A stretch of 64,000 nucleotides of DNA from Faecalibacterium sp. HTF-F (lineage in GTDB: Bacteria; Bacillota; Clostridia; Oscillospirales; Ruminococcaceae). This document shows positions 1 to 64,000 of the stretch, in pieces. The notes beneath the pieces were generated by a model. That model was not told the DNA's origin, searched no databases, and saw nothing but the letters and a program-made list of their open reading frames with translations. Positions within the stretch are counted from its first letter, which is position 1, and each line of letters starts with the position of its first letter. A program made the translations under genes and the position numbers. The DNA lies in NCBI RefSeq assembly GCF_023347535.1, contig NZ_CP094473.1:806001-870000 (forward strand). The letters are read 5' to 3'.

Positions 1-2
1 CC

Positions 3-68
3 GGGCAGGTGGTGCTGGCCGACGTGTGCGGCACCGGCGTGGACATTGTGGCGACGCGAAATCTGTAA
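3..68 (+). CDS. C-terminal tail of DUF1667 family protein (partial)
   Basis: Only the last 21 residues are present; the reading frame is open from the left edge and stops at TAA 66-68. The tail contains DVCGTGVDIVATRNL, a pattern I associate with the C-terminus of DUF1667 proteins, small redox-associated proteins often encoded with glycerol-3-phosphate dehydrogenase and glycerol kinase in Clostridia. glpK starts 36 bases downstream, in the same direction, which agrees with a glycerol-catabolism operon continuing to the left. The family assignment rests on this short tail and the context only. Confidence 0.6.
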   Translation, partial: GQVVLADVCGTGVDIVATRNL

Positions 69-104
69 TACACACTCCTGAAACGATACGGAGGTAGCAA
101 AAGC

Positions 105-1598
105 ATGAGTACAAAATATGTTCTGGCGCTGGATCAGGGAACCACCAGCAGCCGTGCCATCCTGTTCGACAATGAGCAGAACATCATTGCGGTGCAGCAG
201 CGCGAGTTTGAGCAGATCTATCCGCAGCAGGGCTGGGTGGAGCACAACCCTATGGAGATCTGGTCCACCCAGTATGGAGTCATGAACGAGGTGGTGGCCC
301 AGAGCGGCGTCGATGTCCATGACATCGCCGCCATTGGCATCACCAACCAGCGGGAGACCACCATCCTGTGGGAAAAGGCCACCGGCCGCCCCATCTATAA
401 CGCCATCGTCTGGCAGTGCCGCCGCACGGCACCGCTGGTGGATGAACTGCTGCAGCAGCCCGGCATGGCAGACTACATCCGGGAGAACACCGGCCTGATG
501 CCCGACGCCTATTTCTCCGCAACGAAGATCAAGTGGATCCTGGACAATGTGCCCGGTGCGCGGGAGCGGGCCGAGGCAGGGGAGATCCTGTTCGGCACCG
601 TGGACACATGGCTGGTCTGGAAGCTGACCGGCGGCAGAGTGCACGTCACCGACCGCACCAACGCCAGCCGCACCATGCTGTATAACATCCGCACGCTGGA
701 CTGGGACGACACTCTGCTCAAAGCGCTGGATATTCCGCGCTGCATTCTGCCCCGCGTCACCGATTCCAGCGAGGTCTACGGCACCACCGACCTGTGCGGT
801 GTGCAGATCCCGGTGGCCGGCATTGCCGGTGACCAGCAGGCTGCGCTGTTCGGGCAGAGCTGCTTTGGCAAGGGGGAGGCCAAGAACACCTACGGCACCG
901 GCTGCTTTTTGCTGATGAACACCGGCGACACCATCTGCCGCAGCCGGAACGGCCTGATCTCTACCATTGCCATCAGCCTGAACGGCAGGGTGGAGTATGC
1001 GCTGGAGGGCAGCGTCTTTGTGGGCGGTGCTGTAATCCAATGGGTGCGCGACGGTCTGCGCATGATCCAGGAAAGCCGCGACGCGGAATACTACGCCCAG
1101 AAGGTGCCGGACAACGGCGGCGTTTACATCGTGCCCGCCTTTACCGGTCTGGGTGCACCGTACTGGGATATGTACGCCCGCGGTGCCATTGTGGGCATCA
1201 CCCGCGGAACCACCCAAAACCATATCATCCGCGCGGCGGAGGAGTCCATCGCCTACCAGAGCGCCGATCTTGTGGCGGCTATGGAAAAAGACATCGGCGT
1301 GCCCATCACCTCGCTGAAGGTGGACGGCGGTGCCTCCCGTGACCAGTTCCTGATGCAGTTCCAAGCCGACATCCTGAACAAGACCGTGCTGCGCCCGGCC
1401 ATCCGGGAGACGACCGCTCTGGGCGCAGCCTATCTGGCGGGCCTTGCCACCGGCGTATGGAAGGACCGGGATGAGATCCGCAGCCTGTGGCACTGCAACA
1501 TGACCTTTGCCCCGCAGATGGACGAGGCCGAACGCACCCGCCTGCTGGCCGGCTGGCACAAGGCCGTGGGCCGCAGCAGCGACTGGGCAGAGCATTGA
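105..1598 (+). CDS. glpK: Glycerol kinase
   Basis: ATP-dependent phosphorylation of glycerol to sn-glycerol 3-phosphate in the cytoplasm. The 497-residue length is normal for the family. The N-terminus has the FGGY-kinase phosphate motif [14 protein letters not shown] (residues 9-22), followed by the glycerol-contact region [12 protein letters not shown] near residue 80. Further on are the [10 protein letters not shown] loop near 242 and the C-terminal GGAS and [10 protein letters not shown] motifs near 400-440. The start ATG follows a GGAGG site at 91-95. A terminator lies directly downstream, so glpK is the last gene of its operon. The assignment is secure. Confidence 0.97.
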
Positions 1599-1630
1599 TG
1601 GTTTTCGCTCACGATCACTTACAGCAAAAA

Positions 1631-1676
1631 TGAGACAGGCAGCCCCTTGTTTTCGGGGAAGCCTGTCTCATTTTTT
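1631..1676 (+). terminator. Intrinsic terminator after glpK (bidirectional)
   Basis: A hairpin with arms TGAGACAGGC (1631-1640) and GCCTGTCTCA (1661-1670) encloses a second CCCC/GGGG pairing and is followed by six T. Read on the minus strand the same hairpin is followed by five T, so it can also end the 1720-2951 transcript. Confidence 0.9.
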
Positions 1677-1719
1677 GGATAGAGCAATTTGCAGCGGCCC
1701 ATCGGGCCAGATTATTACA

Positions 1720-1920
1720 TCATTTGATGTCGAGTTCGGGCGGGACGTCGATCTGATCCGAGACGTACTTCCCGTTCTTTTTGCGCTGACGCACGCACTC
1801 GGTGAGCAGATACTCGATCTGTCCGTTCACCGAGCGGAAGTCATCCTCTGCCCAGGCGGCAAGGGCGTCGTAGAGCTTCGCGTTCAGGCGCAGGGGCACC
1901 TGCTTTTTGGGCTCTGCCAT
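1720..1920 (-). CDS. Arc-like ribbon-helix-helix protein
   Basis: A 66-residue protein with the pattern of a ribbon-helix-helix DNA-binding fold: a short beta strand ([14 protein letters not shown]), then a helix ([24 protein letters not shown]). It resembles Arc-family proteins. Its ATG overlaps the stop of the upstream SPFH gene by one base (TGATG), so the two are translationally coupled. Such proteins usually bind DNA as dimers, but no partner toxin is present, so a toxin-antitoxin reading is not supported. A role in a band-7 operon is unknown. Confidence 0.75.
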
Positions 1921-2951
1921 CAGTACAGGCTGCCGCTGTTCACAATGGGCTGTGCGTCACGGTTGCCGCACAGCACCACCAGCAGATTGGAGACCATCGC
2001 CGCCTTGCGTTCGTCGTCCAGCTCCACCACCTTGTTTTCGCTCAGGCGATCCAGGGCCATTTCCACCATGCCCACGGCACCGTCCACGATCATCTTGCGG
2101 GCGTCGATGATGGCGCTTGCCTGCTGGCGCTGCAGCATCACGGCTGCGATCTCCGGCGCATAGGCCAGATAGGTGATGCGGGCCTCCACCACTTCGATGC
2201 CGGCCTGCTCAACATTCTTCTGGATCTCGTCCCGGATGCGGGCGGCTACCACCTCCGAGGAACCGCGCAGACTGCCCTCATCGGCCACGCCGTCGCCGGT
2301 GGTGTCCACATTGGGGGCTACATCATAAGGGTAAACGCGCACCACGTTGCGCAGGGCGCTGTCGCACTGCAGGGAGAGGTATTCCTTATAGTTGTCCACA
2401 TTGAACACGGCCTTTGCGGTGTCGGTGACCCGCCAGATGACCGCAATGCCGATCTCCACCGGGTTGCCCAGACAGTCGTTGATCTTCTGGCGGGAGTTGT
2501 TGAGGGTCATCATTTTGAGCGAGATCTTCTTGCTGGTAGATTCTGCGGTCTGGGCACTGCTGTTACCTGCCTTGAGCAGGGCCGCCATGCCGGTTTCGCC
2601 GCTGTTCACGTCACCGCTCTGGCTGAGCTTTGTGCCCGCCGCAGGGTTGACTGCGGTACAGAACGGATTCACCCAGTAAAAGCCCTGCCCCTTTAAGGTG
2701 CCGATGTAGTCGCCGAAGAGGGTGAGCACCAGTGCCTCCTGCGGCTTGAGCACCTTCAGGCCGCAGAACAGGAAAATGCCCGCCACCCAGTACAGGATGG
2801 ACAGCGCCATGAGCAGAATGCCCGGGAACAGGCTGGTGTCCAGCAGGATCAGGCTGTACACGAACAGTGCCGTGAACACCACATAGCCCAGCAGGGTGAG
2901 CAGCAGCATGACCATGCCGTTCTTTTTGGTCTGCAGAATTTTCTCTTCCAT
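1920..2951 (-). CDS. SPFH/band 7 domain membrane protein
   Basis: 343 residues. The N-terminus has two hydrophobic segments (about residues 14-36 and 42-64), then a band-7 core starting near residue 70 ([30 protein letters not shown]) and an alpha-helical C-terminal half containing the [26 protein letters not shown] region typical of SPFH proteins. A Gly/Ser-rich insertion of about 30 residues follows the first part of the core. SPFH proteins form membrane-anchored oligomeric rings. It is the first gene of a two-gene operon with the ribbon-helix-helix protein and has a clear promoter upstream. Confidence 0.88.
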
Positions 2952-3001
2952 AATGGTCTCCTTCTTATCAGGGCTTGAAAACGTTTCTTTATGATATCAA
3001 A

Positions 3002-3030
3002 ATCATATCACTTTGAACTTTCTTTGTCAA
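3002..3030 (-). promoter_or_regulatory. Promoter of the SPFH gene
   Basis: On the minus strand, TTGACA (3030-3025) and TATGAT (3007-3002) are separated by 17 bases, about 50 bases upstream of the ATG. This is close to the housekeeping sigma consensus. Confidence 0.8.
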
Positions 3031-3085
3031 GCCCCGGAGGCCAAAATCCCTTCAGGCGGGGTACAATGTTTATAAAACCGGCTTC

Positions 3086-4318
3086 TCAGTCCCGGAGCAA
3101 TGCCACGGCCACATCGTTGACGTTCGTGCCGGTGGCTCCGGTCATGATGAGCCCCTCCACAGCCCGGAGGGCGTGGTAGGCATCGTTGTGCTGCAGGGTG
3201 TCAAACACGTTCCAGCCTTTTGCAGTCAGCGCAGCAAGGGTCTCGCCGTCCACATAGCCGCCTGCGGCATCAGTGGGGCCATCGGTGCCGTCACTGCCCA
3301 CCGAGAACACTGCCGCGTTCCGCCCTGCAATGGCGGGAGCTGCCGCAAGCGCCAGCTCCTGATTCCGCCCGCCGAGGCCCCTGCCGGTCAGGTGGACGAC
3401 CGTCTCGCCGCCTGCGATATAGGCCAGCTTTTTCCCGTGCCCCGTGTGGGTGCGGACGATGGAGCCAAGAAAGCTGCCCGCTTCCCGGGCCTCACAGCAA
3501 AGTTGATCGGTCAGCAGGATGGGCTCATAGCCCAATTCCCGGCAGGCATTGGCCGCAGCGGTGCACAGTTCCCGCACGCTGCCGGTGATCCGGGTGGTCA
3601 CGTTGTCCAGCGCTTTGGGCGTTTCCTGCTGCAGCAGCGTCTTTGCCTGTTCCGACAGGTTTAAGTGGTACTTTTCCGCAATGGCAAGGGCCTGTGCGCA
3701 GGTGGAGGTGTCCGGCACCGCCGGGCCGCTGGCAATCATGTCCAGCGGGTCGCCGAGAATGTCGCTGAGTACGATGCTGAACACCTCTGCCGGGGCACAG
3801 GCCTGCGCAAACCGTCCGCCCTTGACAGCGGAAAGCCGCTTGCGGATGGTGTTCATTTCCACGATATCGGCCCCGCTGGCGAGAAGCTGGCTTGTGATGT
3901 CCTGCAGCTCTTCCCCGGGCAGCAGCGGCCGCTCGAACAATGCGCTGCCGCCGCCGGAGAGCAGGAACAGCACAGTATCCTCTGCCGTCAGGCCCTGCAC
4001 AAGGGCCAGCGCCTTTTCGGTGGCAGCAAAGCTGTTCTCGTCCGGGACCGGATGGCCTGCTTCACAGCAGGTCACGCCCGGGATCTCACCCTTTACGTGG
4101 CCGTATTTGGTCACCACCACACCGCCGTCCACACGGCCCAGTGCTTCCACCGCAGCGTGTGCCATCTGCCAGGCCGCCTTGCCCGCTGCCACCAGCAGCA
4201 CTCTGCCGCCCCTCGGCGCAAAGGCGTTCAACGCACGGCGCACGGCTTCGTCCGGCAGAACGGCGTTCAGGCTGGAGCGGATGATGGCATCTGCATCCCT
4301 TCGCAGAGTCGGATTCAT
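3086..4318 (-). CDS. Glycerate 2-kinase, MOFRL/DUF4147 family
   Basis: 410 residues. It phosphorylates D-glycerate at C2 using ATP, feeding 2-phosphoglycerate into glycolysis. Visible motifs are VLLVAAGKAAWQMA near residue 45, the LLSGGGSALFE loop near 120, NTIRKRLSAVKGGR near 155, and the C-terminal MOFRL domain with GGETVVHLTGRGLGGRNQELAL and SVGSDGTDGPTDAAGG. I place the start at ATG 4318 because a GGAGG site (4331-4327) sits 8 bases before it; the longer GTG start at 4333 would lie on that site. It is monocistronic here. Confidence 0.93.
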   Translation of the reverse strand: MNPTLRRDADAIIRSSLNAVLPDEAVRRALNAFAPRGGRVLLVAAGKAAWQMAHAAVEALGRVDGGVVVTKYGHVKGEIPGVTCCEAGHPVPDENSFAATEKALALVQGLTAEDTVLFLLSGGGSALFERPLLPGEELQDITSQLLASGADIVEMNTIRKRLSAVKGGRFAQACAPAEVFSIVLSDILGDPLDMIASGPAVPDTSTCAQALAIAEKYHLNLSEQAKTLLQQETPKALDNVTTRITGSVRELCTAAANACRELGYEPILLTDQLCCEAREAGSFLGSIVRTHTGHGKKLAYIAGGETVVHLTGRGLGGRNQELALAAAPAIAGRNAAVFSVGSDGTDGPTDAAGGYVDGETLAALTAKGWNVFDTLQHNDAYHALRAVEGLIMTGATGTNVNDVAVALLRD

Positions 4319-4350
4319 AAAGCATTCCTCCACTAACTGTTTTTGCTTTT

Positions 4351-4378
4351 AGTATAGCGCGTTTCTGCATTCTTTTAA
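4351..4378 (-). promoter_or_regulatory. Probable promoter of glycerate kinase
   Basis: Minus-strand TATACT (4356-4351) lies 16 bases after a weak TTAAAA (4378-4373), about 30 bases upstream of the ATG. Confidence 0.5.
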
Positions 4379-4467
4379 AGTGCAGCTCTGCCGGGTTTCC
4401 TTCTTGATTTCAAAGAAAAATAAGGGTGAAAAAAACTGATATAACAGCTAAAATAACGAAAAATGCA

Positions 4468-4497
4468 TTGACAGTTGCACGGTTGTGACGCTATAAT
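4468..4497 (+). promoter_or_regulatory. Strong promoter of the LCP gene
   Basis: TTGACA (4468-4473) and TATAAT (4492-4497) are both perfect consensus hexamers, separated by 18 bases. The first possible ATG of the downstream reading frame (4475) lies inside this promoter, which rules that ATG out as the translation start. Confidence 0.88.
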
Positions 4498-4558
4498 AGG
4501 CCATGGAATATTTTCCGGCAGGATCATATTCCGAGGGAAAGAGGGGAAGCATACCTTT

Positions 4559-5548
4559 TTGAACACAAAAAAACAATATCGCGCTGCTGCTGCGGCGCTG
4601 GCTGTACTGGTGCTGGCGGCTTTGCTGCTTTTTGCAGGCGGCAGCTGGCTGGAAAAGCGCAGCCGGAAACCGGAGACCCGGACGGAGCTGCCGCAGGCAG
4701 AGCAGGAGACCGTGGAACTGAACGGCCATACCTACAAAAAGCGTGACGGGCTTACGACCATTCTTGTAATGGGCGTGGATCATGAAACGCAGGAGTCCTA
4801 TGCATACCGGCAGGCCGGTCAGGCGGATTTCCTCCGGTTGATCGTGCTGGACAGTAACAACAAGACGGTGCAGCAGTTGCAGATCGACCGTGACACGATC
4901 ACGCCGGTGACAGTGCTGGGCGTTATGGGGGATCGGTATGAGCCGGTGGAGCAGCAGATCTGTGTGGGCTATGGCTTTGGCGATGGACGCCAGACCAGCT
5001 GCGAGGTCACAGTGGAAGCTGTGGAAAATCTGCTGGGCGGACAGACGGTCGATCAGTACCTTTCCATGGGTCTGGATGGCATTTCAACACTGAATGACTT
5101 GGCGGGCGGCATTACCGTTACGCTGGAGGATGATTTCTCCGCCATCGATCCGGCTATGACCAAGGGCACGACCCTGACGCTGCATGGAGACCAGGCAGAG
5201 ACCTTTGTCCGTACCCGCCGCAGCATCGGCGTTGGCACCAATGAGGCCCGCATGGCCCGGCAGGAACAGTATATCCAGAAGCTTGCCACACAGCTGGATG
5301 CTGAAGTAAAGCAGAACCAGAACTTTGTGCTCACGGCTTACGACGCAATGGAACCGTATCTCTATACGAACATCCCGCGCGGCCAGCTGGCAAATGAAGT
5401 GTGGGCGGCAAAGGATTATGAGCGGATGGATACAATCAAGCCGGAAGGCACCCATGAGATCGGTGCCGATGGCTTTATGGAGTTCTATCCGGATGCTGCA
5501 AGCCTGCAGCAGGCTGTATTGCAGCTTTTCTATGAACAGGTTGAATAA
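4559..5548 (+). CDS. LytR-CpsA-Psr (LCP) family cell-wall polymer ligase
   Basis: LCP proteins transfer polysaccharide or teichoic-acid precursors from lipid carriers to peptidoglycan outside the membrane. The protein has a short cytoplasmic N-terminus and one membrane segment (about residues 7-27). The LCP domain follows, beginning near ILVMGVDHE and including the pyrophosphate-binding-type region LQIDRDT, the GGITVTLEDDF segment and the RTRRSIG segment. I prefer the TTG start at 4559, 10 bases after GAGGGGAA (4541-4548), which gives 329 residues; an upstream ATG overlaps the promoter. It opens the polysaccharide-control cluster. Confidence 0.86.
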   Translation: MNTKKQYRAAAAALAVLVLAALLLFAGGSWLEKRSRKPETRTELPQAEQETVELNGHTYKKRDGLTTILVMGVDHETQESYAYRQAGQADFLRLIVLDSNNKTVQQLQIDRDTITPVTVLGVMGDRYEPVEQQICVGYGFGDGRQTSCEVTVEAVENLLGGQTVDQYLSMGLDGISTLNDLAGGITVTLEDDFSAIDPAMTKGTTLTLHGDQAETFVRTRRSIGVGTNEARMARQEQYIQKLATQLDAEVKQNQNFVLTAYDAMEPYLYTNIPRGQLANEVWAAKDYERMDTIKPEGTHEIGADGFMEFYPDAASLQQAVLQLFYEQVE

Positions 5549-5619
5549 ATGTGTGTGTTGCACATTTAGATAGAGGTACTCTCGGGGAAAGAGTGTGAAA
5601 GTTTGAAAGGAAGAGTCAT

Positions 5620-6219
5620 ATGAGAATGAAAAAGGTCGTTGGTGTTGCAGTTTCTGTGGTTCTGGCCGTAAGTATGGTTGCAGCCACTGCTTTTGCAGCA
5701 GAGACTGCTCCTGCAAGCCCGACCAGCGCAGATAAGGATGCCGGCAAGATTACCTTTGAGGCCACCGGTTCTTCTTTTGAGGGCCTGAACATCGAGTTAA
5801 AGACCACCACTGTTTCTGCCGCGGAAGAGGAAGCTCTGAAGGCAGCAGGCAGCGTGCGGGCTTATCTGGGTGCAGATGCCTATTCTGAAATTACCCGCAT
5901 TCTGGGCAGCAATGTGACCATCAGCGAGATCAAGGAGCTGATGGTCACCGGTTATGTGGCTAGCATGGGTGATGTTACCGCTTACCTTCACTTTGCAGCT
6001 CTGCCCAAGGCAGGCACTCAGGTTGTCGTTACGGTCAAGGTCGTCACTGCGAATGGCAACGTTGTGACTCTGCCTGTGGTTGGTACCGTTGTTGAGCAGA
6101 CTTCCACCGTCAATGGTAAACCTGTGACCCGGCGTGCTGTCAAGGTTGTGCTGGATAGCGTGACCATGGCAAACATTCAGGCTGGCAAGGCAACTGCTTC
6201 TGTTGCTACCGCAAAGTAA
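5620..6219 (+). CDS. Secreted protein of unknown function
   Basis: 199 residues with a clear signal peptide (hydrophobic core VVGVAVSVVLAVSMVAATAFA, likely cleavage after AFA near residue 26). The mature part has no Cys, is rich in Ala, Thr and Val, and looks like an extracellular beta-sandwich. I do not recognize a family. It lies between the LCP ligase and the Wzz/BY-kinase genes and is followed by its own terminator, so it is probably expressed at a higher level than the genes downstream. A structural or adhesive role at the surface would fit, but this is inference. Confidence 0.75.
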   Translation: MRMKKVVGVAVSVVLAVSMVAATAFAAETAPASPTSADKDAGKITFEATGSSFEGLNIELKTTTVSAAEEEALKAAGSVRAYLGADAYSEITRILGSNVTISEIKELMVTGYVASMGDVTAYLHFAALPKAGTQVVVTVKVVTANGNVVTLPVVGTVVEQTSTVNGKPVTRRAVKVVLDSVTMANIQAGKATASVATAK

Positions 6220-6233
6220 TTAGCAGACTGCAT

Positions 6234-6277
6234 CATTTGCGGTGCTCCCTGATGAAACAGGGGACGCCGCATTTTTG
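6234..6277 (+). terminator. Intrinsic terminator after secreted protein
   Basis: A hairpin built from TGCGG...CTCCCTG and CAGGGGA...CCGCA is followed by TTTTT, separating the secreted-protein gene from the wzz-like gene. Confidence 0.75.
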
Positions 6278-6372
6278 GCGTATAGGATTTAGAAAAATAG
6301 AGGAAAGGGCACAACGCCCGGGCCGCATGGGCGGCAGTATTATGCAGTATTATATAAGTAAGGAGTGAAATC

Positions 6373-7194
6373 GTGCAGCAAGATACTTTTGTGAAGGAGC
6401 GCACAGCTTTAGCGGTACAGCAGGAACAGGGAGAAGACACCATTGATCTGCTGGAACTGTTCATGGGTCTGCTGGCCCACTGGACGCTCATTGCAGCCAC
6501 GGCTGTGGTGGGTGCCGTACTGATGGCGCTTTATACGTTTTTTCTGGTAACGCCGATGTACAAGGCAACGGCTACCATCTATGTGGTCAGCCGCAATGAT
6601 TCGGTGCTGAACTTCTCCGACCTGCAGGTCGGCAGTGAGCTGACCAGCGATTACATCAAGGTCTTTGAAATGTGGGAAGTCCACGAAAAGGTCATCAGCA
6701 ACCTGAACCTGAATTATACCTACACCAATATGGCCAGTATGCTGTCTGTCACCAACACCAGCGACACCCGTATGCTGGATATCACGGTCACGAACCCGGA
6801 CCCGGAAGAAGCGGCAGCGATCGCAAACGAGTATGCGGATGTGGGCGCAAAGTACATCTCGGAAAAGATGAAGACGGACGAGCCCACCCTGATGTCTTCT
6901 GCGCGCGTGCCGGAGAATCCGTTCAGCCCCAACAAGGCCAAGAACATCCTGATGGGCTTTGTAGTGGGCTTTGTGCTGGCCTGCGCCGTGGTGGTGCTGC
7001 GGACCATGCTGGATGATACCTACAAGTCTGCTGATGATATCCGCAAGTATACCGGCATGGTCGTGCTGGCATCGATCCCGCTGGCCGACGCCGGCGAACA
7101 GCCGAAAGAGAAAAGCGAGTTCAAGCGCCGCACCAAGCGATTTGCCGATGATATCCGCCGCCGTGTGGGCGGCAGCTCCGGGAGGAAAGCATGA
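6373..7194 (+). CDS. Wzz/YveK-type chain-length regulator (BY-kinase adaptor)
   Basis: 273 residues with two membrane segments (about residues 34-56 and 192-213) around an extracellular domain, the layout of capsular polysaccharide co-polymerase adaptors. The proline-containing RVPENPFSPNK motif just before the second membrane segment is typical. The start is GTG 6373, 7 bases after AGGAG (6361-6365). The stop overlaps the next ATG (ATGA), consistent with adaptor and kinase forming one Gram-positive BY-kinase complex. It sets polymer length and activates the kinase. Confidence 0.9.
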   Translation: MQQDTFVKERTALAVQQEQGEDTIDLLELFMGLLAHWTLIAATAVVGAVLMALYTFFLVTPMYKATATIYVVSRNDSVLNFSDLQVGSELTSDYIKVFEMWEVHEKVISNLNLNYTYTNMASMLSVTNTSDTRMLDITVTNPDPEEAAAIANEYADVGAKYISEKMKTDEPTLMSSARVPENPFSPNKAKNILMGFVVGFVLACAVVVLRTMLDDTYKSADDIRKYTGMVVLASIPLADAGEQPKEKSEFKRRTKRFADDIRRRVGGSSGRKA

Positions 7195-7937
7195 AACAGC
7201 TGAAGATCACAAAATTTCCGGCTCTGGATTATGCGGGAAATGAAGCCTTTAATACCCTGAGCACCAACCTCTCCTTTGCAGGTGCGAGTGTCAAAAAGAT
7301 TATGATCACCAGCTGCCATGCTACAGAGGGCAAGAGCTATCTGTCCATGAACCTGATGCGCACGCTGGCACAGCGCGGCCTCAAGGTAGCGCTGGTGGAC
7401 GCAGACCTGCGCCGCAGCACGATCAACAGTGACTACGGCCTGAAATATGAGGATGGCCGCAGCGACGGCAAAGGCCTCTCCCATTTTCTGGCCGGTATGG
7501 TGGGCATGGATGAGGTCATCTACCAGACTGACATCCCCAACGCGATCATGGTGCCGGTGGGCCGCGATGTGCCCAACCCGCTGGCGCTGCTGACCAACAG
7601 CCATTTTGCCGAACTGCTGGATATGCTGGCCAGAATGGCAGATTACGTCATTGTGGACGCACCCCCGGTGGGCGTGGTCATCGATGCGGCAGAGATCGCC
7701 AAGGCATGTGACGGTACCCTGATCGCAGTGAACTACAACGATGTGAGCCGTCAGGAGCTGCTGGACGTGAAGCAGCAGATCGAGCAGACCGGCTGCCCCA
7801 TTCTGGGCACGGTGCTCAATCAGGTGGACTACGACAACTATATGGGCCGCAAGTACTACAAATCCTACTCAAAGTATGGGAAGTACGGCTATTACAAAAA
7901 GTATTATAAGCGGAGCCACGAAGCGGAAAAGAAATGA
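7191..7937 (+). CDS. Bacterial tyrosine kinase, CpsD/CapB family
   Basis: 248 residues. Cytoplasmic P-loop kinase that autophosphorylates tyrosines and controls exopolysaccharide export through the adjacent Wzz adaptor. The Walker A region is ITSCHATEGKSYLSMN near residue 41, slightly altered from the usual GEGKS/T form (Thr-Glu-Gly-Lys-Ser). Walker A' is VALVDADLRRS near 66, and the Walker B-type VIVDAPP is near 150. The C-terminus is a tyrosine cluster with about ten Tyr between residues 210 and 240, the expected autophosphorylation tail. It overlaps the genes on both sides by 4 bases, so the three are translationally coupled. Confidence 0.93.
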   Translation: MKQLKITKFPALDYAGNEAFNTLSTNLSFAGASVKKIMITSCHATEGKSYLSMNLMRTLAQRGLKVALVDADLRRSTINSDYGLKYEDGRSDGKGLSHFLAGMVGMDEVIYQTDIPNAIMVPVGRDVPNPLALLTNSHFAELLDMLARMADYVIVDAPPVGVVIDAAEIAKACDGTLIAVNYNDVSRQELLDVKQQIEQTGCPILGTVLNQVDYDNYMGRKYYKSYSKYGKYGYYKKYYKRSHEAEKK

Positions 7938-8644
7938 GCGGCTTTACGGATTATCATGCGCACTTCGTCTACGGCGTGGACGATGGTGCGCAGACCAGAG
8001 AAGAAATGTATGCCATGCTGGATGCAGCGGCAGCAGACGGTGTGCGGCACCTGTTTGCTACCTCGCACAGTACGCCGGGCATGGAACGCTTCCCGCAGGA
8101 AGTCTATGACCGGCATCTGGCTCTGGCCCGCGCATACTGCACACAAAAAGGCTACGACCTGAAGCTGGAGCACGGCGCTGAGCTGCTGTATACCCCTGCG
8201 GCGGGATATGCGGCAGTCCAGCACCAGCTGCTGACCTTGGGAGATACCGGCTGGGTGCTGCTGGAGTTTGTGCCGAACATAACGGCAAAGGAGCTGGAAA
8301 CGGCTCTGCAGGAGATCACGGGTGCGGGCTACCGCATTCTGGTGGCCCACATTGAGCGGTATCCCTGCCTTGTGCAGCACGGCTTGCTGGCCCGCCTGCA
8401 TGAGCAGTACCGGCTGCGCTGTCAGATCAACTGCTCGGCTGTGCTGGACAGCGGCTTCTGGCAGCGGATGCGGCTGGAGCACTGGGTCAAGGCGGGGCTG
8501 GTGGACACGGTCTCTTCCGATGCACACAACTGCACCTCCCGCCCGACCCGGATGCGGCAGACCTATGAGCAGCTGTGCAGCCATGTGGGAGAAACCACGG
8601 CACAAAAATTGACAGGGTTGGACGGCACGGAATATCTTGTATAA
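7934..8644 (+). CDS. PHP-type protein-tyrosine phosphatase, CpsB/YwqE family
   Basis: 236 residues. A metal-dependent phosphatase that dephosphorylates the BY-kinase tail. The PHP metal motif DYHAHFVYGVDDG lies at the N-terminus (residues 6-18), with further metal ligands in ATSHSTPG (near 42), HGAELLY (near 75), VAHIERYP (near 137) and SSDAHN (near 198). Its ATG overlaps the kinase stop. Together with the adaptor and kinase it completes a phosphorylation cycle. No glycosyltransferase or flippase gene follows, so the polymer it controls must be encoded elsewhere. Confidence 0.92.
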   Translation: MSGFTDYHAHFVYGVDDGAQTREEMYAMLDAAAADGVRHLFATSHSTPGMERFPQEVYDRHLALARAYCTQKGYDLKLEHGAELLYTPAAGYAAVQHQLLTLGDTGWVLLEFVPNITAKELETALQEITGAGYRILVAHIERYPCLVQHGLLARLHEQYRLRCQINCSAVLDSGFWQRMRLEHWVKAGLVDTVSSDAHNCTSRPTRMRQTYEQLCSHVGETTAQKLTGLDGTEYLV

Positions 8645-8679
8645 CTGCCTGAGCTGCGGGAAATAAGATCCGGCTCAGA

Positions 8680-8733
8680 CACCTCTTTCGGTCAGTGGTT
8701 TTGCGGACAAACTGCACGGAAGAGGTGCTTTTT
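8680..8733 (+). terminator. Probable terminator after phosphatase gene
   Basis: Arms CACCTCTT (8680-8687) and AAGAGGTG (8720-8727) pair across a 32-base loop and are followed by a T-rich stretch. The long loop makes this a moderate candidate. Confidence 0.55.
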
Positions 8734-8775
8734 CGTAATTAAGATAAGGTTTCCGTTTTTTTGTGCAAAAATAAC

Positions 8776-8804
8776 TTGCGAATCAGCGGGTGACGTGTTA
8801 AACT
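8776..8804 (+). promoter_or_regulatory. Promoter of the SARP-type response regulator
   Basis: TTGCGA (8776-8781) and TAAACT (8799-8804) are separated by 17 bases, about 50 bases before the ATG. Confidence 0.6.
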
Positions 8805-8853
8805 GAACAAGGGGGAGCGTTTTGAACGTAAGCTTGCGGGGGTGTGTTATTAA

Positions 8854-9693
8854 ATGAAGATATTGGTCGTCGATGACGGACAGCTTGCGATCAACTCGCT
8901 GGTCCGCATCCTGTGCCGTGTTGCACCCGACTGTGATTATATCAGCGCCATGACCACCGAAGACGCTCTGACATGGATGCGTCAGGGGCCTATGGATGCT
9001 GCCTTCCTGAATCTGGAAATGCCCGGCATGAACGGGCTTGGTTTGGCGCGCATGATCCAGAAGCTGCAGCCGCGCTGCAACATCATTGTGGTGACAGAGC
9101 ATCCGGAATATGCGCTGGAAGCGCTGCAGATCTTCGTCAGCGGCTTTCTGCTCAAGCCCGCAAACGAGGATGATGTCAAGAATGTGCTGAAGCATCTGCG
9201 CTACCCGCCGGAGGATGGCCCGGCAGGCGTCAAGATCCAATGCTTCGGCAATTTTGAGATCTTCGTCAATGGGCGCACACTGGCCTTCAAGCGCAGCAAG
9301 AGCAAAGAGCTGCTGGCCTATCTGGTGGACCGCAACGGTGCCACCTGTACCAACGGTGAAATGCTGGCGGTGCTGTGGGAGGACAAGCCCGATACCGCAT
9401 CCCTGCACAGCCATCTGCGCAACCTGATCTTTGACCTGAGCCATGCGCTGGAAGATGCAGGCGTTACCGGCCTGCTCATCCGCGGCCGCAGCACACTGGC
9501 CATCGATACGGGCAAGGTGGACTGCGATTACTACAACTTCCTGAAGGGGGACCGCTCGGCCATCAATTCCTACCGGGGCGAGTATATGACCCAGTATTCC
9601 TGGGCAGAGGTGACCCGCTCGGCGCTGCGCCAGCAGGCAAGCGCCCAGAAAACGGCGTCCATTCCCAGCTATTACGCGCCGACCGAATTTTGA
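8854..9693 (+). CDS. Response regulator with SARP-like output and Asn in place of the phospho-acceptor Asp
   Basis: 279 residues. An N-terminal CheY-like receiver (residues 1-115) has the acidic pair VVDD near 6-8, the switch Thr in VVTEHPE near 80, and the conserved Lys in FLLKPAN near 101. A C-terminal OmpR/SARP-type winged helix follows (about residues 124-225; KIQCFGNFEIFVNGR, SKELLAYLVDRNGA). The expected phospho-acceptor motif FLDIEMPGMNG reads FLNLEMPGMNG, so residue 53 is Asn. This suggests a phosphorylation-independent receiver. No histidine kinase is nearby. A terminator follows, so the gene is an orphan single-gene unit. Confidence 0.88.
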   Translation: MKILVVDDGQLAINSLVRILCRVAPDCDYISAMTTEDALTWMRQGPMDAAFLNLEMPGMNGLGLARMIQKLQPRCNIIVVTEHPEYALEALQIFVSGFLLKPANEDDVKNVLKHLRYPPEDGPAGVKIQCFGNFEIFVNGRTLAFKRSKSKELLAYLVDRNGATCTNGEMLAVLWEDKPDTASLHSHLRNLIFDLSHALEDAGVTGLLIRGRSTLAIDTGKVDCDYYNFLKGDRSAINSYRGEYMTQYSWAEVTRSALRQQASAQKTASIPSYYAPTEF

Positions 9694-9696
9694 AGC

Positions 9697-9732
9697 AAAA
9701 AGAAAGCACTGCATTGCAGTGCTTTTCTTTTT
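9697..9732 (+). terminator. Terminator between response regulator and apbE (bidirectional)
   Basis: The core arms GCACTGCA and TGCAGTGC (9706-9722) are extended by A-rich and T-rich flanks, so a U-tract follows the hairpin on either strand. It serves the convergent genes on both sides. Confidence 0.85.
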
Positions 9733-9744
9733 GTCGAAATGCTT

Positions 9745-10827
9745 TTAGTTTTTCAAATGGGCATCCCAGCCGGAGGAGGTAATGATCTGCTGATCCGGTG
9801 TGCACCACATGGCTTCCACGCCGTCCAGACTTTCCACGATCTTCAGCCCGTCCTCCAGCGGCTGGCAGAACAGGCCGGTGGTCAGGCAGTCGGCCAGACC
9901 GGAGTCACTGCACAGCACGGTCACACCATTGAAGTAGGTGGAAGGGAACAGGGTGTCCGGGTCGATCAGGTGGTGATAGCGCTTGCCGTCCACCACAAAG
10001 TAGCGCTGGTAGTCGCCGCTGGTCACAAGGGCCATATCGCTCATGTTGATGGCACCGCTCAGCATGGAACTGGCGGTGTACAGGTCGGAAGCGTTCCACG
10101 GGTTTTCCACACCGCCGGTCCACTGGCTGCCGTCCGGCTTTGTGCCGATGGCACGCAGATTGCCGCCCACACTCACCAGAGCGCTGGTCAGGCCGCGGGC
10201 CTCGGCTGCCTGACATGCCATTTCCACGGCATAGCCCTTGCCCACGCTGCCCACGTCCAGCCGCATGTCCGGGTCGGCCAGATAGACGGTCTTGGCGTCC
10301 TCGTCGATGATGACATTGTTGATGTCGCAGTGCTGGGCGGCAGCTTCCAGCTCGTCCATGCCGGGCAGCTTGTTGTCCGCATCGGTCTCGGTGGCCTCGG
10401 CCGCTTCGCGGTAGTTGTGCCAGATGTTCAGCACGCTGCCCATGGCGATGTTCAGCTTGCCGTTGGTGGTGGCGTACATCTGGTCGGCCAGCTCCAGCAT
10501 GGAAAGGATGCGGTCATCCACCTCCACGGGGGCCTTGCCGGCGTTGTCGTTGATGGTCTTCACGTTGGTCACGCCGGGGTAATCGTTGTAGATGTCGTAC
10601 AGCTGATTGTAGGTGACAAGGTCTGCGTGCAGCGCGTCCATCTGGGTCTTGAACACCTCTTCGCTCTCACAATAGGCGATCACCTGCGTTACGGTGTCGA
10701 ACACATCGTAAAAAATGGTGGAGTAGCGGGTCAGCTCCTTCTTTTTGGGGGCACAAGCGGCCAGCAGGCTCAGGCAGAGCGCACCGGCCAGCAGCATGCT
10801 GACCAAACGGTTTGCACGGGTCTTCAT
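9745..10827 (-). CDS. apbE: FAD:protein FMN transferase (ApbE), lipoprotein
   Basis: 360 residues. It attaches FMN from FAD to Thr/Ser of extracytoplasmic flavoproteins such as RnfG/NqrC-type subunits. A lipoprotein signal peptide ends in the lipobox LLAAC (Cys near residue 25). Then follow the family segments FDTVTQVIAYCES, VDDRILSMLELADQ, LDVGSVGKGYAVE, SVGGNLRAIGTK and the DGKRYHHLIDPDT motif. Its ATG overlaps the stop of the upstream DUF3783 gene by 4 bases, so the two are cotranscribed. Confidence 0.93.
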   Translation of the reverse strand: MKTRANRLVSMLLAGALCLSLLAACAPKKKELTRYSTIFYDVFDTVTQVIAYCESEEVFKTQMDALHADLVTYNQLYDIYNDYPGVTNVKTINDNAGKAPVEVDDRILSMLELADQMYATTNGKLNIAMGSVLNIWHNYREAAEATETDADNKLPGMDELEAAAQHCDINNVIIDEDAKTVYLADPDMRLDVGSVGKGYAVEMACQAAEARGLTSALVSVGGNLRAIGTKPDGSQWTGGVENPWNASDLYTASSMLSGAINMSDMALVTSGDYQRYFVVDGKRYHHLIDPDTLFPSTYFNGVTVLCSDSGLADCLTTGLFCQPLEDGLKIVESLDGVEAMWCTPDQQIITSSGWDAHLKN

Positions 10828-11246
10828 AGGGTCTGGTTCTCCTTTGCGGCGGTAACGGCTGCGTGCTCCTCCTGCAGGTGGGCCAGCAGGTCGCCGAACA
10901 CCCAGCTGCGGTTGGAGGGAGTGACCACGGCCTTGAGCGGGATGTTCACCTGTGCCTGCTTCATCAGGTCCAGCAGGGTGTCCACATCCTTATCCTTGAA
11001 GTTTGCCAGCACCAGTGCCGGGGGATAGGCACCCGGTTCCAGCACCAGCGTGCGGGCGGTTCTGGTCTCCACCTCGCCCAGCAGCTGGGCGACGGTCTTG
11101 CCGGCATCCGCAGGGGACACGGGCAGCAGCTTCATGCCAAAGGCGGGGGCCATGCCCTCCAGCTTGCCGCGGTCGGCATTGGAAAGATTCCAGCCCAGCG
11201 CCAGCGGCACACCGGCGTTCTGGTTGCGTGCGATATGTGCTTTCAT
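10824..11246 (-). CDS. DUF3783-like protein
   Basis: 140-residue soluble protein without signal peptide or membrane segment. The central part (LVLEPGAYPPALVLANFKDKDVDTLLDLMK) and the following IPLKAVVTPSNRSWVFGDLLAHL resemble DUF3783, a small Clostridia family of unknown function that often occurs near redox or flavin genes. It overlaps apbE by 4 bases. No function is assigned; a link to apbE substrate handling would be speculation. Confidence 0.7.
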   Translation of the reverse strand: MKAHIARNQNAGVPLALGWNLSNADRGKLEGMAPAFGMKLLPVSPADAGKTVAQLLGEVETRTARTLVLEPGAYPPALVLANFKDKDVDTLLDLMKQAQVNIPLKAVVTPSNRSWVFGDLLAHLQEEHAAVTAAKENQTL

Positions 11247-11287
11247 AATGATACCTCTTTTTAAAGGGTGATTTCAAAATACACTAT

Positions 11288-11316
11288 AGTATACCACAAA
11301 CCAAAGCAAACGAAAA
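11288..11316 (-). promoter_or_regulatory. Probable promoter of the DUF3783-apbE operon
   Basis: Minus-strand TATACT (11293-11288) lies 17 bases after a weak TTTTCG (11316-11311), about 40 bases upstream of the ATG. Confidence 0.45.
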
Positions 11317-11357
11317 GCCCGGGCCTTTCTCTGAGCGGAAACAGGCCCGGACTTTTT
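11314..11357 (-). terminator. Terminator of the oadB operon
   Basis: Minus-strand arms CCGGGCCT and AGGCCCGG enclose a loop of about 16 bases and are followed by CTTTT. On the plus strand the hairpin is followed by ACTTTTT, so it may also act in that direction. Confidence 0.75.
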
Positions 11358-11378
11358 CTGTTCAGTCAAAAGGAAAGA

Positions 11379-11507
11379 TCATTTCCGGCTGGTAAGCCGA
11401 TTCAGCAGCATCACGGACAGAACGATGATGCCGATGACGAGGATGATGCCGACCATCCCAATGAGCATCATCGGCAGTGTGACCATCCACGAAGAAAGAT
11501 GAAGCAT
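11379..11507 (-). CDS. Small OadG-related membrane subunit
   Basis: A 42-residue protein too short for most ORF callers: a short N-terminus, one long hydrophobic helix (WMVTLPMMLIGMVGIILVIGIIVLSVMLL described here by position, residues 7-35) and a basic tail ending NRLTSRK. The ATG at 11507 is preceded by GGAGG (11519-11515) with 7-base spacing. It lies 13 bases downstream of oadB in the same direction. Small single-helix gamma (OadG-like) subunits hold sodium-pumping decarboxylase complexes together, so context and topology support this role. Sequence evidence alone is modest. Confidence 0.7.
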   Translation of the reverse strand: MLHLSSWMVTLPMMLIGMVGIILVIGIIVLSVMLLNRLTSRK

Positions 11508-11520
11508 AAGTACACCTCCG

Positions 11521-12651
11521 TTAAGTCATCAGGGTCAAGATGAGACCGCCTGCAATGACGGATGCGATCTGCCCCGAAACATTGACGCTGATGGAATACA
11601 TCAGCAGGAAATTCTGGCTGTCCTCTTCCAGACCCATCTTGTTGACGACGCGGCCGCTCATGGGGAAAGCCGAGATGCCGGCGGCACCGATCATCGGGTT
11701 CAGCTTTTTGCCTTCGGGCAGGAAAAGATTCAGCAGCTTTGCAAACAGCACGCCGCCTGCGGTATCAAAGACGAAGGCCACCAGACCCAGTGCAAGGATC
11801 AGCAGCGTGTCGGGCCGGACGAACTTGTCTGCGGTCATCTGCCCGGCAACGGTCAGGCCCAGCACGATGGTGATCAGGTTTGCCAGCACATTCTGTGCGG
11901 TCTCGCTGAGCACGTTCAACACGCCGCACTCCCGCAGCAGGTTGCCGAACATCAAAAAGCCCACCAGTGCCACACTGGCAGGGGCGACTATGCCCGCAAT
12001 GATGGTCACGACGATGGGGAACAGGATCTTGGTCAGCTGGGTAACGCTGCCTTTTTCATAAGGCATCCGGATGAGGCGCTCCTTTTTGGTGGTCAGCAGC
12101 CGGATAACGGGCGGCTGCACGATGGGCACCAGGGCCATGTAGCTGTAGGCTGCCACCATGATGGCACCGAGATACTGGGAGTTGAGGGTGTTTGCCACAA
12201 AGATGGCAGTGGGGCCGTCCGCTGCACCGATGACAGCAATGGAGGCGGCATCCTTCAGGTCAAAGAAGAAGCCTGCCAGAAACAAGGTGAAAAAGATACC
12301 GAACTGTGCCGCCGCACCAAAGAGCATCAGCCACGGCTTTTCCAGCAACGGGCCAAAATCGATCATGGCACCAATGCCGATGAAGAGCAGCAGCGGGAAC
12401 AGCTCGTTGGACATGCCCGCATCAAACAGAGCGGAAATTGGTCCTACCGTATCGCCCTGCGTAATGGCACCCGACAGGGGCAGATTGACCAGAATGGCAC
12501 CAAAGCCCATGGGTAAAAGCAGGCTCGGCTCCATTTTTTTGGCGATGGCAAGGTAAATGAGCAGCGCACCGATGGCCCACATCACCACCATCTGCCATGT
12601 CAGGTTTCCAAAGTTGGAAAACAGACTTGCGAATGTGTTCAGAAAGTTCAT
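11521..12651 (-). CDS. Sodium-translocating decarboxylase beta subunit (OadB family)
   Basis: 376 residues, about ten membrane segments. The beta subunit couples decarboxylation of carboxybiotin to Na+ export. Family hallmarks are the FGPLLEKPWLMLFGAAAQFGIF region (residues 100-121), the strongly conserved AIGAADGPTAIF-type segment (here VIGAADGPTAIFVANTL, near 140) and the C-terminal NPMIGAAGISAFPMSGRVVNKMG (near 315-337). I start at ATG 12651, after AAGGAGGC (12670-12663). No alpha (carboxyltransferase) or biotin-carrier gene is adjacent, so the substrate acid is unknown. The leader contains a riboswitch-like structure with terminator. Confidence 0.92.
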   Translation of the reverse strand: MNFLNTFASLFSNFGNLTWQMVVMWAIGALLIYLAIAKKMEPSLLLPMGFGAILVNLPLSGAITQGDTVGPISALFDAGMSNELFPLLLFIGIGAMIDFGPLLEKPWLMLFGAAAQFGIFFTLFLAGFFFDLKDAASIAVIGAADGPTAIFVANTLNSQYLGAIMVAAYSYMALVPIVQPPVIRLLTTKKERLIRMPYEKGSVTQLTKILFPIVVTIIAGIVAPASVALVGFLMFGNLLRECGVLNVLSETAQNVLANLITIVLGLTVAGQMTADKFVRPDTLLILALGLVAFVFDTAGGVLFAKLLNLFLPEGKKLNPMIGAAGISAFPMSGRVVNKMGLEEDSQNFLLMYSISVNVSGQIASVIAGGLILTLMT

Positions 12652-12691
12652 GCTTTTTCTTTGCCTCCTTGTGCTCCGGTACAGCGGCAAG

Positions 12692-12737
12692 AAAAAAGAG
12701 ACCTCTGCCACAGTACCTTGTCTGTGACAAAAGTCTC
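12692..12737 (-). terminator. Leader terminator upstream of oadB (expression platform)
   Basis: On the minus strand GAGAC (12737-12733) pairs with GTCTC (12702-12698), and GTCACAG (12728-12722) with CTGTGGC (12713-12707), followed by six T (12697-12692). It lies between promoter and ribosome-binding site and uses bases that also form the 3' strand of the leader's first stem, so the two structures exclude each other. Confidence 0.8.
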
Positions 12738-12836
12738 AAGCGAACACATGACATCGGGCATTTTGCCGTGATGACGCTGCCATGCAGCCGTTTTCTGGAT
12801 CACAAAACGGAAAACGGCCCTTTACTCCCTTTTATC
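12726..12836 (-). ncRNA. Candidate yybP-ykoY (Mn2+) riboswitch in the oadB leader
   Basis: The minus-strand RNA starts with GATAAAAG (12836-12829), which pairs perfectly over 8 bases with CTTTTGTC (12733-12726). Directly after the 5' strand is GGAGTA, and directly before the 3' strand is GAGAC; these are the positions and close forms of the conserved internal-loop elements of the yybP-ykoY class (AAAGGGGAGUA ... AGACCUUU). A 9-bp stem GCCGTTTTC/GAAAACGGC and a CGTC element also lie where that class has its second helix and L3 contact. Length (111 nt) is typical. The identification is from memory of the consensus and needs a covariance search. Confidence 0.6.
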
Positions 12837-12842
12837 AAAAGC

Positions 12843-12871
12843 ATTAAAGCAGAAAACAGGGGTAAAGTCAA
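12843..12871 (-). promoter_or_regulatory. Promoter of the oadB leader
   Basis: TTGACT (12871-12866) and TTTAAT (12848-12843) on the minus strand are separated by 17 bases. The predicted transcript start falls at about 12836, exactly where the riboswitch-like fold begins. The remaining bases up to 13286 contain only a weak plus-strand promoter near 13080-13112 and no gene I can support. Confidence 0.8.
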
Positions 12872-13286
12872 GGTAAAAGCGGAAATCTTTCCTGCATCTT
12901 ATCCGGGCCGCTGAGCACCACCATCCATGATCGGGCGGCTGTTGTGGTCCATTATGGCCTTGCAGTGGTCGTGCTGATCGACCTGTTCCAGCTTTAAAAA
13001 GTCCATGATCTGCTCCGGCAGCAAAAATCGCGCCCTGTATGCTTTGCTTTTTGCTGCATTTTCTGCAAAAAAACGGGACAAGCCGAAGCGGTTTGTGCTA
13101 TACTGTGAACAGGCTGCGCCCCTTGCGTGCAGCGGAAAAGTCGAAAAGCCAGCCTGTTTTTGCAGCCACAGCAGGATCTTGTGGGAAAAAGCCCTGGAGC
13201 CCGCCTGTGACTGCGGAATACTCGCCATTTTCTTTGTTTTCAGATACGCCCTGAGCAGACCGCAAACGGATAGAAGGAGCATTTCC

Positions 13287-13964
13287 ATGATCACCATCTC
13301 AGAACGCAGAGAGCAGGAATCTGCTAAAAATTTTGTCCTGCGGGTGCTGATCGATAACATCGTCAACACCCGTCTGGAACCCGGAGAAAAACTCAACGAG
13401 CCGGAGCTGTGCGAGCAGCTGGGGGTCAGCCGCACCCCCTTTCGGGAAGCAGAGCTGGAGCTGGCGCAGCGGCGGCTGATCGAGATCCGGCCCAAGATCG
13501 GCACCTATGTCTCCCTCATCGACGCCGGGCTGGTGGAAGAGGTCCGGCATCTCCGGGCAGTGCTGGAAACAGAGCTGGCGGGGATGGCCTGCGAAATGCT
13601 GACCAAACAGGAGCTCGACCGTCTGTGGGAGAATGTGGCGCTGTGGCAGATGTACATTCAGCGGGCGCAGGAGGAAAAGATCTTTGCACTGGATAAGGAA
13701 TTCCACAAAATGCTGTATGAGCTGTGCGGCTGCCCTTACTGGTATGAGCTGGTGGAAAATCTGGCCCCTCATTTTGACCGCACCACGATGCTCAGCTTCC
13801 GCTGCCGTCCGGCAAAAGCAATTTTGGATGACCACACCAGCCTGCTGAAGGCCATCGAGGCAAAGGATACCGCCGCTGCCCGCACCATTGCCGCCCGGCA
13901 TATGCAGCGGTACACCGAAAATCTGGCCACCATCCGGAAGTCCTTCCCCCAATATTTTAAGTAA
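13287..13964 (+). CDS. GntR-family regulator, FadR/FCD subfamily
   Basis: 225 residues. The N-terminal winged helix (residues 10-75) contains LEPGEKLNEPELCEQLGVSRTPFREAELELAQRRLIEIRPKIGTYV, the classic GntR signature but with REAE where REAL is usual. The C-terminal all-helical FCD domain has metal/effector-type residues in RHLRAVLETELAG, DKEFHKMLY and HTSLLKAIEAKDTAAARTIAARHM. The start at 13287 follows AAGGAG (13274-13279); upstream in-frame codons lack a ribosome site. FCD regulators sense small carboxylates or sugar acids. The divergently placed oadB operon is a possible target, which is inference. Confidence 0.9.
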   Translation: MITISERREQESAKNFVLRVLIDNIVNTRLEPGEKLNEPELCEQLGVSRTPFREAELELAQRRLIEIRPKIGTYVSLIDAGLVEEVRHLRAVLETELAGMACEMLTKQELDRLWENVALWQMYIQRAQEEKIFALDKEFHKMLYELCGCPYWYELVENLAPHFDRTTMLSFRCRPAKAILDDHTSLLKAIEAKDTAAARTIAARHMQRYTENLATIRKSFPQYFK

Positions 13965-13997
13965 ATGCTGCCGGGGACACCCCGGACAAGAATAAAA

Positions 13998-14046
13998 CGG
14001 CCCCGGAAAGCGTTTTCAGATGCTTTCCGGGGCCGCTGGTTTTTTA
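13998..14046. terminator. Bidirectional terminator, GntR gene / AI-2E permease
   Basis: 14-base perfect arms CGGCCCCGGAAAGC (13998-14011) and GCTTTCCGGGGCCG (14022-14035) lie between the convergent genes; T-rich sequence follows on the plus strand and TTTTATT on the minus strand. Confidence 0.85.
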
Positions 14047-15165
14047 TTGTTGCTCTTCCTTTGTACGCAGGCGGCGGCAGGCGTCCTCCTTCACAAGCTC
14101 GAGGATCACCGCAGTCAGGGGGATGAAGAAGATGATGCCGATGATGCCAAAGAGCTTTCCGCCGATCATGGCGGCAACAAGGGTGTAAAGGGGAGAAAGC
14201 CCCACGGACTTGCCCACCACGCGGGGATAGATGAACTGATTTTCAATGAACTGCACGGCAAGATAAACGATGAGGCAGCGCACCGCCAGCACAGGGTCTA
14301 CCAAAAGCACAAGGAACACGCTGACCACGCAGGAGATCAGCGCGCCGACGTAGGGGATGATGGCGCAGATGGCGGTCAGCATTCCCACAAGACTGCCGTA
14401 GGGGATCCGGAAAACGGAAAACGCAAGGGTCATGAGGACGCCGAGGATCACTGCCTCGCTGCATTGTCCGGTAAGAAAGTTTGCAAAAGACTGGCGGAAC
14501 GCTCTGCAGAACTTCAGCAGCCCGGCGGCGTGGTTTGGCTTCAGATAGGCGCACACCAGCGTGCGGGCGTGTCGGCAGAGACTTTCCGAGCCAAGGGACA
14601 TATAGATGGAGATGATCAGGGCAAAGGAGGCTGTCACCGCAATGTTCACCGTGGCAGATACGGCGCTTACCGCATTGATCAGCACGGTATCGATGCCGGC
14701 AGTGATCTTGTGCAGCAGCTGCTCCCAGTTGATGCCTTCCAGCCAGCTCATCAGCCAGCCTGTGTCGGCATTCTGCGCACTCAGATAGGCGGTCCAGCGG
14801 GGAATGTTTGCCTCGATCTGCAGATAGAGACTGTGGAAGGACTGCACAAGCTCCGGGATCAGCAGAGTGAGAGCCAGCACCAGCACCAGCACAACGCCCA
14901 GCAGCGTGATGGAAAAGCTGATAAGGTGGATGGCTTTATCCGACGGCTGCTTTCTGGCCTTGCGGAACAGACGTTTCAGCCGCTTTTCCAGCCCACTCAT
15001 GGGCACGTTGATAAAAAGTGCCAGAATGCCGCCTGCCAGAATGGGCAGGACCAGATCCACAAGTTCTGCCGCAAAGGCCAGAACGGTGGAAAGCCGCAGC
15101 AGAGCAACAAAAAGCGTTACGCCCACAACAGTTACGAGCAGATATTGTTTGGTTTTTGGTTCCAT
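14044..15165 (-). CDS. AI-2E family permease
   Basis: 373 residues with about seven to eight membrane segments. Family marks are the N-terminal hydrophobic pair, the LPILAGGILALFINVPMSGLEKRLKR region near residue 40, the long loop of about 100 residues, and the C-terminal GSLVGMLTAICAIIPYVGALI and VVGKSVGLSPLYTLVAAMIGGKLFGIIGIIFFIPLTAV segments. Members transport diverse small molecules or act as Na+(Li+)/H+ antiporters; autoinducer export is proven for few. The gene is monocistronic with its own consensus promoter. Confidence 0.9.
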   Translation of the reverse strand: MEPKTKQYLLVTVVGVTLFVALLRLSTVLAFAAELVDLVLPILAGGILALFINVPMSGLEKRLKRLFRKARKQPSDKAIHLISFSITLLGVVLVLVLALTLLIPELVQSFHSLYLQIEANIPRWTAYLSAQNADTGWLMSWLEGINWEQLLHKITAGIDTVLINAVSAVSATVNIAVTASFALIISIYMSLGSESLCRHARTLVCAYLKPNHAAGLLKFCRAFRQSFANFLTGQCSEAVILGVLMTLAFSVFRIPYGSLVGMLTAICAIIPYVGALISCVVSVFLVLLVDPVLAVRCLIVYLAVQFIENQFIYPRVVGKSVGLSPLYTLVAAMIGGKLFGIIGIIFFIPLTAVILELVKEDACRRLRTKEEQQ

Positions 15166-15233
15166 GACGAAGTTCCTTTCCCGGAGCCGGCGGCTGAAAT
15201 TTGCAAAGAGACGGTCTGCGGACTCTTTTCCGT

Positions 15234-15262
15234 ATTGTAACCAGAAGAAAAGGGCTTGTCAA
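15234..15262 (-). promoter_or_regulatory. Promoter of the AI-2E permease gene
   Basis: Minus-strand TTGACA (15262-15257) and TACAAT (15239-15234) are separated by 17 bases. Confidence 0.82.
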
Positions 15263-15339
15263 GACGCCGGGAAAGGGGAAGGCTTTTGATTTGGCTCAGG
15301 CTGCAAAAGCGGATTTCCGTGCAGGCATCCCTACCACCC

Positions 15340-15368
15340 TTGTTTCCATCCCGCAGAACCATTATAAT
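15340..15368 (+). promoter_or_regulatory. Promoter of the thrE-like operon
   Basis: TTGTTT (15340-15345) and a perfect TATAAT (15363-15368) are separated by 17 bases, about 35 bases upstream of the ATG. Confidence 0.75.
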
Positions 15369-15403
15369 AGGGGCAAAAGACAAAGCTGAAAAGGGGATAT
15401 TTC

Positions 15404-16171
15404 ATGGGAGAAGCAGAAGTCAGCCGCTTTCTCTGCATTCTGATCAAAATGGGAGAAGCACTGCAGAACAGCGGGGCCGAGGTTTTCCGCGTAGAAGATA
15501 CCTTGAACCGCATCGCAGCCGCATACGGCGCGCAGGAGGTCAATGTGTTCGTCATCACATCCAGCATCGTTGTCACCCTGACAATGCCGCAGCTCCCGCC
15601 GCAGACCCAGACACGCCGTCTGCGCCATGCGTCCGGGAACGATCTGCTCATGCTGGAAGAGCTCAATGCACTCAGTCGCCGGATCTGCGCGGCACCGCCC
15701 TCTGTGGAGGAATTTCAAAGGCAGCTGGACGCCATCCTTGCCAAGCGTGCAGACCCCCGGCTCCGGCTGGCGGGCAGCGTGCTGGCCGCTTCCAGCTTTG
15801 CCGTGTTCTTTGGGGGCAGCCTGTGGGACGGCCTGCTGGCCGGCGTCATTGCAGTGCTGGTCTTCTGGATGGAGCGCTGCCTTGCACCGTTCTGCATGAA
15901 CGGCGTGGAATTTCAGTTCATCGCCTCATTTTGCTGCGGCATTTCCACCCTGCTGTTCTGCCGCATCGGGCCGCAGCTCCACGCAGACAAGATCCTCATT
16001 GGCATCATCATGCTGCTGATCCCCGGCATCATGCTGACAAATTCCATCCGGGATATCCTGCTTGGCGATATCATTTCCGGCTCTCTGCGGCTGGTGGAGG
16101 CCATTCTGATGGCCGCAGTCCTTGCACTGGGCATGATGGCGGCCATCTGGCTGATGGGAGGGATCGCATGA
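15404..16171 (+). CDS. Threonine/serine exporter, ThrE/YjjP-type N-terminal half
   Basis: 255 residues. The N-terminal cytoplasmic part (residues 1-115) contains the MGEALQNSGAEVFRVEDTLNRIAAAYG segment of the ThrE domain, and about five membrane helices follow (residues 118-255), including DKILIGIIMLLIPGIMLTNSIRDILLGD. This half works with a smaller membrane subunit encoded immediately downstream. The stop overlaps the next start codon, so the two halves are made together. The likely role is export of threonine, serine or related small acids. Confidence 0.9.
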   Translation: MGEAEVSRFLCILIKMGEALQNSGAEVFRVEDTLNRIAAAYGAQEVNVFVITSSIVVTLTMPQLPPQTQTRRLRHASGNDLLMLEELNALSRRICAAPPSVEEFQRQLDAILAKRADPRLRLAGSVLAASSFAVFFGGSLWDGLLAGVIAVLVFWMERCLAPFCMNGVEFQFIASFCCGISTLLFCRIGPQLHADKILIGIIMLLIPGIMLTNSIRDILLGDIISGSLRLVEAILMAAVLALGMMAAIWLMGGIA

Positions 16172-16623
16172 TGCAGGTCTTATCGCAGTTGCTCAGCGCA
16201 GCTTTGGGCTCTGTCGGCTTCGGGCTGATCTTCAACCTGAACCGGCGCTACCTGCCTGCCGCCGCTGTGGGCGGGTTTCTGGCGTGGCTGGCCTACCTGC
16301 TGGCCGATCATGCGCTGAGCAGCGTCTTTCTTGCAAATCTGCTGGCCGGTTTTTGTGCCGCCCTCTATGCCGAGATCCTTGCCCGGTGCTGCAATGCGCC
16401 TTCCACGCCGTTTTTCATCACATCGGCCATTCCCCTCATCCCCGGCAGCACGCTTTACTACTGCATGAATGCGGTGGTCTCCAGCGATCTGCGGGCGGCA
16501 GAGCACTTTGGGGAGCAGACTTTTCTGGCCGCCCTCGGCATTGCAAGCGGCATGGCGATCGCGTGGTGTCTGGCAGATCTGAGCCGGAAGCTCCATGTGC
16601 TTCTGGTCCGGGCCCGCAAGTGA
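16168..16623 (+). CDS. Threonine/serine exporter, YjjB-type C-terminal half (ThrE_2)
   Basis: 151-residue membrane protein with about four to five helices, containing NAPSTPFFITSAIPLIPGSTLYYCMNAVV, the signature of the ThrE_2/DUF3815 domain. Its start (ATG 16168, or the adjacent ATG at 16171) overlaps the stop of the first half, with GGGAGG at 16156-16161. Split ThrE pairs are common in Firmicutes, while actinobacterial ThrE is a fusion of both halves. Confidence 0.9.
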   Translation: MMQVLSQLLSAALGSVGFGLIFNLNRRYLPAAAVGGFLAWLAYLLADHALSSVFLANLLAGFCAALYAEILARCCNAPSTPFFITSAIPLIPGSTLYYCMNAVVSSDLRAAEHFGEQTFLAALGIASGMAIAWCLADLSRKLHVLLVRARK

Positions 16624-16718
16624 TCTGTACGGTCCGCTCTGTAAAATCACATGGATTTTACAGGGAGTTGATTGCAACGGTACGGAGATCCGGTTACACA
16701 TTATAAATATTTTTATCG

Positions 16719-16763
16719 AAAAAAATGGATGCCTCCCGCTCAATGCAGGAAAGCATCCATTTT
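16719..16763 (-). terminator. Terminator of the DAHP synthase gene
   Basis: Arms AAAATGGATGC and GCATCCATTTT (16722-16732 and 16753-16763) give, on the minus strand, a hairpin followed by seven T. Confidence 0.85.
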
Positions 16764-16814
16764 GGATCTGTATTCAGAAAATCGTGGTTCGTCTGCCGAC
16801 CGGCTTTCAGCGTG

Positions 16815-17828
16815 TCAGTTCATCTTCTTGCCGAAGAACTCCACCTCTTTGCTCACGAACTGCATCAGTTCGTCGAACTGATCCGGGGTCAGGCTCTGGG
16901 CACCGTCGCACTTGGCCTTGGCGGGGTTGTTGTGCACCTCGATCATCAGGCCGTCGGCACCGGCGGCGACGGCAGCCTTTGCCAGCTCCGGCACCATCCA
17001 TGCATGGCCGCAGGCGTGGCTGGGGTCCACGACAACGGGCAGGTGGGTCATCTTGTGCAGCATCACCACACCGGCAAGGTCGAGGGTGTTGCGCATGCTG
17101 GTCTCAAAGGTGCGGATGCCGCGCTCGCAGAGGATAACGTTCTCGTTGCCTTCGGCCATGATGTACTCGGCGCTCATCACGAACTCTTCCAGCGTGTTGG
17201 CAAGGCCGCGCTTGAGCAGCACCGGCTTTTTCTGGCGGCCGACGGCCTTGAGCAGCTCAAAGTTCTGCATGTTGCGGGCACCCACCTGAATGAGGTCCAC
17301 ATTCTCGAACAGCGGCAGGTGCTCGGTGTTCATGATCTCGGTGACGATGGGGGAGCCGGTGGCACGGCGTGCCAGCTTGAGCAGGTCCAGACCCTCGCTG
17401 CGCATTCCCTGGAAGGAGTACGGAGAGGTGCGGGGCTTGAACGCGCCGCCGCGCAGCAGGGAAGCACCGGCGGCCTTGACCCGCTGTGCACAGTAGGTGA
17501 TCTGCTCCTCGCTCTCGATGCTGCAGGGGCCTGCAATGACCGCAAAGTTTCCGCCGCCGATCTTGACGCCGTCCACATCGATGACGCTGTCATCCGGATG
17601 GAACTTGCGGTTGGCCTTTTTGTAGGGCTCCGTCACCCGGCGGCAGGTCTCCACCACCGGGTTTGCCAGCACCCAGCTTTCGGCCACGGCCTTGGTGTCG
17701 CCGATCAGGCCCAGAATGTGGCTCTCACTGCCCTTGGAGTCGTTGATCTGCAGGCCCATATCCTGCAGTTCGTGGCAGAATTCGCGTACCTGTACTTCGG
17801 GTGCATCCTGTTTCAATACGATGATCAT
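16815..17828 (-). CDS. aroF: 3-deoxy-7-phosphoheptulonate synthase (DAHP synthase), type I-beta
   Basis: 337 residues. It condenses PEP and erythrose 4-phosphate, the first step of aromatic amino acid synthesis. An N-terminal ferredoxin-like regulatory domain (residues 1-70, MIIVLKQDAPEVQV...) precedes the barrel, as in Thermotoga-type enzymes. Barrel motifs are VIAGPCSIESEEQ near 97, RGGAFKPRTSPYSFQG near 127, VGARNMQNF near 182, LLKRG near 203 and the VDPSHACGH metal-site segment near 265. It stands alone behind a promoter with two identical-arm operators, pointing to dedicated repression. Confidence 0.95.
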   Translation of the reverse strand: MIIVLKQDAPEVQVREFCHELQDMGLQINDSKGSESHILGLIGDTKAVAESWVLANPVVETCRRVTEPYKKANRKFHPDDSVIDVDGVKIGGGNFAVIAGPCSIESEEQITYCAQRVKAAGASLLRGGAFKPRTSPYSFQGMRSEGLDLLKLARRATGSPIVTEIMNTEHLPLFENVDLIQVGARNMQNFELLKAVGRQKKPVLLKRGLANTLEEFVMSAEYIMAEGNENVILCERGIRTFETSMRNTLDLAGVVMLHKMTHLPVVVDPSHACGHAWMVPELAKAAVAAGADGLMIEVHNNPAKAKCDGAQSLTPDQFDELMQFVSKEVEFFGKKMN

Positions 17829-17902
17829 GATTTTTGTCTCCTTTGCCTTATCGTGTGAACGGCGAGGGAGACCGGCTCCTTTGCCGCAGCTTGCATTGTC
17901 AA

Positions 17903-17920
17903 ACTTCAGTGCTCTGAAGT
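17903..17920. promoter_or_regulatory. Operator palindrome O2 downstream of the aroF -10 box
   Basis: Perfect inverted repeat ACTTCAG-TGCT-CTGAAGT, placed at about +4 to +21 of the predicted aroF transcript. It has the same arms as the operator at 17939-17956. Confidence 0.75.
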
Positions 17921-17930
17921 GTGTGACGCT

Positions 17931-17959
17931 ATGATATCACTTCAGGAAACTGAAGTCAA
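17931..17959 (-). promoter_or_regulatory. aroF promoter
   Basis: Minus-strand TTGACT (17959-17954) and TATCAT (17936-17931) are separated by 17 bases. The -35 box and spacer overlap a palindromic operator. Confidence 0.8.
17939..17956. promoter_or_regulatory. Operator palindrome O1 within the aroF promoter
   Basis: Perfect inverted repeat ACTTCAG-GAAA-CTGAAGT covers the spacer and part of the -35 box. The centres of O1 and O2 are 36 bases apart. Confidence 0.75.
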
Positions 17960-18019
17960 GAGAAATTTTGAAATTTTATGGAGAAAGTGGTAGAATGGGG
18001 GCGGGAAAAGGAAAGCGGG

Positions 18020-18102
18020 CTCGCCCTCTCAGCTTCGCCTGTGCTCAGCAGCTCCCCCAAAGGGAAGTGTAGCACTGTGCCAGCAGTGACGGAGAGGGCG
18101 AG
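18020..18102. repeat. Intergenic palindromic repeat, family A (short copy)
   Basis: 83 bases bounded by a perfect 11-bp inverted repeat CTCGCCCTCTC / GAGAGGGCGAG and followed by GACGCT. The same ends and the same following bases occur at 26543-26679. It carries no gene and looks like a non-autonomous repeat element between the aroF promoter and ybaK. Confidence 0.8.
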
Positions 18103-18166
18103 GACGCTGACCCAATATCGCTATCCTTAAAAACAGAACAAGCTAAATATAAAGGGGAATATCACA

Positions 18167-18649
18167 ATGGGAAAAGAAGCAAAAACCAATGCCATGCGCA
18201 TTCTGGAACGTGAAAAGGTACCCTACACCGCCCACGAGTACGCCCACGAAGAGGGCGTGGCTGTGGACGGCGTGACCGTGGCAGCCAGCATGGGCGAGGA
18301 CCCGGCATGCGTGTACAAAACGCTGGTAACGCAGGGAGCCAGCAAAAACTATTTCGTCTTCGTCATTCCGGTGGCAGCGGAGCTGGATCTGAAGGCCGCC
18401 GCCCGCAGCGTGGGCGAAAAGAGCGTGGCGATGATCCATGTGGCCGATATCAACAAGGTCACCGGCTATGTGCGCGGCGGCTGCAGCCCGGTGGGCATGA
18501 AAAAACAGTACAAGACCGTGTTTGACGAGAGCGTGCTGACACAGCAAAAGGTATATGTCTCCGGTGGCCGCATCGGCACACAGGTGTGCTGTGCCCCGGC
18601 AGACCTTATCCGCGCAGCACGGGCAGCAACTGCAAAGATCATCTTCTGA
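18167..18649 (+). CDS. ybaK: Cys-tRNA(Pro)/Cys-tRNA(Cys) deacylase, YbaK family
   Basis: 160 residues covering a single YbaK/aaRS-editing domain. It hydrolyses cysteine mischarged on tRNA(Pro). Visible features are the N-terminal TNAMRILEREKVPYTAHEYAH, the DPACVYKTLVTQG segment with the Lys typical of the active site (near residue 51), AVIPVAAELDLKAAA-like core (FVIPVAAELDLK), and the GYVRGGCSPVGMKKQ loop near residue 105. The start at ATG 18167 has an AAGGGGAA site about 10 bases upstream. Single gene. Confidence 0.93.
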   Translation: MGKEAKTNAMRILEREKVPYTAHEYAHEEGVAVDGVTVAASMGEDPACVYKTLVTQGASKNYFVFVIPVAAELDLKAAARSVGEKSVAMIHVADINKVTGYVRGGCSPVGMKKQYKTVFDESVLTQQKVYVSGGRIGTQVCCAPADLIRAARAATAKIIF

Positions 18650-18785
18650 GAGGACGAGAACGCTTAAAAGTCGGTCTTTTTCTTCAAAAAGCCGGAGCGC
18701 TTCTTTACCTAAAATATACCTAAACTATAAGTCATACTTAGAAAGAAAAACAATGTCGAAACTGCACAAAACTTTTGAAAGTTTT

Positions 18786-18813
18786 TTGGCGGCATGAAAA
18801 CACAAGGTAGAAT
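18786..18813 (+). promoter_or_regulatory. Probable promoter of the purine cluster
   Basis: TTGGCG (18786-18791) and TAGAAT (18808-18813) are separated by 16 bases, about 300 bases upstream of purE. It would start a long structured leader. Confidence 0.55.
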
Positions 18814-18818
18814 TTATG

Positions 18819-18907
18819 GAAACGCCCTTTTCAAAGCGTTTCTTTTGCCGTAAACTGTATGTAGTACAGGGACGGATGGCCCGCAGGAAGGGCTTTTGCC
18901 GTCCCTG
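18819..18907 (+). promoter_or_regulatory. Structured 5' leader of the pur cluster (two hairpins)
   Basis: Hairpin 1 pairs GAAACGC (18819-18825) with GCGTTTC (18836-18842) and is followed by TTTT. Hairpin 2 pairs CAGGGACGG (18867-18875) with CCGTCCCTG (18899-18907) around an inner GCCC/GGGC stem and is followed by AAAAAA. I do not recognize a purine, ZTP or PRPP riboswitch consensus here. Confidence 0.55.
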
Positions 18908-18946
18908 AAAAAACGCAGGCACAAAGAGTTGCGGAGGAAAACTTCA

Positions 18947-19051
18947 ATGATGAAGATGCTGGCCGGTCTCATGAGTCAGAACAACATTCATGCAAGTCAG
19001 GGGCATCGTGCAGCTTTGTGCAGCGTGTGGGAAAAGCGCATGCAGAAATAA
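18947..19051 (+). CDS. Putative 34-residue leader peptide upstream of purE
   Basis: ATG 18947 follows GGAGG (18933-18937) by 9 bases; the frame runs 34 codons to TAA 19049-19051. The peptide begins MMKMLAGLMSQNN and ends WEKRMQK; five residues are Met and there is one Trp and one Cys. The stop codon is one base before the 5' arm of a strong terminator, so a ribosome reaching the stop would cover that arm. This is the geometry of translation-dependent attenuation. Translation is not proven, and it could equally be an untranslated structured leader. Confidence 0.5.
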   Translation: MMKMLAGLMSQNNIHASQGHRAALCSVWEKRMQK

Positions 19052-19052
19052 A

Positions 19053-19084
19053 GGCGGTGGTACGGGGGTACCACAGCCTTTTTT
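19053..19084 (+). terminator. Leader terminator (attenuator) upstream of purE
   Basis: GGCGGTGGTAC (19053-19063) pairs with GTACCAC plus AGCC (19068-19078), then six T (19079-19084). It lies between the leader ORF and the purE ribosome-binding site, so cluster expression requires read-through. Confidence 0.85.
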
Positions 19085-19116
19085 GTTTGTCGGGATCAAG
19101 AAAGAGAGGTTTGGAT

Positions 19117-19617
19117 ATGGTTCGTAAAGTGGCTGTGATCATGGGTTCAGACAGTGACTGGCCGGTGGTGAAGGGAGCCTGCGCTCAGCTCAAGGCGCTG
19201 GAGATCCCGTTTGAGGCCCACATCCTTTCGGCGCACCGCACTCCTGCCGAGGCGGCAGAGTTTGCAAAGAACGCCCGCGCCAAGGGCTTTGGTGTGATCC
19301 TGTGTGCGGCAGGCATGGCGGCCCATCTGGCCGGTGCCTTTGCGGCCAACACCACCCTGCCGGTGATCGGCATTCCCATGAAGGGCGGTGCCATGGATGG
19401 TCTGGATGCACTGCTTGCCACGGTCCAGATGCCCAGCGGTATCCCGGTGGCAACGGTGGCCCTGAACGGTGCCAAGAACGCCGCATGGCTGGCAGCGGAA
19501 ATTCTGGCTTTGAGCGATGACGCTCTGGCCGAAAAGCTGGCTGCAGAGCGAACCGCCATGGCTGCACAGATCGCCGCCAAAGAGGAAAAACTGCAGAACG
19601 AACTGAACGAGCTGTAA
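19117..19617 (+). CDS. purE: N5-CAIR mutase / AIR carboxylase PurE
   Basis: 166 residues. The N-terminus [20 protein letters not shown] holds the conserved GSDSD motif, followed by SAHRTP near residue 43 and the [24 protein letters not shown] segment. It converts N5-CAIR to CAIR, or AIR directly with CO2 if it is class II. No purK is in the cluster, which leaves the class open. The start at ATG 19117 is set by GAGAGG (19104-19109); the frame is open further upstream but runs through the terminator. First structural gene of the pur cluster. Confidence 0.95.
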
Positions 19618-19625
19618 GACGCGGA

Positions 19626-19752
19626 CCCTCTCCGTCATGCCTGCGGCGTGCCACCTCTCCCGAAGGGCGAGGTCTTACGCCATCTGACGGGAAAGCGGTA
19701 TAAAAGCTCCCCCCTCGGGGGAACTGGCATTGCGGAGCAATGACTGAGAGGG
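19626..19752. repeat. Intergenic palindromic repeat between purE and purF
   Basis: About 127 bases bounded by CCCTCTC and GAGAGGG, with internal hairpins including AAGCTCCCCCC/GGGGG. Its right half (GGCATTGCGGAGCAATGACTG before the end) is nearly the same as the right half of the copy at 25048-25206. Confidence 0.8.
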
Positions 19753-19776
19753 TTTCAGAGCGAAAAAGGAGAACCA

Positions 19777-21255
19777 ATGTCTGATTTTTCATATCCACTG
19801 CACGAAGAATGCGGTGTTTTCGGCATCTATGACCGTGCCGGTACCGAGGATGTGGCCGCTGCCGCCTACTCGGCCCTGTATGCTCTGCAGCACCGTGGTC
19901 AGGAGAGTTGCGGCATCGCTGTGAACGATGACGGCGTCATTGTCGGCCACCGCGACCTCGGCCTTGTGAACGAGGTGTTCACCCCGGCAGTGCTGGCAGG
20001 TCTGGCAAACCCCAATGCGCACATGGCTACCGGTCATGTGCGTTACGCCACGGCAGGCAGCCGTGTGCGGGCCAATGCACAGCCCATGATCGTCCGGCAC
20101 GGCCGCGGTACCATGGCCCTGTGCCACAACGGCAACCTGACCAATGCCATTGAACTGCGCCGCCAGCTGGAAAACGAGGGTGCCATCTTCCACGGTTCCT
20201 CGGACACCGAGGTCATCTGCTACCTCGTCACCCGCAACCGCCTGCGCATGGGCAGCATCGAGACCGCCATCAGCAAGACGATGGATGTGCTGGAGGGTGC
20301 CTACAGTCTGGTGATCATGTCGGCCACCAAGCTCATTGCAGTGCGCGACCCCCGCGGCTACCGGCCCCTGTGCATCGGCACCCTGCCCGGCGGCGGCTAT
20401 GTGTTTGCCAGCGAGAGCTGTGCACTGGACGCTGCCGGTGCCACCCTGCTGCGGGACGTGGAGCCCGGCGAGATCGTGGTGGCAGACGCAAAAACCGGCG
20501 AGCTGCGCAGCATCAAGGATCATTGCGGCCGACCGGACACCCAGATGTGCGTGTTCGAGTTCATCTATTTCTCCCGCCCGGACAGCATCATCGAGGGCAG
20601 CTCGGTGCACGAGGCCCGCAAGCAGGCAGGCCGCTTCCTGGCGCAGGAGCACCCGGTGCAGGCCGATGTGGTCATCGGTGTGCCGGATTCCGGTCTGGAT
20701 GCAGCGCTCGGCTACTCGCAGGAGAGCGGCATCCCCTATGGCATCGGCTTTATCAAGAACAAATACATTGGCCGCACCTTCATTCAGGGCAGCCAGAAGC
20801 AGCGCGAGAACAGCGTGCGCATCAAGCTGAACGTCGTTTCCAGCACGGTCAAGGGCAAGCGGGTGGTGCTGGTGGATGACTCCATCGTGCGCGGCACCAC
20901 CTCTGCCCGCATCATCAAGCTGCTGCGGGACGCCGGTGCCACCGAGGTGCACTTTATGGTGTCGGCCCCGCCGTTCAAGTACCCCTGCTACTTCGGCACC
21001 GATATCCCGGACCAGAAGCTGCTGGTGGCCACGGGCCGCACCGTGGAACAGATCAATGAGATCATCGGGGCCGATACACTGGGCTATCTGTCCACCGAGC
21101 ATGTGGTACAGCTGGCCAAAAATGCAAAATGCGGATTCTGCACCGCCTGCTTTACCGGCGAATACGCCGTAAGGCCGGACGAGGTGCTTTCCACCGATAT
21201 TCACGAACGCCACCTGAACGACCGTCCCAAGGACGAGAAAAAATTAGGAGAGTAA
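19777..21255 (+). CDS. purF: Amidophosphoribosyltransferase PurF
   Basis: 492 residues. First committed step: PRPP and glutamine give 5-phosphoribosylamine. The Ntn-type glutaminase domain begins with a short propeptide ending in Glu-Glu before the catalytic Cys in EECGVFGIYD (residue 12). The PRTase domain carries the PRPP motif VVLVDDSIVRGTTSARI near residue 362. Cys-rich C-terminal residues (NAKCGFCTACFTGEY) and the spaced Cys in the PRTase part fit the Fe-S-containing Bacillus-type enzyme. Five bases separate it from purM. Confidence 0.97.
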   Translation: MSDFSYPLHEECGVFGIYDRAGTEDVAAAAYSALYALQHRGQESCGIAVNDDGVIVGHRDLGLVNEVFTPAVLAGLANPNAHMATGHVRYATAGSRVRANAQPMIVRHGRGTMALCHNGNLTNAIELRRQLENEGAIFHGSSDTEVICYLVTRNRLRMGSIETAISKTMDVLEGAYSLVIMSATKLIAVRDPRGYRPLCIGTLPGGGYVFASESCALDAAGATLLRDVEPGEIVVADAKTGELRSIKDHCGRPDTQMCVFEFIYFSRPDSIIEGSSVHEARKQAGRFLAQEHPVQADVVIGVPDSGLDAALGYSQESGIPYGIGFIKNKYIGRTFIQGSQKQRENSVRIKLNVVSSTVKGKRVVLVDDSIVRGTTSARIIKLLRDAGATEVHFMVSAPPFKYPCYFGTDIPDQKLLVATGRTVEQINEIIGADTLGYLSTEHVVQLAKNAKCGFCTACFTGEYAVRPDEVLSTDIHERHLNDRPKDEKKLGE

Positions 21256-21259
21256 GACC

Positions 21260-22306
21260 ATGGAAAAGAGCTATTCTGAAAGCTACGCAGCCGCCGGTGT
21301 GGACATCACCGCAGGCTACCGCTCCGTTGAACTGATGAAGCAGTATGTGGCCCGTACCATGAACGAGCATTGCATCGGAGGCTTGGGCGGCTTTGGTGGT
21401 CTGTTCGAGCTGGACTGCACCGGTTATAAGCACCCGGTGCTGATCTCCGGCACCGATGGCGTGGGCACCAAGCTGAAGATCGCCATGATCATGGACAGGC
21501 ACGATACCATCGGCATCGACTGCGTGGCCATGTGCGTCAACGATGTGATCTGCGCCGGTGCAAAGCCGCTGGTGTTCCTGGATTACATCGCCTGCGGCCG
21601 CAACATTCCCGAGAAGATTGCCGAGATCGTCAAGGGCGTGGCCGAGGGCTGCGTGCAGGCCGACTGCTCTCTGGTGGGCGGCGAGACTGCCGAGCACCCG
21701 GGCATGATGCCGGAGGAAGAGTACGATCTGGCCGGCTTCACCGTGGGCGTTGTGGATAAGGAAAAGATCCTGAGCAACGAGACCATGGCAGCCGGTGATG
21801 TGATCATCGCCCTGCCTTCCACCGGTGTGCACTCCAACGGCTTCTCGCTGGTGCGCAAGATCTTTGACATTGACGCAAACCCCGATGTGCTGCACACCAA
21901 GCCGGAAGAGCTGGGCGGCAAGACCCTCGGCGAGGCCCTGCTGGCCCCCACCAAGATCTACGTAAAGCCTGTGCTGAAGGTGCTGGAAGAGGTGGATGTG
22001 AAGGGCATTTCCCACATCACCGGCGGCGGCTTCTATGAGAACATCCCCCGCAGCCTGAAAAAGGGCTGCTGCGCACGCATCAACAAGGCGGATGTCCGTA
22101 CCCCGGCGCTGTTCCAGCTGATGCAGAAGGCCGGCAGCATCTCCGAGCATGACATGTTCAACACCTTCAACATGGGCGTGGGCATGGTGCTCACCGTCCC
22201 CGCAGAGCAGGCCGACAAGGCGCTGGAGATCCTGCACGCAAACGGCGAGCCGGAAGCTTACCGTCTGGGCGTCATTGCAGAAGGTGAGGGCGTGGAGCTG
22301 TGCTGA
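21260..22306 (+). CDS. purM: Phosphoribosylformylglycinamidine cyclo-ligase PurM
   Basis: 348 residues. ATP-dependent closure of the imidazole ring giving AIR. Key motifs: LGGFGGLFELD near residue 44, ISGTDGVGTKLKIAM near 64, the CVNDVICAGAKPLVFLDYIACG metal/nucleotide loop near 93, GGETAEHPGM near 139 and the C-terminal HITGGGFYENIPR near 252. It abuts purF and overlaps purN by 7 bases, so purF-M-N form one translational block. Confidence 0.97.
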   Translation: MEKSYSESYAAAGVDITAGYRSVELMKQYVARTMNEHCIGGLGGFGGLFELDCTGYKHPVLISGTDGVGTKLKIAMIMDRHDTIGIDCVAMCVNDVICAGAKPLVFLDYIACGRNIPEKIAEIVKGVAEGCVQADCSLVGGETAEHPGMMPEEEYDLAGFTVGVVDKEKILSNETMAAGDVIIALPSTGVHSNGFSLVRKIFDIDANPDVLHTKPEELGGKTLGEALLAPTKIYVKPVLKVLEEVDVKGISHITGGGFYENIPRSLKKGCCARINKADVRTPALFQLMQKAGSISEHDMFNTFNMGVGMVLTVPAEQADKALEILHANGEPEAYRLGVIAEGEGVELC

Positions 22307-22896
22307 ACATTGCAGTTTTAGTCTCCGGCGGCGGCACCAACCTGCAGGCTCTGCTGGACAGCGAAGCCCGGGGCGAGAACCCCAACGGCAGGATCACCCT
22401 CGTGGTGGCCTCCAAGCCCGGTGTCTATGCGCTGGAACGGGCTGCAAAGGCCGGTGTGGAAGGCTGCGTGGTGCGCCGCAAGGATTACGAAAACAGTGGG
22501 GATTTCGACGCGGCTCTGCTGAAAACGTTGAAAGACCATAACATCGATCTGGTGGTGCTGGCAGGTTTTCTGTCCGTGCTGGGGCCCAGTGTCATTGAAG
22601 CGTATCCCCGCCGCATCCTGAATGTGCACCCGGCGCTCATCCCGTCTTTCTGCGGGCCCGGCATGTACGGCCTGCGTCCGCATGAGGCGGCGCTGGCCCG
22701 GGGCTGCAAGGTGACCGGTGCCACCGTCCACTTCGTGAACGAAGAGTGCGACGGCGGGCCCATCCTGCTGCAGAAGGCCGTGGACATCCTGCCCGGCGAC
22801 ACCCCCGAGGTGCTGCAGAAGCGTGTGATGGAGCAGGCCGAATGGAAGCTGCTGCCCAAGGCGGTGGCTATGATCTGTAACGGTGAAGTGGAGTAA
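22300..22896 (+). CDS. purN: GAR transformylase PurN
   Basis: 198 residues. Transfers the formyl group of 10-formyl-THF to glycinamide ribonucleotide. The GTG start at 22300 lies inside the end of purM. Motifs are LVSGGGTNLQALLD at the N-terminus, LAGFLSVLGPSVIEAYPRRILNVHPALIPSF near residue 85 (catalytic Asn-His region) and the GATVHFVNEECDGGPILLQ loop near 137 with the conserved Asp. Followed by a repeat element. Confidence 0.96.
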   Translation: MLNIAVLVSGGGTNLQALLDSEARGENPNGRITLVVASKPGVYALERAAKAGVEGCVVRRKDYENSGDFDAALLKTLKDHNIDLVVLAGFLSVLGPSVIEAYPRRILNVHPALIPSFCGPGMYGLRPHEAALARGCKVTGATVHFVNEECDGGPILLQKAVDILPGDTPEVLQKRVMEQAEWKLLPKAVAMICNGEVE

Positions 22897-22898
22897 AA

Positions 22899-22995
22899 AC
22901 TCCTTCCGTCACGCCTGACGGCGTGCCACCTCCCTCAAGGAGGGAGGCAAGGCTCCCTCTCCGAGGGGGCTGTCGCCGCAGGCGACTGGGGGAGT
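22899..22995. repeat. Intergenic palindromic repeat, family B
   Basis: 97 bases bounded by ACTCC and GGAGT, containing the inverted pair ACCTCCCTC/GAGGGAGG and GGGGGCTGTCGCC/GGCGACTGGGGG. A closely similar copy occupies 30432-30532. Confidence 0.8.
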
Positions 22996-23016
22996 TCCGT
23001 AATAGGAGAATTTGAC

Positions 23017-23817
23017 ATGGAAAAGATCAACCTGAACGAGTATCTGGCATCCAACGAGTACCCCGGCCGCGGCATTGCTGTGGCAATGGCTCCGGATGGC
23101 CGACAGATGTTCATTGGCTACTTTATCATGGGCCGCAGCGAGAACAGCCGCAACCGCGTGTTTGACCCCGTGCCCGAGCGCGGCGGTATCTGCACCATCG
23201 CAGCGGACCCCGCAAAGCTGGAGGATCCCAGCCTGATCATTTACAATCCGGTGCTGACGCTGGGCAAGACCCATATCGTGACCAACGGCGACCAGACCGA
23301 TACCATCTATGACCTGATGAGTCAGGGCAAGAGCTTTGCCGATGCCCTGCGCACCCGCACCTTTGAGCCGGACGGCCCCAACTACACCCCCCGCATCTCC
23401 GCTGTGGTGTACGCCGACGGCAGCTACCAGATGAGCATTCTCAAGTCTGCGGACGGCAATGGCGACAGCGTGCAGCGCTATTTCTTTGATTACCCCCAGC
23501 CCGTTGCAGGCGAAGGCCATTTCATCAGCACCTACAAGCACAACGGAAATCCCATCCCCAGCTTTGAGGGTGAGCCGCTGCGCTTTGCCTGCCCTCGCAC
23601 CATCGGCGATTTTGCCCACGATCTGTGGAACAGCCTGAATCTGGACAACAAGGTGAGCCTGTTTGCCCGGGTCATCGATCTGGAAACCGGCGAGAGCGGC
23701 GATATGATCTTTAATAAATATGACCCGGTGTGCAGCGATCTGGACGACCCCGAGGAGCCGGAGTTGCTGCCCGAGGAGCTGGAACTGCTCAAAAAGCTTG
23801 ACGCTGAGGAAGAATAA
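23017..23817 (+). CDS. IMP cyclohydrolase, PurO-like (IMP_cyclohyd family)
   Basis: 266 residues. Catalyses the last step to IMP (FAICAR to IMP). It is not related to the N-terminal MGS-like domain of PurH; instead the N-terminus (NEYPGRGIAVAMAPDGRQMFIGYFIMGRSENSRNRVF) matches the archaeal-type PurO/IMP_cyclohyd family. Further segments are GDQTDTIYDLMSQGKSFADALRTRTFEPD and the acidic tail of about 25 residues rich in Asp/Glu. It is paired with a stand-alone AICAR transformylase immediately downstream, so the usual PurH bifunctional enzyme is split here. Confidence 0.88.
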   Translation: MEKINLNEYLASNEYPGRGIAVAMAPDGRQMFIGYFIMGRSENSRNRVFDPVPERGGICTIAADPAKLEDPSLIIYNPVLTLGKTHIVTNGDQTDTIYDLMSQGKSFADALRTRTFEPDGPNYTPRISAVVYADGSYQMSILKSADGNGDSVQRYFFDYPQPVAGEGHFISTYKHNGNPIPSFEGEPLRFACPRTIGDFAHDLWNSLNLDNKVSLFARVIDLETGESGDMIFNKYDPVCSDLDDPEEPELLPEELELLKKLDAEEE

Positions 23818-23851
23818 GAGTAAACCTTTAGGATATAAGGAGGATGCACCA

Positions 23852-25033
23852 ATGAACGAACTGGCACTGAAGTACGGCTGCAACCCCAACCAGAAGCCCA
23901 GCCGCATTTATATGGAAGATGGTTCTGACCTGCCGGTGACCGTGCTGAACGGCAAGCCCGGCTACATCAATTTTCTGGATGCCCTCAACTCCATCCAGCT
24001 GGTCAAGGAGCTGAAAGCTGCCTGCGGTCTGCCCGCAGCAGCTTCCTTCAAGCATGTTTCCCCGGCGGGCGCGGCTCTGGGCCTGCCGCTCACCGATGTG
24101 GAGCGCAAAATGTACCACATTGCCCCGGATATGGAGCTGTCTCCGCTGGCAAATGCCTACGCCCGTGCACGCGGTGCCGACCGCATGTCCTCCTTTGGCG
24201 ACTGGATCGCCCTGTCCGACATCTGCGATGTGCCCACCGCAAAGCTGATCCAGCACGAGGTGTCCGACGGCATCATCGCCCCGGGCTACGAGCCGGAGGC
24301 ACTGGCCATCCTGTCCGGCAAGAAGAAGGGTAACTACAACGTGGTTGCTATCGACCCCGCCTACAAGCCCGCTCCCATCGAGCACAAGCAGGTGTACGGT
24401 ATCACCTTTGAGCAGGGCCGCAACGAGCTGGTCATCAACGCCGACACCATGCTGAACAACTGGGTCACCGAGAACAAGGACGTGACCGAGGAGCAGAAGC
24501 GTGATTTGGTCATTGCCCTCATCACCCTGAAGTACACCCAGTCCAACAGCGTGTGCTACACCTATCATGGTCAGACCATCGGTGTGGGCGCAGGCCAGCA
24601 GAGCCGCATCCACTGCACCCGTCTGGCAGGCCAGAAGGCCGACAACTGGCAGCTGCGCCACATGGACAAGGTACTCAACCTGCCCTTCCGCGATGATGTG
24701 GCAAAGCCCAACCGTGACAACGCCATTGATGTTTATATCGGCGATACCCCGGAAGATGTCATCGGTGATGACGTCTGGGCAGAGACCTTCACCGAGCAGC
24801 CCGCGCCTTTGACCGCAGAGGAAAAGAAGGCATATCTCAGCAAGGTGACCGGTGTGTGCCTTGGCTCGGATGCATTCTTCCCCTTCGGCGACAACATCGA
24901 GCGCGCCCGCCGCTCCGGCGTCACTGCCATCGTGCAGCCCGGCGGTTCCATCCGTGACCAGCAGGTCATCGACACCTGCAACAAGTACGGCATCGCAATG
25001 GCCTTCTGCGGCCTGCGGCTGTTCCATCACTAA
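23852..25033 (+). CDS. AICAR formyltransferase, stand-alone (C-terminal PurH-type)
   Basis: 393 residues. Transfers formyl from 10-formyl-THF to AICAR. It contains only the AICARFT half of PurH: LKYGCNPNQKPSRIY at the start, the catalytic-type SFKHVSPAGAALG near residue 64, RGADRMSSFGDWIALSD near 108, KYTQSNSVCYTYHGQTIGVGAGQQSRIHCTRLA near 230, and the GSDAFFPFGDNIERA segment near 345. ATG 23852 is preceded by AAGGAGG (23837-23843), and an upstream open frame overlapping the preceding gene is rejected. It completes the pathway with the PurO-like gene. Confidence 0.94.
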   Translation: MNELALKYGCNPNQKPSRIYMEDGSDLPVTVLNGKPGYINFLDALNSIQLVKELKAACGLPAAASFKHVSPAGAALGLPLTDVERKMYHIAPDMELSPLANAYARARGADRMSSFGDWIALSDICDVPTAKLIQHEVSDGIIAPGYEPEALAILSGKKKGNYNVVAIDPAYKPAPIEHKQVYGITFEQGRNELVINADTMLNNWVTENKDVTEEQKRDLVIALITLKYTQSNSVCYTYHGQTIGVGAGQQSRIHCTRLAGQKADNWQLRHMDKVLNLPFRDDVAKPNRDNAIDVYIGDTPEDVIGDDVWAETFTEQPAPLTAEEKKAYLSKVTGVCLGSDAFFPFGDNIERARRSGVTAIVQPGGSIRDQQVIDTCNKYGIAMAFCGLRLFHH

Positions 25034-25047
25034 GGAAAAAGAACGAA

Positions 25048-25206
25048 CCCTCTCAGTCGCCTGACGGCGACAGCTCCCCCGAGGGGGGAGCTTTATGCGA
25101 GAAAACGGACAGAAACAAGCATTCCGTTGAATGCAGTACCTGCCGTCAGCAGAAAAAAGCTCCCCCCTTCGGGGGAGCTGGCATTGCGCAGCAATGACTG
25201 AGAGGG
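25048..25206. repeat. Composite intergenic repeat before purD
   Basis: 159 bases bounded by CCCTCTC and GAGAGGG. Two palindromic halves (AGCTCCCCCGAGGGGGGAGCT-type and AGCTCCCCCCTTCGGGGGAGCT-type hairpins, described by arms only) flank about 60 bases of unrelated sequence, as if two elements had inserted or one had been interrupted. Confidence 0.78.
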
Positions 25207-25233
25207 ACATTCAAAAACGGGAAGGTGAATGAT

Positions 25234-26538
25234 ATGGCTGAAAAAATTCTGGTAGTGGGCGGCGGTGGCCGCGAGCACGCCATCATCAAGGCACTGAAAA
25301 AGAGCCCTGACTGCGGCGAGATCTGGTGTGCACCCGGCAACGGCGGCATCAGCTATGACGCAAAGTGCAAAAACATCAAGTCTACCGATGTGGACACCAT
25401 GGTGGGCTTTGCCGTAGAAGAAAAGTTCGATTACGTTGTGGTGGCGCAGGACGACCCCCTGGCCCTCGGCATGGTGGACGCGCTGGCAGCAGTGGGCATC
25501 CCGGCCTTTGGCCCGGACAAAGCTGCAGCCCGCATTGAGGCCTCCAAGGTGTTCTCCAAGGACCTGATGAAGAAGTACGGCATCCCCACCGCAAAGTACG
25601 AGGCTTTCGATGATCCTGCAAAGGTCATGGATTACATCCGCGCCGAGGGCAAGTACCCGGTGGTCATCAAGGCCGACGGTCTGGCACTGGGCAAGGGCGT
25701 GCTGATCTGCGAAAACGAGCAGCAGGCAGCCGAGGGCGTCAAGGAGATCATGCTGGACAAGAAGTTCGGCGCTTCCGGCAACCATGTGGTGGTGGAAGAG
25801 TTCCTCACCGGCCCGGAGGTCAGCGTGCTGAGCTTTACGGACGGCAAGGTTGTCAAGCCCATGGTGTCCAGCATGGACCACAAGCGCGCCAACGACCACG
25901 ACACCGGCCTGAACACCGGCGGCATGGGCACCATTGCGCCCAACCCCTACTACACCCCGGAAGTGGCTGCCGAATGCATGGAGAAAATTTTCCTGCCCAC
26001 CATCAAGGCCATGAACGCCGAGGGCTGCCCCTTCAAAGGCTGCCTGTACTTCGGCCTGATGCTCACCCCGGACGGCCCGAAGGTCATCGAGTACAACTGC
26101 CGCTTTGGTGACCCGGAGACGCAGGTAGTGCTGCCCCTGCTGGAAGGTGACCTGCTGCACATCATGCAGGCCTGCACCAACGGCACGCTGGAAAACGAGG
26201 AGGTCAAGTTCTCGGACGGCGCTGCCGCCTGCGTCATTCTGGCTTCCGGCGGCTACCCGGTGGCTTACGAGAAGGGCAAGCCCATCACCGGCCTTGTGGA
26301 CGGCCAGCTGCCCGGCGAGGAGAATGTGACGGTCTACCACTCCGGCACCGCCATCACCGAGGATGGCACCCTTGTCACGGCCGGCGGCCGTGTGCTGGGC
26401 GTCACCGCTACCGGCCCGCGCCTGACCAATGCACTGAGCCATGCCTATGAGGCAGCAGAGAAGATCAGCTTTGAAAAGCTGCACAAGCGCAGCGATATCG
26501 GCCTGCGCGCCCTGAAGGCACTGGCAGAGAAGGAATAA
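25234..26538 (+). CDS. purD: Phosphoribosylamine-glycine ligase PurD
   Basis: 434 residues. ATP-grasp enzyme making glycinamide ribonucleotide. Motifs: KILVVGGGGREHAI at the N-terminus, FGPDKAAARIEASKVFSKDLMKKYGIPTA near residue 95, the ATP-grasp loop YPVVIKADGLALGKGV near 140, DHKRANDHDTGLNTGGMGTIAPNP near 213 and EYNCRFGDPETQVVLP near 285. The ATG at 25234 is preferred over an in-frame GTG at 25225, which would overlap the ribosome-binding site GGAAGGTG. Confidence 0.96.
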   Translation: MAEKILVVGGGGREHAIIKALKKSPDCGEIWCAPGNGGISYDAKCKNIKSTDVDTMVGFAVEEKFDYVVVAQDDPLALGMVDALAAVGIPAFGPDKAAARIEASKVFSKDLMKKYGIPTAKYEAFDDPAKVMDYIRAEGKYPVVIKADGLALGKGVLICENEQQAAEGVKEIMLDKKFGASGNHVVVEEFLTGPEVSVLSFTDGKVVKPMVSSMDHKRANDHDTGLNTGGMGTIAPNPYYTPEVAAECMEKIFLPTIKAMNAEGCPFKGCLYFGLMLTPDGPKVIEYNCRFGDPETQVVLPLLEGDLLHIMQACTNGTLENEEVKFSDGAAACVILASGGYPVAYEKGKPITGLVDGQLPGEENVTVYHSGTAITEDGTLVTAGGRVLGVTATGPRLTNALSHAYEAAEKISFEKLHKRSDIGLRALKALAEKE

Positions 26539-26542
26539 ATGG

Positions 26543-26679
26543 CTCGCCCTCTCAGGCCGCTTCGCGTCCAGCTCTCCCAAAGGGAGAGCCCTTGGCAAAA
26601 CCATGAACTTTGCGTGGACTGCCAAGGCCTCCCACTTTGGGGGAGGTGGCAGCGCGTGAGCGCTGACGGAGAGGGCGAG
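26543..26679. repeat. Intergenic palindromic repeat, family A (long copy)
   Basis: 137 bases with the same perfect 11-bp ends as the copy at 18020-18102. The centre holds a second inverted pair, CCTTGGCA / TGCCAAGG, absent from the short copy. Lies between purD and purL. Confidence 0.82.
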
Positions 26680-26721
26680 GACGCTAGATAAATTTTAGAA
26701 TCATAAGGGGGAACCTACCCA

Positions 26722-29700
26722 ATGGTCTATCGTATTTATGTGGAAAAAAAGCCCGGCTTCGATGTGGAAGCCACCGGCCTGAAAAATGAGCTCACCAGCC
26801 TGCTGGGCATCAAGGAACTGTCCGGCCTGCGTCTGCTGAACCGTTACGACGTGGAAGGCATCGACGAAGCGCTGTTCAACCAGTGCGCAGACACCGTGTT
26901 CAGCGAGCCGCCGGTGGATAACACCTATGCCGAGCTGCCCGCCAGCGATGGCGTGTCCTTTGCAGTGGAATATCTGCCCGGCCAGTTCGACCAGCGCGCA
27001 GACTCCGCTGCTGAGTGCATCCAGCTCATCAGTCAGGGCGAGCGCCCGCTGGTGCGCTCTGCCCGCGTCTATCTGCTGGAGGGTGCCCTGACCGATGAGC
27101 AGGTGGCCGAGATCAAGAAATACGTCATCAACCCGGTGGAGGCCCGCGAGGCTTCGCTGGACACCAAGCAGACCCTGAAAATGGAGTACCCCGTGCCCGC
27201 CCCGGTCAAGATGCTGGAGGGCTTCAACCAGCTGGACGAAGAGCAGCTGAAAAAGTTCATTGCGGACAACGGCCTTGCCATGGACCTTGGTGATATCGAG
27301 TTCTGCCAGAAGTATTTCCGCTCGGAGCACCGCGACCCCACCATCACCGAGATCAAGATGATCGACACCTACTGGTCCGATCACTGCCGCCACACCACCT
27401 TCGGCACCATTCTGGACGATGTGCAGATCGACGATGCCGTGGTGCAGAAGGCCTTTGACCGCTACATGGCCATGCGCGCCGATCTGGGCCGGGAGAACAA
27501 GCCCCGCTGCATGATGGACCTTGCCACCATCGGCGCCAAGGAGCTGAAGAAGCAGGGCATCCTGAAAAATCTGGACGAGTCCGACGAGATCAACGCCTGC
27601 ACCGTCAAGATCAAGTGCGATGTGAACGGCAAGGATGAGGACTGGCTGTTCCTGTTCAAGAACGAGACCCACAACCACCCCACCGAGATCGAGCCCTTCG
27701 GCGGTGCGGCTACCTGCATCGGCGGTGCCATCCGTGACCCGCTGTCCGGCCGCAGCTACGTCTATCAGGCCATGCGCGTTACCGGCGCAGGCGACCCGCT
27801 CAAGCCGGTCAGTGAGACCCTGCCCGGCAAGCTGCCCCAGCGCAAGCTGGTGACCACTGCAGCCGCCGGTTATTCCTCCTACGGCAACCAGATCGGTCTT
27901 GCTACCGGTCAGGTGGATGAGATCTACCACCCCGGCTATGTGGCAAAGCGCATGGAGATCGGCGCCGTTGTAGGCGCTACCCCCGCTTCCCACGTCCGCC
28001 GCGAGTGCCCCGCCCCCGGCGATGTCATCGTTCTGCTGGGCGGCCGCACCGGCCGTGACGGTGTGGGCGGTGCTACCGGCTCCTCCAAGGCCCACAAGCT
28101 GGACAGCCTTGAGCACTGCGGTGCCGAGGTGCAGAAGGGCAACGCTCCCATCGAGCGCAAGCTGCAGCGCCTGTTCCGCCGTGAGGATGCCTGCAGGATG
28201 ATCAAGCGCTGCAACGACTTTGGTGCAGGCGGTGTGTCCGTTGCCATCGGTGAGCTGGCCGACGGCCTGTACATCGACCTGAACAAGGTCACCAAGAAGT
28301 ACGAGGGTCTGGACGGCACCGAGCTGGCCATCAGCGAGAGCCAGGAGCGCATGGCTGTGGCGCTGGCCCCCGAGGACGTGGACAAGTTCATTGCCCTCGC
28401 CAACGAAGAGAACCTTGAGGCCACTCCTGTGGCAAAGGTGACGGCTGAGCCCCGCCTGAATATGGTGTGGAATGGCATGTCCATTGTGAACATCAGCCGT
28501 GAGTTCCTGAACTCCAACGGTGCCGAGAAGCACCAGAAGGTCCATGTGGAAAAGGCCACGGTCTGGCAGCCCCAGTGGGAGGGCCTGACCTTCAGCCAGA
28601 AGATGAAGAACATGGTGGGCGATTTGAACGTCTGCAGCAAGAAGGGCCTGTCTGAGCGGTTCGACTCCACCATTGGTGCTGCCACCGTGCTCATGCCCTT
28701 TGGCGGTGCCTATCAGCTGACCCCGCAGAACGCCATGGTGGCAAAGCTGCCGGTGGACGGCGAGACCAGCACCTGCTCCGGCATGGCATGGGGCTTCAAC
28801 CCCTTCCTGATGAGCGCAGACCAGTACAAGGGCGCTCAGATGGCTGTCATCGAGAGCGTAACCAAGCTGGTGGCCTCCGGCTTCCGCTATGAGGATGCTT
28901 ACCTCACCTTCCAGGAATATTTCGAGCGTCTGGGCACCGCCCCGGAGCGCTGGGGCAAGCCGCTGGCCGCTCTGCTGGGTGCACTGGATGCTCAGATGGG
29001 TCTGGGCATTGCATCCATCGGCGGCAAGGACAGCATGTCCGGCTCCTTTGAAAAGCTGGATGTGCCTCCCACGCTGGTCTCCTTTGCCACCGCCATCGGC
29101 AAGGCAAACAAGGTGGTGTCCACCGAATTCAAGAAGCCGGAAAGCACGGTGGTGCTCATCCGGCCCATCATCGACCCCGAGACCGGCTGCCCCAACTTCT
29201 TCTCCCTGAAGGCCAACTACAAGATCGTGGAGGACATGATCGAAGAGGGTATGGTGGCATCCGCCTGCTCTGTGGGCTACGGCGGCATTGCCGAGGCTCT
29301 GTTCAAGATGGGCCTTGGCAACCACATCGGCTTCAAGATGCGTGCGGATAAGACCACCCATGAGATGTTCCAGCCCATGTACGGCTCCATCGTTCTGGAA
29401 ATGGTGTCCGATTCTCCCGCCGGTGAGATCCTGGGCGAGACCACCAAGGAATACGTCTTTGAAGCCTGCGGCGAAAAGCTGGATATGGCCCAGCTGCAGG
29501 AGATCTGGGAAGGCAAGCTGGAGCCGGTGTACCCTTACCGCAAGGCAGGCCCCACCGTGGAAAAGATCAACGGCAGCCTGACCGCACCCGCCGCACCCAA
29601 GATCGGCGTGGCAAAGCCCAAGGTCATCATTCCGGTGTTCCCGGGCACCAACTGCGAGTACGACACCGCCAAGGCCTTTGCCCGCGCCGGTGCCGACCCG

Positions 29701-30414
29701 GAGATCCTGGTCATCCGCAACCTGACCCCCGCTGACGTGGCCGAGAGCTGCAAGGCACTGGTCAAGGCCATCGATAACAGCCAGATCGTCATGCTGCCCG
29801 GCGGCTTCTCCGGCGGCGACGAGCCGGACGGCAGTGCAAAGTTCATTGCTTCCTTCTTCCGCAACCCGGAGGTCACCGAGGCAGTGCGCCGTCTGCTGCA
29901 GCAGCGCGACGGCCTGATGCTGGGCATCTGCAACGGCTTCCAGGCTCTCATCAAGCTGGGTCTGGTCCCCTACGGCGATATCCGCCCCATCACTCCCTAC
30001 GACCCCACCCTGACCTTCAACACCATCGGCCGCCACCAGAGCATGCTGGTGCGCACCCGCATTGCATCCACCGGCAGCCCGTGGCTTTCCAAGTGCGAGG
30101 CGGGCGAACAGTTCACCGTTGCCATCAGCCATGGCGAGGGCCGCTTCGTGGCTCCGCAGGAAGTGCTGGACACCCTCCTGAAGAACGGACAGATCGCCAC
30201 TCAGTATGTGGACATCGAGGGCGAACCCACCATGGATCAGAGCTATAACCCCAACGGCTCTGTGCTGGCCATCGAGGGCATCACCAGCCCGGATGGACGT
30301 GTGTTCGGCAAGATGGGTCACTCGGAGCGCAGCGGCGAGTACCTGTACAAGAACGTTACCGGTGACAAATATCAGCCGATCTTTGAGGGCGGCGTGGACT
30401 ATTTCAAGATTTGA
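26722..30414 (+). CDS. purL: Phosphoribosylformylglycinamidine synthase PurL (single-chain form)
   Basis: 1230 residues. ATP- and glutamine-dependent conversion of FGAR to FGAM. Single-chain enzyme in the order: N-terminal PurS-like domain (1-150), linker with SEHRDPTITEIKMIDTYWSDHCRHTTF near residue 195, two AIRS-type synthase halves (KNETHNHPTEIEPFGGAATCIGGAIRDPLSGR near 315; GGKDSMSGSF near 767), and a C-terminal class I glutaminase (PGTNCEYDTAKAF near 975, nucleophile in LGICNGFQALIKLGL near 1067, His-Glu in ISHGEGRF near 1135). Bacillus-type purQ/purS genes are therefore not needed. Confidence 0.97.
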   Translation: MVYRIYVEKKPGFDVEATGLKNELTSLLGIKELSGLRLLNRYDVEGIDEALFNQCADTVFSEPPVDNTYAELPASDGVSFAVEYLPGQFDQRADSAAECIQLISQGERPLVRSARVYLLEGALTDEQVAEIKKYVINPVEAREASLDTKQTLKMEYPVPAPVKMLEGFNQLDEEQLKKFIADNGLAMDLGDIEFCQKYFRSEHRDPTITEIKMIDTYWSDHCRHTTFGTILDDVQIDDAVVQKAFDRYMAMRADLGRENKPRCMMDLATIGAKELKKQGILKNLDESDEINACTVKIKCDVNGKDEDWLFLFKNETHNHPTEIEPFGGAATCIGGAIRDPLSGRSYVYQAMRVTGAGDPLKPVSETLPGKLPQRKLVTTAAAGYSSYGNQIGLATGQVDEIYHPGYVAKRMEIGAVVGATPASHVRRECPAPGDVIVLLGGRTGRDGVGGATGSSKAHKLDSLEHCGAEVQKGNAPIERKLQRLFRREDACRMIKRCNDFGAGGVSVAIGELADGLYIDLNKVTKKYEGLDGTELAISESQERMAVALAPEDVDKFIALANEENLEATPVAKVTAEPRLNMVWNGMSIVNISREFLNSNGAEKHQKVHVEKATVWQPQWEGLTFSQKMKNMVGDLNVCSKKGLSERFDSTIGAATVLMPFGGAYQLTPQNAMVAKLPVDGETSTCSGMAWGFNPFLMSADQYKGAQMAVIESVTKLVASGFRYEDAYLTFQEYFERLGTAPERWGKPLAALLGALDAQMGLGIASIGGKDSMSGSFEKLDVPPTLVSFATAIGKANKVVSTEFKKPESTVVLIRPIIDPETGCPNFFSLKANYKIVEDMIEEGMVASACSVGYGGIAEALFKMGLGNHIGFKMRADKTTHEMFQPMYGSIVLEMVSDSPAGEILGETTKEYVFEACGEKLDMAQLQEIWEGKLEPVYPYRKAGPTVEKINGSLTAPAAPKIGVAKPKVIIPVFPGTNCEYDTAKAFARAGADPEILVIRNLTPADVAESCKALVKAIDNSQIVMLPGGFSGGDEPDGSAKFIASFFRNPEVTEAVRRLLQQRDGLMLGICNGFQALIKLGLVPYGDIRPITPYDPTLTFNTIGRHQSMLVRTRIASTGSPWLSKCEAGEQFTVAISHGEGRFVAPQEVLDTLLKNGQIATQYVDIEGEPTMDQSYNPNGSVLAIEGITSPDGRVFGKMGHSERSGEYLYKNVTGDKYQPIFEGGVDYFKI

Positions 30415-30431
30415 TGGTAGAATAGAGAAAA

Positions 30432-30532
30432 ACTCCTTCCGTCATCGCTGATGCGATGCCACCTCCCTCGGAGAGGGAGGCTGAAAGGCCCCCTCCCCGA
30501 GGGGGCTGTCGCCGGAAGGCGACTGGGGGAGT
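30432..30532. repeat. Intergenic palindromic repeat, family B, second copy
   Basis: 101 bases, ends ACTCC and GGAGT, nearly the same order of hairpin arms as 22899-22995, between purL and purB. Confidence 0.8.
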
Positions 30533-30554
30533 CACTTTCAGGAGGAAATAACCA

Positions 30555-32000
30555 ATGTCTCAGCATGATCGTTATATCAGCCCCTTTTCCACCCGCTATT
30601 CCTCGGACGAGATGCAGTATATCTTCTCGGACGACAACAAGTTCCGCACGTGGCGCCGCCTGTGGGTGGCACTGGCCCGGGCCGAAATGGAGCAGGGCCT
30701 GACCAACATCACCCCCGATATGGTGGCCGAGCTGGAAGCCCATGTGGACGATATCAACTATGAAGTGGCCATTGAGCGCGAAAAGCTGGTGCGCCACGAT
30801 GTGATGAGCCATGTTTACGCCTACGGCCAGCAGTGCCCCAAGGCAGCCGGCATCATCCATCTGGGTGCCACCAGCTGCTATGTGGGCGACAACACCGACA
30901 TCATCGTGATGCGTCAGGGTCTGGAGCTGGTGCGCAAAAAACTGATCGGTGTGCTGGCAAAGCTGGGCCGCTTTGCTGAGGAATACAAGGACATGCCCTG
31001 CATGGCCTACACCCACTGCCAGCCTGCTCAGCCCACCACCGTGGGCAAGCGCGCCACCCTGTGGGCCAACGAGCTGGTGATGGATCTGCAGGAGATCGAC
31101 CACCGTCTTGCCGTTCTGCAGCTGCGCGGCGTCAAGGGCACCACCGGCACGCAGGCTTCCTTTATGGAGCTGTTCAAGGGCGACGCCGATAAGATCCGCG
31201 CCGTGGACGCTTCCATCGCCAGGGAGATGGGCTTTGCGCCCGAAGCGGTCATCCCCGTGTCCGGCCAGACCTACAGCCGCAAGGTGGATGCCTTCATCCT
31301 GAATGCACTGGCCGGCATTGGCCAGAGCTGCATGAAGTTCGCCACCGACCTGCGCCTGCTGGCTAACTTCAAGGAGATGGAAGAGCCGTTTGAAAAGAAC
31401 CAGATTGGTTCTTCCGCCATGCCCTACAAGCGCAACCCCATGCGCTGCGAGCGCATCTGCGCGCTGAGCCGCTACCTGATGGTGGATGTGCTGAACCCCA
31501 GCTTTACCACCGGTACCCAGTGGTTTGAGCGCACGCTGGATGACAGCGCCAACAAGCGCGTCGCCATGGCTGAGGGCTTCCTTGCCACCGACGCTATCCT
31601 GAACATCATGCTCAACGTCACCGACGGCATCGTGGTGTACCCCAAGGTGGTGCGCAGCCGTCTGATGGCAGAGCTGCCCTTCATGGCCAGCGAGAACATC
31701 ATGATGCAGGCTGTGGAAAAGGGCGGCAACCGTCAGGAGCTGCACGAGCGCCTGCGCCAGCACGCCATCGCCGCCGGCAAGCAGGTCAAGGAAGAGGGCC
31801 TGCCCAACGATATGGTGGACCGCATCGCTGCCGACCCCGCCTTTGGCCTGACCCGCGAGGAGATCGTGGCGGGCCTTGTGCCGGAAAACTTTGTGGGCCG
31901 TGCACCGCAGCAGGTGGAGGAGTTCATCGCCAATGTGCTCAAGCCCATCTTCGATGCCAACCCCGATGCCGTGGAGCAGCACGCATCCCTGAGCGTGTAA
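30555..32000 (+). CDS. purB: Adenylosuccinate lyase PurB
   Basis: 481 residues. Cleaves SAICAR to AICAR and adenylosuccinate to AMP. Fumarase-superfamily marks: SPFSTRYSSDEMQYIFSDDNKFRTWRRLWVALARAE at the N-terminus, HLGATSCYVGDNTDI near residue 99, YTHCQPAQPTTVGKRA near 156, the mobile loop with catalytic Ser EKNQIGSSAMPYKRNPMRCE near 287. Last gene of the cluster. purC, which would make its SAICAR substrate, is absent from the window. Confidence 0.96.
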   Translation: MSQHDRYISPFSTRYSSDEMQYIFSDDNKFRTWRRLWVALARAEMEQGLTNITPDMVAELEAHVDDINYEVAIEREKLVRHDVMSHVYAYGQQCPKAAGIIHLGATSCYVGDNTDIIVMRQGLELVRKKLIGVLAKLGRFAEEYKDMPCMAYTHCQPAQPTTVGKRATLWANELVMDLQEIDHRLAVLQLRGVKGTTGTQASFMELFKGDADKIRAVDASIAREMGFAPEAVIPVSGQTYSRKVDAFILNALAGIGQSCMKFATDLRLLANFKEMEEPFEKNQIGSSAMPYKRNPMRCERICALSRYLMVDVLNPSFTTGTQWFERTLDDSANKRVAMAEGFLATDAILNIMLNVTDGIVVYPKVVRSRLMAELPFMASENIMMQAVEKGGNRQELHERLRQHAIAAGKQVKEEGLPNDMVDRIAADPAFGLTREEIVAGLVPENFVGRAPQQVEEFIANVLKPIFDANPDAVEQHASLSV

Positions 32001-32002
32001 TA

Positions 32003-32245
32003 GGGCAGGCCATCAGGGATCTTTCTCCGCGAACAGCGACGGGTTGCGGCACCCAGCATCCGCTTCGCTATCGCTTGCGTCTTGCTGGCCGCTGCCCCAA
32101 CAGCTTCTCCCTGTTTTCTGCCGCGGGCAGCGGTCGTCGCTGTTGCAAGACTCCAGTCCCGCCCTACCGCCTGCGGCGGCAGGGTCCCACCCCCAGGACA
32201 TTCGCTGGAGAAACTTCCTGCCGTCCTGCCGGGTAGCTGCAGTAA
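32003..32245. repeat. Intergenic repeat remnant downstream of purB
   Basis: No gene is visible in these 240 bases. The stretch 32085-32165 (GCTGCCCC... CTCCCTGTTTTCTGCCGC...GGCAGCGGTCG) resembles 42045-42115 and ends with a tRNA T-arm-like CCAGTCCCGCC, so both appear to be copies of one degenerate repeat. Confidence 0.5.
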
Positions 32246-32254
32246 ATATTAAAA

Positions 32255-32283
32255 GGTCGTCGCCGAAAGGCGGCGGCCTTTTT
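32255..32283 (+). terminator. Terminator after the purine cluster
   Basis: GGTCGTCGCC (32255-32264) and GGCGGCGGCC (32269-32278) pair around GAAA and are followed by TTTTT. Confidence 0.88.
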
Positions 32284-32348
32284 GTCTTTACAAAAGAAAC
32301 CAGCTATGGCATTATTATAGAAGAAAAAAATTGCCGTGTGGAGGAACT

Positions 32349-33911
32349 ATGAAAAAGGAAACAAAAAAGCAGCTTCTCATAGGGGCTGCCCTTGTGCTGG
32401 AGCTTTTGCTCCTGCTGCTGTATCTGAACGGAAGGATCAACAAGCTGCTGGACTCTGATATGTCCAGTGAGATGATCTTAGGACAGCTGCTTGCCCGGGA
32501 AAACGCAGTCCTCACGCCCCATTGGTACTATTCGACAGAGCTGCGTGTGCTGAATACGCAGATCATCTACGCATTTTTCTTTAAGCTGATGAACAACTGG
32601 CATCTGGTAAGAATGGCAGCGACGGTCTGTTTTTGGGGCATTATGCTTGCAGCCTTTTACTTTCTGTGCCGCCAGTTTCGATGCACTGAGTATTTTCTGC
32701 TGCTGTCGATCCTGCTGATATCGCCCTTTTCACAGGATTATTTCAACTTTGTTCTGATGGGCGGTTATTATATTCCGCATATTGCAATCGAGTTTGCAGC
32801 GCTTGGCTTGAATGAAATGTATCATGAGAGCAACGGCAGAAAAAAGTGGCTAAGTCTGGCAGGTTCGGTCATTCTGGCTGTGCTGGCGGGCATGGGCGGT
32901 CCCCGAATGATCTTGGAACTGTATTTCCCACTGGGGCTTGCGGCGCTGGTGGAATTGCTGAACCGGACGAATCGACAACGCGGCCAGCAGTTTTTCTATG
33001 CGGTGGTCACCTCGGCCTTTGGTGCACTTGGCGGCTATGCGGTCAATGTATTTTATCTGCATCAGAGATACCAGTTTCAAAAGTGGGATGATCTTCGGAT
33101 CGACATGTCCCAGATAGAGCGGCTGAAAGACATTATAGGCTTTTCCTTTGCGGCATTCGGACTGGAAAATGTTGGCACAAGTCTGCTAATCCAGTTGGTC
33201 AGCAGCGTAGTCAGCATTGGCTGGGTCAGCCTTACCGTTTTGTGCATCGCGGGCGGTTTTACATCCAAAGCAAGCGCACGGTACAGACGTCTGGCGAGCT
33301 GCACGCTGGCGGCCTATGCTGCGTATATCGTGCTGTACTGCGTGACGAACATGAATCTGATAGTTCGCTACAGCCTGCCGACCAATGTCCTGACCATTCC
33401 TCTGATTGCAGTGGCTTTTCAGGAACTGCGGGGAGATGTGGAACGCAAACAGAAGTTTCTTGGCGGCTGGGTCGTACTTGTGGCAGCATGGAGTCTGTTT
33501 GTGCTTTTGCGTGTTGGAAGCGTGGACAAGAATGCAGGACTTCGTGCAGTATCAGAAGAACTGGTGAACGATGGCTATGCAAATGGTTATGCTACCTTTT
33601 GGAATGCGAACGTCCTGACGGAACTTTCCGATGCGGAGCTCGAAGTCTGGTGCTGGTGCGACTATGGGGATGGATGGCAGAAGCATGGAGTGGATGTGGA
33701 CAAGATGTATCCGTGGCTCCAGCTTACCAGCCACGACACCGAGAGACCGGGCGGAAAGGTATTCGTGCTGTTCTCACAGGAAGAATTTGAGGATAACCCA
33801 TGGAAGCAGAACCTTCAGCCAGAGGATGTGATCTATGAGTCGGAGGAGTATGTGGTGATGGGGTATCCGGATTATGATACGATGAAGGCAACGCTGGAAA
33901 AAGACCTGTAA
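32349..33911 (+). CDS. Polytopic membrane protein of unknown function (GT-C-like topology)
   Basis: 520 residues with about ten to eleven membrane helices between residues 10 and 385 and a soluble C-terminal domain of about 135 residues. After the first helix there is a large first loop containing WYYSTELRVLNTQIIYAFFFK. That layout resembles GT-C glycosyltransferases and LTA/flippase-like proteins, but I see no clear catalytic DxD in the first loop and do not assign a function. ATG 32349 follows GGAGG (32340-32344) closely. Codon use is less GC-biased than that of its neighbours, hinting at acquisition. Confidence 0.7.
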   Translation: MKKETKKQLLIGAALVLELLLLLLYLNGRINKLLDSDMSSEMILGQLLARENAVLTPHWYYSTELRVLNTQIIYAFFFKLMNNWHLVRMAATVCFWGIMLAAFYFLCRQFRCTEYFLLLSILLISPFSQDYFNFVLMGGYYIPHIAIEFAALGLNEMYHESNGRKKWLSLAGSVILAVLAGMGGPRMILELYFPLGLAALVELLNRTNRQRGQQFFYAVVTSAFGALGGYAVNVFYLHQRYQFQKWDDLRIDMSQIERLKDIIGFSFAAFGLENVGTSLLIQLVSSVVSIGWVSLTVLCIAGGFTSKASARYRRLASCTLAAYAAYIVLYCVTNMNLIVRYSLPTNVLTIPLIAVAFQELRGDVERKQKFLGGWVVLVAAWSLFVLLRVGSVDKNAGLRAVSEELVNDGYANGYATFWNANVLTELSDAELEVWCWCDYGDGWQKHGVDVDKMYPWLQLTSHDTERPGGKVFVLFSQEEFEDNPWKQNLQPEDVIYESEEYVVMGYPDYDTMKATLEKDL

Positions 33912-33934
33912 AAATCGGAGGGAAAGCAATACAC

Positions 33935-34636
33935 ATGCGATTGGATAAATACTTAGCCGAAACGGCCCAGTGCACCCGCAGCGAGGCCAAGGCGCTGCTT
34001 TCCAAAGGGCGGGTGCAGGTGAACGGTGCTGTCTGCAAAAAAGGGGACACCCAGCTCAGGGAAACCGATACGGTGGCCGTGGACGGCAAAGCCCTGAATT
34101 ACCAGCAGTTTGTGTACCTGATGCTCAACAAGCCCGAGGGGGTGGTGAGCGCTTCCACGGACAAGCGGGACACTACTGTGGTGGATCTGGTGGGGGACGC
34201 CTACCCGCGGCGGCAGCTGTTTCCGGCGGGGCGGCTGGACAAGACCAGCACCGGCTTTGTGCTGCTGACCGATGACGGCACCTTTGCCCACGAGATCCTT
34301 GCTCCAAAGCGCCACGTCTCCAAGACCTACACTGTGGTGCTGGACACCCCCCTGACCGAGGAAATGCGCACCGGCTTTGCCGCCGGGGTCACGCTGGCGG
34401 ACGGCACAGCGCTTTCGCCTGCGGAGGTCACGGCCCTTTCTGCCGACGGCCTGACCGTGCGGGTGGTGCTGCGGCAGGGGGTCTACCACCAGATCAAGCG
34501 GATGTTCGGCGTGTACGGCGCAGGCGTGAACGGCCTGCACCGGGACGCCATCGGCGGCCTTGCGCTGGATGCAGCCCTTGCACCGGGGCAGTGGCGGGAG
34601 CTTTCTGCCGAAGAAGTGTCAAAAATTACCATCTGA
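33935..34636 (+). CDS. Pseudouridine synthase, RsuA/RluB family
   Basis: 233 residues. An S4 RNA-binding domain (residues 1-60, MRLDKYLAETAQCTRSEAKALLSKGRVQVNG) is followed by the catalytic domain with the Asp in FPAGRLDKTSTGFVLLTDDG near residue 96, KTYTVVLDTPL near 128 and the VYHQIKRMFGVYG motif near 187. The length and short linker fit RsuA-type enzymes that modify 16S rRNA U516, but the exact target cannot be fixed from sequence alone. Starts 23 bases after the membrane-protein gene. Confidence 0.9.
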   Translation: MRLDKYLAETAQCTRSEAKALLSKGRVQVNGAVCKKGDTQLRETDTVAVDGKALNYQQFVYLMLNKPEGVVSASTDKRDTTVVDLVGDAYPRRQLFPAGRLDKTSTGFVLLTDDGTFAHEILAPKRHVSKTYTVVLDTPLTEEMRTGFAAGVTLADGTALSPAEVTALSADGLTVRVVLRQGVYHQIKRMFGVYGAGVNGLHRDAIGGLALDAALAPGQWRELSAEEVSKITI

Positions 34637-34787
34637 GAGGGTGCGCTTTTCACCCGGATTTCAAAAAAGCAACACATTTTGCCGGTAAAATAGAGGCCAG
34701 AACCACGCAAAAAGGCACTTTTTTGGCTTGAAAAACCCCTGAGAGATAATATTCACAAGAAAAAACTATCTTTTTTGTTGAAATATG

Positions 34788-34816
34788 TTGCAAAAGTAAA
34801 TTCTTTTGTGTAAAAT
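34788..34816 (+). promoter_or_regulatory. Promoter of the CdaR-like regulator
   Basis: TTGCAA (34788-34793) and TAAAAT (34811-34816) are separated by 17 bases in an AT-rich stretch, 85 bases before the ATG. Confidence 0.7.
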
Positions 34817-34900
34817 ATAAAATGTAATGCAGCTAAATTGTTGAAAATCACGACCGGCTGCCGCTGCGGTTTGCACAAACGAGGAAAAGGGGTATCCATT

Positions 34901-35986
34901 ATGGCCAATAGAGTATTTCAAAGCGTGATCTACCAGATGAAAGATGCGATCAACCGGGTGGTCGGCGTGGTGGATGAGACCGGCGCTGTCATTTCCTGCT
35001 CGGAGCTGAACCTGATCGGCGAGGTGCGCGAGGGCTTCATGGCAGAGCGCCTGACGGCGGGGGACCGCTTCGTGCGCGATGGCTACACCTATCAGCAGTT
35101 CTCCAGCGCCAAGCACAACGATTACGCAGTGTTCGTGGAGGGCGTGGATGAGACGGCTGGTCAGTTTGCCGCTATGCTGTCCATCAGCCTGCAGAGCATC
35201 AAGCAGTACCACGATGAGAAGTTCGATAAGTCCAACTTCATCAAGAACGTGGTGCTGGATAATATCCTGCCCGGCGATATCTATGCCAAGGCCCGTGAGC
35301 TGCACTTTGCCACCGACGTTTCCCGCGTGGTGTTCATCGTGCGCGTGACTTCCGGCGGCGACATCTCCGCCTATGATGTGGTCAGCAGCCTGTTCCCGGA
35401 TAAGCAGAAGGACTTTGTGTTCAACATCAGCGAGACGGATACGGTGCTGGTCAAGGAGATCCGCAAGGGCATCGACCGCACGGATATGGAAAAGCTGGCT
35501 GCCAGCATTGTGGATACCCTGTCCGGCGAGCACTACATCAAGGCTGTGGTGGGCATCGGCACCCCCATTTCCAACGTGAAGGATCTGGCTACCTCCTTCA
35601 AGGAAGCACAGATCGCCATGGAAGTGAGCAAGGTGTTCGACACCGAAAAGCAGATCATCCGCTACGATAATCTGGGCATTGCACGCCTGATCTATCAGCT
35701 GCCCACCACCGTGTGCGAGATGTTCCTGCGTGAGGTGTTCAAGCAGGGCAGCATCGAGAGCCTGGATCAGGAGACCCTGTTTACCATCCAGCGCTTCTTT
35801 GAGAACAACCTGAATGTGTCGGAAACCAGCCGCGGCCTGTTCGTGCACCGCAACACGCTGGTGTATCGTCTGGAAAAGATCAAAAAGCTGACTGGCCTGG
35901 ATCTGCGTGAGTTCGACGATGCTATCGTATTCAAGGTAGCATTGATGGTCAAAAAGTACCTGTCCAACAATCCGGCCAAATACTAA
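34901..35986 (+). CDS. CdaR/PucR-type transcriptional regulator
   Basis: 361 residues. The N-terminal sensor part (about residues 1-130) begins MANRVFQSVIYQMKDAINRVVGVVDETGAVISC, like the diacid-sensing domain of CdaR. A central GGDEF-like module follows, and the C-terminal PucR helix-turn-helix is clear: LFTIQRFFENNLNVSETSRGLFVHRNTLVYRLEKIKKLTGLDLREFDDAIVFKVALMV (residues 285-350, described by position). CdaR proteins activate sugar-acid catabolism, but no such gene is adjacent. The downstream ftsE has a terminator before it, so this is a single-gene unit. Confidence 0.88.
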   Translation: MANRVFQSVIYQMKDAINRVVGVVDETGAVISCSELNLIGEVREGFMAERLTAGDRFVRDGYTYQQFSSAKHNDYAVFVEGVDETAGQFAAMLSISLQSIKQYHDEKFDKSNFIKNVVLDNILPGDIYAKARELHFATDVSRVVFIVRVTSGGDISAYDVVSSLFPDKQKDFVFNISETDTVLVKEIRKGIDRTDMEKLAASIVDTLSGEHYIKAVVGIGTPISNVKDLATSFKEAQIAMEVSKVFDTEKQIIRYDNLGIARLIYQLPTTVCEMFLREVFKQGSIESLDQETLFTIQRFFENNLNVSETSRGLFVHRNTLVYRLEKIKKLTGLDLREFDDAIVFKVALMVKKYLSNNPAKY

Positions 35987-36012
35987 TAGGCTGCAGGCTC
36001 TGCCTGCAGTGC

Positions 36013-36052
36013 AGAACCGGCCGCTCGCAACCGATGCTGGCCGGTTCTTTTT
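36013..36052 (+). terminator. Terminator between cdaR-like gene and ftsE
   Basis: AGAACCGGCC (36013-36022) pairs with GGCCGGTTCT (36039-36048), followed by TTTT. Confidence 0.85.
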
Positions 36053-36094
36053 GCTGTGAAAACAGATTTTAATGTCAGGAGCTAATATTACCCT

Positions 36095-36862
36095 ATGATC
36101 GATTTAGAACACGTTTCCAAGGAATATAAACGGGGCGGACCGCTTGCACTGGACGACATCAGCCTCCATGTGGACGATGGCGAGTTCGTGTTCCTGCTGG
36201 GCCATTCCGGCGCAGGCAAATCCACCCTGCTCAAGCTGCTGCTGCGCGAGGAGCTGCCCAGCGAAGGCAAGGTGACTGTGCTGGGCAAGGATGTTGCCCG
36301 GCTGCGCCGCCATCAGGTGCCGTATCTGCGCCGTCAGATGGGCATTATCTTTCAGGATTTCCGCCTGATCCCCACCATGACCGTGTACGAGAACATCGCT
36401 TTTGCCATGCACGTCACCAATGTCAAGCGCAAGGAGATCCGTGACCGTGTGGAGTACATGCTGGAACTGGTGCATCTGGAGGATAAGGCCAAGGCTTATC
36501 CGGACACCCTTTCCGGCGGCGAACAGCAGCGCGTGGCTGTGGCCCGTGCACTTGCCCACGGCCCCAAGCTGGTCATTGCGGACGAGCCCACCGGCAACAT
36601 CGACCCGGAGCTGAGTCTGGAAATGATGGAGCTGCTGGAGCGGGTGAGTGAAATGGGCATCACCGTTGTGGTCGTCACCCACGAACACGAGCTGGTGCGT
36701 CAGTTCCATCAGCGGGTCGTTACCCTGAAAAAGGGCCGCATCATTTCGGACGTGCCTGCCGATAAGGAAGCCATCCGGGAGCGGGCAGAGCGCCGGGAGC
36801 GCCTGTTTGAGACCGAGCTGGAACCGAAAAACACTGCAGAAAAGGAGGCGGCCACCGTATGA
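36095..36862 (+). CDS. ftsE: Cell-division ATPase FtsE
   Basis: 255 residues. ATPase of the FtsEX complex, an ABC-type machine that activates peptidoglycan hydrolases at the division site rather than transporting a solute. Walker [16 protein letters not shown] near residue 36, Q-loop [21 protein letters not shown] near 85, signature [15 protein letters not shown] near 138 and Walker [13 protein letters not shown] near 160 are all intact. A charged C-terminal tail of about 35 residues extends past the core. The gene overlaps ftsX by 4 bases. Confidence 0.95.
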
Positions 36863-37767
36863 TGAGACCTTCTACCTTCTTTTTCCTGGTCCGGCGCGGC
36901 GTGTGCAATCTGGGCAAGCACTGGGCCATGACCTTTGTGTGCATCCTGTCCCTCAGCGTCTGTATGACCCTGAACACCTTTGCAAGCCTTGCAGAGGTAA
37001 ACGTGGACAGCATGGTCAACTATCTGGGCAGCCAGAACGAGACCGTGGTCTATCTGGACCCGGAGTGCGATGATGCCACCGCCCAGGCTGTGGGCGAAAA
37101 GCTGTCTGCCATGCCCGGCGTGACCAATGTGCAGTTCGTCTCCAAGCAGGACGTGCTGAACACCTACCGCGATTACATGGAAGATTACTCCTCCCTGTGG
37201 GACGAGTTTGAAAACGACAACCCCTTCAAGGCAAACTACCGCGTCTCCATCGCAGACCTGAGCCAGATGGAGGCGATGAGCAAGAAGATGCAGGCCATCC
37301 AAGGGGTATACAGCGTGACCGCTCCGGTGGAAATGACCAACGTCTTTGTGCAGGTGCAGCGCTCTGTTACCAAAGTGGGCCGCGGTATCGTGCTGGTGCT
37401 GATGGTGGTCAGCATCATTACTGTGGGCAGCACCATCCGCCTGAGCGTGTTTGCCCGCCGCCGCGAGATCGAGATCATGAAGTATGTGGGCGCCACCAAC
37501 AGCCTTGTCACCCTGCCCTTCTTTGTGGAGGGGCTGGCCATGGGCCTGATCTCCGGTACACTCACTGCAGCGATCAGTCTGGGCGGCTACTCCTATATGG
37601 TGCAGGCCTCCGATGGTCTGGGCGGCGTATGGGAAATGATCATGGGTCAGGCACTTGTGCCGGTGAGCGCCGTCTGGTCCACCATCATCCCGTACAGCCT
37701 CATCGGCGGTGCTGTTGTGGGTGGTCTGGGCAGCATGTTCTCCATCCGCAAACACCTGAATGTATGA
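36859..37767 (+). CDS. ftsX: Cell-division membrane protein FtsX
   Basis: 302 residues with four membrane helices: one near residues 22-42, then the extracellular domain of about 120 residues (VVYLDPECDDATAQAVGEKLSAMPGVTNVQFVSKQDVL, by position) and three helices from about 175 to 290. The region IEIMKYVGATNSLVTLPFFVEGLAMGL is the conserved FtsX cytosolic coupling segment. It passes the FtsE ATPase signal to the hydrolase encoded next. Confidence 0.94.
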   Translation: MMRPSTFFFLVRRGVCNLGKHWAMTFVCILSLSVCMTLNTFASLAEVNVDSMVNYLGSQNETVVYLDPECDDATAQAVGEKLSAMPGVTNVQFVSKQDVLNTYRDYMEDYSSLWDEFENDNPFKANYRVSIADLSQMEAMSKKMQAIQGVYSVTAPVEMTNVFVQVQRSVTKVGRGIVLVLMVVSIITVGSTIRLSVFARRREIEIMKYVGATNSLVTLPFFVEGLAMGLISGTLTAAISLGGYSYMVQASDGLGGVWEMIMGQALVPVSAVWSTIIPYSLIGGAVVGGLGSMFSIRKHLNV

Positions 37768-37783
37768 TGGAAAGGAGCCGCAC

Positions 37784-39100
37784 ATGAAAAAAGCACTTCA
37801 TGCAAAGCCCTTCCGGCTTCAACTGCCCGGCTACACGCCGCGCCATGCCCGGCCGGAGCCTGCCCGCAGTAAGCTGCTGCGGGGCGTCAGCCTGTGTCTG
37901 GCAGCCGCGTGTCTTGTGGCAAGCGTAAGCTTCCACCCGGCTACGGCAGCCACCAGTATGGCCAGCCTGCAGAACAAGCTGAACAGCCTTTCCAAATCCA
38001 TTGACCAGCACAAAAAGGAGCTTTCGGACGCAAAGAAAAAGGAAACTGCGGCAAAGGCGCTGGAAAGTGAACTGAAGGAGCGCGTGGGCGTCATTCAGTC
38101 TCAGATCGGTGTGCTGAGCACCCAGATCGCGGCAGTACAGAACAGCATCGGCCAGACCGAGCAGAAGATCAGCGCCAAGGAAGCGGAGATCACCCAGAAG
38201 CAGACCGAGATCGACGGCCAGTGGGACGATTTCAAAAAGCATATGGCGGCGATGCAGGAGCTGCGCGATGGCGGCAGTGTGGCCATGTTGAGCGCGGTGA
38301 ACGACCTGTATGAGCTGCTGACCTTCAACGAGGTCATGCAGGATATCTCCATCAAAGATACCGAGATCATGGACAATATGAAGGCCGCCAAGAGCGCTTT
38401 GGAAGCGGATAAGGTGGAGCTGGAAGCCCAGCGCAAGGAGCTGACGAGCCAGAAGGCAGAGCTGGATACCCAGAACTACCAGATGAAGGCCAAACAGAGC
38501 GAGCTGAACAGCAGCATCTCTGCAGCACAGCTTTCTGCACAGGACGCCCAGAAGGCCCAGAAGGCAGCGCAGGCGGCCATTGAATCAGACGAGCTGAACT
38601 ATGAGGCAGTCAAAAAAGAGATCCAGAAGTTGATCGCAGCGGCTGCATCCAGTAAGCCGCAGCTGAGCTTTACCGGCTTTGCCTGCCCGCTGAAGAGCTA
38701 TACCCGCGTTTCCAGCGAGTACGGCTGGCGTAAGAATCCGGTGTCCGGCGTCAACAGGCTGCATGCCGGCATCGATCTGGCGGCCCCGGGCGGTACGCCC
38801 ATCTACGCAGCCGCCAGCGGCTATGTGCAGGTGGCAGGCTGGTCCAGCGGCGGCTATGGCAACTATGTCATCATCTATCACGGCAGCATGTCGGACGGCA
38901 ATGCCTACAGCACCCTGTACGGCCACATGAGGTCGGTCGCCACCAGCGCAGGCAAGTATGTCAAGCAGGGCGAGCTGATCGGCTACGTTGGCTCTACCGG
39001 CAACTCTACCGGCAACCACCTGCATCTGGAGGTCTGGAAGGGCGGCAAAAAGGCCAATGCGGTCAATCCGCGCGGTTATATCCCGTTCCCGCACAACTGA
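37784..39100 (+). CDS. FtsEX-partner murein hydrolase with coiled coil and M23 (LytM) domain
   Basis: 438 residues. A signal peptide or anchor ends near residue 60 (ATAATS), then a long coiled coil (about residues 65-280, heptad-rich with many Lys/Glu/Gln), then an M23 peptidase domain. The domain keeps the Zn ligands: His and Asp in LHAGIDLAAPG and the HLHLEVW motif, so unlike E. coli EnvC it appears catalytically competent. It starts 17 bases after ftsX with AAGGAG (37772-37777). The coiled coil would bind the FtsX outer domain and unmask the peptidase. Confidence 0.9.
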   Translation: MKKALHAKPFRLQLPGYTPRHARPEPARSKLLRGVSLCLAAACLVASVSFHPATAATSMASLQNKLNSLSKSIDQHKKELSDAKKKETAAKALESELKERVGVIQSQIGVLSTQIAAVQNSIGQTEQKISAKEAEITQKQTEIDGQWDDFKKHMAAMQELRDGGSVAMLSAVNDLYELLTFNEVMQDISIKDTEIMDNMKAAKSALEADKVELEAQRKELTSQKAELDTQNYQMKAKQSELNSSISAAQLSAQDAQKAQKAAQAAIESDELNYEAVKKEIQKLIAAAASSKPQLSFTGFACPLKSYTRVSSEYGWRKNPVSGVNRLHAGIDLAAPGGTPIYAAASGYVQVAGWSSGGYGNYVIIYHGSMSDGNAYSTLYGHMRSVATSAGKYVKQGELIGYVGSTGNSTGNHLHLEVWKGGKKANAVNPRGYIPFPHN

Positions 39101-39127
39101 GTGTATTTATAAGGAGTCTGGTATTCT

Positions 39128-39235
39128 ATGAACGAACAAAAACATAAGCGTTTGCTGCGCATCGGCTGCCTTTTGCTGGCAGGCTTGTTTGCACTTTCGC
39201 TGCTGGGCAGTGTGCTGATGATGCTGCTGTTCTGA
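39128..39235 (+). CDS. 35-residue single-helix membrane protein between the FtsEX-hydrolase and S41 protease genes
   Basis: Starts at ATG 39128 after AAGGAG (39111-39116) and ends at TGA 39233-39235, 16 bases before the next ATG. The N-terminus is basic (MNEQKHKRLLR), then one hydrophobic helix fills the rest (GCLLLAGLFALSLLGSVLMM by residues 13-32). It is cotranscribed with the division genes. Its small size and position suggest a modulator of the complex, but the function is unknown. Confidence 0.6.
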   Translation: MNEQKHKRLLRIGCLLLAGLFALSLLGSVLMMLLF

Positions 39236-39251
39236 CAGGAGGGAGCAAGGC

Positions 39252-40613
39252 ATGAACCGTAAGATCTCTGTAGGCATGGCCGTCACCATTGTGATCCTGG
39301 CTATGACCGTGACCTTTTCCATCACCATGCTGATCGCCATGCGGCTGTTTGACAGCACCGTCAGCAGCGTGAAGGAAAAGGAGAGCATGTACAACAAGGT
39401 GGCCGAGGTGGACCGCTATGTGCGCAGCAACGACTACTATTCCATCGACGAAACGGTGCTGTATGACCGCCTGACGGCGGGCTACCTGCTGGGCACGGGC
39501 GACAAGTACGCCCGCTACTACAGCGCCATTGCTTACACGGAGCTGATGAATCAGCAGAGCGGCAAGGTGATGGGCATTGGCGTGGAGCTGGGCATCGACC
39601 AGACCGGCTACGCAAAGGTGACCAAGGTCTACGAGGACTCGCCTGCACAGGAGGCCGGCATCGTGGCAGGGGACTACATCACCGCCATTGACGGCACCGA
39701 GGTGAAGAGCCTTTCCGGCGTGGACGCTGTGCAGGCCCGCCTGCAGGGCGAAGCCGGTACGACCGTCAATGTGACATGGCTCAACAGCGAAGCGGCCTCC
39801 AAAACGGCAGACCTGACCCACTCCGGCTATACCAGCACCACTGTGGATTACCAGATGCTGGACAGCGTGGGCTACATCAAGATCCGCCAGTTCGACGGCA
39901 GCACGCCCAGTGAACTGGATTATGCCATTCGTTCCCTGACCGCCAGCGGGGCGCAGAGCTTTGTGTTCGACCTGCGCGACAACGGCGGCGGTGTGCTGGA
40001 TGATGCCGTCAGCTGCATCGACCTGATCGCTCCGGAGGGCACGGTGGCCTATGCTGAGGATAAGAACGGCAACCGCACGATCATTGGCAGCAGTGACAAC
40101 GAGAGCAGGGTAGACCTGCCCATCGTCTGTCTGGTGAACGGGAACACCGCCAGCGCAGCAGAGCTGTTTGCCGCCAGCCTGCACACCATGAACGGTGCAC
40201 GTCTGGTGGGCACCACCACCATGGGCAAGGGCACCATCCAGAGCAGCCCCCAGCGCCTTTCGGACGGCAGTGCGGTGAGCATCACGGTGGCAAAGCTCAT
40301 CTGTGGCGACGGCTCCTGCTTTGACGGCACCGGTCTGAGTGTGGATGTGGAAAAGGCTCTGACCGCAGAAGAGACCACCAATTTCTATGATTACACCCCG
40401 GAGACCGACCCGCAGATCCAGCGTGCGGTCAGCGCAGCACAGCAGCTGAGCGGTACCACGACTCTGGGCGGCGTCAACGACGCGGCTTCCTCGGCGGCTG
40501 CATCCGGATCTGCGGACAGCGCCGCTGCTGAGCAGGAGAACGCTTCCTCTGAGGAAACTGCTTCTTCTGCCCAAGCGGAAACAAGCAGTGAAGCTGCGTC
40601 CAGTGCGGAATAA
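39252..40613 (+). CDS. S41 C-terminal processing protease (CtpA-like)
   Basis: 453 residues. An N-terminal membrane anchor (residues 5-28) precedes a CtpA N-terminal helical part, a PDZ domain (about residues 105-190; GIGVELGIDQTGYAKVTKVYEDSPAQEAGIVAGDYI), and the S41 core with catalytic Ser in LVNGNTASAAELFAASL (near 300) and Lys in GTTTMGKGTIQ (near 322). The last 60 residues are a Ser/Ala/Glu low-complexity tail. CtpA proteases cut division hydrolases or their activators, which fits the location. Confidence 0.93.
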   Translation: MNRKISVGMAVTIVILAMTVTFSITMLIAMRLFDSTVSSVKEKESMYNKVAEVDRYVRSNDYYSIDETVLYDRLTAGYLLGTGDKYARYYSAIAYTELMNQQSGKVMGIGVELGIDQTGYAKVTKVYEDSPAQEAGIVAGDYITAIDGTEVKSLSGVDAVQARLQGEAGTTVNVTWLNSEAASKTADLTHSGYTSTTVDYQMLDSVGYIKIRQFDGSTPSELDYAIRSLTASGAQSFVFDLRDNGGGVLDDAVSCIDLIAPEGTVAYAEDKNGNRTIIGSSDNESRVDLPIVCLVNGNTASAAELFAASLHTMNGARLVGTTTMGKGTIQSSPQRLSDGSAVSITVAKLICGDGSCFDGTGLSVDVEKALTAEETTNFYDYTPETDPQIQRAVSAAQQLSGTTTLGGVNDAASSAAASGSADSAAAEQENASSEETASSAQAETSSEAASSAE

Positions 40614-40659
40614 AAGGTAAAACCGGCAGAAATGCTGCATGGGCTTCTTCTTGTCAAAA

Positions 40660-40840
40660 AGTAACCCGGTTTATTGCAGTGCTGTTTGCCGTACGCATGT
40701 TCCTTTCTTGAAACGGCTTTTGATCGCGCCCGTAGGGCGCGGTGATGCCGCTTGCCGTACCAACGCCTCACGTGAAAAAGCGTTTTGGAGCGCCCCGCAG
40801 CGCTCCCGTTTACCGTACCGACCCCTTCTCGTGAAAATGC
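40660..40840. repeat. Degenerate tandem repeats upstream of ksgA
   Basis: About three imperfect units of roughly 60 bases each end in a shared pattern: TTGCCGTAC or TTACCGTACC, a short spacer, then CGTGAAAA or TTGAAAC. Unit centres contain small palindromes (GCGCCCGTAGGGCGC, GAGCGCCCCGCAGCGCTC by arms). No gene is visible in this 344-base gap. Confidence 0.6.
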
Positions 40841-40872
40841 AACCCAGCCAGACCCGCAGGTCTGGCTGGGTT
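40841..40872. terminator. Perfect 14-bp inverted repeat before ksgA
   Basis: AACCCAGCCAGACC-CGCA-GGTCTGGCTGGGTT has no U-tract after it on either strand (GCCATATT follows), so it may be a weak terminator or a remnant repeat rather than a strong stop. Confidence 0.5.
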
Positions 40873-40957
40873 GCCATATTATAATAATATTTCCGCTGAA
40901 TATGCCCAAAGCGACGCGGAGGGCATTCAAATCGTACTATGAAAAAGGATGGAATCT

Positions 40958-41812
40958 ATGCCCGAACTGACCGACCTCTCGGTGATCCGTGCCCTGTGCG
41001 AAAAATATGATTTTGCACTCTCCAAGGGTTTTGGACAGAATTTTATCATCAACCCGGGTCTGCCGCCCAAGATCGTGGATGCCAGCGGCGTAGATCGGCG
41101 CTATGGCGTCATTGAGATCGGCCCCGGCATCGGCGTGCTGACCCGGGAACTGGCAAAGCGTGCTGCCAAGGTGGTGTCCATCGAGGTGGACGAACGCCTG
41201 CCGCCGTTGTTGGCTGAAACGATGGCCGGAGTGGACAATTTCAAGCTGGTATTACAGGATGTATTGAAAGTGAACCTGAAGGCGCTCATTGCAGAAGAGT
41301 TTCCCGGAATGCCGGTGGCGGTGTGCGCCAACCTGCCGTATTACATCACCAGCCCCATCGTCATGAAGCTGCTGGGCGATCGTCTGCCCATCGAGAGCCT
41401 GACCGTTATGGTGCAGAAGGAAGCCGCAGACCGTCTGGCTGCTGCGCCCGGTACCCGGGCCTCCAGCGCCATCAGCTGCGCCGTAAGCTACTACGCAACC
41501 TCCAAAATGATGTTCACTGCCGCGCCCGGCAGCTTTTACCCGGCACCCAAAGTGACCAGCGCTGTGGTGCGCATGGAGATCCGTCCGCAGCCCGCCGTGC
41601 AGGTGGAGGACGAAGAAGGCTACTTTGCACTGGTGCGTGCCGCCTTCGGTCAGCGCCGCAAGACCGCCGCCAACGCCATTGCCAGTGGTCTGGGGATGCC
41701 CAAGGACGCAGTGACTGCCGCCATTGAAGCTGCGGGGTTTGACGCCCGCATCCGCCCGGAGGCTCTCACGTTGGAGGATTTTGCCAAGATCCAGCAGGCT
41801 CTTGCCCGCTGA
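40958..41812 (+). CDS. ksgA: 16S rRNA dimethyladenosine transferase KsgA
   Basis: 284 residues. Dimethylates A1518 and A1519 of 16S rRNA with SAM. Motifs: FALSKGFGQNFIINP near residue 20, the SAM loop VIEIGPGIGVLTRELAKRAAKVVSIEVDERL near 50, and the NLPYYITSPIVMKLL (NLPY) motif near 129. ATG 40958 is preferred over ATG 40949 because of the AAGGA site at 40945-40949. A bidirectional terminator follows at 41936. Confidence 0.96.
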   Translation: MPELTDLSVIRALCEKYDFALSKGFGQNFIINPGLPPKIVDASGVDRRYGVIEIGPGIGVLTRELAKRAAKVVSIEVDERLPPLLAETMAGVDNFKLVLQDVLKVNLKALIAEEFPGMPVAVCANLPYYITSPIVMKLLGDRLPIESLTVMVQKEAADRLAAAPGTRASSAISCAVSYYATSKMMFTAAPGSFYPAPKVTSAVVRMEIRPQPAVQVEDEEGYFALVRAAFGQRRKTAANAIASGLGMPKDAVTAAIEAAGFDARIRPEALTLEDFAKIQQALAR

Positions 41813-41868
41813 CCCCGCCGACGTCCCGCCCGTTTCAAGGTGAAGCCTGTCTCTTACGCGATTACCGA

Positions 41869-41896
41869 ACCACCATCCACCCGGACGGTGGTTTTT
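41869..41896 (+). terminator. Terminator downstream of ksgA
   Basis: ACCACC...GGTGGT arms with inner TCC/GGA pairing and a TTTTT tail, 57 bases after the ksgA stop. Confidence 0.75.
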
Positions 41897-41935
41897 GTTT
41901 GCGCATTTTTCATGAATTTCGCGAGCCGCGCATCT

Positions 41936-41960
41936 AAAAAAGCCCCGCAGGGGCTTTTTT
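41936..41960. terminator. Bidirectional terminator at start of the left-flank repeat zone
   Basis: AAAAAAGCCCC-GCAG-GGGCTTTTTT, perfect on both strands, immediately after TCGCGAGCCGCGC, which recurs at 42202. Confidence 0.85.
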
Positions 41961-42102
41961 GCCCGCCGGACTATTCGGCGGGCCTTACGAGTTGCGCTTG
42001 CCGCTTTTTCTGCAGCCCCTTGGCAGGGCTTAAAAAAAGCGGAGCGCTGCCCCAGCCTCGCCTCCCTGTTTCCGCCGCAGGCGGCGGTCGGCTCCGCTGT
42101 TG

Positions 42103-42357
42103 TTCGAATCCACCCTTGAGAGTGAAACTTGAGATACCGGATAAAACAAAAAACCAGCGTATTTTCTACGCTGGTCTTTTTGGTGGGCGCGGGTGGATGT
42201 CGCGAGCCGCGCTGCTAAAAACAGCCCACTGGGCTGTTTTTGTGCCGTCTTCAGCGACGTCGCCGCAGCTGTTCGAATCCACCCTTGAGAGTGAAACTTG
42301 AGATACCGGATAAAACAAAAGACCAGCGTATTTTCTACGCTGGTCTTTTTGGTGGAG
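42103..42357. repeat. Direct repeats with tRNA-like pieces at the left edge of the mobile element
   Basis: An 86-base unit (42103-42188 and 42272-42357) differs at one position between copies. Each unit starts with a tRNA T-arm-like TTCGAATCCACCC, contains GAGTGAAACTTGAGATACCGG, and ends in the terminator hairpin ACCAGCGTA/TACGCTGGT plus CTTTTT. Between the copies lies GGTGGGCGCGGGTGGA, the same as the tRNA-Tyr 3' end at 54249, then TCGCGAGCCGCGC and another bidirectional terminator (42219-42243). No protein gene is present between 41813 and 42335. Confidence 0.75.
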
Positions 42358-43828
42358 CGAAGCAACCCAAATCCGAACCATTGCCCTCTGGGGCATCTTT
42401 GGCGGCGATCTCATCGAAAGTGACGGTTTTTGTGCCGTCTTTGTAGTTGAATGCAATCAAAACTTTTTCATCATAGAGATAAACAGCATTCACGAATGTA
42501 TTGATAAGCGTTTCCCGGTGGCTTTTCACGTTCGGGTCGAGCTTGCGGAACCGGGTCAGCCAGAAACAGACCTGATTTTCGCTTAACCGTGGCCGAGCGA
42601 TTTTTTCTTCGGCAATCCGAATCTCAAGTTCTTTCTGCTGGGCTTCCAGCTTTTCCAAACGCGATTTGGTGGAATTGGTCAACACACCCGCTTGGATGGC
42701 GTTCAGCATATTCTCAATGCCGTTTTCTATCTCGCGCATCTGCTTTTCCAGCAAAGGGAGCGTGGTGTTTTCCTGATCCTGCAACGCCATGACTTCTGCA
42801 ACGATGGCATCAATCACGGCATCGTCCTGAATCAGCTTCATGGTTTCAGCTATGACCAAATCTTCCAGCCACTCTTTACGGACGGTCTTTTTCTTGCAGG
42901 TCTTGAAACGCTTCGCGGTGGCGCACTTATAATAATGATGAACGACCTTGTTTCTACCCGTACCGCACTCGCCGAACATCATCGCGCCGCACATTCCGCA
43001 GAACAGCTTGGTGGTGAGCAAGTAATCGTCCTCGGCCTTGTGACGGGCAGGAGCACGGCTGTTCTTTTTGATTTTCAGCTGCACTTCCTCAAACAAGTCC
43101 TTGTCCACGATGGCCGGGATGCTGTCCGGCATTACGATATCCTTGAAGTGGTTTTCACCAATGTACCGTTTGTTCGTCAGCAGCGTCTGAACACTGTTGT
43201 AGGTGAACTTCTGGTTGCGGTTGGTGGTCACGCCACTGTCGTTCAGCCAGTTCATCAGTTCTTTCATAGTTGCGCCATCGTTGTACCGCTGAAAGGCTTC
43301 TACCACAAAGGGAGCTTTCAGCGGGTCGATTTGAAAGAACTTCTCCTCATCCACCTTAAAACCAATGGGAATCGTGCCGCCGTTGTACTTCCCCTTCAGA
43401 ACATTCTCGGTCATGCCGCGCACGACCTTTTCAGAAAGTTCTGCCGAGTAGTATTCAGCCATGCCGGTGAGCATACTCTTGACCATGATACCCGCAGGGC
43501 TGTCAGAGATAGGCTCCGTGGCAGATACCAGCTTGACGTGATTTCGTTCCAACTGGTACTCATAGTGGGCCGAATCATAACGGTTTCGGGCAAAACGGTC
43601 AAGCTTCCAGACCAACACGATATCAAACAACCGCTTTTCGCTGTCCTTGATCATCTGCTGGAAATCCGGGCGGTTGTCAGTTTTGGCAGAAAGGGCGCGG
43701 TCGATGTAGTGCTTGACCACGGTAATGCCGTTCTTTTCGGCATAAGCCGTACATTCACGAATCTGGCCTTCGATGGATTCTTCGCGCTGGTTGTCGCTGG
43801 AATAGCGGGCGTAGATTACGGCGGTCAT
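42335..43828 (-). CDS. Large serine recombinase (integrase of the mobile element)
   Basis: 497 residues. Site-specific recombinase that integrates and excises the element. The N-terminal resolvase domain (1-145) has the catalytic Ser in IYARYSSDNQ (residue 10) and LVWKLDRFARNRYD near 70. A recombinase domain follows (about 160-260), then a zinc ribbon with Cys in FCGMCGAMMFGECGTG and YKCATAKRFKTCKK, and a coiled coil (about 350-415). The last 12 residues (after GSD) are encoded by the chromosome side of the attachment site, so its C-terminus depends on whether the element is integrated. Confidence 0.95.
   Translation of the reverse strand: MTAVIYARYSSDNQREESIEGQIRECTAYAEKNGITVVKHYIDRALSAKTDNRPDFQQMIKDSEKRLFDIVLVWKLDRFARNRYDSAHYEYQLERNHVKLVSATEPISDSPAGIMVKSMLTGMAEYYSAELSEKVVRGMTENVLKGKYNGGTIPIGFKVDEEKFFQIDPLKAPFVVEAFQRYNDGATMKELMNWLNDSGVTTNRNQKFTYNSVQTLLTNKRYIGENHFKDIVMPDSIPAIVDKDLFEEVQLKIKKNSRAPARHKAEDDYLLTTKLFCGMCGAMMFGECGTGRNKVVHHYYKCATAKRFKTCKKKTVRKEWLEDLVIAETMKLIQDDAVIDAIVAEVMALQDQENTTLPLLEKQMREIENGIENMLNAIQAGVLTNSTKSRLEKLEAQQKELEIRIAEEKIARPRLSENQVCFWLTRFRKLDPNVKSHRETLINTFVNAVYLYDEKVLIAFNYKDGTKTVTFDEIAAKDAPEGNGSDLGCFAPPKRPA
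42369..42379. other. Left attachment core of the mobile element
   Basis: AAATCCGAACC, repeated in the same orientation at 54200-54210, 11.8 kb away. It lies in the 3' end of the recombinase gene, where its complement codes for Gly-Ser-Asp. Confidence 0.65.
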
Positions 43829-43841
43829 GCAAACACCCCTT

Positions 43842-44162
43842 TCACTTCATTCTCCGCAGGCGGCGCACAAGGTCGGATGCACTGTACAGCACACGAGCCA
43901 CTGACACCGCATCCTCGCCCACGATGTAGAACACCGAGTAGTTGTCCACTAGCATCTGCCGCAGCCCTTGGGTGCGCTCTGGTTCACTTTCCACCAGCGC
44001 GCAGCGTTCCGGCAGGATGTTCAGCGATTGGATAGCTTCTGCAATGCGGTTATACTGCCCCATAGCCGTGTCAGGCTCCAACAGACGGTCAGCAATGTAG
44101 CTGTAAATCTGCTCCATATCACTGAGGGCTGCATGGGAAATTTTTACGTCATACTGCTTCAT
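43842..44162 (-). CDS. RelE/ParE-family toxin
   Basis: 106 residues. The pattern VKISHAALSDMEQIYSYIADRL at the N-terminus and RMLVDNYSVFYIV-type core (QMLVDNYSVFYIVGEDAVSVARVLYSASD) matches the ParE/RelE toxin fold. It probably acts on ribosome-bound mRNA or on gyrase; which one cannot be told from sequence. Its start overlaps the antitoxin stop by 4 bases, the usual order for such pairs. It probably helps maintain the element. Confidence 0.9.
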   Translation of the reverse strand: MKQYDVKISHAALSDMEQIYSYIADRLLEPDTAMGQYNRIAEAIQSLNILPERCALVESEPERTQGLRQMLVDNYSVFYIVGEDAVSVARVLYSASDLVRRLRRMK

Positions 44163-44464
44163 CTGTGCTGTTCCCTGAACTGTGCGAATGCGCTTGCAGC
44201 ATCCACGGTATCACCGTTCTGAATCTCCTTGATGCCCACCTGCAAGGCTGCATGGAGCTGGTCATCGGTCATAGTGTCAGCGTTCAGCGCAGCCGGAGCC
44301 TTCGGCAGGGACAGCGAGAAGGGGATGCCGCCAGTCAGGGTAATCTGGCGCAGGTACATATCAATGGCTGTTGCCATTGGGATGCCGAGCTGCTTCAGGA
44401 CATCCTCGGCTTGCTGCTTAACGCTGGGGCTGACCCGGACGTTCAACATCATCGTTTTTTCCAT
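44159..44464 (-). CDS. RelB/DinJ-family antitoxin
   Basis: 101 residues. The N-terminal ribbon-helix-helix (MLNVRVSPSVKQQAEDVLKQLGIPMATAIDMYLRQITLTGGIPF, by position 6-50) is typical of RelB/DinJ. The C-terminal part wraps the toxin. I start at ATG 44464, 6 bases after GAGGTG (44476-44471), rather than at the GTG within that site. A palindrome in the promoter spacer is the likely autorepression site. Confidence 0.9.
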   Translation of the reverse strand: MEKTMMLNVRVSPSVKQQAEDVLKQLGIPMATAIDMYLRQITLTGGIPFSLSLPKAPAALNADTMTDDQLHAALQVGIKEIQNGDTVDAASAFAQFREQHR

Positions 44465-44482
44465 GGTTATCACCTCGAATTT

Positions 44483-44511
44483 ATTGTAATGCTTTTTGCA
44501 TTACAAGTCAA
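44483..44511 (-). promoter_or_regulatory. Toxin-antitoxin promoter with operator palindrome
   Basis: Minus-strand TTGACT (44511-44506) and TACAAT (44488-44483) have 17-base spacing. The spacer is a perfect inverted repeat TTGTAATGC-TTTTT-GCATTACAA (44484-44506, plus-strand reading), the expected binding site of a dimeric RHH antitoxin. Confidence 0.8.
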
Positions 44512-44605
44512 TCGAGTGCGAAGCCGCTATTGAAATTCTCTGTATTGCACAATATATTCGTCATTAAATTGTTTAAAGCGCAGAATATTCATTCGTTAGA
44601 ATAAA

Positions 44606-44680
44606 TCTTTGGAGTACGCCCAGTTTGTGCTGGGTGGTGAGATTGAGCATTATCTCTCACTCAGCTGTGACTATAGCAGA
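44606..44680 (+). pseudogene. Fragment of a DUF6061-like gene (3' end)
   Basis: About 75 bases, starting TTGGAGTACGCCCAG, nearly match the 3' end of the gene at 45488-45736 (region around codons 57-80), with several substitutions and a stop where that gene continues. No start or upstream part is present. The rest of 44512-44755 is AT-rich and shows no gene. Confidence 0.7.
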
Positions 44681-44755
44681 TTTTGCAAAATCGTCGAGAA
44701 AAAGTTCTGTATCTTTTTCATTCGTACCACTTTACCCCATTATTAGAATTGAAAA

Positions 44756-45145
44756 TTAGTAGCCATTTGATATAAATAAGTAAACGATGAATCCACCCCA
44801 CAAAACAACTTCAGCAATTATCAAACACTTCAAGTGTTGCTGCAATTTTTCGGGGTCAATTTCGCCTTTTTTCAGAAAATCATAAATTGAATTTCGCAAT
44901 TTATCTATGTCTTCCTGCTTGATTTCCAGTTTCAAATAAAAATTTTTCCCGAAAAGGAGCTGGTGCATCCCATAATATATTGAAAGCAATATTAAAAATG
45001 AAGTAATACTTACAAGCGCTGGCTGGGTCCAGCTTATTGTCATACCTTCTACCGATGTAAGATTTCTATAAAAAACAATATCACTTAAACCAGCTACAAA
45101 CAACAGAAAATTCCAAACCAAAAATGTATATAAAGTTTTCTTCAT
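44756..45145 (-). CDS. Small membrane protein, unknown function
   Basis: 129 residues with three predicted membrane helices (about residues 6-24, 40-62 and 108-126) around a charged cytoplasmic helix-rich middle (LEIKQEDIDKLRNSIYDFLKKGEIDPEKLQQHLK, residues 72-105). AT-rich, with codon use unlike the chromosome around the element. I recognize no family. Start ATG 45145. Confidence 0.55.
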   Translation of the reverse strand: MKKTLYTFLVWNFLLFVAGLSDIVFYRNLTSVEGMTISWTQPALVSITSFLILLSIYYGMHQLLFGKNFYLKLEIKQEDIDKLRNSIYDFLKKGEIDPEKLQQHLKCLIIAEVVLWGGFIVYLFISNGY

Positions 45146-45380
45146 TGTCTATACCTTCTTTCACTACTGCCCACATCGCTGGCAATATCGAATTCCTACT
45201 TTATTTTTATGCTCTCAATTTTTACAAATCATCAAACCTACCCTCCTTGCTTTTTGTTTAGATAACGAAATTCAAGCCTATTTTATTTCGTTTGTCCACA
45301 AAATTTTTCAAAATCGTATAGCTGCACATAAATTTCCAGAAAACTTGTAGCACAATCACGATTTTTCTTTTCATTCAATC

Positions 45381-45416
45381 AAACCACCACGGCAGTTCCA
45401 GCCACAGGTTATCCAT
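45381..45416 (-). pseudogene. Copy of the sigma-factor gene 3' end
   Basis: A 36-base stretch is the same as 48100-48135, which encodes the last residues of the sigma factor ending in a Trp-Trp-Phe-Ile tail on the minus strand. No further similarity upstream, so this is a fragment left by duplication or recombination. 45146-45380 holds no gene I can support. Confidence 0.7.
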
Positions 45417-45487
45417 ATCCCCCACCGACTTGACGGCATTGGTTTGAGTGGCCGCACACCAAAAATCAAGTCTTGGAGGATACTATT

Positions 45488-45736
45488 ATGACAAAATTGC
45501 TTTCCTGCCGCTACAATATGGATACCAACCGGGTGGAAGCCCGGTTCGCGGACGGTTCCACCCTTGCCATCGACTGCATCGCCATTGAGGATGAATACGG
45601 CAACACCCCGACACGGCGGGCGGAACTGGACTGGCTGCTGTACAATAAGCCGCTGGAGTATGCCCAGCTTGTGCTGGGTGGTGAGATTGAGCATTATCTC
45701 TCACTTGGCTGTGACCATGGCATATTAGAAGACTAA
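45488..45736 (+). CDS. DUF6061-like small protein, copy 1
   Basis: 82 residues without membrane segment. It opens with MTKLLSCRYNMDTNRVEARFADGS (by position), has DCIAIEDEYGNTPTRRAELDWLLYNKPLEYAQLVLGGEIE and ends with GILED. The protein at 53844-54095 has the same plan, including Asn-Met-Asp-Thr, an Arg-Ala/Ser-Glu-Leu-Asp pair and a Leu-Glu-Asp end. ATG 45488 follows GGAGG (45475-45479). The function is unknown; such proteins recur on Clostridial mobile elements. Confidence 0.7.
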   Translation: MTKLLSCRYNMDTNRVEARFADGSTLAIDCIAIEDEYGNTPTRRAELDWLLYNKPLEYAQLVLGGEIEHYLSLGCDHGILED

Positions 45737-45769
45737 CCTTTAATTAAAATATCCAAAGCAGACAAAACA

Positions 45770-45808
45770 TCCCTCTACTTTGCAGTCGTTGCAAATAGAG
45801 GGCTGTTT
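45770..45808 (+). terminator. Terminator after DUF6061-like copy 1
   Basis: CCCTCTA and TTTGCA arms pair with TGCAAA and TAGAGGG around a short loop, followed by CTGTTTGT. Confidence 0.65.
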
Positions 45809-45838
45809 GTCATCATCACAAGATGAAAAGCTATAAAT

Positions 45839-46156
45839 TTATTTCAATTTTCCTCCACTCTCATAATCGTGTAGAACAGATGTCCCTAGTACCAAGAGAA
45901 TCACACATATAATGCAGATCCAAGGAGTATCAAACCACAGCGAAATCAGCACTGGAACACAAGAAATCGCTATTACCCAAAAACCAACAGCCAAGAATCT
46001 TGATGTCTTTTTCAAGTTGTAGTGTTTTTTCTTGCTATACGCTTCTGCGATTGAATTTTTAGGAATCACCCAAAAATAGATTCCAACAGCAACTAAAAGA
46101 ATAATCACCCAAAAACTATTGACAAATTTTTCTTGATTGCTTAAAGACATTTGCAC
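45839..46156 (-). CDS. Small membrane protein, unknown function
   Basis: 105 residues with three membrane helices (about residues 15-31, 54-70 and 76-94) and a basic loop KKKHYNLKKTSRF between the first two. AT-rich like the gene at 44756. The initiator may be the second Met (MSLSN). No family is recognized. The 263 bases downstream to 46419 show no supported gene. Confidence 0.5.
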   Translation of the reverse strand: MQMSLSNQEKFVNSFWVIILLVAVGIYFWVIPKNSIAEAYSKKKHYNLKKTSRFLAVGFWVIAISCVPVLISLWFDTPWICIICVILLVLGTSVLHDYESGGKLK

Positions 46157-46419
46157 TTCCTCGGCATTACGCCCATCCTACAACATTCCATGCATTATAA
46201 GTGAACATTTCATTGTGAAAGTTCACAGCAAGAGACTGCGTTTTCCAGTCTTTCGGAACATAGCCTTCGTAGTAATTGTTGTTTTTTGCGGCAGACTTCA
46301 CATCTGTTATATAATATTTATATGCTTTAAGTTCTGCATTGGAATCACCTCATATCAAGTTTGAATTCATATTCTATGCGTCAAATTGTGACTGATTTCA
46401 ATGATTTTTTTGGTGATGA

Positions 46420-46626
46420 CTAAGATGTTTTATTTAGCTCATTTCGTCCAATTTGATAGATTTTCTTGTCTTGTTCTTCTACTTCAACAATAAGTCCATC
46501 TTTTTGATGATGAACAATCACCGGAATATAAGCATCCGAATCCTCAACCATCAAACAAGTGATTCCATTGTCCCATTTCTCGTCCAACTCCGTTGACAGC
46601 ATAGAAATAATTTCTTCTCGTGTCAT
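46420..46626 (-). CDS. Small acidic protein, unknown function
   Basis: 68 residues from the Met of MTREEIISML. It is soluble and acidic, with a beta-rich middle (ITCLMVEDSDAYIPVIVHHQKDGLIVEVEEQDKKIYQI by position 24-60). The frame is open 19 codons further upstream, but no better start is seen there. A GGAGGTG site lies 14 bases before the chosen ATG, longer than ideal, so the exact start is uncertain. Confidence 0.45.
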   Translation of the reverse strand: MTREEIISMLSTELDEKWDNGITCLMVEDSDAYIPVIVHHQKDGLIVEVEEQDKKIYQIGRNELNKTS

Positions 46627-46813
46627 TTTGATTCGCTGTTCACCTCCATTTTTTGCTCCCAATAGGAGCTTTTGTTTAGTCAACGTAGTTCACATTGTGT
46701 TTGTGACAGCTTTTTGGGAAAAAGTTTAAGGTCTTGTCAACTTTGGATGTTTCGACAAAAAAACGCCCGCACATTTGTAAGCAATTACAAGTGTGTGGGC
46801 AAGAATTAGCCCG

Positions 46814-47506
46814 TCAGGAAATGCTCTCTGCAATTTTTAGAATCTCTTTACGTGGTATCTTTCCAATAATCGTATGTGAAATGCCATCTTTCTCCCATAC
46901 TAGTACATATCCTGTATGTCCTCCATTATTACTCGTTCCGAGTGTGGCATCAGCTGTTCCAGCTTTAATGCGCTCATAAACCGTATGCTCATTGTCGAAA
47001 GTTTCGACTTGTCCATAGTCTTGAATTATGGAACTGTCCACATAATAAAAGATGTTCTTATCATTGGCATCAACGTAGGCATGAAGGAATGATATTTCGT
47101 TATCATATCCTTGTTCATAATCTCGTTCAAAACCGTCCGGCACATAATGATCGTTGTATCCATCCGGCAATCGTTCCAACGGCTCGCCATCCACCTGATA
47201 TGTCAGCTGCATCTCAACAGGCAGGAACTTCTGAATCATCGTATAAACTGCCTTGCGGAAGTCTGCGCTTACTGCAAGCGCACCGAGGGTCAGAATTACC
47301 AGCGTCAGGGCCGCAACAAGCACTCGTTTCAGCACAGGGCGGCGTTTATGCAACGCCGCTTGCAGGCGAGCATCCCATCGGAAAGTATCCGGGTAGCGTT
47401 CTTTAAGCTGTGCCGGAGTTGGCAGCTCGTCCAGTTCTTTCTGTGCATCTGCACGGAGTGCCATCATCAAAGCTGCATCAAAAGAGATCTCTGTCCGCTC
47501 ACTCAC
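46814..47506 (-). CDS. Anti-sigma factor-like membrane protein (DUF4367-like)
   Basis: 230 residues: a cytoplasmic N-terminus of about 60 residues, one membrane helix (about residues 62-82, VLVAALTLVILTLGALAVSA), and an extracytoplasmic domain with a PVEMQLTYQVDGEPLERLPDGY segment and a C-terminal GHTGYVLVWEKDGISHTIIGKIPRKEILKIAESI part like DUF4367. It overlaps the ECF sigma gene by 8 bases, the standard sigma/anti-sigma arrangement, so it probably holds that sigma factor at the membrane until a signal arrives. Confidence 0.82.
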   Translation of the reverse strand: MSERTEISFDAALMMALRADAQKELDELPTPAQLKERYPDTFRWDARLQAALHKRRPVLKRVLVAALTLVILTLGALAVSADFRKAVYTMIQKFLPVEMQLTYQVDGEPLERLPDGYNDHYVPDGFERDYEQGYDNEISFLHAYVDANDKNIFYYVDSSIIQDYGQVETFDNEHTVYERIKAGTADATLGTSNNGGHTGYVLVWEKDGISHTIIGKIPRKEILKIAESIS

Positions 47507-48029
47507 GGCTGTTCAACTCCTTCCACAATATTTTTCTTCCACGGAAAAGCCGCATCCGAACTACTTCATCTGTCAGTCCAAGCGATTCTGCAATCTCCCG
47601 GTTTGTGTAGCCCATCGCCAAAAGGCGCAGAGGATCACGGTACATCGGTTTCATCTGTCCGATCAGTTCTGTCAGGTGTTGGATGTTATCGGTGCTGACT
47701 ACGGCATCATCCGGCACCGGGGCATCATCTGGTGCGTCCGGGACTTCTTCCAGCGGTTCTTCTCGCTGCTTGCGAAGCATATCGTATGCACGGCTTCTAC
47801 TACAACTAACGAGATAAGCGGCGAGTTCGTGACAGTTTTCTCGATGAATTTTAGAAAAATTTTTGGCAACGTACAAAAAAACCTCTTGCAGCACATCTTC
47901 TGCCAGATATGAATCGCCCATAATTTTGTAAGCGGTATGGTAGACCAGCCGCTTGTAGGTATTATATACATCTATAAATTGTTCTTCGCTGCTCCGGTCA
48001 TCCAGAACTGCCAGATACATTGCCAGCAT
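47499..48029 (-). CDS. ECF-type RNA polymerase sigma factor
   Basis: 176 residues. Sigma region 2 (residues 15-80; YKRLVYHTAYKIMGDSYLAEDVLQEVFLYVAKNF) and region 4 (about 120-170; LTELIGQMKPMYRDPLRLLAMGYTNREIAESLGLTDEVVRMRLFRGRKIL) are both clear, with an acidic linker and no region 3, as in ECF factors. It carries its own regulation through the overlapping anti-sigma gene. A 27-base palindrome lies just upstream. Confidence 0.9.
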   Translation of the reverse strand: MLAMYLAVLDDRSSEEQFIDVYNTYKRLVYHTAYKIMGDSYLAEDVLQEVFLYVAKNFSKIHRENCHELAAYLVSCSRSRAYDMLRKQREEPLEEVPDAPDDAPVPDDAVVSTDNIQHLTELIGQMKPMYRDPLRLLAMGYTNREIAESLGLTDEVVRMRLFRGRKILWKELNSRE

Positions 48030-48055
48030 TTTCGCTCACATCCCTCTTATCGGGA

Positions 48056-48082
48056 GGAATTATGTCAATTTGACACAATTCC
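48056..48082. promoter_or_regulatory. Palindrome upstream of the ECF sigma gene
   Basis: GGAATTATGTCAA-T-TTGACACAATTCC has 13-base arms with one mismatch, 27 bases from the sigma ATG and 12 bases from the end of the upstream sigma gene. It could be a regulator site or, given the GGAATT ends, overlap an ECF-type promoter. Confidence 0.55.
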
Positions 48083-48093
48083 TCTCTGCCCAT

Positions 48094-48759
48094 TCATATA
48101 AACCACCACGGCAGTTCCAGCCACAGGTTATCCATGGCCTGTTCCTCGGTCTTTTTGGCGCGGCCTTTTGTCAGGTGGAAGTATATCGCCGTACCGATCA
48201 AAGGATGTTCCTCACCATCGGTGAAGCCATAGCGGTACAGCAGGTAAGTCTGCTCCCGTTGGGTCAGCCGTTTCAGGCCATCGTACAGTTCCCGGCGCGA
48301 TTCTTGCTCTTCCATAATACTCTGCGGCTGCATGGCGTAGGGGTCGGCTATGGCTTCGATACGCCGCAGCTGCTCTTCTCCCGGCAGAACCTCATCCAGC
48401 GAAACGCGCTGGTAGCAGACGCCGTCCTTGTCCTCCGTTACCATCCGCTGCTCAAAAGCGGCAAAGGCATCTCGTACCATGTCCATCATGGCGTTGCGGA
48501 TGGCAGGAGCCGCATAGGTCAGGAACTTCATGCCGCGCGCTGCATCGAACTTCGGCACAGCTTTCCATAAGCCCAGATTGCCCGCCTGTTTCAAATCGTC
48601 CGTGTCAAGGTTCAGGCCAGCCTGTGCCAAATTCATGCTGCGAAAAAGGTCATTCGCCACCTTGCCAATAAAGGACTTGTTGTTGTCGATCAGGCTGTCC
48701 AGCGCGGCAGCATCGCCTTTCTGTGCCAGCGCACAAAGCCGTTCATTCGTCTGCTTCAT
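48094..48759 (-). CDS. Sigma-70 family protein (element-encoded)
   Basis: 221 residues. A region-2-like part (ALAQKGDAAALDSLIDNNKSFIGKVANDLFRSMNLAQAGLNLDTDDLKQAGNLGLWKAVPKFDAARGMKFLTYAAPAIRNAMMDMVRDA by position 10-95) is as in sporulation-type sigma factors, and a region-4 helix-turn-helix follows near 150-190 (LKRLTQREQTYLLYRYGF). I start at ATG 48759 (MKQTNERL); the longer frame overlaps the XRE gene. It overlaps that gene's end by 17 bases. It probably drives element genes. Confidence 0.8.
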   Translation of the reverse strand: MKQTNERLCALAQKGDAAALDSLIDNNKSFIGKVANDLFRSMNLAQAGLNLDTDDLKQAGNLGLWKAVPKFDAARGMKFLTYAAPAIRNAMMDMVRDAFAAFEQRMVTEDKDGVCYQRVSLDEVLPGEEQLRRIEAIADPYAMQPQSIMEEQESRRELYDGLKRLTQREQTYLLYRYGFTDGEEHPLIGTAIYFHLTKGRAKKTEEQAMDNLWLELPWWFI

Positions 48760-49573
48760 GGGCGTTTTCCTGCTCTGCGGCAGACTGCAAGATTCCCAGC
48801 AGACCGTTCCGCAGCTGTTCCAGTGCTTCCGGCGTGGCTCCTTCCATGCCCGAAACACTGTCCAACATTGCATCTGTCAACTGCTCTGCCGTAATCGTTG
48901 GGTGCTGCACATCCTGCCCTTTGGTCAATTCAGTGAACATCTTCTCTGCCACTTTCTTGCTCATGGCTTCCTGTTCGGCGTAATGGCTCCCGATCCCCTT
49001 TTTGATTTCCTTGACCGCCGCCATGAAGTACATTTCAATGTCATCAAGATCGCCTTGATACACCGGCTTTCTCCGAAGGCTGATGTCCTTTGCGGCTTTG
49101 GCTGCTTCCGGGGTCTTGACCTTTGTGCGCAGCAGGGTGCTCAATGTCGTGAGCATGGCGTTCTGTGCCGCGATGCCGGAAGCAAAGGTATCATCAAAAT
49201 ACTGCGATATGCGGTAAGTAAGCTCTGCGAAGCGGGCATTTTCCAGCAGCAGATTGACCACCTCTGTATTGACACGCCCTGTGTAGAGGTTCTTTGCAGC
49301 TTCTACGGACAAGCCCAGTTCGGCAATGTCGTAATTTTTGCGGTCGGGGATGTTGGTTTCTCCCAGCAGGAAATCCGTGGACACATTAAACAGCCTTGCG
49401 ATTTTCAGCACCTGCTCATGGGTCAGCGTCCCTTTTGCGCCGCTGATGAAGCGGCTGATGGTGCTTTTGGAGCAGCCGATTTCCTTGGCAAGCTCCGGTT
49501 GGCTGATGTCGTGCTCTTTCATCAAGTCCGCAAGACGGATGTTGGATGGTGCGGGCAGATATTCCTGTGCCAT
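48743..49573 (-). CDS. XRE-family regulator with long C-terminal domain
   Basis: 276 residues. The N-terminal helix-turn-helix (residues 11-70; IRLADLMKEHDISQPELAKEIGCSKSTISRFISGAKGTLTHEQVLKIARLFNVSTDFLLG by position) is a textbook Cro/CI-type domain. The remaining 200 residues are alpha-helical with no recognized fold and end in an acidic tail. It is first in an operon with a sigma factor and faces away from the primase operon, so it is a candidate master repressor of the element. Confidence 0.88.
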   Translation of the reverse strand: MAQEYLPAPSNIRLADLMKEHDISQPELAKEIGCSKSTISRFISGAKGTLTHEQVLKIARLFNVSTDFLLGETNIPDRKNYDIAELGLSVEAAKNLYTGRVNTEVVNLLLENARFAELTYRISQYFDDTFASGIAAQNAMLTTLSTLLRTKVKTPEAAKAAKDISLRRKPVYQGDLDDIEMYFMAAVKEIKKGIGSHYAEQEAMSKKVAEKMFTELTKGQDVQHPTITAEQLTDAMLDSVSGMEGATPEALEQLRNGLLGILQSAAEQENAHEADE

Positions 49574-49605
49574 GTGGTCGGCCCTCCTTTTTGAGCTTTT
49601 TCCTC

Positions 49606-49634
49606 ATTATAATACGCTCTGCCGTTTTGTTCAA
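49606..49634 (-). promoter_or_regulatory. Promoter of the XRE-sigma operon
   Basis: Minus-strand TTGAAC (49634-49629) and perfect TATAAT (49611-49606), 17-base spacing, about 35 bases before the ATG. Confidence 0.82.
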
Positions 49635-49827
49635 TATACGGTCACCTCTCCACCCTTGCTGTTGCAGCCCTGCAACCAGTAAGGGCTTTTTTCTTTTTCC
49701 GTTGCAGTTCTGCCGCTTTTTCACCCTTTCTGCAAAATTCTCCGTATATTCAGGCAGGAAGCAAAAAACACCAGAGTTCCCACGCCGGGTACTCTGGTGC
49801 AACACACGAAACAAAGGAGGAATGCCC

Positions 49828-50430
49828 TTGAGCCTGTATCAAACTATCAAGTCCGCCATCACCGTTCGGCAGGTGGGAGAGATGTACGGCATGGAGCCCG
49901 ACCGCCATGGCATGGTGTGCTGTCCGTTCCATTCCGACAGCGACCCCAGCATGAAGCTGAACGACAACTATTATTACTGCTTTGGCTGCGGGGCCAATGG
50001 AGATGCCATCGACCTCACCGCCAAGCTGTTCGACCTGAACCCCCGGCAAGCCGCCGAGAAGCTCGCAAGTGACTTCGGGCTTGACCCGGACAAGCCGCCC
50101 GCCAACGCCATCGCCCTGCCGCCGCCCAAGCGTGGCCTGACGGACGAGCAGTGGGCAGACATCGCCTACTGCCTGCGGGTGCTGACCGATTATCTTGACC
50201 TGTTGCACGACTGGCAGGAGCGCTACAAGCCCGCCACCCCGGAGGAACCGCATGACCCACGGTTTGAAGAAGCCCTCCACATGACCGAGACCATCGAGCA
50301 CCTGACGGACTGCGTTGCATTTGGGACGCCCCAGCAGAAGGCCGCTGCCGCCTCACAGCTGCTGTCCGGGTCGTACCTGCTGATGCTGGAAGAGCGCATC
50401 GACCGCCTTGCTCTGGCGAAGTGCGCCTGA
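49828..50430 (+). CDS. CHC2 zinc-finger DNA primase-like protein
   Basis: 200 residues. The CHC2-type zinc finger is visible at the N-terminus: CCPFHSDSDPSMKLNDNYYYCFGCGANGDAIDL (residues 29-62 by position), giving a Cys-His-Cys-Cys metal site and the GDAID primase motif. The catalytic TOPRIM domain is absent, so this is a primase zinc-binding partner that probably works with the downstream helicase. TTG 49828 is preferred, 7 bases after AAAGGAGG (49813-49820); the ATG at 49822 is only one base from that site. Confidence 0.85.
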   Translation: MSLYQTIKSAITVRQVGEMYGMEPDRHGMVCCPFHSDSDPSMKLNDNYYYCFGCGANGDAIDLTAKLFDLNPRQAAEKLASDFGLDPDKPPANAIALPPPKRGLTDEQWADIAYCLRVLTDYLDLLHDWQERYKPATPEEPHDPRFEEALHMTETIEHLTDCVAFGTPQQKAAAASQLLSGSYLLMLEERIDRLALAKCA

Positions 50431-50444
50431 TAATTTATTCACCC

Positions 50445-50479
50445 GAAGTGGTGGGTCTCACCGTGAGACCCACCACTTC
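50445..50479. repeat. Perfect 17-bp inverted repeat between primase and helicase genes
   Basis: GAAGTGGTGGGTCTCAC and GTGAGACCCACCACTTC are separated by a single C. It lies in the 73-base gap between the two replication genes, and is followed by ACTTTTCT, so it could weaken read-through or act as a protein-binding or cruciform site. Confidence 0.7.
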
Positions 50480-50503
50480 ACTTTTCTAAAGGAGAACTAC
50501 CCT

Positions 50504-51820
50504 ATGAAGAAAAACATTTCCCGCAACCCCTTATGGCCGGACTGGTACAACGGCAAGAAAATTGACGAAGTCCAGTTTGGACGTGCCCTTCTGGAACAGT
50601 GGCCGCTGAAATGCGTCAATGGAACGCTGTACACGCTGGACGGCCCGGTGGAGGACGAAAGCGAGATCAAGCAGCGCATCTTGGAGAACATCGAGGAATA
50701 CGTCACCTCCGGCCTGTCCAAAAAGGTCACCAACATTCTGGAGACCATCAAGCTGCTGGCCTTTTCCGACCCGTTTCCCATCGAGCAGGACTGCATCCAC
50801 CTCCAGAACGGCGTGTACCATCTGCCGGACGGCTCTTTTCAGGAGAACCGCCTGTTCTGCCAGAACCGCCTGCCTGTGAGGTATGACCCCAAAGCCGCCA
50901 GCCCTGACCGCTGGCTGACCTTTCTGCACGAGCTGCTGGACGATGCCGACATCCTCACCTTGCAGGAGTATCTGGGCTACTGCCTGATCCCCAGCACCAA
51001 GGGACAGAAGATGATGCTCATTGTCGGCAAGGGCGGCGAGGGCAAGTCCCGCATCGGGCTGGTGCTGAAACGGCTCATGGGAGATGCCGCCAGCAACGGC
51101 AGCGTCCAGAAGGTGGAGAACAACCGCTTTGCCCGTGCCGATCTGGAACGCCGCCTGCTGATGATCGACGACGACATGGACATGAACGCCCTGCCCAAAA
51201 CGAATTATATCAAGACCATCGTCACCGCCGAAGCCAAGCTGGACTTGGAGCGCAAGGGTGTCCAGAGCTACCAGCGGGACATCTACGCCCGATTCCTCTG
51301 TTTCGGCAACGGTGCGCTGACCTCGCTGTACGACCATTCGGACGGCTTCTTCCGCCGTCAGCTCATCCTGACCACCAAGGACAAGCCTGCTGACCGCACG
51401 GACGACCCCTTCCTTGTGGAAAAGATGTGCGCCGAGTTGGAAGGCATCCTGCTGTGGTGTCTGGAAGGACTGCACCGGTTGGTGCAGAACGATTTCCGCT
51501 TCACGGTCAGCGAACGAGCCGCCGCCAACGTGGACACCATCAAGCGCAGCAGCAACAATGTCATCGACTTCATGGAGTCCGAGGGCTACTTCCGCTTCAA
51601 GGCAGACTACTCCATCAGTTCCAAGGAGTTCTACGACATTTACAAGCAGTGGTGCGAGGACAACGCCTGCCACAGCGTATCTGCCATCCGTTTCAGCGCG
51701 GAACTGCGACAGAACGACCGCCGCTATAACCTTGAAGCCACCAACAACATCTACCTGCCCGGTGGCCGCAGGGTGCGGGGTTTTGTAGGCATCGAACCGC
51801 TTGTCCACCCCTGCCCGTAA
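50504..51820 (+). CDS. P4-type primase-helicase (SF3 helicase, D5_N family)
   Basis: 438 residues. A D5_N-type N-terminal region (about residues 60-180) precedes the SF3 helicase core: Walker A IVGKGGEGKSRIGLVLKRL near residue 178, Walker B with LLMIDDDMD near 218, and the conserved Asn of motif C in RFLCFGNGALTSLYD near 265, then RRQLILTT. A D5_C-type helix-turn-helix lies near 390. Such proteins unwind the origin in phage P4-like and mobile-element replication. ATG 50504 follows AAAGGAG (50488-50494). Confidence 0.88.
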   Translation: MKKNISRNPLWPDWYNGKKIDEVQFGRALLEQWPLKCVNGTLYTLDGPVEDESEIKQRILENIEEYVTSGLSKKVTNILETIKLLAFSDPFPIEQDCIHLQNGVYHLPDGSFQENRLFCQNRLPVRYDPKAASPDRWLTFLHELLDDADILTLQEYLGYCLIPSTKGQKMMLIVGKGGEGKSRIGLVLKRLMGDAASNGSVQKVENNRFARADLERRLLMIDDDMDMNALPKTNYIKTIVTAEAKLDLERKGVQSYQRDIYARFLCFGNGALTSLYDHSDGFFRRQLILTTKDKPADRTDDPFLVEKMCAELEGILLWCLEGLHRLVQNDFRFTVSERAAANVDTIKRSSNNVIDFMESEGYFRFKADYSISSKEFYDIYKQWCEDNACHSVSAIRFSAELRQNDRRYNLEATNNIYLPGGRRVRGFVGIEPLVHPCP

Positions 51821-51847
51821 AAAGTGCATTTTTCACGGAAGAAGTTC

Positions 51848-51995
51848 GTACAACCTGTACGGTCTGTACTTGTACGCACCTGTACGGCAAATCGAGACAA
51901 ATTAAAACGTGCTATCGTTTTTATTTTGGATTTTCGTACGTCGTACAGACCGTACGGGTTATTTGAAGTCCGTACGCAATTTTTTCAGATGCGTA
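51848..51995. other. GTAC-box cluster, candidate replication origin
   Basis: Ten GTAC boxes at 51848, 51857, 51866, 51872, 51882, 51936, 51943, 51952, 51972 and 51992, most in the wider form CTGTACGG or CGTACGG. The first five and the next three are spaced 6-10 bases apart around an AT-rich stretch (51900-51935). The position just after the helicase gene suits iterons of a P4-type replicon. The rest of 51821-52160 shows no gene; a small GC hairpin with T tail (52076-52100) follows. Confidence 0.6.
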
Positions 51996-52168
51996 CGGAG
52001 CAATCAAGTTCGCATTGTGCGAACTTGTCGGGGCGAGGCCCCTCCATCTTGCTGGCGCAAGACCGTTCGGTCACTTAAAAGCCCCACTGGGGCTTTCATT
52101 GCTTCGCAAACGTGAACTTGATTAGCTCTCCCGCAGGAGACGTTCCCCCTCGGAGAGTCCTCGAAGAG

Positions 52169-52216
52169 CCCACTACACTTTGCAGCCCATAGGGATGAAA
52201 GTGTCATAGTGGGTTA
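52169..52216 (+). other. Candidate MobV-type oriT
   Basis: CCCACTACACTTT (52169-52181) can pair with AAAGTGTCATAGTGGG (52198-52213) apart from an inner TCA bulge, and the sequence TAGTGGG-TTA (52207-52216) closely matches the TAGTGTG/TTA nick context known for pMV158-type MobV relaxases. The predicted nick is after 52213. A MobV-like relaxase starts 70 bases downstream. Confidence 0.7.
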
Positions 52217-52285
52217 TTACACTTCCGGGGAAGTGCATCTCCGTCCTCGTCACCTTCCTCTGAACCCCAAAAGGAGGGATGCCCT

Positions 52286-53551
52286 TTGGCAAGAAATGAT
52301 GGTATTGACCGCACCAGTGTCCGAAATCTCGCCGTTTCAGACAAAGCCGTTGGCAACACCCAGCAGCACAACGAGCGCGAAAAGGACAGCTATCGGAACC
52401 CCGACATTATCCCCCAGCGCACCTCATGGAACGTCCACTTCAAAAAGCCAACCGCCAGCTACACCGACCTATTCGCCCAACTGGAAGCCGCCGAAACCAT
52501 CTCCACGCGCGGCTTGAAGCCGGATGCTACCCACTACTGTGAACTTGTCTTTGATGTCAACTCGGCCTATTTTGACAATCACGGTGGCTACGAGTTCGCC
52601 AAGCAGTTCTATGCGGATGCCTACAAAGCTGCTGTGCAAATCGTGGGCGGTGAGCAGTATATCCTCTCGGCAGTCATGCACGCCGATGAGATCAACCGTG
52701 CCATGACCGAAGCACTGGGCCGGGAGGTCTACCACTACCACCTCCATGTGGTCTATGTACCTGTGGTGGAAAAGCAGATCCTCTGGTCGAAACGCTGCAA
52801 GGACAAGGCACTGGTCGGCACCGTCAAGGAGACTGTCATGCAGGTCAGCCGGAGCAAGAAGTGGGCATCCAAGCCCCTGCTGGACGATGCCGGAAAGCCC
52901 GTGCTGCAAAAGAACGGCAAGCCAGTCCTGAAGAAGTCGTACAGCGTCCTGCAGGACGATTTCTTCAACTATATGCGCGCTGCCGGGTACACGGATGTGG
53001 AGCGCGGTGAGCGCGGCAGCACCGAAGAACACCTGACCGTCACCCAGTTCAAAGTCCAGCGGGAGCAGGAACGGCTGGACACCCTGACCACCCAAGCCGA
53101 CCAGCAGGCACAATCGCTTGCTAAAACCAGTCAGGCCCTCTCCCGAAAGGAGAAAGAACTTGCCTCCATTCAGAAAAAGACCACGCTCACGAAAGAAGCC
53201 CTCATTCATGCGCGCGATCTGGATTATATCGGCAAGCGCACCTTTCTCGGTAACTACTCGCTGACCGAAGAAGAATTCTCCAAGCTGAAAAAACAGGCCG
53301 ACCACGGCTATATGATGGACGTGGAGAACCGCCGCCTGAAAGAAGAACTTTCCACCGCCAAGAAGGAAGCTGCTCATTGGGGTCAAAAGTATCATGAGCT
53401 CTGGTATGAAGTGAAGCCCTATCTGGACGCGCTACACCGTGCGCCTGAACTGGTGCGCGGCTTTCTGGAAAAGATTCTTGCCCCCAAGCAGGAGCGCACC
53501 ATGAATGTGCCGCAGCGAAACCGCAAGCGTGGGCAGGATATGGAACTTTGA
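52286..53551 (+). CDS. MobV (Pre/Mob)-family relaxase
   Basis: 421 residues. The N-terminal relaxase domain (about 1-215) contains the metal-binding triad motif YHYHLHVVYVPVVEKQ near residue 150 (the HxHxxxVYVP pattern) and ISAVMHADEINRAMTE-like motif (ILSAVMHADEINRAM) near 130. A long coiled coil follows (about 250-310), and a basic tail. It nicks the oriT and starts strand transfer. Start is TTG 52286, 7 bases after AAGGAGGG (52271-52278). No coupling protein or transfer pilus genes are present. Confidence 0.92.
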   Translation: MARNDGIDRTSVRNLAVSDKAVGNTQQHNEREKDSYRNPDIIPQRTSWNVHFKKPTASYTDLFAQLEAAETISTRGLKPDATHYCELVFDVNSAYFDNHGGYEFAKQFYADAYKAAVQIVGGEQYILSAVMHADEINRAMTEALGREVYHYHLHVVYVPVVEKQILWSKRCKDKALVGTVKETVMQVSRSKKWASKPLLDDAGKPVLQKNGKPVLKKSYSVLQDDFFNYMRAAGYTDVERGERGSTEEHLTVTQFKVQREQERLDTLTTQADQQAQSLAKTSQALSRKEKELASIQKKTTLTKEALIHARDLDYIGKRTFLGNYSLTEEEFSKLKKQADHGYMMDVENRRLKEELSTAKKEAAHWGQKYHELWYEVKPYLDALHRAPELVRGFLEKILAPKQERTMNVPQRNRKRGQDMEL

Positions 53552-53568
53552 TTTTCGGAGGATACCAT

Positions 53569-53745
53569 TTGAACAAAAAGAAGAAGTCAAACAAATCCGG
53601 CTACCCGGATGAAGCAATCAAGACCCTTGCACGTTGCTTTTATCCCTCCATGGTTGAGTTTTTCAACAGCGAGGAAGGCCAGCGCGAATATGAGGAATGG
53701 CTGAAAGAGCAGGAAGCACTACAAGCCTTGCCTGTTGCAGCATAA
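53569..53745 (+). CDS. Small protein downstream of the relaxase
   Basis: 58 residues: a basic start (MNKKKKSNKSGYPDEAI) then an acidic helical part with CFYPSMVEFFNSEEGQREYEEWLKEQEAL. TTG 53569 follows GGAGG (53558-53562) by 6 bases. It starts 18 bases after the relaxase stop and is probably cotranscribed. No function is recognized; such proteins often follow mob genes on Clostridial elements. Confidence 0.6.
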   Translation: MNKKKKSNKSGYPDEAIKTLARCFYPSMVEFFNSEEGQREYEEWLKEQEALQALPVAA

Positions 53746-53799
53746 AAACAGCAGGACGCTCCCAGTAAAGGGAACGCCCTGCCTTATATAGATGTATCT

Positions 53800-53837
53800 C
53801 ACCGAGGTGTGTCCAGTTGGGCACACCTCTTATTTTT
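53800..53837. terminator. Terminator after the mobilization genes
   Basis: GAGGTGTG and CACACCTC pair around TCCAGTTGGG, followed by TTATTTTTTTG on the plus strand. It separates the convergent small gene and DUF6061-like copy 2. Confidence 0.85.
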
Positions 53838-53843
53838 TTGTCC

Positions 53844-54095
53844 TTAATCTTCTAGCCCATGGCTCCCGGTTGCATTTTTCAAATATTCCTCTGGGTCGCC
53901 ATTCAAAATCAAGTCCGCATAGCCCAGCGGGTCATTGTAGATGAGGTAGTCCAGTTCTGACCTCTGCTCCATGGTAACATCCAGAGCATCCTCGGCCCCG
54001 GTGCAGTCAATGGAAATTTTTCTCCCATCCCGGAGTAGCAGTTCCACGCACCCGGTATCCATGTTGAAATGGCAAGCTCTTGCATCGTACTTCAT
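53844..54095 (-). CDS. DUF6061-like small protein, copy 2
   Basis: 83 residues from MKYDARACHFNMDTG. It has a similar layout to the protein at 45488-45736: an N-terminal strand with Asn-Met-Asp-Thr, a central DCTGAEDALDVTMEQRSELDYLIYNDPLGYADLIL part and a GLED end. ATG 54095 has a GGAGGG site about 10 bases upstream. It lies near the right end of the element. Confidence 0.7.
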   Translation of the reverse strand: MKYDARACHFNMDTGCVELLLRDGRKISIDCTGAEDALDVTMEQRSELDYLIYNDPLGYADLILNGDPEEYLKNATGSHGLED

Positions 54096-54197
54096 AATCA
54101 TACCCTCCAAATCTTGTGATTGTCTTACGGTCTATGACAAGGTATCGGAGTTTTGTGCCGTCCACGGGAGCCTTCATTGTTGTACCCGAAGAAAACG

Positions 54198-54243
54198 AAA
54201 AATCCGAACCCTTCTCCAATCGGAAACAGGTTCGGATTTTTCT
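54198..54243 (-). terminator. tRNA-Tyr terminator, containing the right attachment core
   Basis: AAAATCCGAACC (54199-54210) and GGTTCGGATTTT (54229-54240) form a hairpin; on the minus strand, downstream of tRNA-Tyr, it is followed by T. One arm is supplied by the mobile element, so the terminator is rebuilt after integration. Confidence 0.75.
54200..54210. other. Right attachment core of the mobile element
   Basis: AAATCCGAACC, direct repeat of 42369-42379, in the left arm of the tRNA-Tyr terminator hairpin. Confidence 0.65.
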
Positions 54244-54247
54244 TGTT

Positions 54248-54332
54248 TGGTGGGCGCGGGTGGATTCGAACCACCGAAGCTGAAAGCAGCAGATTTACAG
54301 TCTGTCCCCATTGGCCACTCGGGAACACGCCC
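54248..54332 (-). tRNA. tRNA-Tyr (anticodon GTA)
   Basis: 85 bases including encoded CCA. The acceptor arm GGGCGTG pairs with CGCGCCC (one G-T pair), the anticodon stem CAGAC/ATCTG presents GTA, a long variable arm (class II) follows, and the T-arm is GGTGG-TTCGAAT-CCACC. Transcribed away from the ROK gene. Its 3' flank is the insertion site of the element. Confidence 0.95.
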
Positions 54333-54470
54333 ATATTCAATTCGCAGTCTCACAGACTGCCTGTATATATTACCACTGGGGCAAGGGTTTGTCAATGTTT
54401 TTTGAGGAAATTTTCTTGCAGGGGACGGAAGTAAGTGAAAAGCCCCGGGATCAAGGCGTCCCGGAGCTTG

Positions 54471-54495
54471 TTGGAGCTGGTGACAGGAACTGAAC
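54471..54495 (-). pseudogene. tRNA-Thr 3'-end fragment
   Basis: 25 bases (plus-strand TTGGAGCTGGTGACAGGA... TGAAC) match the 3' end of the tRNA-Thr gene at 61628 except at two positions. No anticodon or 5' half is present. The rest of 54333-54565 shows no gene; a GC hairpin (54441-54468) lies next to the fragment. Confidence 0.7.
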
Positions 54496-54565
54496 ACGTT
54501 CCAACATTTTTTTTTGAGAGAAAAATGCACAAAAAACATACCTTGAAAATGTTCAGGACGCTAAA

Positions 54566-54587
54566 TTATTTCGGAACCCGAAAAAAG
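54566..54587. promoter_or_regulatory. Operator O1 upstream of the ROK-like gene
   Basis: Inverted repeat TTATTTCGG-AAC-CCGAAAAAAG, 22 bases, immediately upstream of the -35 box. It has the same layout as O2 at 54630-54651. Confidence 0.75.
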
Positions 54588-54589
54588 TA

Positions 54590-54618
54590 TTGATGTATCC
54601 CAAACAGCGTGTTATTCT
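54590..54618 (+). promoter_or_regulatory. Promoter of the ROK-like gene
   Basis: TTGATG (54590-54595) and TATTCT (54613-54618), 17-base spacing, flanked on both sides by matching operators. Confidence 0.75.
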
Positions 54619-54629
54619 GTAGACAGTGC

Positions 54630-54651
54630 TTATTTCACAATCCGAAATAAG
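54630..54651. promoter_or_regulatory. Operator O2 downstream of the ROK-gene promoter
   Basis: Inverted repeat CTTATTTC-ACAATCC-GAAATAAG (54629-54651), at about +5 to +26. O1 and O2 share TTATTTC, AA, CCGAAA and AAG at the same positions; their centres are 64 bases apart, near six helical turns. Confidence 0.78.
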
Positions 54652-54684
54652 CGAAGACAATGGGGTCTGAAAGGAATCACAGCT

Positions 54685-55749
54685 ATGAAAAAATCCAGCC
54701 TGCGGACAGTAAAGGAGAAGAACCGCCGCCTGATTTTGCGGGCACTGCTCACCGAGGGCGGGCTCTCCCGGATCGAACTGGCAAAACAGACAGGACTTTC
54801 TCCCAGCACCATCACGGCGCTGGTGGGAGAGCTGCTGGCAGAGGGCGTCGTGCAGGAGAGCGGCCTGCGTGCCGCAACGGCAGGGCGCAGCCGTGCCGGA
54901 CTGACCATCTGTCCGGACTATGGCAGGGTCGTTGTGGTAGATATCGGACGCAGCCATGCGGTTTTATATCTCTACGACATGGCTTTGCAGTGTGTGTTCC
55001 GCACGGTGCTGCCCGACCACGGCGGGGATGGAAACGAGCTCCTGACTTCGATCTCTGATGCGATCTTTCAGGGCTTTTCCATGGAGGAGCTCCACGCAGG
55101 CAAGATGAAGAGCATCGGGCTGCTGTTTCAGGACGACACCGAGATCAGCGAGTTCCGCGTGATGTACTCCACCGGTTATACCGCGGCGACCATTTCTCTG
55201 CGGGAGGCGCTGTTTACCCAGTTCAAAGTGCCGATCGTGGAGGAATACAGCCGGGTCTATACCGTAAGCCGTGCACTGGCAGAGGCCGGCAAGTCGGTAG
55301 GTTCCAACTATGCACACATCGACCTTGGCGACCGGGCCGTGGTGCAGATCGTGCAGAAGGAACAGCCGGTGGCACTGCGCAGCGAGGGACAGGCAGACAT
55401 CACCGGTCTGCTGCTGCCCGAAGGCGGCTCTCTGCTGGAGCTGGCGCAGAACTTTGAAGTTGCACCGCCCGCTCAGCAGGCGGCAGCGCTGAAAAACACG
55501 CAAAGCCCGGTGAGCTGCTTTACGGTGCGGCTGAGCAATGTGGCGCGGCTGCTCTGTTCGCTGTTCGTGATCGAGAAGCTGTATCTCTCCGGCCCGGCGG
55601 CTGCAAGCCCGGCGTTCATGCGCGGGGTGGTGCAGAAGCTGAAAAGCCCGGAGATGCGTCCGGTGGTGCTGAACCCGGATCCCGTCCATACGCCTGCCTT
55701 TATGGCAACGGATCTGCGTCAGAGCCTGTTGTGCAGCACGGACGCCTGA
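54685..55749 (+). CDS. ROK-like transcriptional regulator
   Basis: 354 residues. The N-terminal winged helix (about 1-75) has NRRLILRALLTEGGLSRIELAKQTGLSPSTITALVGELLAEGVVQESG (by position), the MarR/ROK repressor type. The C-terminal part is an ROK-like fold with VVVDIGRSHAVLYLYDM near residue 85, but the ROK zinc motif (CxCGxxGC) and the kinase-type DGxT phosphate loop are missing, so it is a regulator without sugar-kinase activity. Two matching palindromes around its promoter point to autorepression. It heads the permease-hydantoinase cluster in the same direction. Confidence 0.85.
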   Translation: MKKSSLRTVKEKNRRLILRALLTEGGLSRIELAKQTGLSPSTITALVGELLAEGVVQESGLRAATAGRSRAGLTICPDYGRVVVVDIGRSHAVLYLYDMALQCVFRTVLPDHGGDGNELLTSISDAIFQGFSMEELHAGKMKSIGLLFQDDTEISEFRVMYSTGYTAATISLREALFTQFKVPIVEEYSRVYTVSRALAEAGKSVGSNYAHIDLGDRAVVQIVQKEQPVALRSEGQADITGLLLPEGGSLLELAQNFEVAPPAQQAAALKNTQSPVSCFTVRLSNVARLLCSLFVIEKLYLSGPAAASPAFMRGVVQKLKSPEMRPVVLNPDPVHTPAFMATDLRQSLLCSTDA

Positions 55750-55818
55750 AAATGAAACTTGCCGTGGTTTACGGTGAGAATAAAGGGGGCTTGCCCCCGC
55801 AAAAAAAGGAGCAGAACT

Positions 55819-57120
55819 ATGTTACAAGGCATTCTGATCGTTGTGGCATTCCTGGTCGTCGCGGCATTGATGATGACCAAGAAGATCCCTACTCTGCTGG
55901 CGCTTCCTTTGATGGCTGTCGTCATCTGCATCATCGCCGGTGTGCCGATGTTCGGCAAAAACGCGGACGGCGCAGAGATCGGCTGGCTGACCACCGTGTT
56001 TGAAGCCGGCACCGTCCGTATGGGCAGCGCCATCATGGCAACCATCTTTGGTGCATGGCTGGGTCAGCTGATGAACAAGACCGGCGTCACCGAGAACATC
56101 ATCAAAAAGAGCGCTGAGCTGGGCGGCGACCGTCCGCTGGTAGTCACCCTGATCATGGTTGTGGCCACCGCTGTCCTGTTCACCACCCTGAGCGGTCTGG
56201 GCTCCATCATCATGGTAGGCTCCATCGTGCTGCCCATCCTTATCTCTGTTGGCGTGCCCGCTGCAAGCGCAGCCTGCATCTTCCTGATGGCATTCACCAC
56301 CGGCCTTGCCTGCAACATTGCAAACTGGAAGAGCTTTGCAAGCATCTTCTCGCTGGACATCGCCGACATTCAGGGCTTTGAGATCTACCTGATGGCAGCG
56401 ACTGCCATCGCCACCCTCATCATGGTCATTGTGGAGTTCAAGCGCAACGGCATCAAGTTCGCATTCTCCGCTCCCGTGGACAACACAAAGCCCACAAAGC
56501 AGCTCACCGGCGTGCGCGGCGGTCTGGCCATGATCACCCCGCTGATCCCCATCGTGCTGGTCGCCTTCCTGAAAGTGCCTGTCACGCCTGCATTCACCGT
56601 TGGCATCATCTGGTGCCTGCTCTTCACCTCGCAGAGCTTCAGCAAGGCCATGAACCAGATGACCAAGACCTGCTACGACGGCATCACCGATGCAGGCCCC
56701 GCCGTCATCCTGATGGTCGGCATCGGCATCCTGTTCCTGGCTGTCACCAACGCAAGCGTCAAGGAAGTTCTGAACCCGCTGCTGCTGGCCATCGTTCCCA
56801 CCAGCCGCGTGCCCTACATCATCTTCTTCGCCATTCTGGCACCTCTGGCGCTGTACCGCGGCCCCATGAACATGTTTGGCCTCGGCTCCGGCATCGCAGC
56901 GCTGATCATTGGTCTGGGCACCCTGAACCCGCTGGCTGTCATGGCTGCCTTCCTGGCGGCTGAGCGCATCCAGTGCGGCGGCGACCCCACCAACACCCAG
57001 AACGTCTGGACCGCAAACTTCTGCGAGGTGGACGTGAACACCTGCACCAAGAAGATGCTGCCGTATCTGTGGGCAGTGTCCATCGTCGGCGTCATTCTGG
57101 GCGCGATGCTCTACTTCTGA
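55819..57120 (+). CDS. Ion-transporter superfamily permease (GntP/CitMHS-like)
   Basis: 433 residues, about 12 membrane helices. Features are an N-terminal hairpin, conserved GAWLGQLMNKTGVTENIIKKSAELGGDRPLV near residue 75, a middle loop, and the C-terminal half with ILMVGIGILFLAVTNASVKE and the RGPMNMFGLGSGIAALI segment. This fits anion (carboxylate) permeases of the GntP/CitMHS type, but the substrate cannot be read from the sequence. ATG 55819 follows AAAGGAG. It precedes the hydantoinase gene and probably brings in its substrate. Confidence 0.85.
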   Translation: MLQGILIVVAFLVVAALMMTKKIPTLLALPLMAVVICIIAGVPMFGKNADGAEIGWLTTVFEAGTVRMGSAIMATIFGAWLGQLMNKTGVTENIIKKSAELGGDRPLVVTLIMVVATAVLFTTLSGLGSIIMVGSIVLPILISVGVPAASAACIFLMAFTTGLACNIANWKSFASIFSLDIADIQGFEIYLMAATAIATLIMVIVEFKRNGIKFAFSAPVDNTKPTKQLTGVRGGLAMITPLIPIVLVAFLKVPVTPAFTVGIIWCLLFTSQSFSKAMNQMTKTCYDGITDAGPAVILMVGIGILFLAVTNASVKEVLNPLLLAIVPTSRVPYIIFFAILAPLALYRGPMNMFGLGSGIAALIIGLGTLNPLAVMAAFLAAERIQCGGDPTNTQNVWTANFCEVDVNTCTKKMLPYLWAVSIVGVILGAMLYF

Positions 57121-57146
57121 GTTGTTTTCTCCCCCACAAGCCGTCT

Positions 57147-57236
57147 GCAGCGGGCTGTACGCAGCCCGCTGCATGGGCGGTCCGAGTATCCCGCGCGTTT
57201 GTCGTTCCATCTTCGCGAGATGCTGGGACCGCCCAT
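57147..57236 (+). other. Two strong hairpins between permease and hydantoinase genes
   Basis: First: GCAGCGGGCTG (57147-57157) and CAGCCCGCTGC (57162-57172), loop TACG. Second: ATGGGCGGTCC (57173-57183) and GGACCGCCCAT (57226-57236) around about 42 bases, followed by TCTTAT. Neither has a good U-tract, so they may set differential mRNA stability within the operon. Confidence 0.6.
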
Positions 57237-57305
57237 TCTTATACCCGGATCTGCCCGGGCTCGAAAAGCAGCAAAGAAGAAGGAAAAACAGGAGGTTTTT
57301 GCTTT

Positions 57306-59456
57306 ATGAAAGTCCGTATCGGAATTGATGTTGGTGGTACCTTCACCGACGCCGTTGCCATTGATAACGAGACCTTTGAGGTCGTTGGAAGCGTAAAGGT
57401 CCCCACCACCCATACCGCCGCCGAGGGCGTTGCTGCCGGCATCGTACAGGTGCTGCACAAGGTCATGGAGCAGTGCGAGATCCGGCCGGAGGATGTTATC
57501 TTCATCGCCCACGGTACCACGCAGGCCACCAACGCCCTGCTGGAGGGCGATGTGGCCCCCGTCGGCATCATCACGCTGGGCAGCGGCCTGCAGGGCGCAA
57601 AGAGCAAGGGCGATACCACCATGGGGGACATCGAGCTGTCTGAGGGCAAGTACTTGCGCAGCTGCAACGAATATGTGGACACCAATACACCGGATCTGGA
57701 CGGCAGCATCCGCGCGGCTATCCAGAAGCTGCAGGAGCAGGGGGCACAGACCTTTGTTGCCGCCGAGGCCTTCAGCGTGGACGACCCGAAGAACGAGAAC
57801 CGGGTGGTGGAGATTTGCGGTGAAATGGGCCTGCCTGCCACAGCGACCAACGAGATCTCCAAGCTGTACGGTCTGAAGGTCCGCACCCGCACCGCCGTGA
57901 TCAACGCCAGCATCATGCCCAAGATGCTGGATGCCGCCACCATGACCGACCAGAGCATCAAAAATGCGGACATCAAGAGCCCGCTGATGGTCATGCGCTG
58001 CGACGGCGGCGTGATGACCGTGGACGAGGTGCGCAGCCGCCCCATCCTGACCATCCTCTCCGGCCCTGCCGCAGGCGTTGCCGGTGCTTTGATGTACGAA
58101 AAGCTGACCGATGGCCTGTTCTTTGAGGTGGGCGGTACCTCTACCGACATCTCCTGTGTCAAGGACGGCAAGGTGATGATCAAGTACGCCGAGGTGGGCG
58201 GCCACAAGACCTACCTGAACAGTCTGGACGTGCGCACCGTCGGCATCGGCGGCGGCAGCATGGTGGAGGTGAAGGACGGCAAGGCCTGCGATACCGGCCC
58301 CCGCAGCGCCCACATCGCCGGTCTGGACTATGAGGTGTTCACCGATGCCGACAAGATCCAGAACCCCCGTCTGGTGCCCGTGAGCCCCATGCCCGGCGAC
58401 CCGGAGTACGCCAGCATCGAGTGCGACAACGGCGTCAGGGTCTGCCTTACCATGTCCGGCGCTGCCAACATTGCGGGCTACGTCAAGCCCGGCGATTATG
58501 CCTATGGCAACGTGGAAGCCGCCCGCAAGGCATGGAAGCCGCTGGCAGACAACATGGGCTGCACCGTGGAAGAAGCTGCCCGCAAGGTGCTGGGCTTTGC
58601 CGCCGCCAAAAACAGCAGGGTAGCTGCCCAGCTGATGAAGGACTACCACATGGATCCCCAGCACACCGTGTTCGTGGGCGGCGGCGGTGGCGCTGCCAGT
58701 GTGGTGCCGCATCTGGCCGAGACCATGCATCACAAGAGCCGGCTGGCAAAGAACGGCCCGGTCATTTCCACCATCGGCGTGGCATTGGCCATGGTGCGTG
58801 ATATGGTGGAGCGCAGCGTTTCCAACCCCACCGACAATGACATCATCAGTGTGCGCCGGGAGGCCGAGCAGAAGGCCATCCGGAACGGAGCCGCGCCCGG
58901 TTCTGTGGAAGTGACCGTGGAGGTGGATACCCAGCGCAACGTGATCCGCGCCATCGCCGTGGGTGCTACCGAGCTGCGCAGCAAGAACCGCAGCGCCGAA
59001 AAACTGACCGAGGACAAGCTGCTGGAACTGGCGGCAGAGAACCTGAGCATGGACCCCAAGGCCCTGCATATCGCAGCCAGAAGCGAGAACATGTGCGCAG
59101 TGACGGCGGATAAGGTGGAGAAAAAGCTGTTCGGCCTGATGAAAAAGACCTCTCATCCGCTGCGCCTGATCGACGAAGAGGGGGTCATCCGCCTGCAGAA
59201 GGCCAACGCCACGGTGCGTCAGGCCGATATCAGCAGCTGGCGTGATGCGGTCGCCTATATGCTGGAAGAGCTGACCGTCTACAACGATGGCGGCACCAAC
59301 TACCCCAATGTATACATCGTGCTGGGCAAGCGCATCATCGACCTGTCCGGCATGTCCAGCGAGGAGCAGATCTACAGCCTTGCCAATGTGGAGCTGAACG
59401 GCTACGATGCCAAAACTCCGGTCATTGTGGCTGCGACCCTGCGCATCGATTCCTGA
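57306..59456 (+). CDS. Hydantoinase/oxoprolinase family protein (HyuA-like)
   Basis: 716 residues. The N-terminal RIGIDVGGTFTDAVAIDNE (residues 3-21) is the Hydant_A_N motif of ATP-dependent N-methylhydantoinases and 5-oxoprolinases, and SGPAAGVAGALM near residue 250 and FEVGGTSTDISCVKDGK near 272 belong to the actin-like core. The extra C-terminal part (about 560-716) is longer than in the smallest HyuA proteins. No HyuB partner is adjacent, so the reaction is unclear. ATG 57306 follows GGAGG (57291-57295). Probably cytoplasmic. Confidence 0.9.
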   Translation: MKVRIGIDVGGTFTDAVAIDNETFEVVGSVKVPTTHTAAEGVAAGIVQVLHKVMEQCEIRPEDVIFIAHGTTQATNALLEGDVAPVGIITLGSGLQGAKSKGDTTMGDIELSEGKYLRSCNEYVDTNTPDLDGSIRAAIQKLQEQGAQTFVAAEAFSVDDPKNENRVVEICGEMGLPATATNEISKLYGLKVRTRTAVINASIMPKMLDAATMTDQSIKNADIKSPLMVMRCDGGVMTVDEVRSRPILTILSGPAAGVAGALMYEKLTDGLFFEVGGTSTDISCVKDGKVMIKYAEVGGHKTYLNSLDVRTVGIGGGSMVEVKDGKACDTGPRSAHIAGLDYEVFTDADKIQNPRLVPVSPMPGDPEYASIECDNGVRVCLTMSGAANIAGYVKPGDYAYGNVEAARKAWKPLADNMGCTVEEAARKVLGFAAAKNSRVAAQLMKDYHMDPQHTVFVGGGGGAASVVPHLAETMHHKSRLAKNGPVISTIGVALAMVRDMVERSVSNPTDNDIISVRREAEQKAIRNGAAPGSVEVTVEVDTQRNVIRAIAVGATELRSKNRSAEKLTEDKLLELAAENLSMDPKALHIAARSENMCAVTADKVEKKLFGLMKKTSHPLRLIDEEGVIRLQKANATVRQADISSWRDAVAYMLEELTVYNDGGTNYPNVYIVLGKRIIDLSGMSSEEQIYSLANVELNGYDAKTPVIVAATLRIDS

Positions 59457-59475
59457 CCGACCAAAGGAGGCTGCC

Positions 59476-60033
59476 ATGTCGTCTTATGCACTGCCTTTTC
59501 CCGGCCGTGATCTGGCGGAAAAAGAGCTTTCCTACGACCCGTGCTGCCCCCGCATCCCGGAGGCAGACCGCGCCCGCATCGTGGATGCCGCGTGGGAAAA
59601 AGGCTGCGCCGCGGCAAGGGATGTCTTTGCACAAAGCGGCGGCAGTGCAGACTTTTTTGCCATCTGCAAGGCAAACGGGCTGACGGTGGTGGAGCGGGAC
59701 ATCGACTTTGTTTCCGGCAACCAGCGCTATTTCAGCGACTATGTGGCGGGCAAAAACTGCGTCACCCTCTATCTCAGATCGGTGGAACTGTGGGCGCAGC
59801 AGAACAAAATGACCCGCATGGAAGCGGAGAACCTGATCCTCAGCCATGAATATTATCACTTTCTGGAGTGGAACAAGCTGGGCCTGACCAGCCGGGACTA
59901 TCAGGTGCCCATGATCAGCATCGGCCCGCTCCGTCTGGGCAAGACCGGCATCCGTGCCCTTTCCGAGATCGGCGCACACGGCTTTGCCCATACCTATCAT
60001 CAATTGTTGGAGGCGCAACATGGAAAGCATTGA
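59476..60033 (+). CDS. Putative zinc metalloprotease-like protein (HExxH)
   Basis: 185 residues, soluble. SHEYYHFLEWNK near residue 125 gives an HExxH metal site, placed as in ImmA/IrrE (M78-like) proteins, with DYVAGKNCVTLYLRSVELWAQQNKMTRMEAENLIL just before it. No DNA-binding domain is attached. The protein sits inside a metabolic operon, overlapping the flavoprotein start by 14 bases, which is unusual for that family. Its role is unknown. ATG 59476 follows AAAGGAGG (59463-59470). Confidence 0.7.
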   Translation: MSSYALPFPGRDLAEKELSYDPCCPRIPEADRARIVDAAWEKGCAAARDVFAQSGGSADFFAICKANGLTVVERDIDFVSGNQRYFSDYVAGKNCVTLYLRSVELWAQQNKMTRMEAENLILSHEYYHFLEWNKLGLTSRDYQVPMISIGPLRLGKTGIRALSEIGAHGFAHTYHQLLEAQHGKH

Positions 60034-61378
60034 ATATCTGGGCAGGCAGCTGCCCCTTCTGGGCCACTATGATACTGTTGTGGTGGGCGGCGGTGCTGCC
60101 GGTGCCGCAGCCGGCATCCGCTGCGCCATCGACGGGCAGAAGGTCCTGCTGGTGGAAAAGGGGGCGTTTCTGGGCGGCACGGCTTCCCGTGCGCTGGTGT
60201 GCCCCATGATGCCCACCTATGTGGAACATCTGGATGTGCTGCACAGGGTAGAGGAGACCCTGAACAGGCACGGCGTCACCACCCGTGACGGCATTACCAC
60301 AATGATCTGGTTTGCACCGGATCAGCTCAGCGATGCTTTTGAGGAATTGTATGTCAGCAACGGCGGCAGGCTGCTGTATGACGCCACACTGGTGGATGCG
60401 GTGTGCGAGGACAAGCACATCCGGTACATCGTGGTGATGACCGTGAACGGTCTGCAGGCCATTGCAGCCGGAAACTTTGTGGATGCTACCGGTGATGCTG
60501 TGCTCACCCGCATGGCTGGCGTGCCCACCAGCTCCGGCGATGAGAACGGGGACAATCAGGTCAGCAGTCTGCGCTTTATCATGGGCGGCATCGACGTGGA
60601 AAAATACCGCGAATATGTGCTGTCTCTGCACGACGAGTTCTCTCCCCTCAAGACCGGCTATTTCTTCGAGTCTGCCATGGTGGCAGGACGCAGCTTCAAG
60701 CTGGAGCCCATCTTCCGCGAGGGCGTAGCCGATGGCTTGCTCACCGAGGAGGACCTGCGCTATTACCAGTGCTTCAGCCTGCCCAATAAGCCCGGCTGCA
60801 TGGCCTTCAACTGCCCGCATCTCCCCAGCCTGAAGCAGAACACCGATGCATTGGCCCGCTCTGCCGCCATTGCAGAGGGACACGAGAAGATCGGCCGTCT
60901 GGTACGTTTTCTGCAGGCAAAGATGCCGGGCTTTGCGCACAGCTATCTGCTGCAGACAGCGGACATGCTGGGCGTGCGCGAGAGCTGGCGGCTCAAGGGC
61001 AACTACCTGCTGACCGAGGAGGACTACACCCGGCAGGCGCGCTTCCCGGATGGTCTGGTCAAGGGGGACTGGTACATTGATGTGCACTCCAACAAAAAGG
61101 GACTATTCCACCAGAACACCTACCAGCACGGCGATTACTACGAGATCCCTTACCGCAGCATGGTTACGGACGAAGCCGAGAACCTGATCGTGGCGGGCCG
61201 CTGCATTTCCACCACCTTCCTGATGCAGGCCAGTGTCCGCATCCTGCCCACGGTCATTGACATGGGCGATGTGGCGGGCAGCGCCTGCACGCTGGCGCAC
61301 ACCACCGGTCAGCCGCTGTGCAAACTGGATGGCAGCAAGCTGCGCCGGTTTGAACCGACCTCATTGCCGCAAAAGTGA
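60020..61378 (+). CDS. FAD-dependent oxidoreductase (FAD_oxidored-like)
   Basis: 452 residues. The N-terminal Rossmann dinucleotide motif is DTVVVGGGAAGAAAGIRCA (residues 18-36), followed by VEKGAFLGGTAS near 48 and the second FAD-binding region GNFVDATGDAVLTRMAG near 150; the C-terminus has the LIVAGRCISTTFLMQASVRILPTVIDMGDVAGSA segment (by position 390-425). This fits the FAD_oxidored group related to succinate/fumarate-type flavoproteins. Last gene of the operon with permease, HyuA-like and metalloprotease-like genes. The substrate is unknown. Confidence 0.88.
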   Translation: MESIEYLGRQLPLLGHYDTVVVGGGAAGAAAGIRCAIDGQKVLLVEKGAFLGGTASRALVCPMMPTYVEHLDVLHRVEETLNRHGVTTRDGITTMIWFAPDQLSDAFEELYVSNGGRLLYDATLVDAVCEDKHIRYIVVMTVNGLQAIAAGNFVDATGDAVLTRMAGVPTSSGDENGDNQVSSLRFIMGGIDVEKYREYVLSLHDEFSPLKTGYFFESAMVAGRSFKLEPIFREGVADGLLTEEDLRYYQCFSLPNKPGCMAFNCPHLPSLKQNTDALARSAAIAEGHEKIGRLVRFLQAKMPGFAHSYLLQTADMLGVRESWRLKGNYLLTEEDYTRQARFPDGLVKGDWYIDVHSNKKGLFHQNTYQHGDYYEIPYRSMVTDEAENLIVAGRCISTTFLMQASVRILPTVIDMGDVAGSACTLAHTTGQPLCKLDGSKLRRFEPTSLPQK

Positions 61379-61444
61379 AAGCGCCGGGTATGCCCGTCTT
61401 TGCCGAAGGGCTGAAAGTGCGTGCCGCGCAGCGGCACAATGACA

Positions 61445-61490
61445 TAAAAAATCCCACCAGATGACGATCTTCGCCGTTTCTGGTGGGATT
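61445..61490. terminator. Bidirectional terminator, flavoprotein operon / tRNA-Thr side
   Basis: AATCCCACCAG (61450-61460) and CTGGTGGGATT (61480-61490), T-rich on the plus strand (ATTATTTTA) and six T on the minus strand. Confidence 0.82.
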
Positions 61491-61574
61491 ATTTTATGGG
61501 GAGCTGCTGTGCCGACAGAGACGAACCTGCCAAGCTGTCGCACTTTCCGGGCGTTTCACAACGCATAGAAAAGC

Positions 61575-61615
61575 AAAAATCCCACGATACACGCCGTTGT
61601 TTTAACGGTATATCG
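61575..61615 (-). terminator. Terminator downstream of tRNA-Thr
   Basis: On the minus strand CGATA and CCGTT arms pair with AACGG and TATCG (61585-61615), followed by TGGGATTTTTG. Confidence 0.7.
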
Positions 61616-61627
61616 CAGGATCTTTCT

Positions 61628-61702
61628 TGGAGCTGGTGACAGGAGTTGAACCTGCAACCCACTGATTACAAATCAGTTGCGCTGCCATTGCGCCACACCA
61701 GC
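61628..61702 (-). tRNA. tRNA-Thr (anticodon TGT)
   Basis: 75 bases including encoded CCA. The acceptor GCTGGTG pairs with CACCAGC, the anticodon stem ACTGA/TCAGT carries TGT, and the T-arm is CAGG-TTCAACT-CCTG. The 3' end is duplicated as a fragment at 54471. Confidence 0.95.
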
Positions 61703-61857
61703 TTATTCAGGACGGCAGAAGATCACCGTCCTGAAATAGGATAGCAGAAATCGTGCAGATTGTCAATATCCATGCGGGAAACTTTGTCACGGCAGATCCT
61801 GCCGGCCCGAAAACGCTGCGGTTCAAAACGGACTTGAGGGGCTTTTGGATTTCCCTC

Positions 61858-61885
61858 TTGCAAATTTTGATTTTGGTGTTATGAT
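61858..61885 (+). promoter_or_regulatory. Promoter of the LysR gene
   Basis: TTGCAA (61858-61863) and TATGAT (61880-61885), 16-base spacing, about 80 bases before the ATG. Confidence 0.7.
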
Positions 61886-61964
61886 ACGAGAAGATACAGG
61901 ATGTGTAAAATGAATCCTGCACATGGCAACAATATCTTTTTTACATGAAATGGGAGGGCGCTCC

Positions 61965-62876
61965 ATGTACGTGGACTGGGAATATTATAAGATCTTCTAC
62001 TATGTGGCAAAGTATCAGAACTTTACCAAGGCCGCGCGGGTGCTGGGCAGCAATCAGCCCAACATTACCCACGCCATGAACCGGCTGGAAAGCCAGCTGA
62101 ATTGTGTGCTGTTCATCCGCTCCAACCGCGGCGTTACCCTGACGCCGGAAGGAGAGCTGCTCTATTCCCGCATTGCATCGGCGGCGGTGCAGATCCAGGA
62201 TGCGGAGGAAGAGCTGAGCGCCAGCGCTACGCTGGAACACGGAGCCATCAGCATCAGTGCTACCGAGACGGCCCTGAACATCTATCTTTCGGAGAAGCTG
62301 CGCGCCTTCCACACCGAGTACCCCGGCATCCGGCTGCGCATTTCCAACCACTCCACGCCGCAGGCCGTGCAGGCTGTGAAAAACGGCGAGGTGGATTTTG
62401 CCGTTGTATCCACCCCGGCAGAGGTGGACGGCAGCTTGAAAATGGTGGAGCTGAAAGCATTCTACGAGGTGCTGGTGGGCGGCAGGACTTTTACGGCCCT
62501 TGCCAGCCAGAACCTGAGTTTGAAGGAGCTGAAAAATTATCCGCTGATCTCGCTCAGCGATACAAGCATGACCCGCAGCTTCTACAGACAGTTCTTTCTG
62601 GAGCATGGCGCGGTGCTGAAGCCGGACACCGAGGCCGCCACCACCGACCAGATGCTGACATTGGTCAAAAGCGAACTGGGCATTGCGTTTGTGCCGGAAC
62701 CCATGGCAAAAGAACTGCTGGAACGCGGGGAGCTGGTGCAGCTCCATCTGCAGGAGATCATCCCGGAGCGCAGCATCTGTCTGGTGTATGACCGCCACCG
62801 CCCGCTGAACACGGCGGCGCGCAAGTTCCAGCAGATGCTTACAAAGTCTGCCATCGGCAGGCCGGCAGCCCAGTAA
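61965..62876 (+). CDS. LysR-family transcriptional regulator
   Basis: 303 residues. The N-terminal helix-turn-helix (EYYKIFYYVAKYQNFTKAARVLGSNQPNITHAMNRLESQLNCVLFIRSNRGVTLTPEGELLYSRI, residues 5-70 by position) is canonical, and the effector domain follows (about 90-295). ATG 61965 is used because GGGAGG (61952-61957) sits 7 bases upstream. Neighbours give no clear target; the flavoprotein operon and the patatin gene are the nearest candidates. Confidence 0.93.
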   Translation: MYVDWEYYKIFYYVAKYQNFTKAARVLGSNQPNITHAMNRLESQLNCVLFIRSNRGVTLTPEGELLYSRIASAAVQIQDAEEELSASATLEHGAISISATETALNIYLSEKLRAFHTEYPGIRLRISNHSTPQAVQAVKNGEVDFAVVSTPAEVDGSLKMVELKAFYEVLVGGRTFTALASQNLSLKELKNYPLISLSDTSMTRSFYRQFFLEHGAVLKPDTEAATTDQMLTLVKSELGIAFVPEPMAKELLERGELVQLHLQEIIPERSICLVYDRHRPLNTAARKFQQMLTKSAIGRPAAQ

Positions 62877-62904
62877 TGCAGCATGCGGCAAAAGCTGTCC
62901 GTGC

Positions 62905-62950
62905 AAAAAAACAGGGTGATGCCCTGCACAAGTGCAGAGACATCACCCTG
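62905..62950 (-). terminator. Terminator of the patatin-like gene
   Basis: CAGGGTGATG (62912-62921) and CATCACCCTG (62941-62950) with an inner CTGCAC/GTGCAG stem; on the minus strand it is followed by seven T. Confidence 0.85.
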
Positions 62951-62961
62951 AAAGGCGGCTG

Positions 62962-63831
62962 TTATTCCTCGGCAGCGGCCTTGGATTCATTTACGAATGC
63001 GGCGATCTTGTCCACCTGAATCTCGGCCACGGCACGGCCGGTGTCGTAAACACGGCGCAGCTGGGCTGCATCGCGCTCCATGGAGCCGATCTCCAGCGGG
63101 ATGGGCGGGCGGATGACGAAGGCTTTGCCCGTCTGTTCCAGCATGGAAACATGGGCAAGGGTCTCGTTGTAGCGCTCGTGGCGGTCGGCCACGGCATCCA
63201 CGAAGGCCGGATAGCGCAGGTAACGCGCCCGGATGGCGGGCAGCATCTTGTTTTTCTTCTTCACAAAGCCCTTGGGCTGGGTCAGCACGATCAGGTTGCG
63301 CTTGTAGCCGATGGACTCAAAGAACCGCACCGGGATGGAATCTGCAATGCCGCCGTCCAGCAGCTGGTAGTGGCCGATCTTCACGATCTTTGAGGCCAGC
63401 GGCATGGAGGCCGATGCCTGCATCCACTGGATGTCCTCGGCGTCGCCGGTGCGGCACTTGTGATAGATGGGGTCGCCGGTGCGAACATCGGTGCACACCA
63501 CAAAAAAGTCCATGGGGTTCTCCCGGAAAGCCTTGGAGTCAAAGATGTCCAGCTTTTCCGGTACGGTGTGGTAGCAGAACTGCTCGCTGTACAGATTGCC
63601 GGTGCGCAGCAGGTTGCCAAAGCTGGCATAGCGCTTATCGGTGCAGTATTCCGTGTTGTAGCGGATGGTGCGCCCGATCTGGTGCGACTTATAGTTGCAG
63701 CCGAACACTGCACCGGCAGAAACGCCGATGGCACCGTCCAGCACGATGCCGTGCTCCATCAACACATCCAGAACACCGGCGGTGAACATTCCGCGCATGG
63801 CGCCGCCTTCCAGCACAAGTCCAGTTTTCAT
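62962..63831 (-). CDS. Patatin-like phospholipase
   Basis: 289 residues. A cytoplasmic or membrane-associated lipid acyl hydrolase: oxyanion loop LVLEGGAMRGMFTAGVLDVL (residues 5-24), nucleophile Ser in IGVSAGAVFG (GxSxG, near residue 38) and catalytic Asp in QLLDGGIADSIPV (DGG, near 160). There is no signal peptide. It resembles the YjjU-type group of bacterial patatins. Divergent from nothing else in the window; transcribed from its own promoter. Confidence 0.93.
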   Translation of the reverse strand: MKTGLVLEGGAMRGMFTAGVLDVLMEHGIVLDGAIGVSAGAVFGCNYKSHQIGRTIRYNTEYCTDKRYASFGNLLRTGNLYSEQFCYHTVPEKLDIFDSKAFRENPMDFFVVCTDVRTGDPIYHKCRTGDAEDIQWMQASASMPLASKIVKIGHYQLLDGGIADSIPVRFFESIGYKRNLIVLTQPKGFVKKKNKMLPAIRARYLRYPAFVDAVADRHERYNETLAHVSMLEQTGKAFVIRPPIPLEIGSMERDAAQLRRVYDTGRAVAEIQVDKIAAFVNESKAAAEE

Positions 63832-63892
63832 ACAGCTCTCCCTCTCCGCAGTACCGGCACACAGCTGCCGGACAACCCTTTATACTAATTCT

Positions 63893-63920
63893 AGTATACT
63901 CAATTCTGCAAAAAGTACAA
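63893..63920 (-). promoter_or_regulatory. Promoter of the patatin-like gene
   Basis: Minus-strand TTGTAC (63920-63915) and TATACT (63898-63893), 16-base spacing, about 60 bases upstream of the ATG. Confidence 0.7.
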
Positions 63921-63937
63921 GGGCCGAAAGGGCTGAA

Positions 63938-63964
63938 CTTTGGCAAGAAAAGCTCTTGCCAAAG
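63938..63964. promoter_or_regulatory. Palindrome over the -35 box of the right-edge promoter
   Basis: CTTTGGCAAG-AAAAGCT-CTTGCCAAAG, perfect 10-base arms, includes the -35 hexamer TTGCCA. Confidence 0.65.
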
Positions 63965-63984
63965 CAGGATGCATCCGGTATACT
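63956..63984 (+). promoter_or_regulatory. Outward promoter at the right edge
   Basis: TTGCCA (63956-63961) and TATACT (63979-63984), 17-base spacing, driving a gene beyond the window. Confidence 0.7.
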
Positions 63985-64000
63985 ATATGAAATAAAAAAC

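Follow-up and report, generated by a model that had tools for sequence, protein, structure and literature searches.

A three-way-junction member of the yybP-ykoY RNA class precedes an orphan oadB gene in Faecalibacterium and is probably a divalent-metal ON switch

Why should an RNA with the look of a metal riboswitch stand before a gene for an OadB protein, whose orphan clade has so far been annotated as part of a sodium-pumping decarboxylase, when no decarboxylase is found beside it? The question is raised by a minus-strand leader of Faecalibacterium sp. HTF-F, located in a stretch of 64,000 nucleotides (contig NZ_CP094473.1, positions 806,001 to 870,000) that is referred to here as the window and to which all coordinates refer unless another genome or locus is named. 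An earlier note, made from the letters of this DNA, had compared the leader to the yybP-ykoY (Mn2+) riboswitches, and its description of the RNA stands. The leader begins at the predicted transcription start, which promoter boxes recognized by eye place at approximately 12836; an 8-bp P1 stem is formed by GATAAAAG (12836-12829) and CTTTTGTC (12733-12726), with one T-G among the eight pairs; GGAGTA (12828-12823) and GAGA-C (12737-12733) lie on the inner side of this stem; and the whole 3' strand of P1 is contained in the 5' arm of a 16-pair terminator hairpin that is followed by six T. Fold, core nucleotides and terminator switch are all of the yybP-ykoY class. The elements are arranged in the order P1 5' strand, L1, P1.2, P2, P3.1, L3, P3.2, L3, P3.1, joint, P1.2, L1, P1 3' strand (Table 1). 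Boxes resembling TTGACA...TTTAAT are found at the equivalent place in several orthologous leaders; a stricter pattern search of the leader region returned no promoter.

Table 1. Features of the oadB locus in the window
Feature	Position	Strand	Basis
Probable sigma-A promoter, TTGACT-17-TTTAAT	12843..12871	-	By eye; predicted start ~12836
P1 switch helix, 5' strand GATAAAAG	12829..12836	-	Covariation and sequence
L1, 5' side GGAGTA	12823..12828	-	GGAGTA in 14/15 leaders, AGAGTA in 1
P1.2, 5' strand AAG	12820..12822	-	Pairs with CTT 12738-12740
P2 hairpin	12786..12819	-	8/8 modelled P2 pairs change on both sides (35 leaders)
P3.1, 5' strand GCATGGCA	12778..12785	-	Covariation
L3, 5' side GCGTCATCAC	12768..12777	-	Type A; C40/A41 equivalents within CGTCA
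P3.2 hairpin GGCAAAATGCC	12757..12767	-	Covariation
L3, 3' side CGA	12754..12756	-	Aligned L3 columns
P3.1, 3' strand TGTCATGT	12746..12753	-	Covariation
Joining segment GTTCG, 5 bases, at the place of P4 in four-way-junction members	12741..12745	-	Sequence
L1, 3' side GAGA	12734..12737	-	GAGA or AAGA across 15 leaders; GAGA-C = 12737-12733
P1, 3' strand CTTTTGTC	12726..12733	-	Common to P1 and terminator
Intrinsic terminator	12692..12737	-	Stem 12737-12722 / 12713-12698, 16 pairs, then exactly six T 12697-12692
Ribosome binding site AAGGAGG	12664..12670	-	Sequence
oadB-like gene, 376 aa, orphan clade of OAD beta family	11521..12651	-	PF03977 483.9 bits; TIGR01109 412 bits; tree
mini-OadG, 42 aa, one hydrophobic stretch	11379..11507	-	NF040909 OadG_rel_small 21.3 bits, cut-off 25

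Folding and comparative data confirm that the leader is an aptamer-plus-terminator switch, beyond what chance would produce. The fold of the full-length leader includes the terminator (-55.4 kcal/mol, z -3.40, with one of 200 shuffles as good), a hairpin of high stability by itself (-25.1 kcal/mol); for a transcript that ends just before the 3' arm of the terminator, the minimum-energy fold consists of the aptamer helices (-34.8 kcal/mol). In an alignment of eight same-genus oadB leaders made from sequence alone, the structure holds for 99.2% of cells and 14 of the 31 pairs show changes on both sides, a number reached by none of 500 shuffles, and RNAalifold, run on these leaders without structure input, returned the same helices plus two pairs. 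With 35 leaders the count rises to 27 of 31 pairs and 93.7% of cells are paired, in an alignment that was made to a covariance model and is hence biased towards the structure. The mutual exclusion of P1 and terminator is also kept in related leaders: the two overlap in 36 of the 43 oadB leaders of the type designated A below and in none when the downstream sequence is shuffled, and the corresponding numbers are 79 of 117 against 1 for all type A leaders and 44 of 80 against 0 for type B.

The leader RNA almost certainly belongs to the yybP-ykoY class, as L1 (GGAGTA/GAGA-C), L3 (N-CG-T-CA-NNN-C with CGR) and the invariant A match the fold of that class. In the aptamer from L. lactis, the ligands of Mn2+ are the phosphates of G9, U39, C40, U44 and C45 and the N7 of the invariant A41 (PMC9190785). 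The letters at G9, U39, C40, A41 and C45 are identical in the window leader; the position of U44 is occupied by an A, which counts against reading the RNA as a Mn2+ switch. The window aptamer has no P4 helix, only a five-base joint, and is therefore a three-way junction; by eye, the E. coli mntP leader has a hairpin at the position of this joint. P4 is not strictly required, since a three-way member, the mgtA riboswitch of S. pneumoniae, has been described (PMC9495176). Within the genus P1.2 reads AAG/CTT, AGG/CTT or AG/CT, with GC/GC in three leaders from elsewhere.

Membership by score is another matter. RF00080, the Rfam model of the class (curated cut-off 45 bits), to which the earlier note had pointed, does not report the window leader at E <= 10; Rfam returned five matches to the leader at this threshold, none of a metal class, and the Na+ and Li+ riboswitch families, which the earlier note had also named, are absent among the matches at E <= 10 from 4227 models. 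RF00080 gave no match above its cut-off in any of 61 genomes, the L. lactis control genome being likewise without a match, and on same-genus mntP leaders it reached only up to 32.6 bits. Because these mntP leaders, too, stay under the cut-off, RF00080 is an insensitive judge here: the Rfam model overlooks P4-less class members in gut Clostridia. A covariance model built from eight oadB leaders (R1) was applied to 12 of 17 collected mntP loci, 11 from the genus and 1 from the family, and found seven at E < 1e-5 and two weakly, with no match in three; a wider model (R2) matched all nine of these mntP loci that were given to it, at 28.7-45.5 bits. We file the RNA as a yybP-ykoY variant because its architecture fits, P4 is missing and RF00080 does not claim it by score.

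The relation to known systems can be drawn in some detail. With the yybP-ykoY RNAs proper (RF00080; E. coli mntP and alx, L. lactis yoaB) the window leader shares the P1 switch helix, L1 with GGAGTA/GAGA-C, P2, a P3 whose L3 carries C-A and, at the sequence level, the exclusion between P1 and terminator, and its type of L3 is that of E. coli alx. It departs from them in the missing P4, in AAG/CTT rather than GC/GC in P1.2, in going unreported by RF00080 and in standing before oadB plus a mini-OadG. The mgtA riboswitch of S. pneumoniae is likewise a three-way junction, and senses Mn2+/Ca2+ according to PMC9495176 and PMC11434433, but it controls a P-type ATPase and belongs to another lineage. 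Na+-I (DUF1646) riboswitches are also ON switches that work by terminator exclusion and sometimes precede oxaloacetate decarboxylase genes (PMC9337991); their model has no covariance match in the window leader. A separate observation concerns Rfam family RF02617 (SSRC10, "Streptococcus sRNA 10"), which displays a type A yybP-ykoY core with a terminator and matches eight of our type A leaders (L027, L075, L077, L079, L105, L115, L116 and L121) with up to 45.1 bits, against a cut-off of 56. RF02617 probably represents a yybP-ykoY leader and not a separate sRNA, and SSRC10 may be the S. pneumoniae mgtA riboswitch itself.

The association of this RNA with oadB is recurrent and patchy. A search for OadB gave matches in 50 of 61 genomes, and the element is present in 19 of the 40 oadB loci whose leaders were read, 18 by pattern and one (L027) by eye; these 40 include one gene entered twice (L028 and L038) and three paralogues of canonical type (L037, L039, L040). 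In the genus of the window it occurs in 16 of 27 genomes with an orthologue and is absent before the oadB orthologues of 11 (L015, L016, L018-L024, L028, L036). Most of the aptamer-less Faecalibacterium oadB genes have other, GC-rich leaders, some of them alike. Among the 80 nearest OadB loci of named genomes, 36 have the aptamer within 450 bases upstream, all of type A by pattern, with Faecalibacterium prausnitzii (CNCM I 4541, ATCC 27768), F. longum, F. hattorii and Gemmiger formicilis ATCC 27749 among the carriers; the aptamer was not found in the other 44, one of which offers only 11 upstream bases for inspection. On a broader scale, at E <= 1 R1 gave matches, a part of them false, in 28 of 394 genomes from the order; in the class, R2 did so at E <= 0.1 in 198 of 391 genomes and R3, a model made with leaders of the mntP type, in 170 of 391. 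In the genome of the window, the three R1 matches are oadB and two exchanger genes; R3 finds the mntP leader, which is of type B, and, more weakly, one exchanger leader.

The L3 loop divides the class into two types with largely different genes. We compared 204 leaders from Clostridia, which are the better-scoring matches that were fetched and not a random sample, assigning types from the aligned L3 columns and genes by blastp to six exemplars (Pfam families OAD_beta, Na_Ca_ex, P-type ATPase, CitMHS/ArsB, Mntp and GDT1); the statistics ignore kinship. In type A, L3 reads CG[T/A/G]CA...C, mostly with CGG, CGA or CGC; in type B it is mostly [T/C]CAACA.. with TGG. The 117 type A leaders precede OadB (43), Na_Ca_ex (34), P-type ATPase (33), CitMHS/ArsB-like (4) and unassigned genes (3), and the 80 of type B precede MntP (39), P-type ATPase (23), GDT1 (8), Na_Ca_ex (1) and unassigned genes (9, one of them TerC). 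Seven leaders fall outside this table: four hybrids (two OadB, two MntP), one classed as "other" and two with missing rows. In the two hybrid oadB leaders, L083 and L087, which belong to one family, L3 resembles that of type B (CAACA with CTGG) and departs from the division of genes; the two hybrid mntP leaders have an A-like L3. If OadB, Na_Ca_ex and ArsB genes are set against MntP and GDT1 genes, the ratios of type A to type B are 81:1 and 0:47; excluding the sequences used in model building they are 55:1 and 0:39 (Fisher 5.6e-26, kinship uncorrected). P-type ATPases occur under both types, yet those under A and those under B form largely separate clades, with 7 changes of type on a tree of 54 rows against 17.3 in shuffles. 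A difference of a few loop nucleotides thus separates a widespread class of metal riboswitches into two sets whose regulons largely differ, the P-type ATPases being found in both, and the split offers a natural experiment on how an RNA might discriminate Mn2+ from Ca2+.

The genome of the window contains both types, A before oadB and two Na_Ca_ex genes and B before mntP. The two paralogous Na+/Ca2+ exchanger genes under the same RNA (L101, contig positions 752500-755300; L102, 2108500-2111300) have CGACA and CGGCA in L3, so that the U39 position varies and C-A is kept; the L102 gene is a Na_Ca_ex by Pfam. Both types are also present in E. coli K-12, where the mntP leader (L359, position 971) is of type B and that of alx (L360, position 1381), with an L3 that reads TCGTCATTAC..CGG, is of type A. 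Both E. coli genes are reported to respond to Mn2+ (PMC9603457), and yoaB of L. lactis is of type A, judged from the residues named in PMC9190785. Type A can therefore sense Mn2+, because alx and yoaB are both type A and reported to be Mn2+-responsive. Since type A precedes exchangers, P-type ATPases and orphan OadBs and not MntP or GDT1, the "related ion-sensing variant" that the earlier note had offered beside a link between Mn2+ and the pump may also apply.

What kind of protein the switch controls is less obvious from the name of the gene. By sequence the window protein belongs to the family of the OAD beta subunit (PF03977; S. typhimurium OadB, 6iva; E = 6.6e-96) and keeps its ion-site residues, but it falls in a clade of its own, has a tiny OadG-like partner and stands under a metal-type riboswitch. 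In the tree, 56 orphan rows, comprising the switch-linked OadBs and their aptamer-less orthologues, and 23 canonical paralogues lie on opposite sides of one branch with an SH-aLRT of 100. D203, S382, N412 and E40 of S. typhimurium OadB are needed for Na+ binding or decarboxylation (PMC7274780); the equivalent of D203 is kept in 46 of 46 rows (the window gene being counted twice), that of E40 in 45 of 45, and those of S382 and N412 in 44 of 44 readable rows, as in a true sodium pump, which counts against reading OadB as a metal exporter. Orphan and canonical proteins also differ at 16 positions that are fixed differently, two of which are V416 and A387, replaced by Q and S in the orphan OadBs; in these, P411, which precedes N412, is V or A. 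Six of these 16 signature positions are near the ion site, compared with 19 of 106 comparably conserved positions, a difference that is not significant (Fisher p = 0.09).

A small hydrophobic ORF, of 37-72 and mostly about 40 residues, directly follows oadB in 40 of 42 loci if any hydrophobic ORF between 28 and 120 codons is accepted, which is a loose rule; in one of the two exceptions (L079) the protein is longer, with a similar helix, and in the other (L160) the locus ends 74 bases past oadB. Nearly the same rule gave 42 of 43 behind OadB genes against 17 of 83 behind those for exchangers (11/34), MntP (4/41), ArsB-like proteins (1/4) and GDT1 (1/4), with 0 of 2 for ATPases and 6 of 10 for unassigned genes. 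A sharper mini-OadG motif caught 13 of 43 behind OadB, and a G-M-x-G-[I/V]-F core can be recognized by eye in most of the small ORFs. The small protein of the window matches the NCBI family "OadG-related small transporter subunit", with a score below the cut-off. Unlike in the OadABG sodium pump, no alpha subunit was found beside the window oadB: neither OadA nor a biotin carrier is among the four neighbouring proteins scanned. A biotin carrier is encoded elsewhere in the genome. Of 32 genomes in which oadB is linked to the switch, 30 contain two or more OAD_beta matches (fragments counted) and all 32 a Biotin_lipoyl match, so that a carboxybiotin donor could exist; in many of them a biotin carrier of approximately 120-150 aa adjoins the second OAD_beta. 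Next to oadB, the window also contains a divergent GntR/FCD regulator (13299-13964, plus strand), a DUF3783 protein (10824-11246, minus strand) and an ApbE-like flavin transferase (9745-10827, minus strand).

We consider the leader to be probably a divalent-metal ON switch, of the three-way yybP-ykoY type A, for a cation transporter composed of an orphan OadB and a mini-OadG. Sequence comparison shows that P1, P1.2, P2, P3.1 and P3.2 form the aptamer, with L1 and L3 holding the metal-site nucleotides of the class and the 3' strand of P1 shared with the 5' arm of the terminator. A divalent cation, Mn2+ in the first place and perhaps Ca2+ too, would bridge L1 and L3 and hold P1 in place; the held P1 would block the terminator and oadB would be transcribed, and with no ion the terminator would win. 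OadB and mini-OadG would then serve as a cation transporter relieving the cell of the ion that switches oadB on. The role of transporter is proposed because the position of oadB is occupied at other loci by genes for P-type ATPases, Na+/Ca2+ exchangers and CitMHS/ArsB-like carriers, and we infer a mutual replacement of OadB, exchanger and ATPase from loci, not from complete genomes. Mn2+ is the physiological ligand that we somewhat favour; that OadB exports this ligand is conceivable, at a little less than an even call. Against the reading speak also the missing P4 and the silence of RF00080, the orthologues that lack the aptamer, the four hybrid leaders and the potential carboxybiotin donor. 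The data suggest that OadB and its tiny membrane partner belong to the handling of excess metal ions, a testable role for both this orphan branch of the OAD beta family and the small protein that goes with it. OadB could export ions independently, or it could be an additional Na+ pump that draws on a different biotin carrier; the former is mildly favoured because at other loci the RNA that precedes oadB controls ATPases and exchangers.

The second of these roles would leave OadB a carboxybiotin-driven Na+ pump that uses the other biotin carrier of the genome, with the metal turning on oadB so as to restore the sodium gradient for Na+-coupled metal export by the co-regulated exchangers. This is a tentative reading, one that accounts for the four ion-site residues conserved in every covering row, for the second OAD_beta in 30 of 32 genomes, often beside a biotin carrier, and for the two exchangers under the same RNA type in the genome of the window; control of oxaloacetate decarboxylase genes by some Na+-I riboswitches (PMC9337991) is in keeping with it. 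It is harder to reconcile with the four neighbouring proteins scanned, which include neither an alpha subunit nor a carrier, with the 16 positions fixed unlike those of canonical pumps, including Q for V416 and V or A for P411, and with genome G731 (83% complete), which has one OadB and no small biotin carrier. Sensing of Na+ or another monovalent ion, matched to a sodium pump, would suit the annotation of the gene and the occurrence of Na+ riboswitches before such genes (PMC9337991), but is highly improbable: L1 and L3 constitute a divalent site, the same RNA precedes P-type ATPases and exchangers, and, with no Na+ or Li+ family among the matches from 4227 models, sensing of either ion is rejected. 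An ordinary terminator with a chance resemblance, or an attenuator under protein control, could explain the silence of RF00080 and the stability of the terminator by itself (-25.1 kcal/mol); this is scarcely tenable given the 27 of 31 pairs that change on both sides in 35 leaders, the conserved loops and the recurrence of the RNA before cation transporters in many families, with R2 matching 198 of 391 genomes.

In the identity of the ion the preferred reading, an ON switch responding to Mn2+, has another competitor. Type A could be a sensor of Ca2+, or of Ca2+ and Mn2+ both, with the operon taking part in calcium homeostasis and type B being the dedicated Mn2+ sensor. We regard this as a tentative alternative. 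It would explain why exchangers, ATPases and OadB are found under A and MntP and GDT1 under B, and why the ATPases under the two types are largely of different clades; the three-way mgtA aptamer of S. pneumoniae is reported to bind Ca2+ tighter than Mn2+ (PMC9495176) and is called Mn/Ca2+-sensing in PMC11434433, and yybP variants for other divalent ions are expected (review PMC7266159). Yet alx and yoaB are of type A and reported to be Mn2+-responsive, the leader retains the invariant A with the N7 that favours Mn2+, mgtA transcription is reported to be activated better by Mn2+ than by Ca2+ (PMC9495176), P-type ATPases stand under both types and the exchanger names rest on family models. An extended form of this proposal, more speculative still, holds that L3 defines two natural subclasses, B being the Mn2+ sensor of MntP and GDT1 and A sensing Ca2+ or Ca2+ plus Mn2+, and that the orphan OadB with its mini-OadG of about 40 residues, having evolved from a sodium pump of the decarboxylase kind, would represent a novel type of divalent-cation exporter under A. 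If true, type A would be a natural calcium riboswitch; neither "Ca2+ riboswitch" nor "calcium riboswitch" was found in the literature searched. Papers in the literature searched that combine at least two of the terms oadB, OadG-related, Mn2+ riboswitch and yybP-ykoY do not mention oadB, and among the matches listed, a paper that names both yybP-ykoY and oxaloacetate decarboxylase (PMC9337991) has the former in its references only.

Several loci present the RNA in other arrangements. Type A aptamers occur twice before exchanger genes in one locus (L105), two type B aptamers are approximately 400 bases apart in L228, and L211 has two matches as well. Leaders of the class are also found before unexpected genes, which by eye are those for TetR-like regulators, ABC ATPases and an HlyD-like lipoprotein (L057, L237; L137, L180, L187, L190, L191; L112), and, in L240, before a gene whose product is a Band_7 protein by Pfam.
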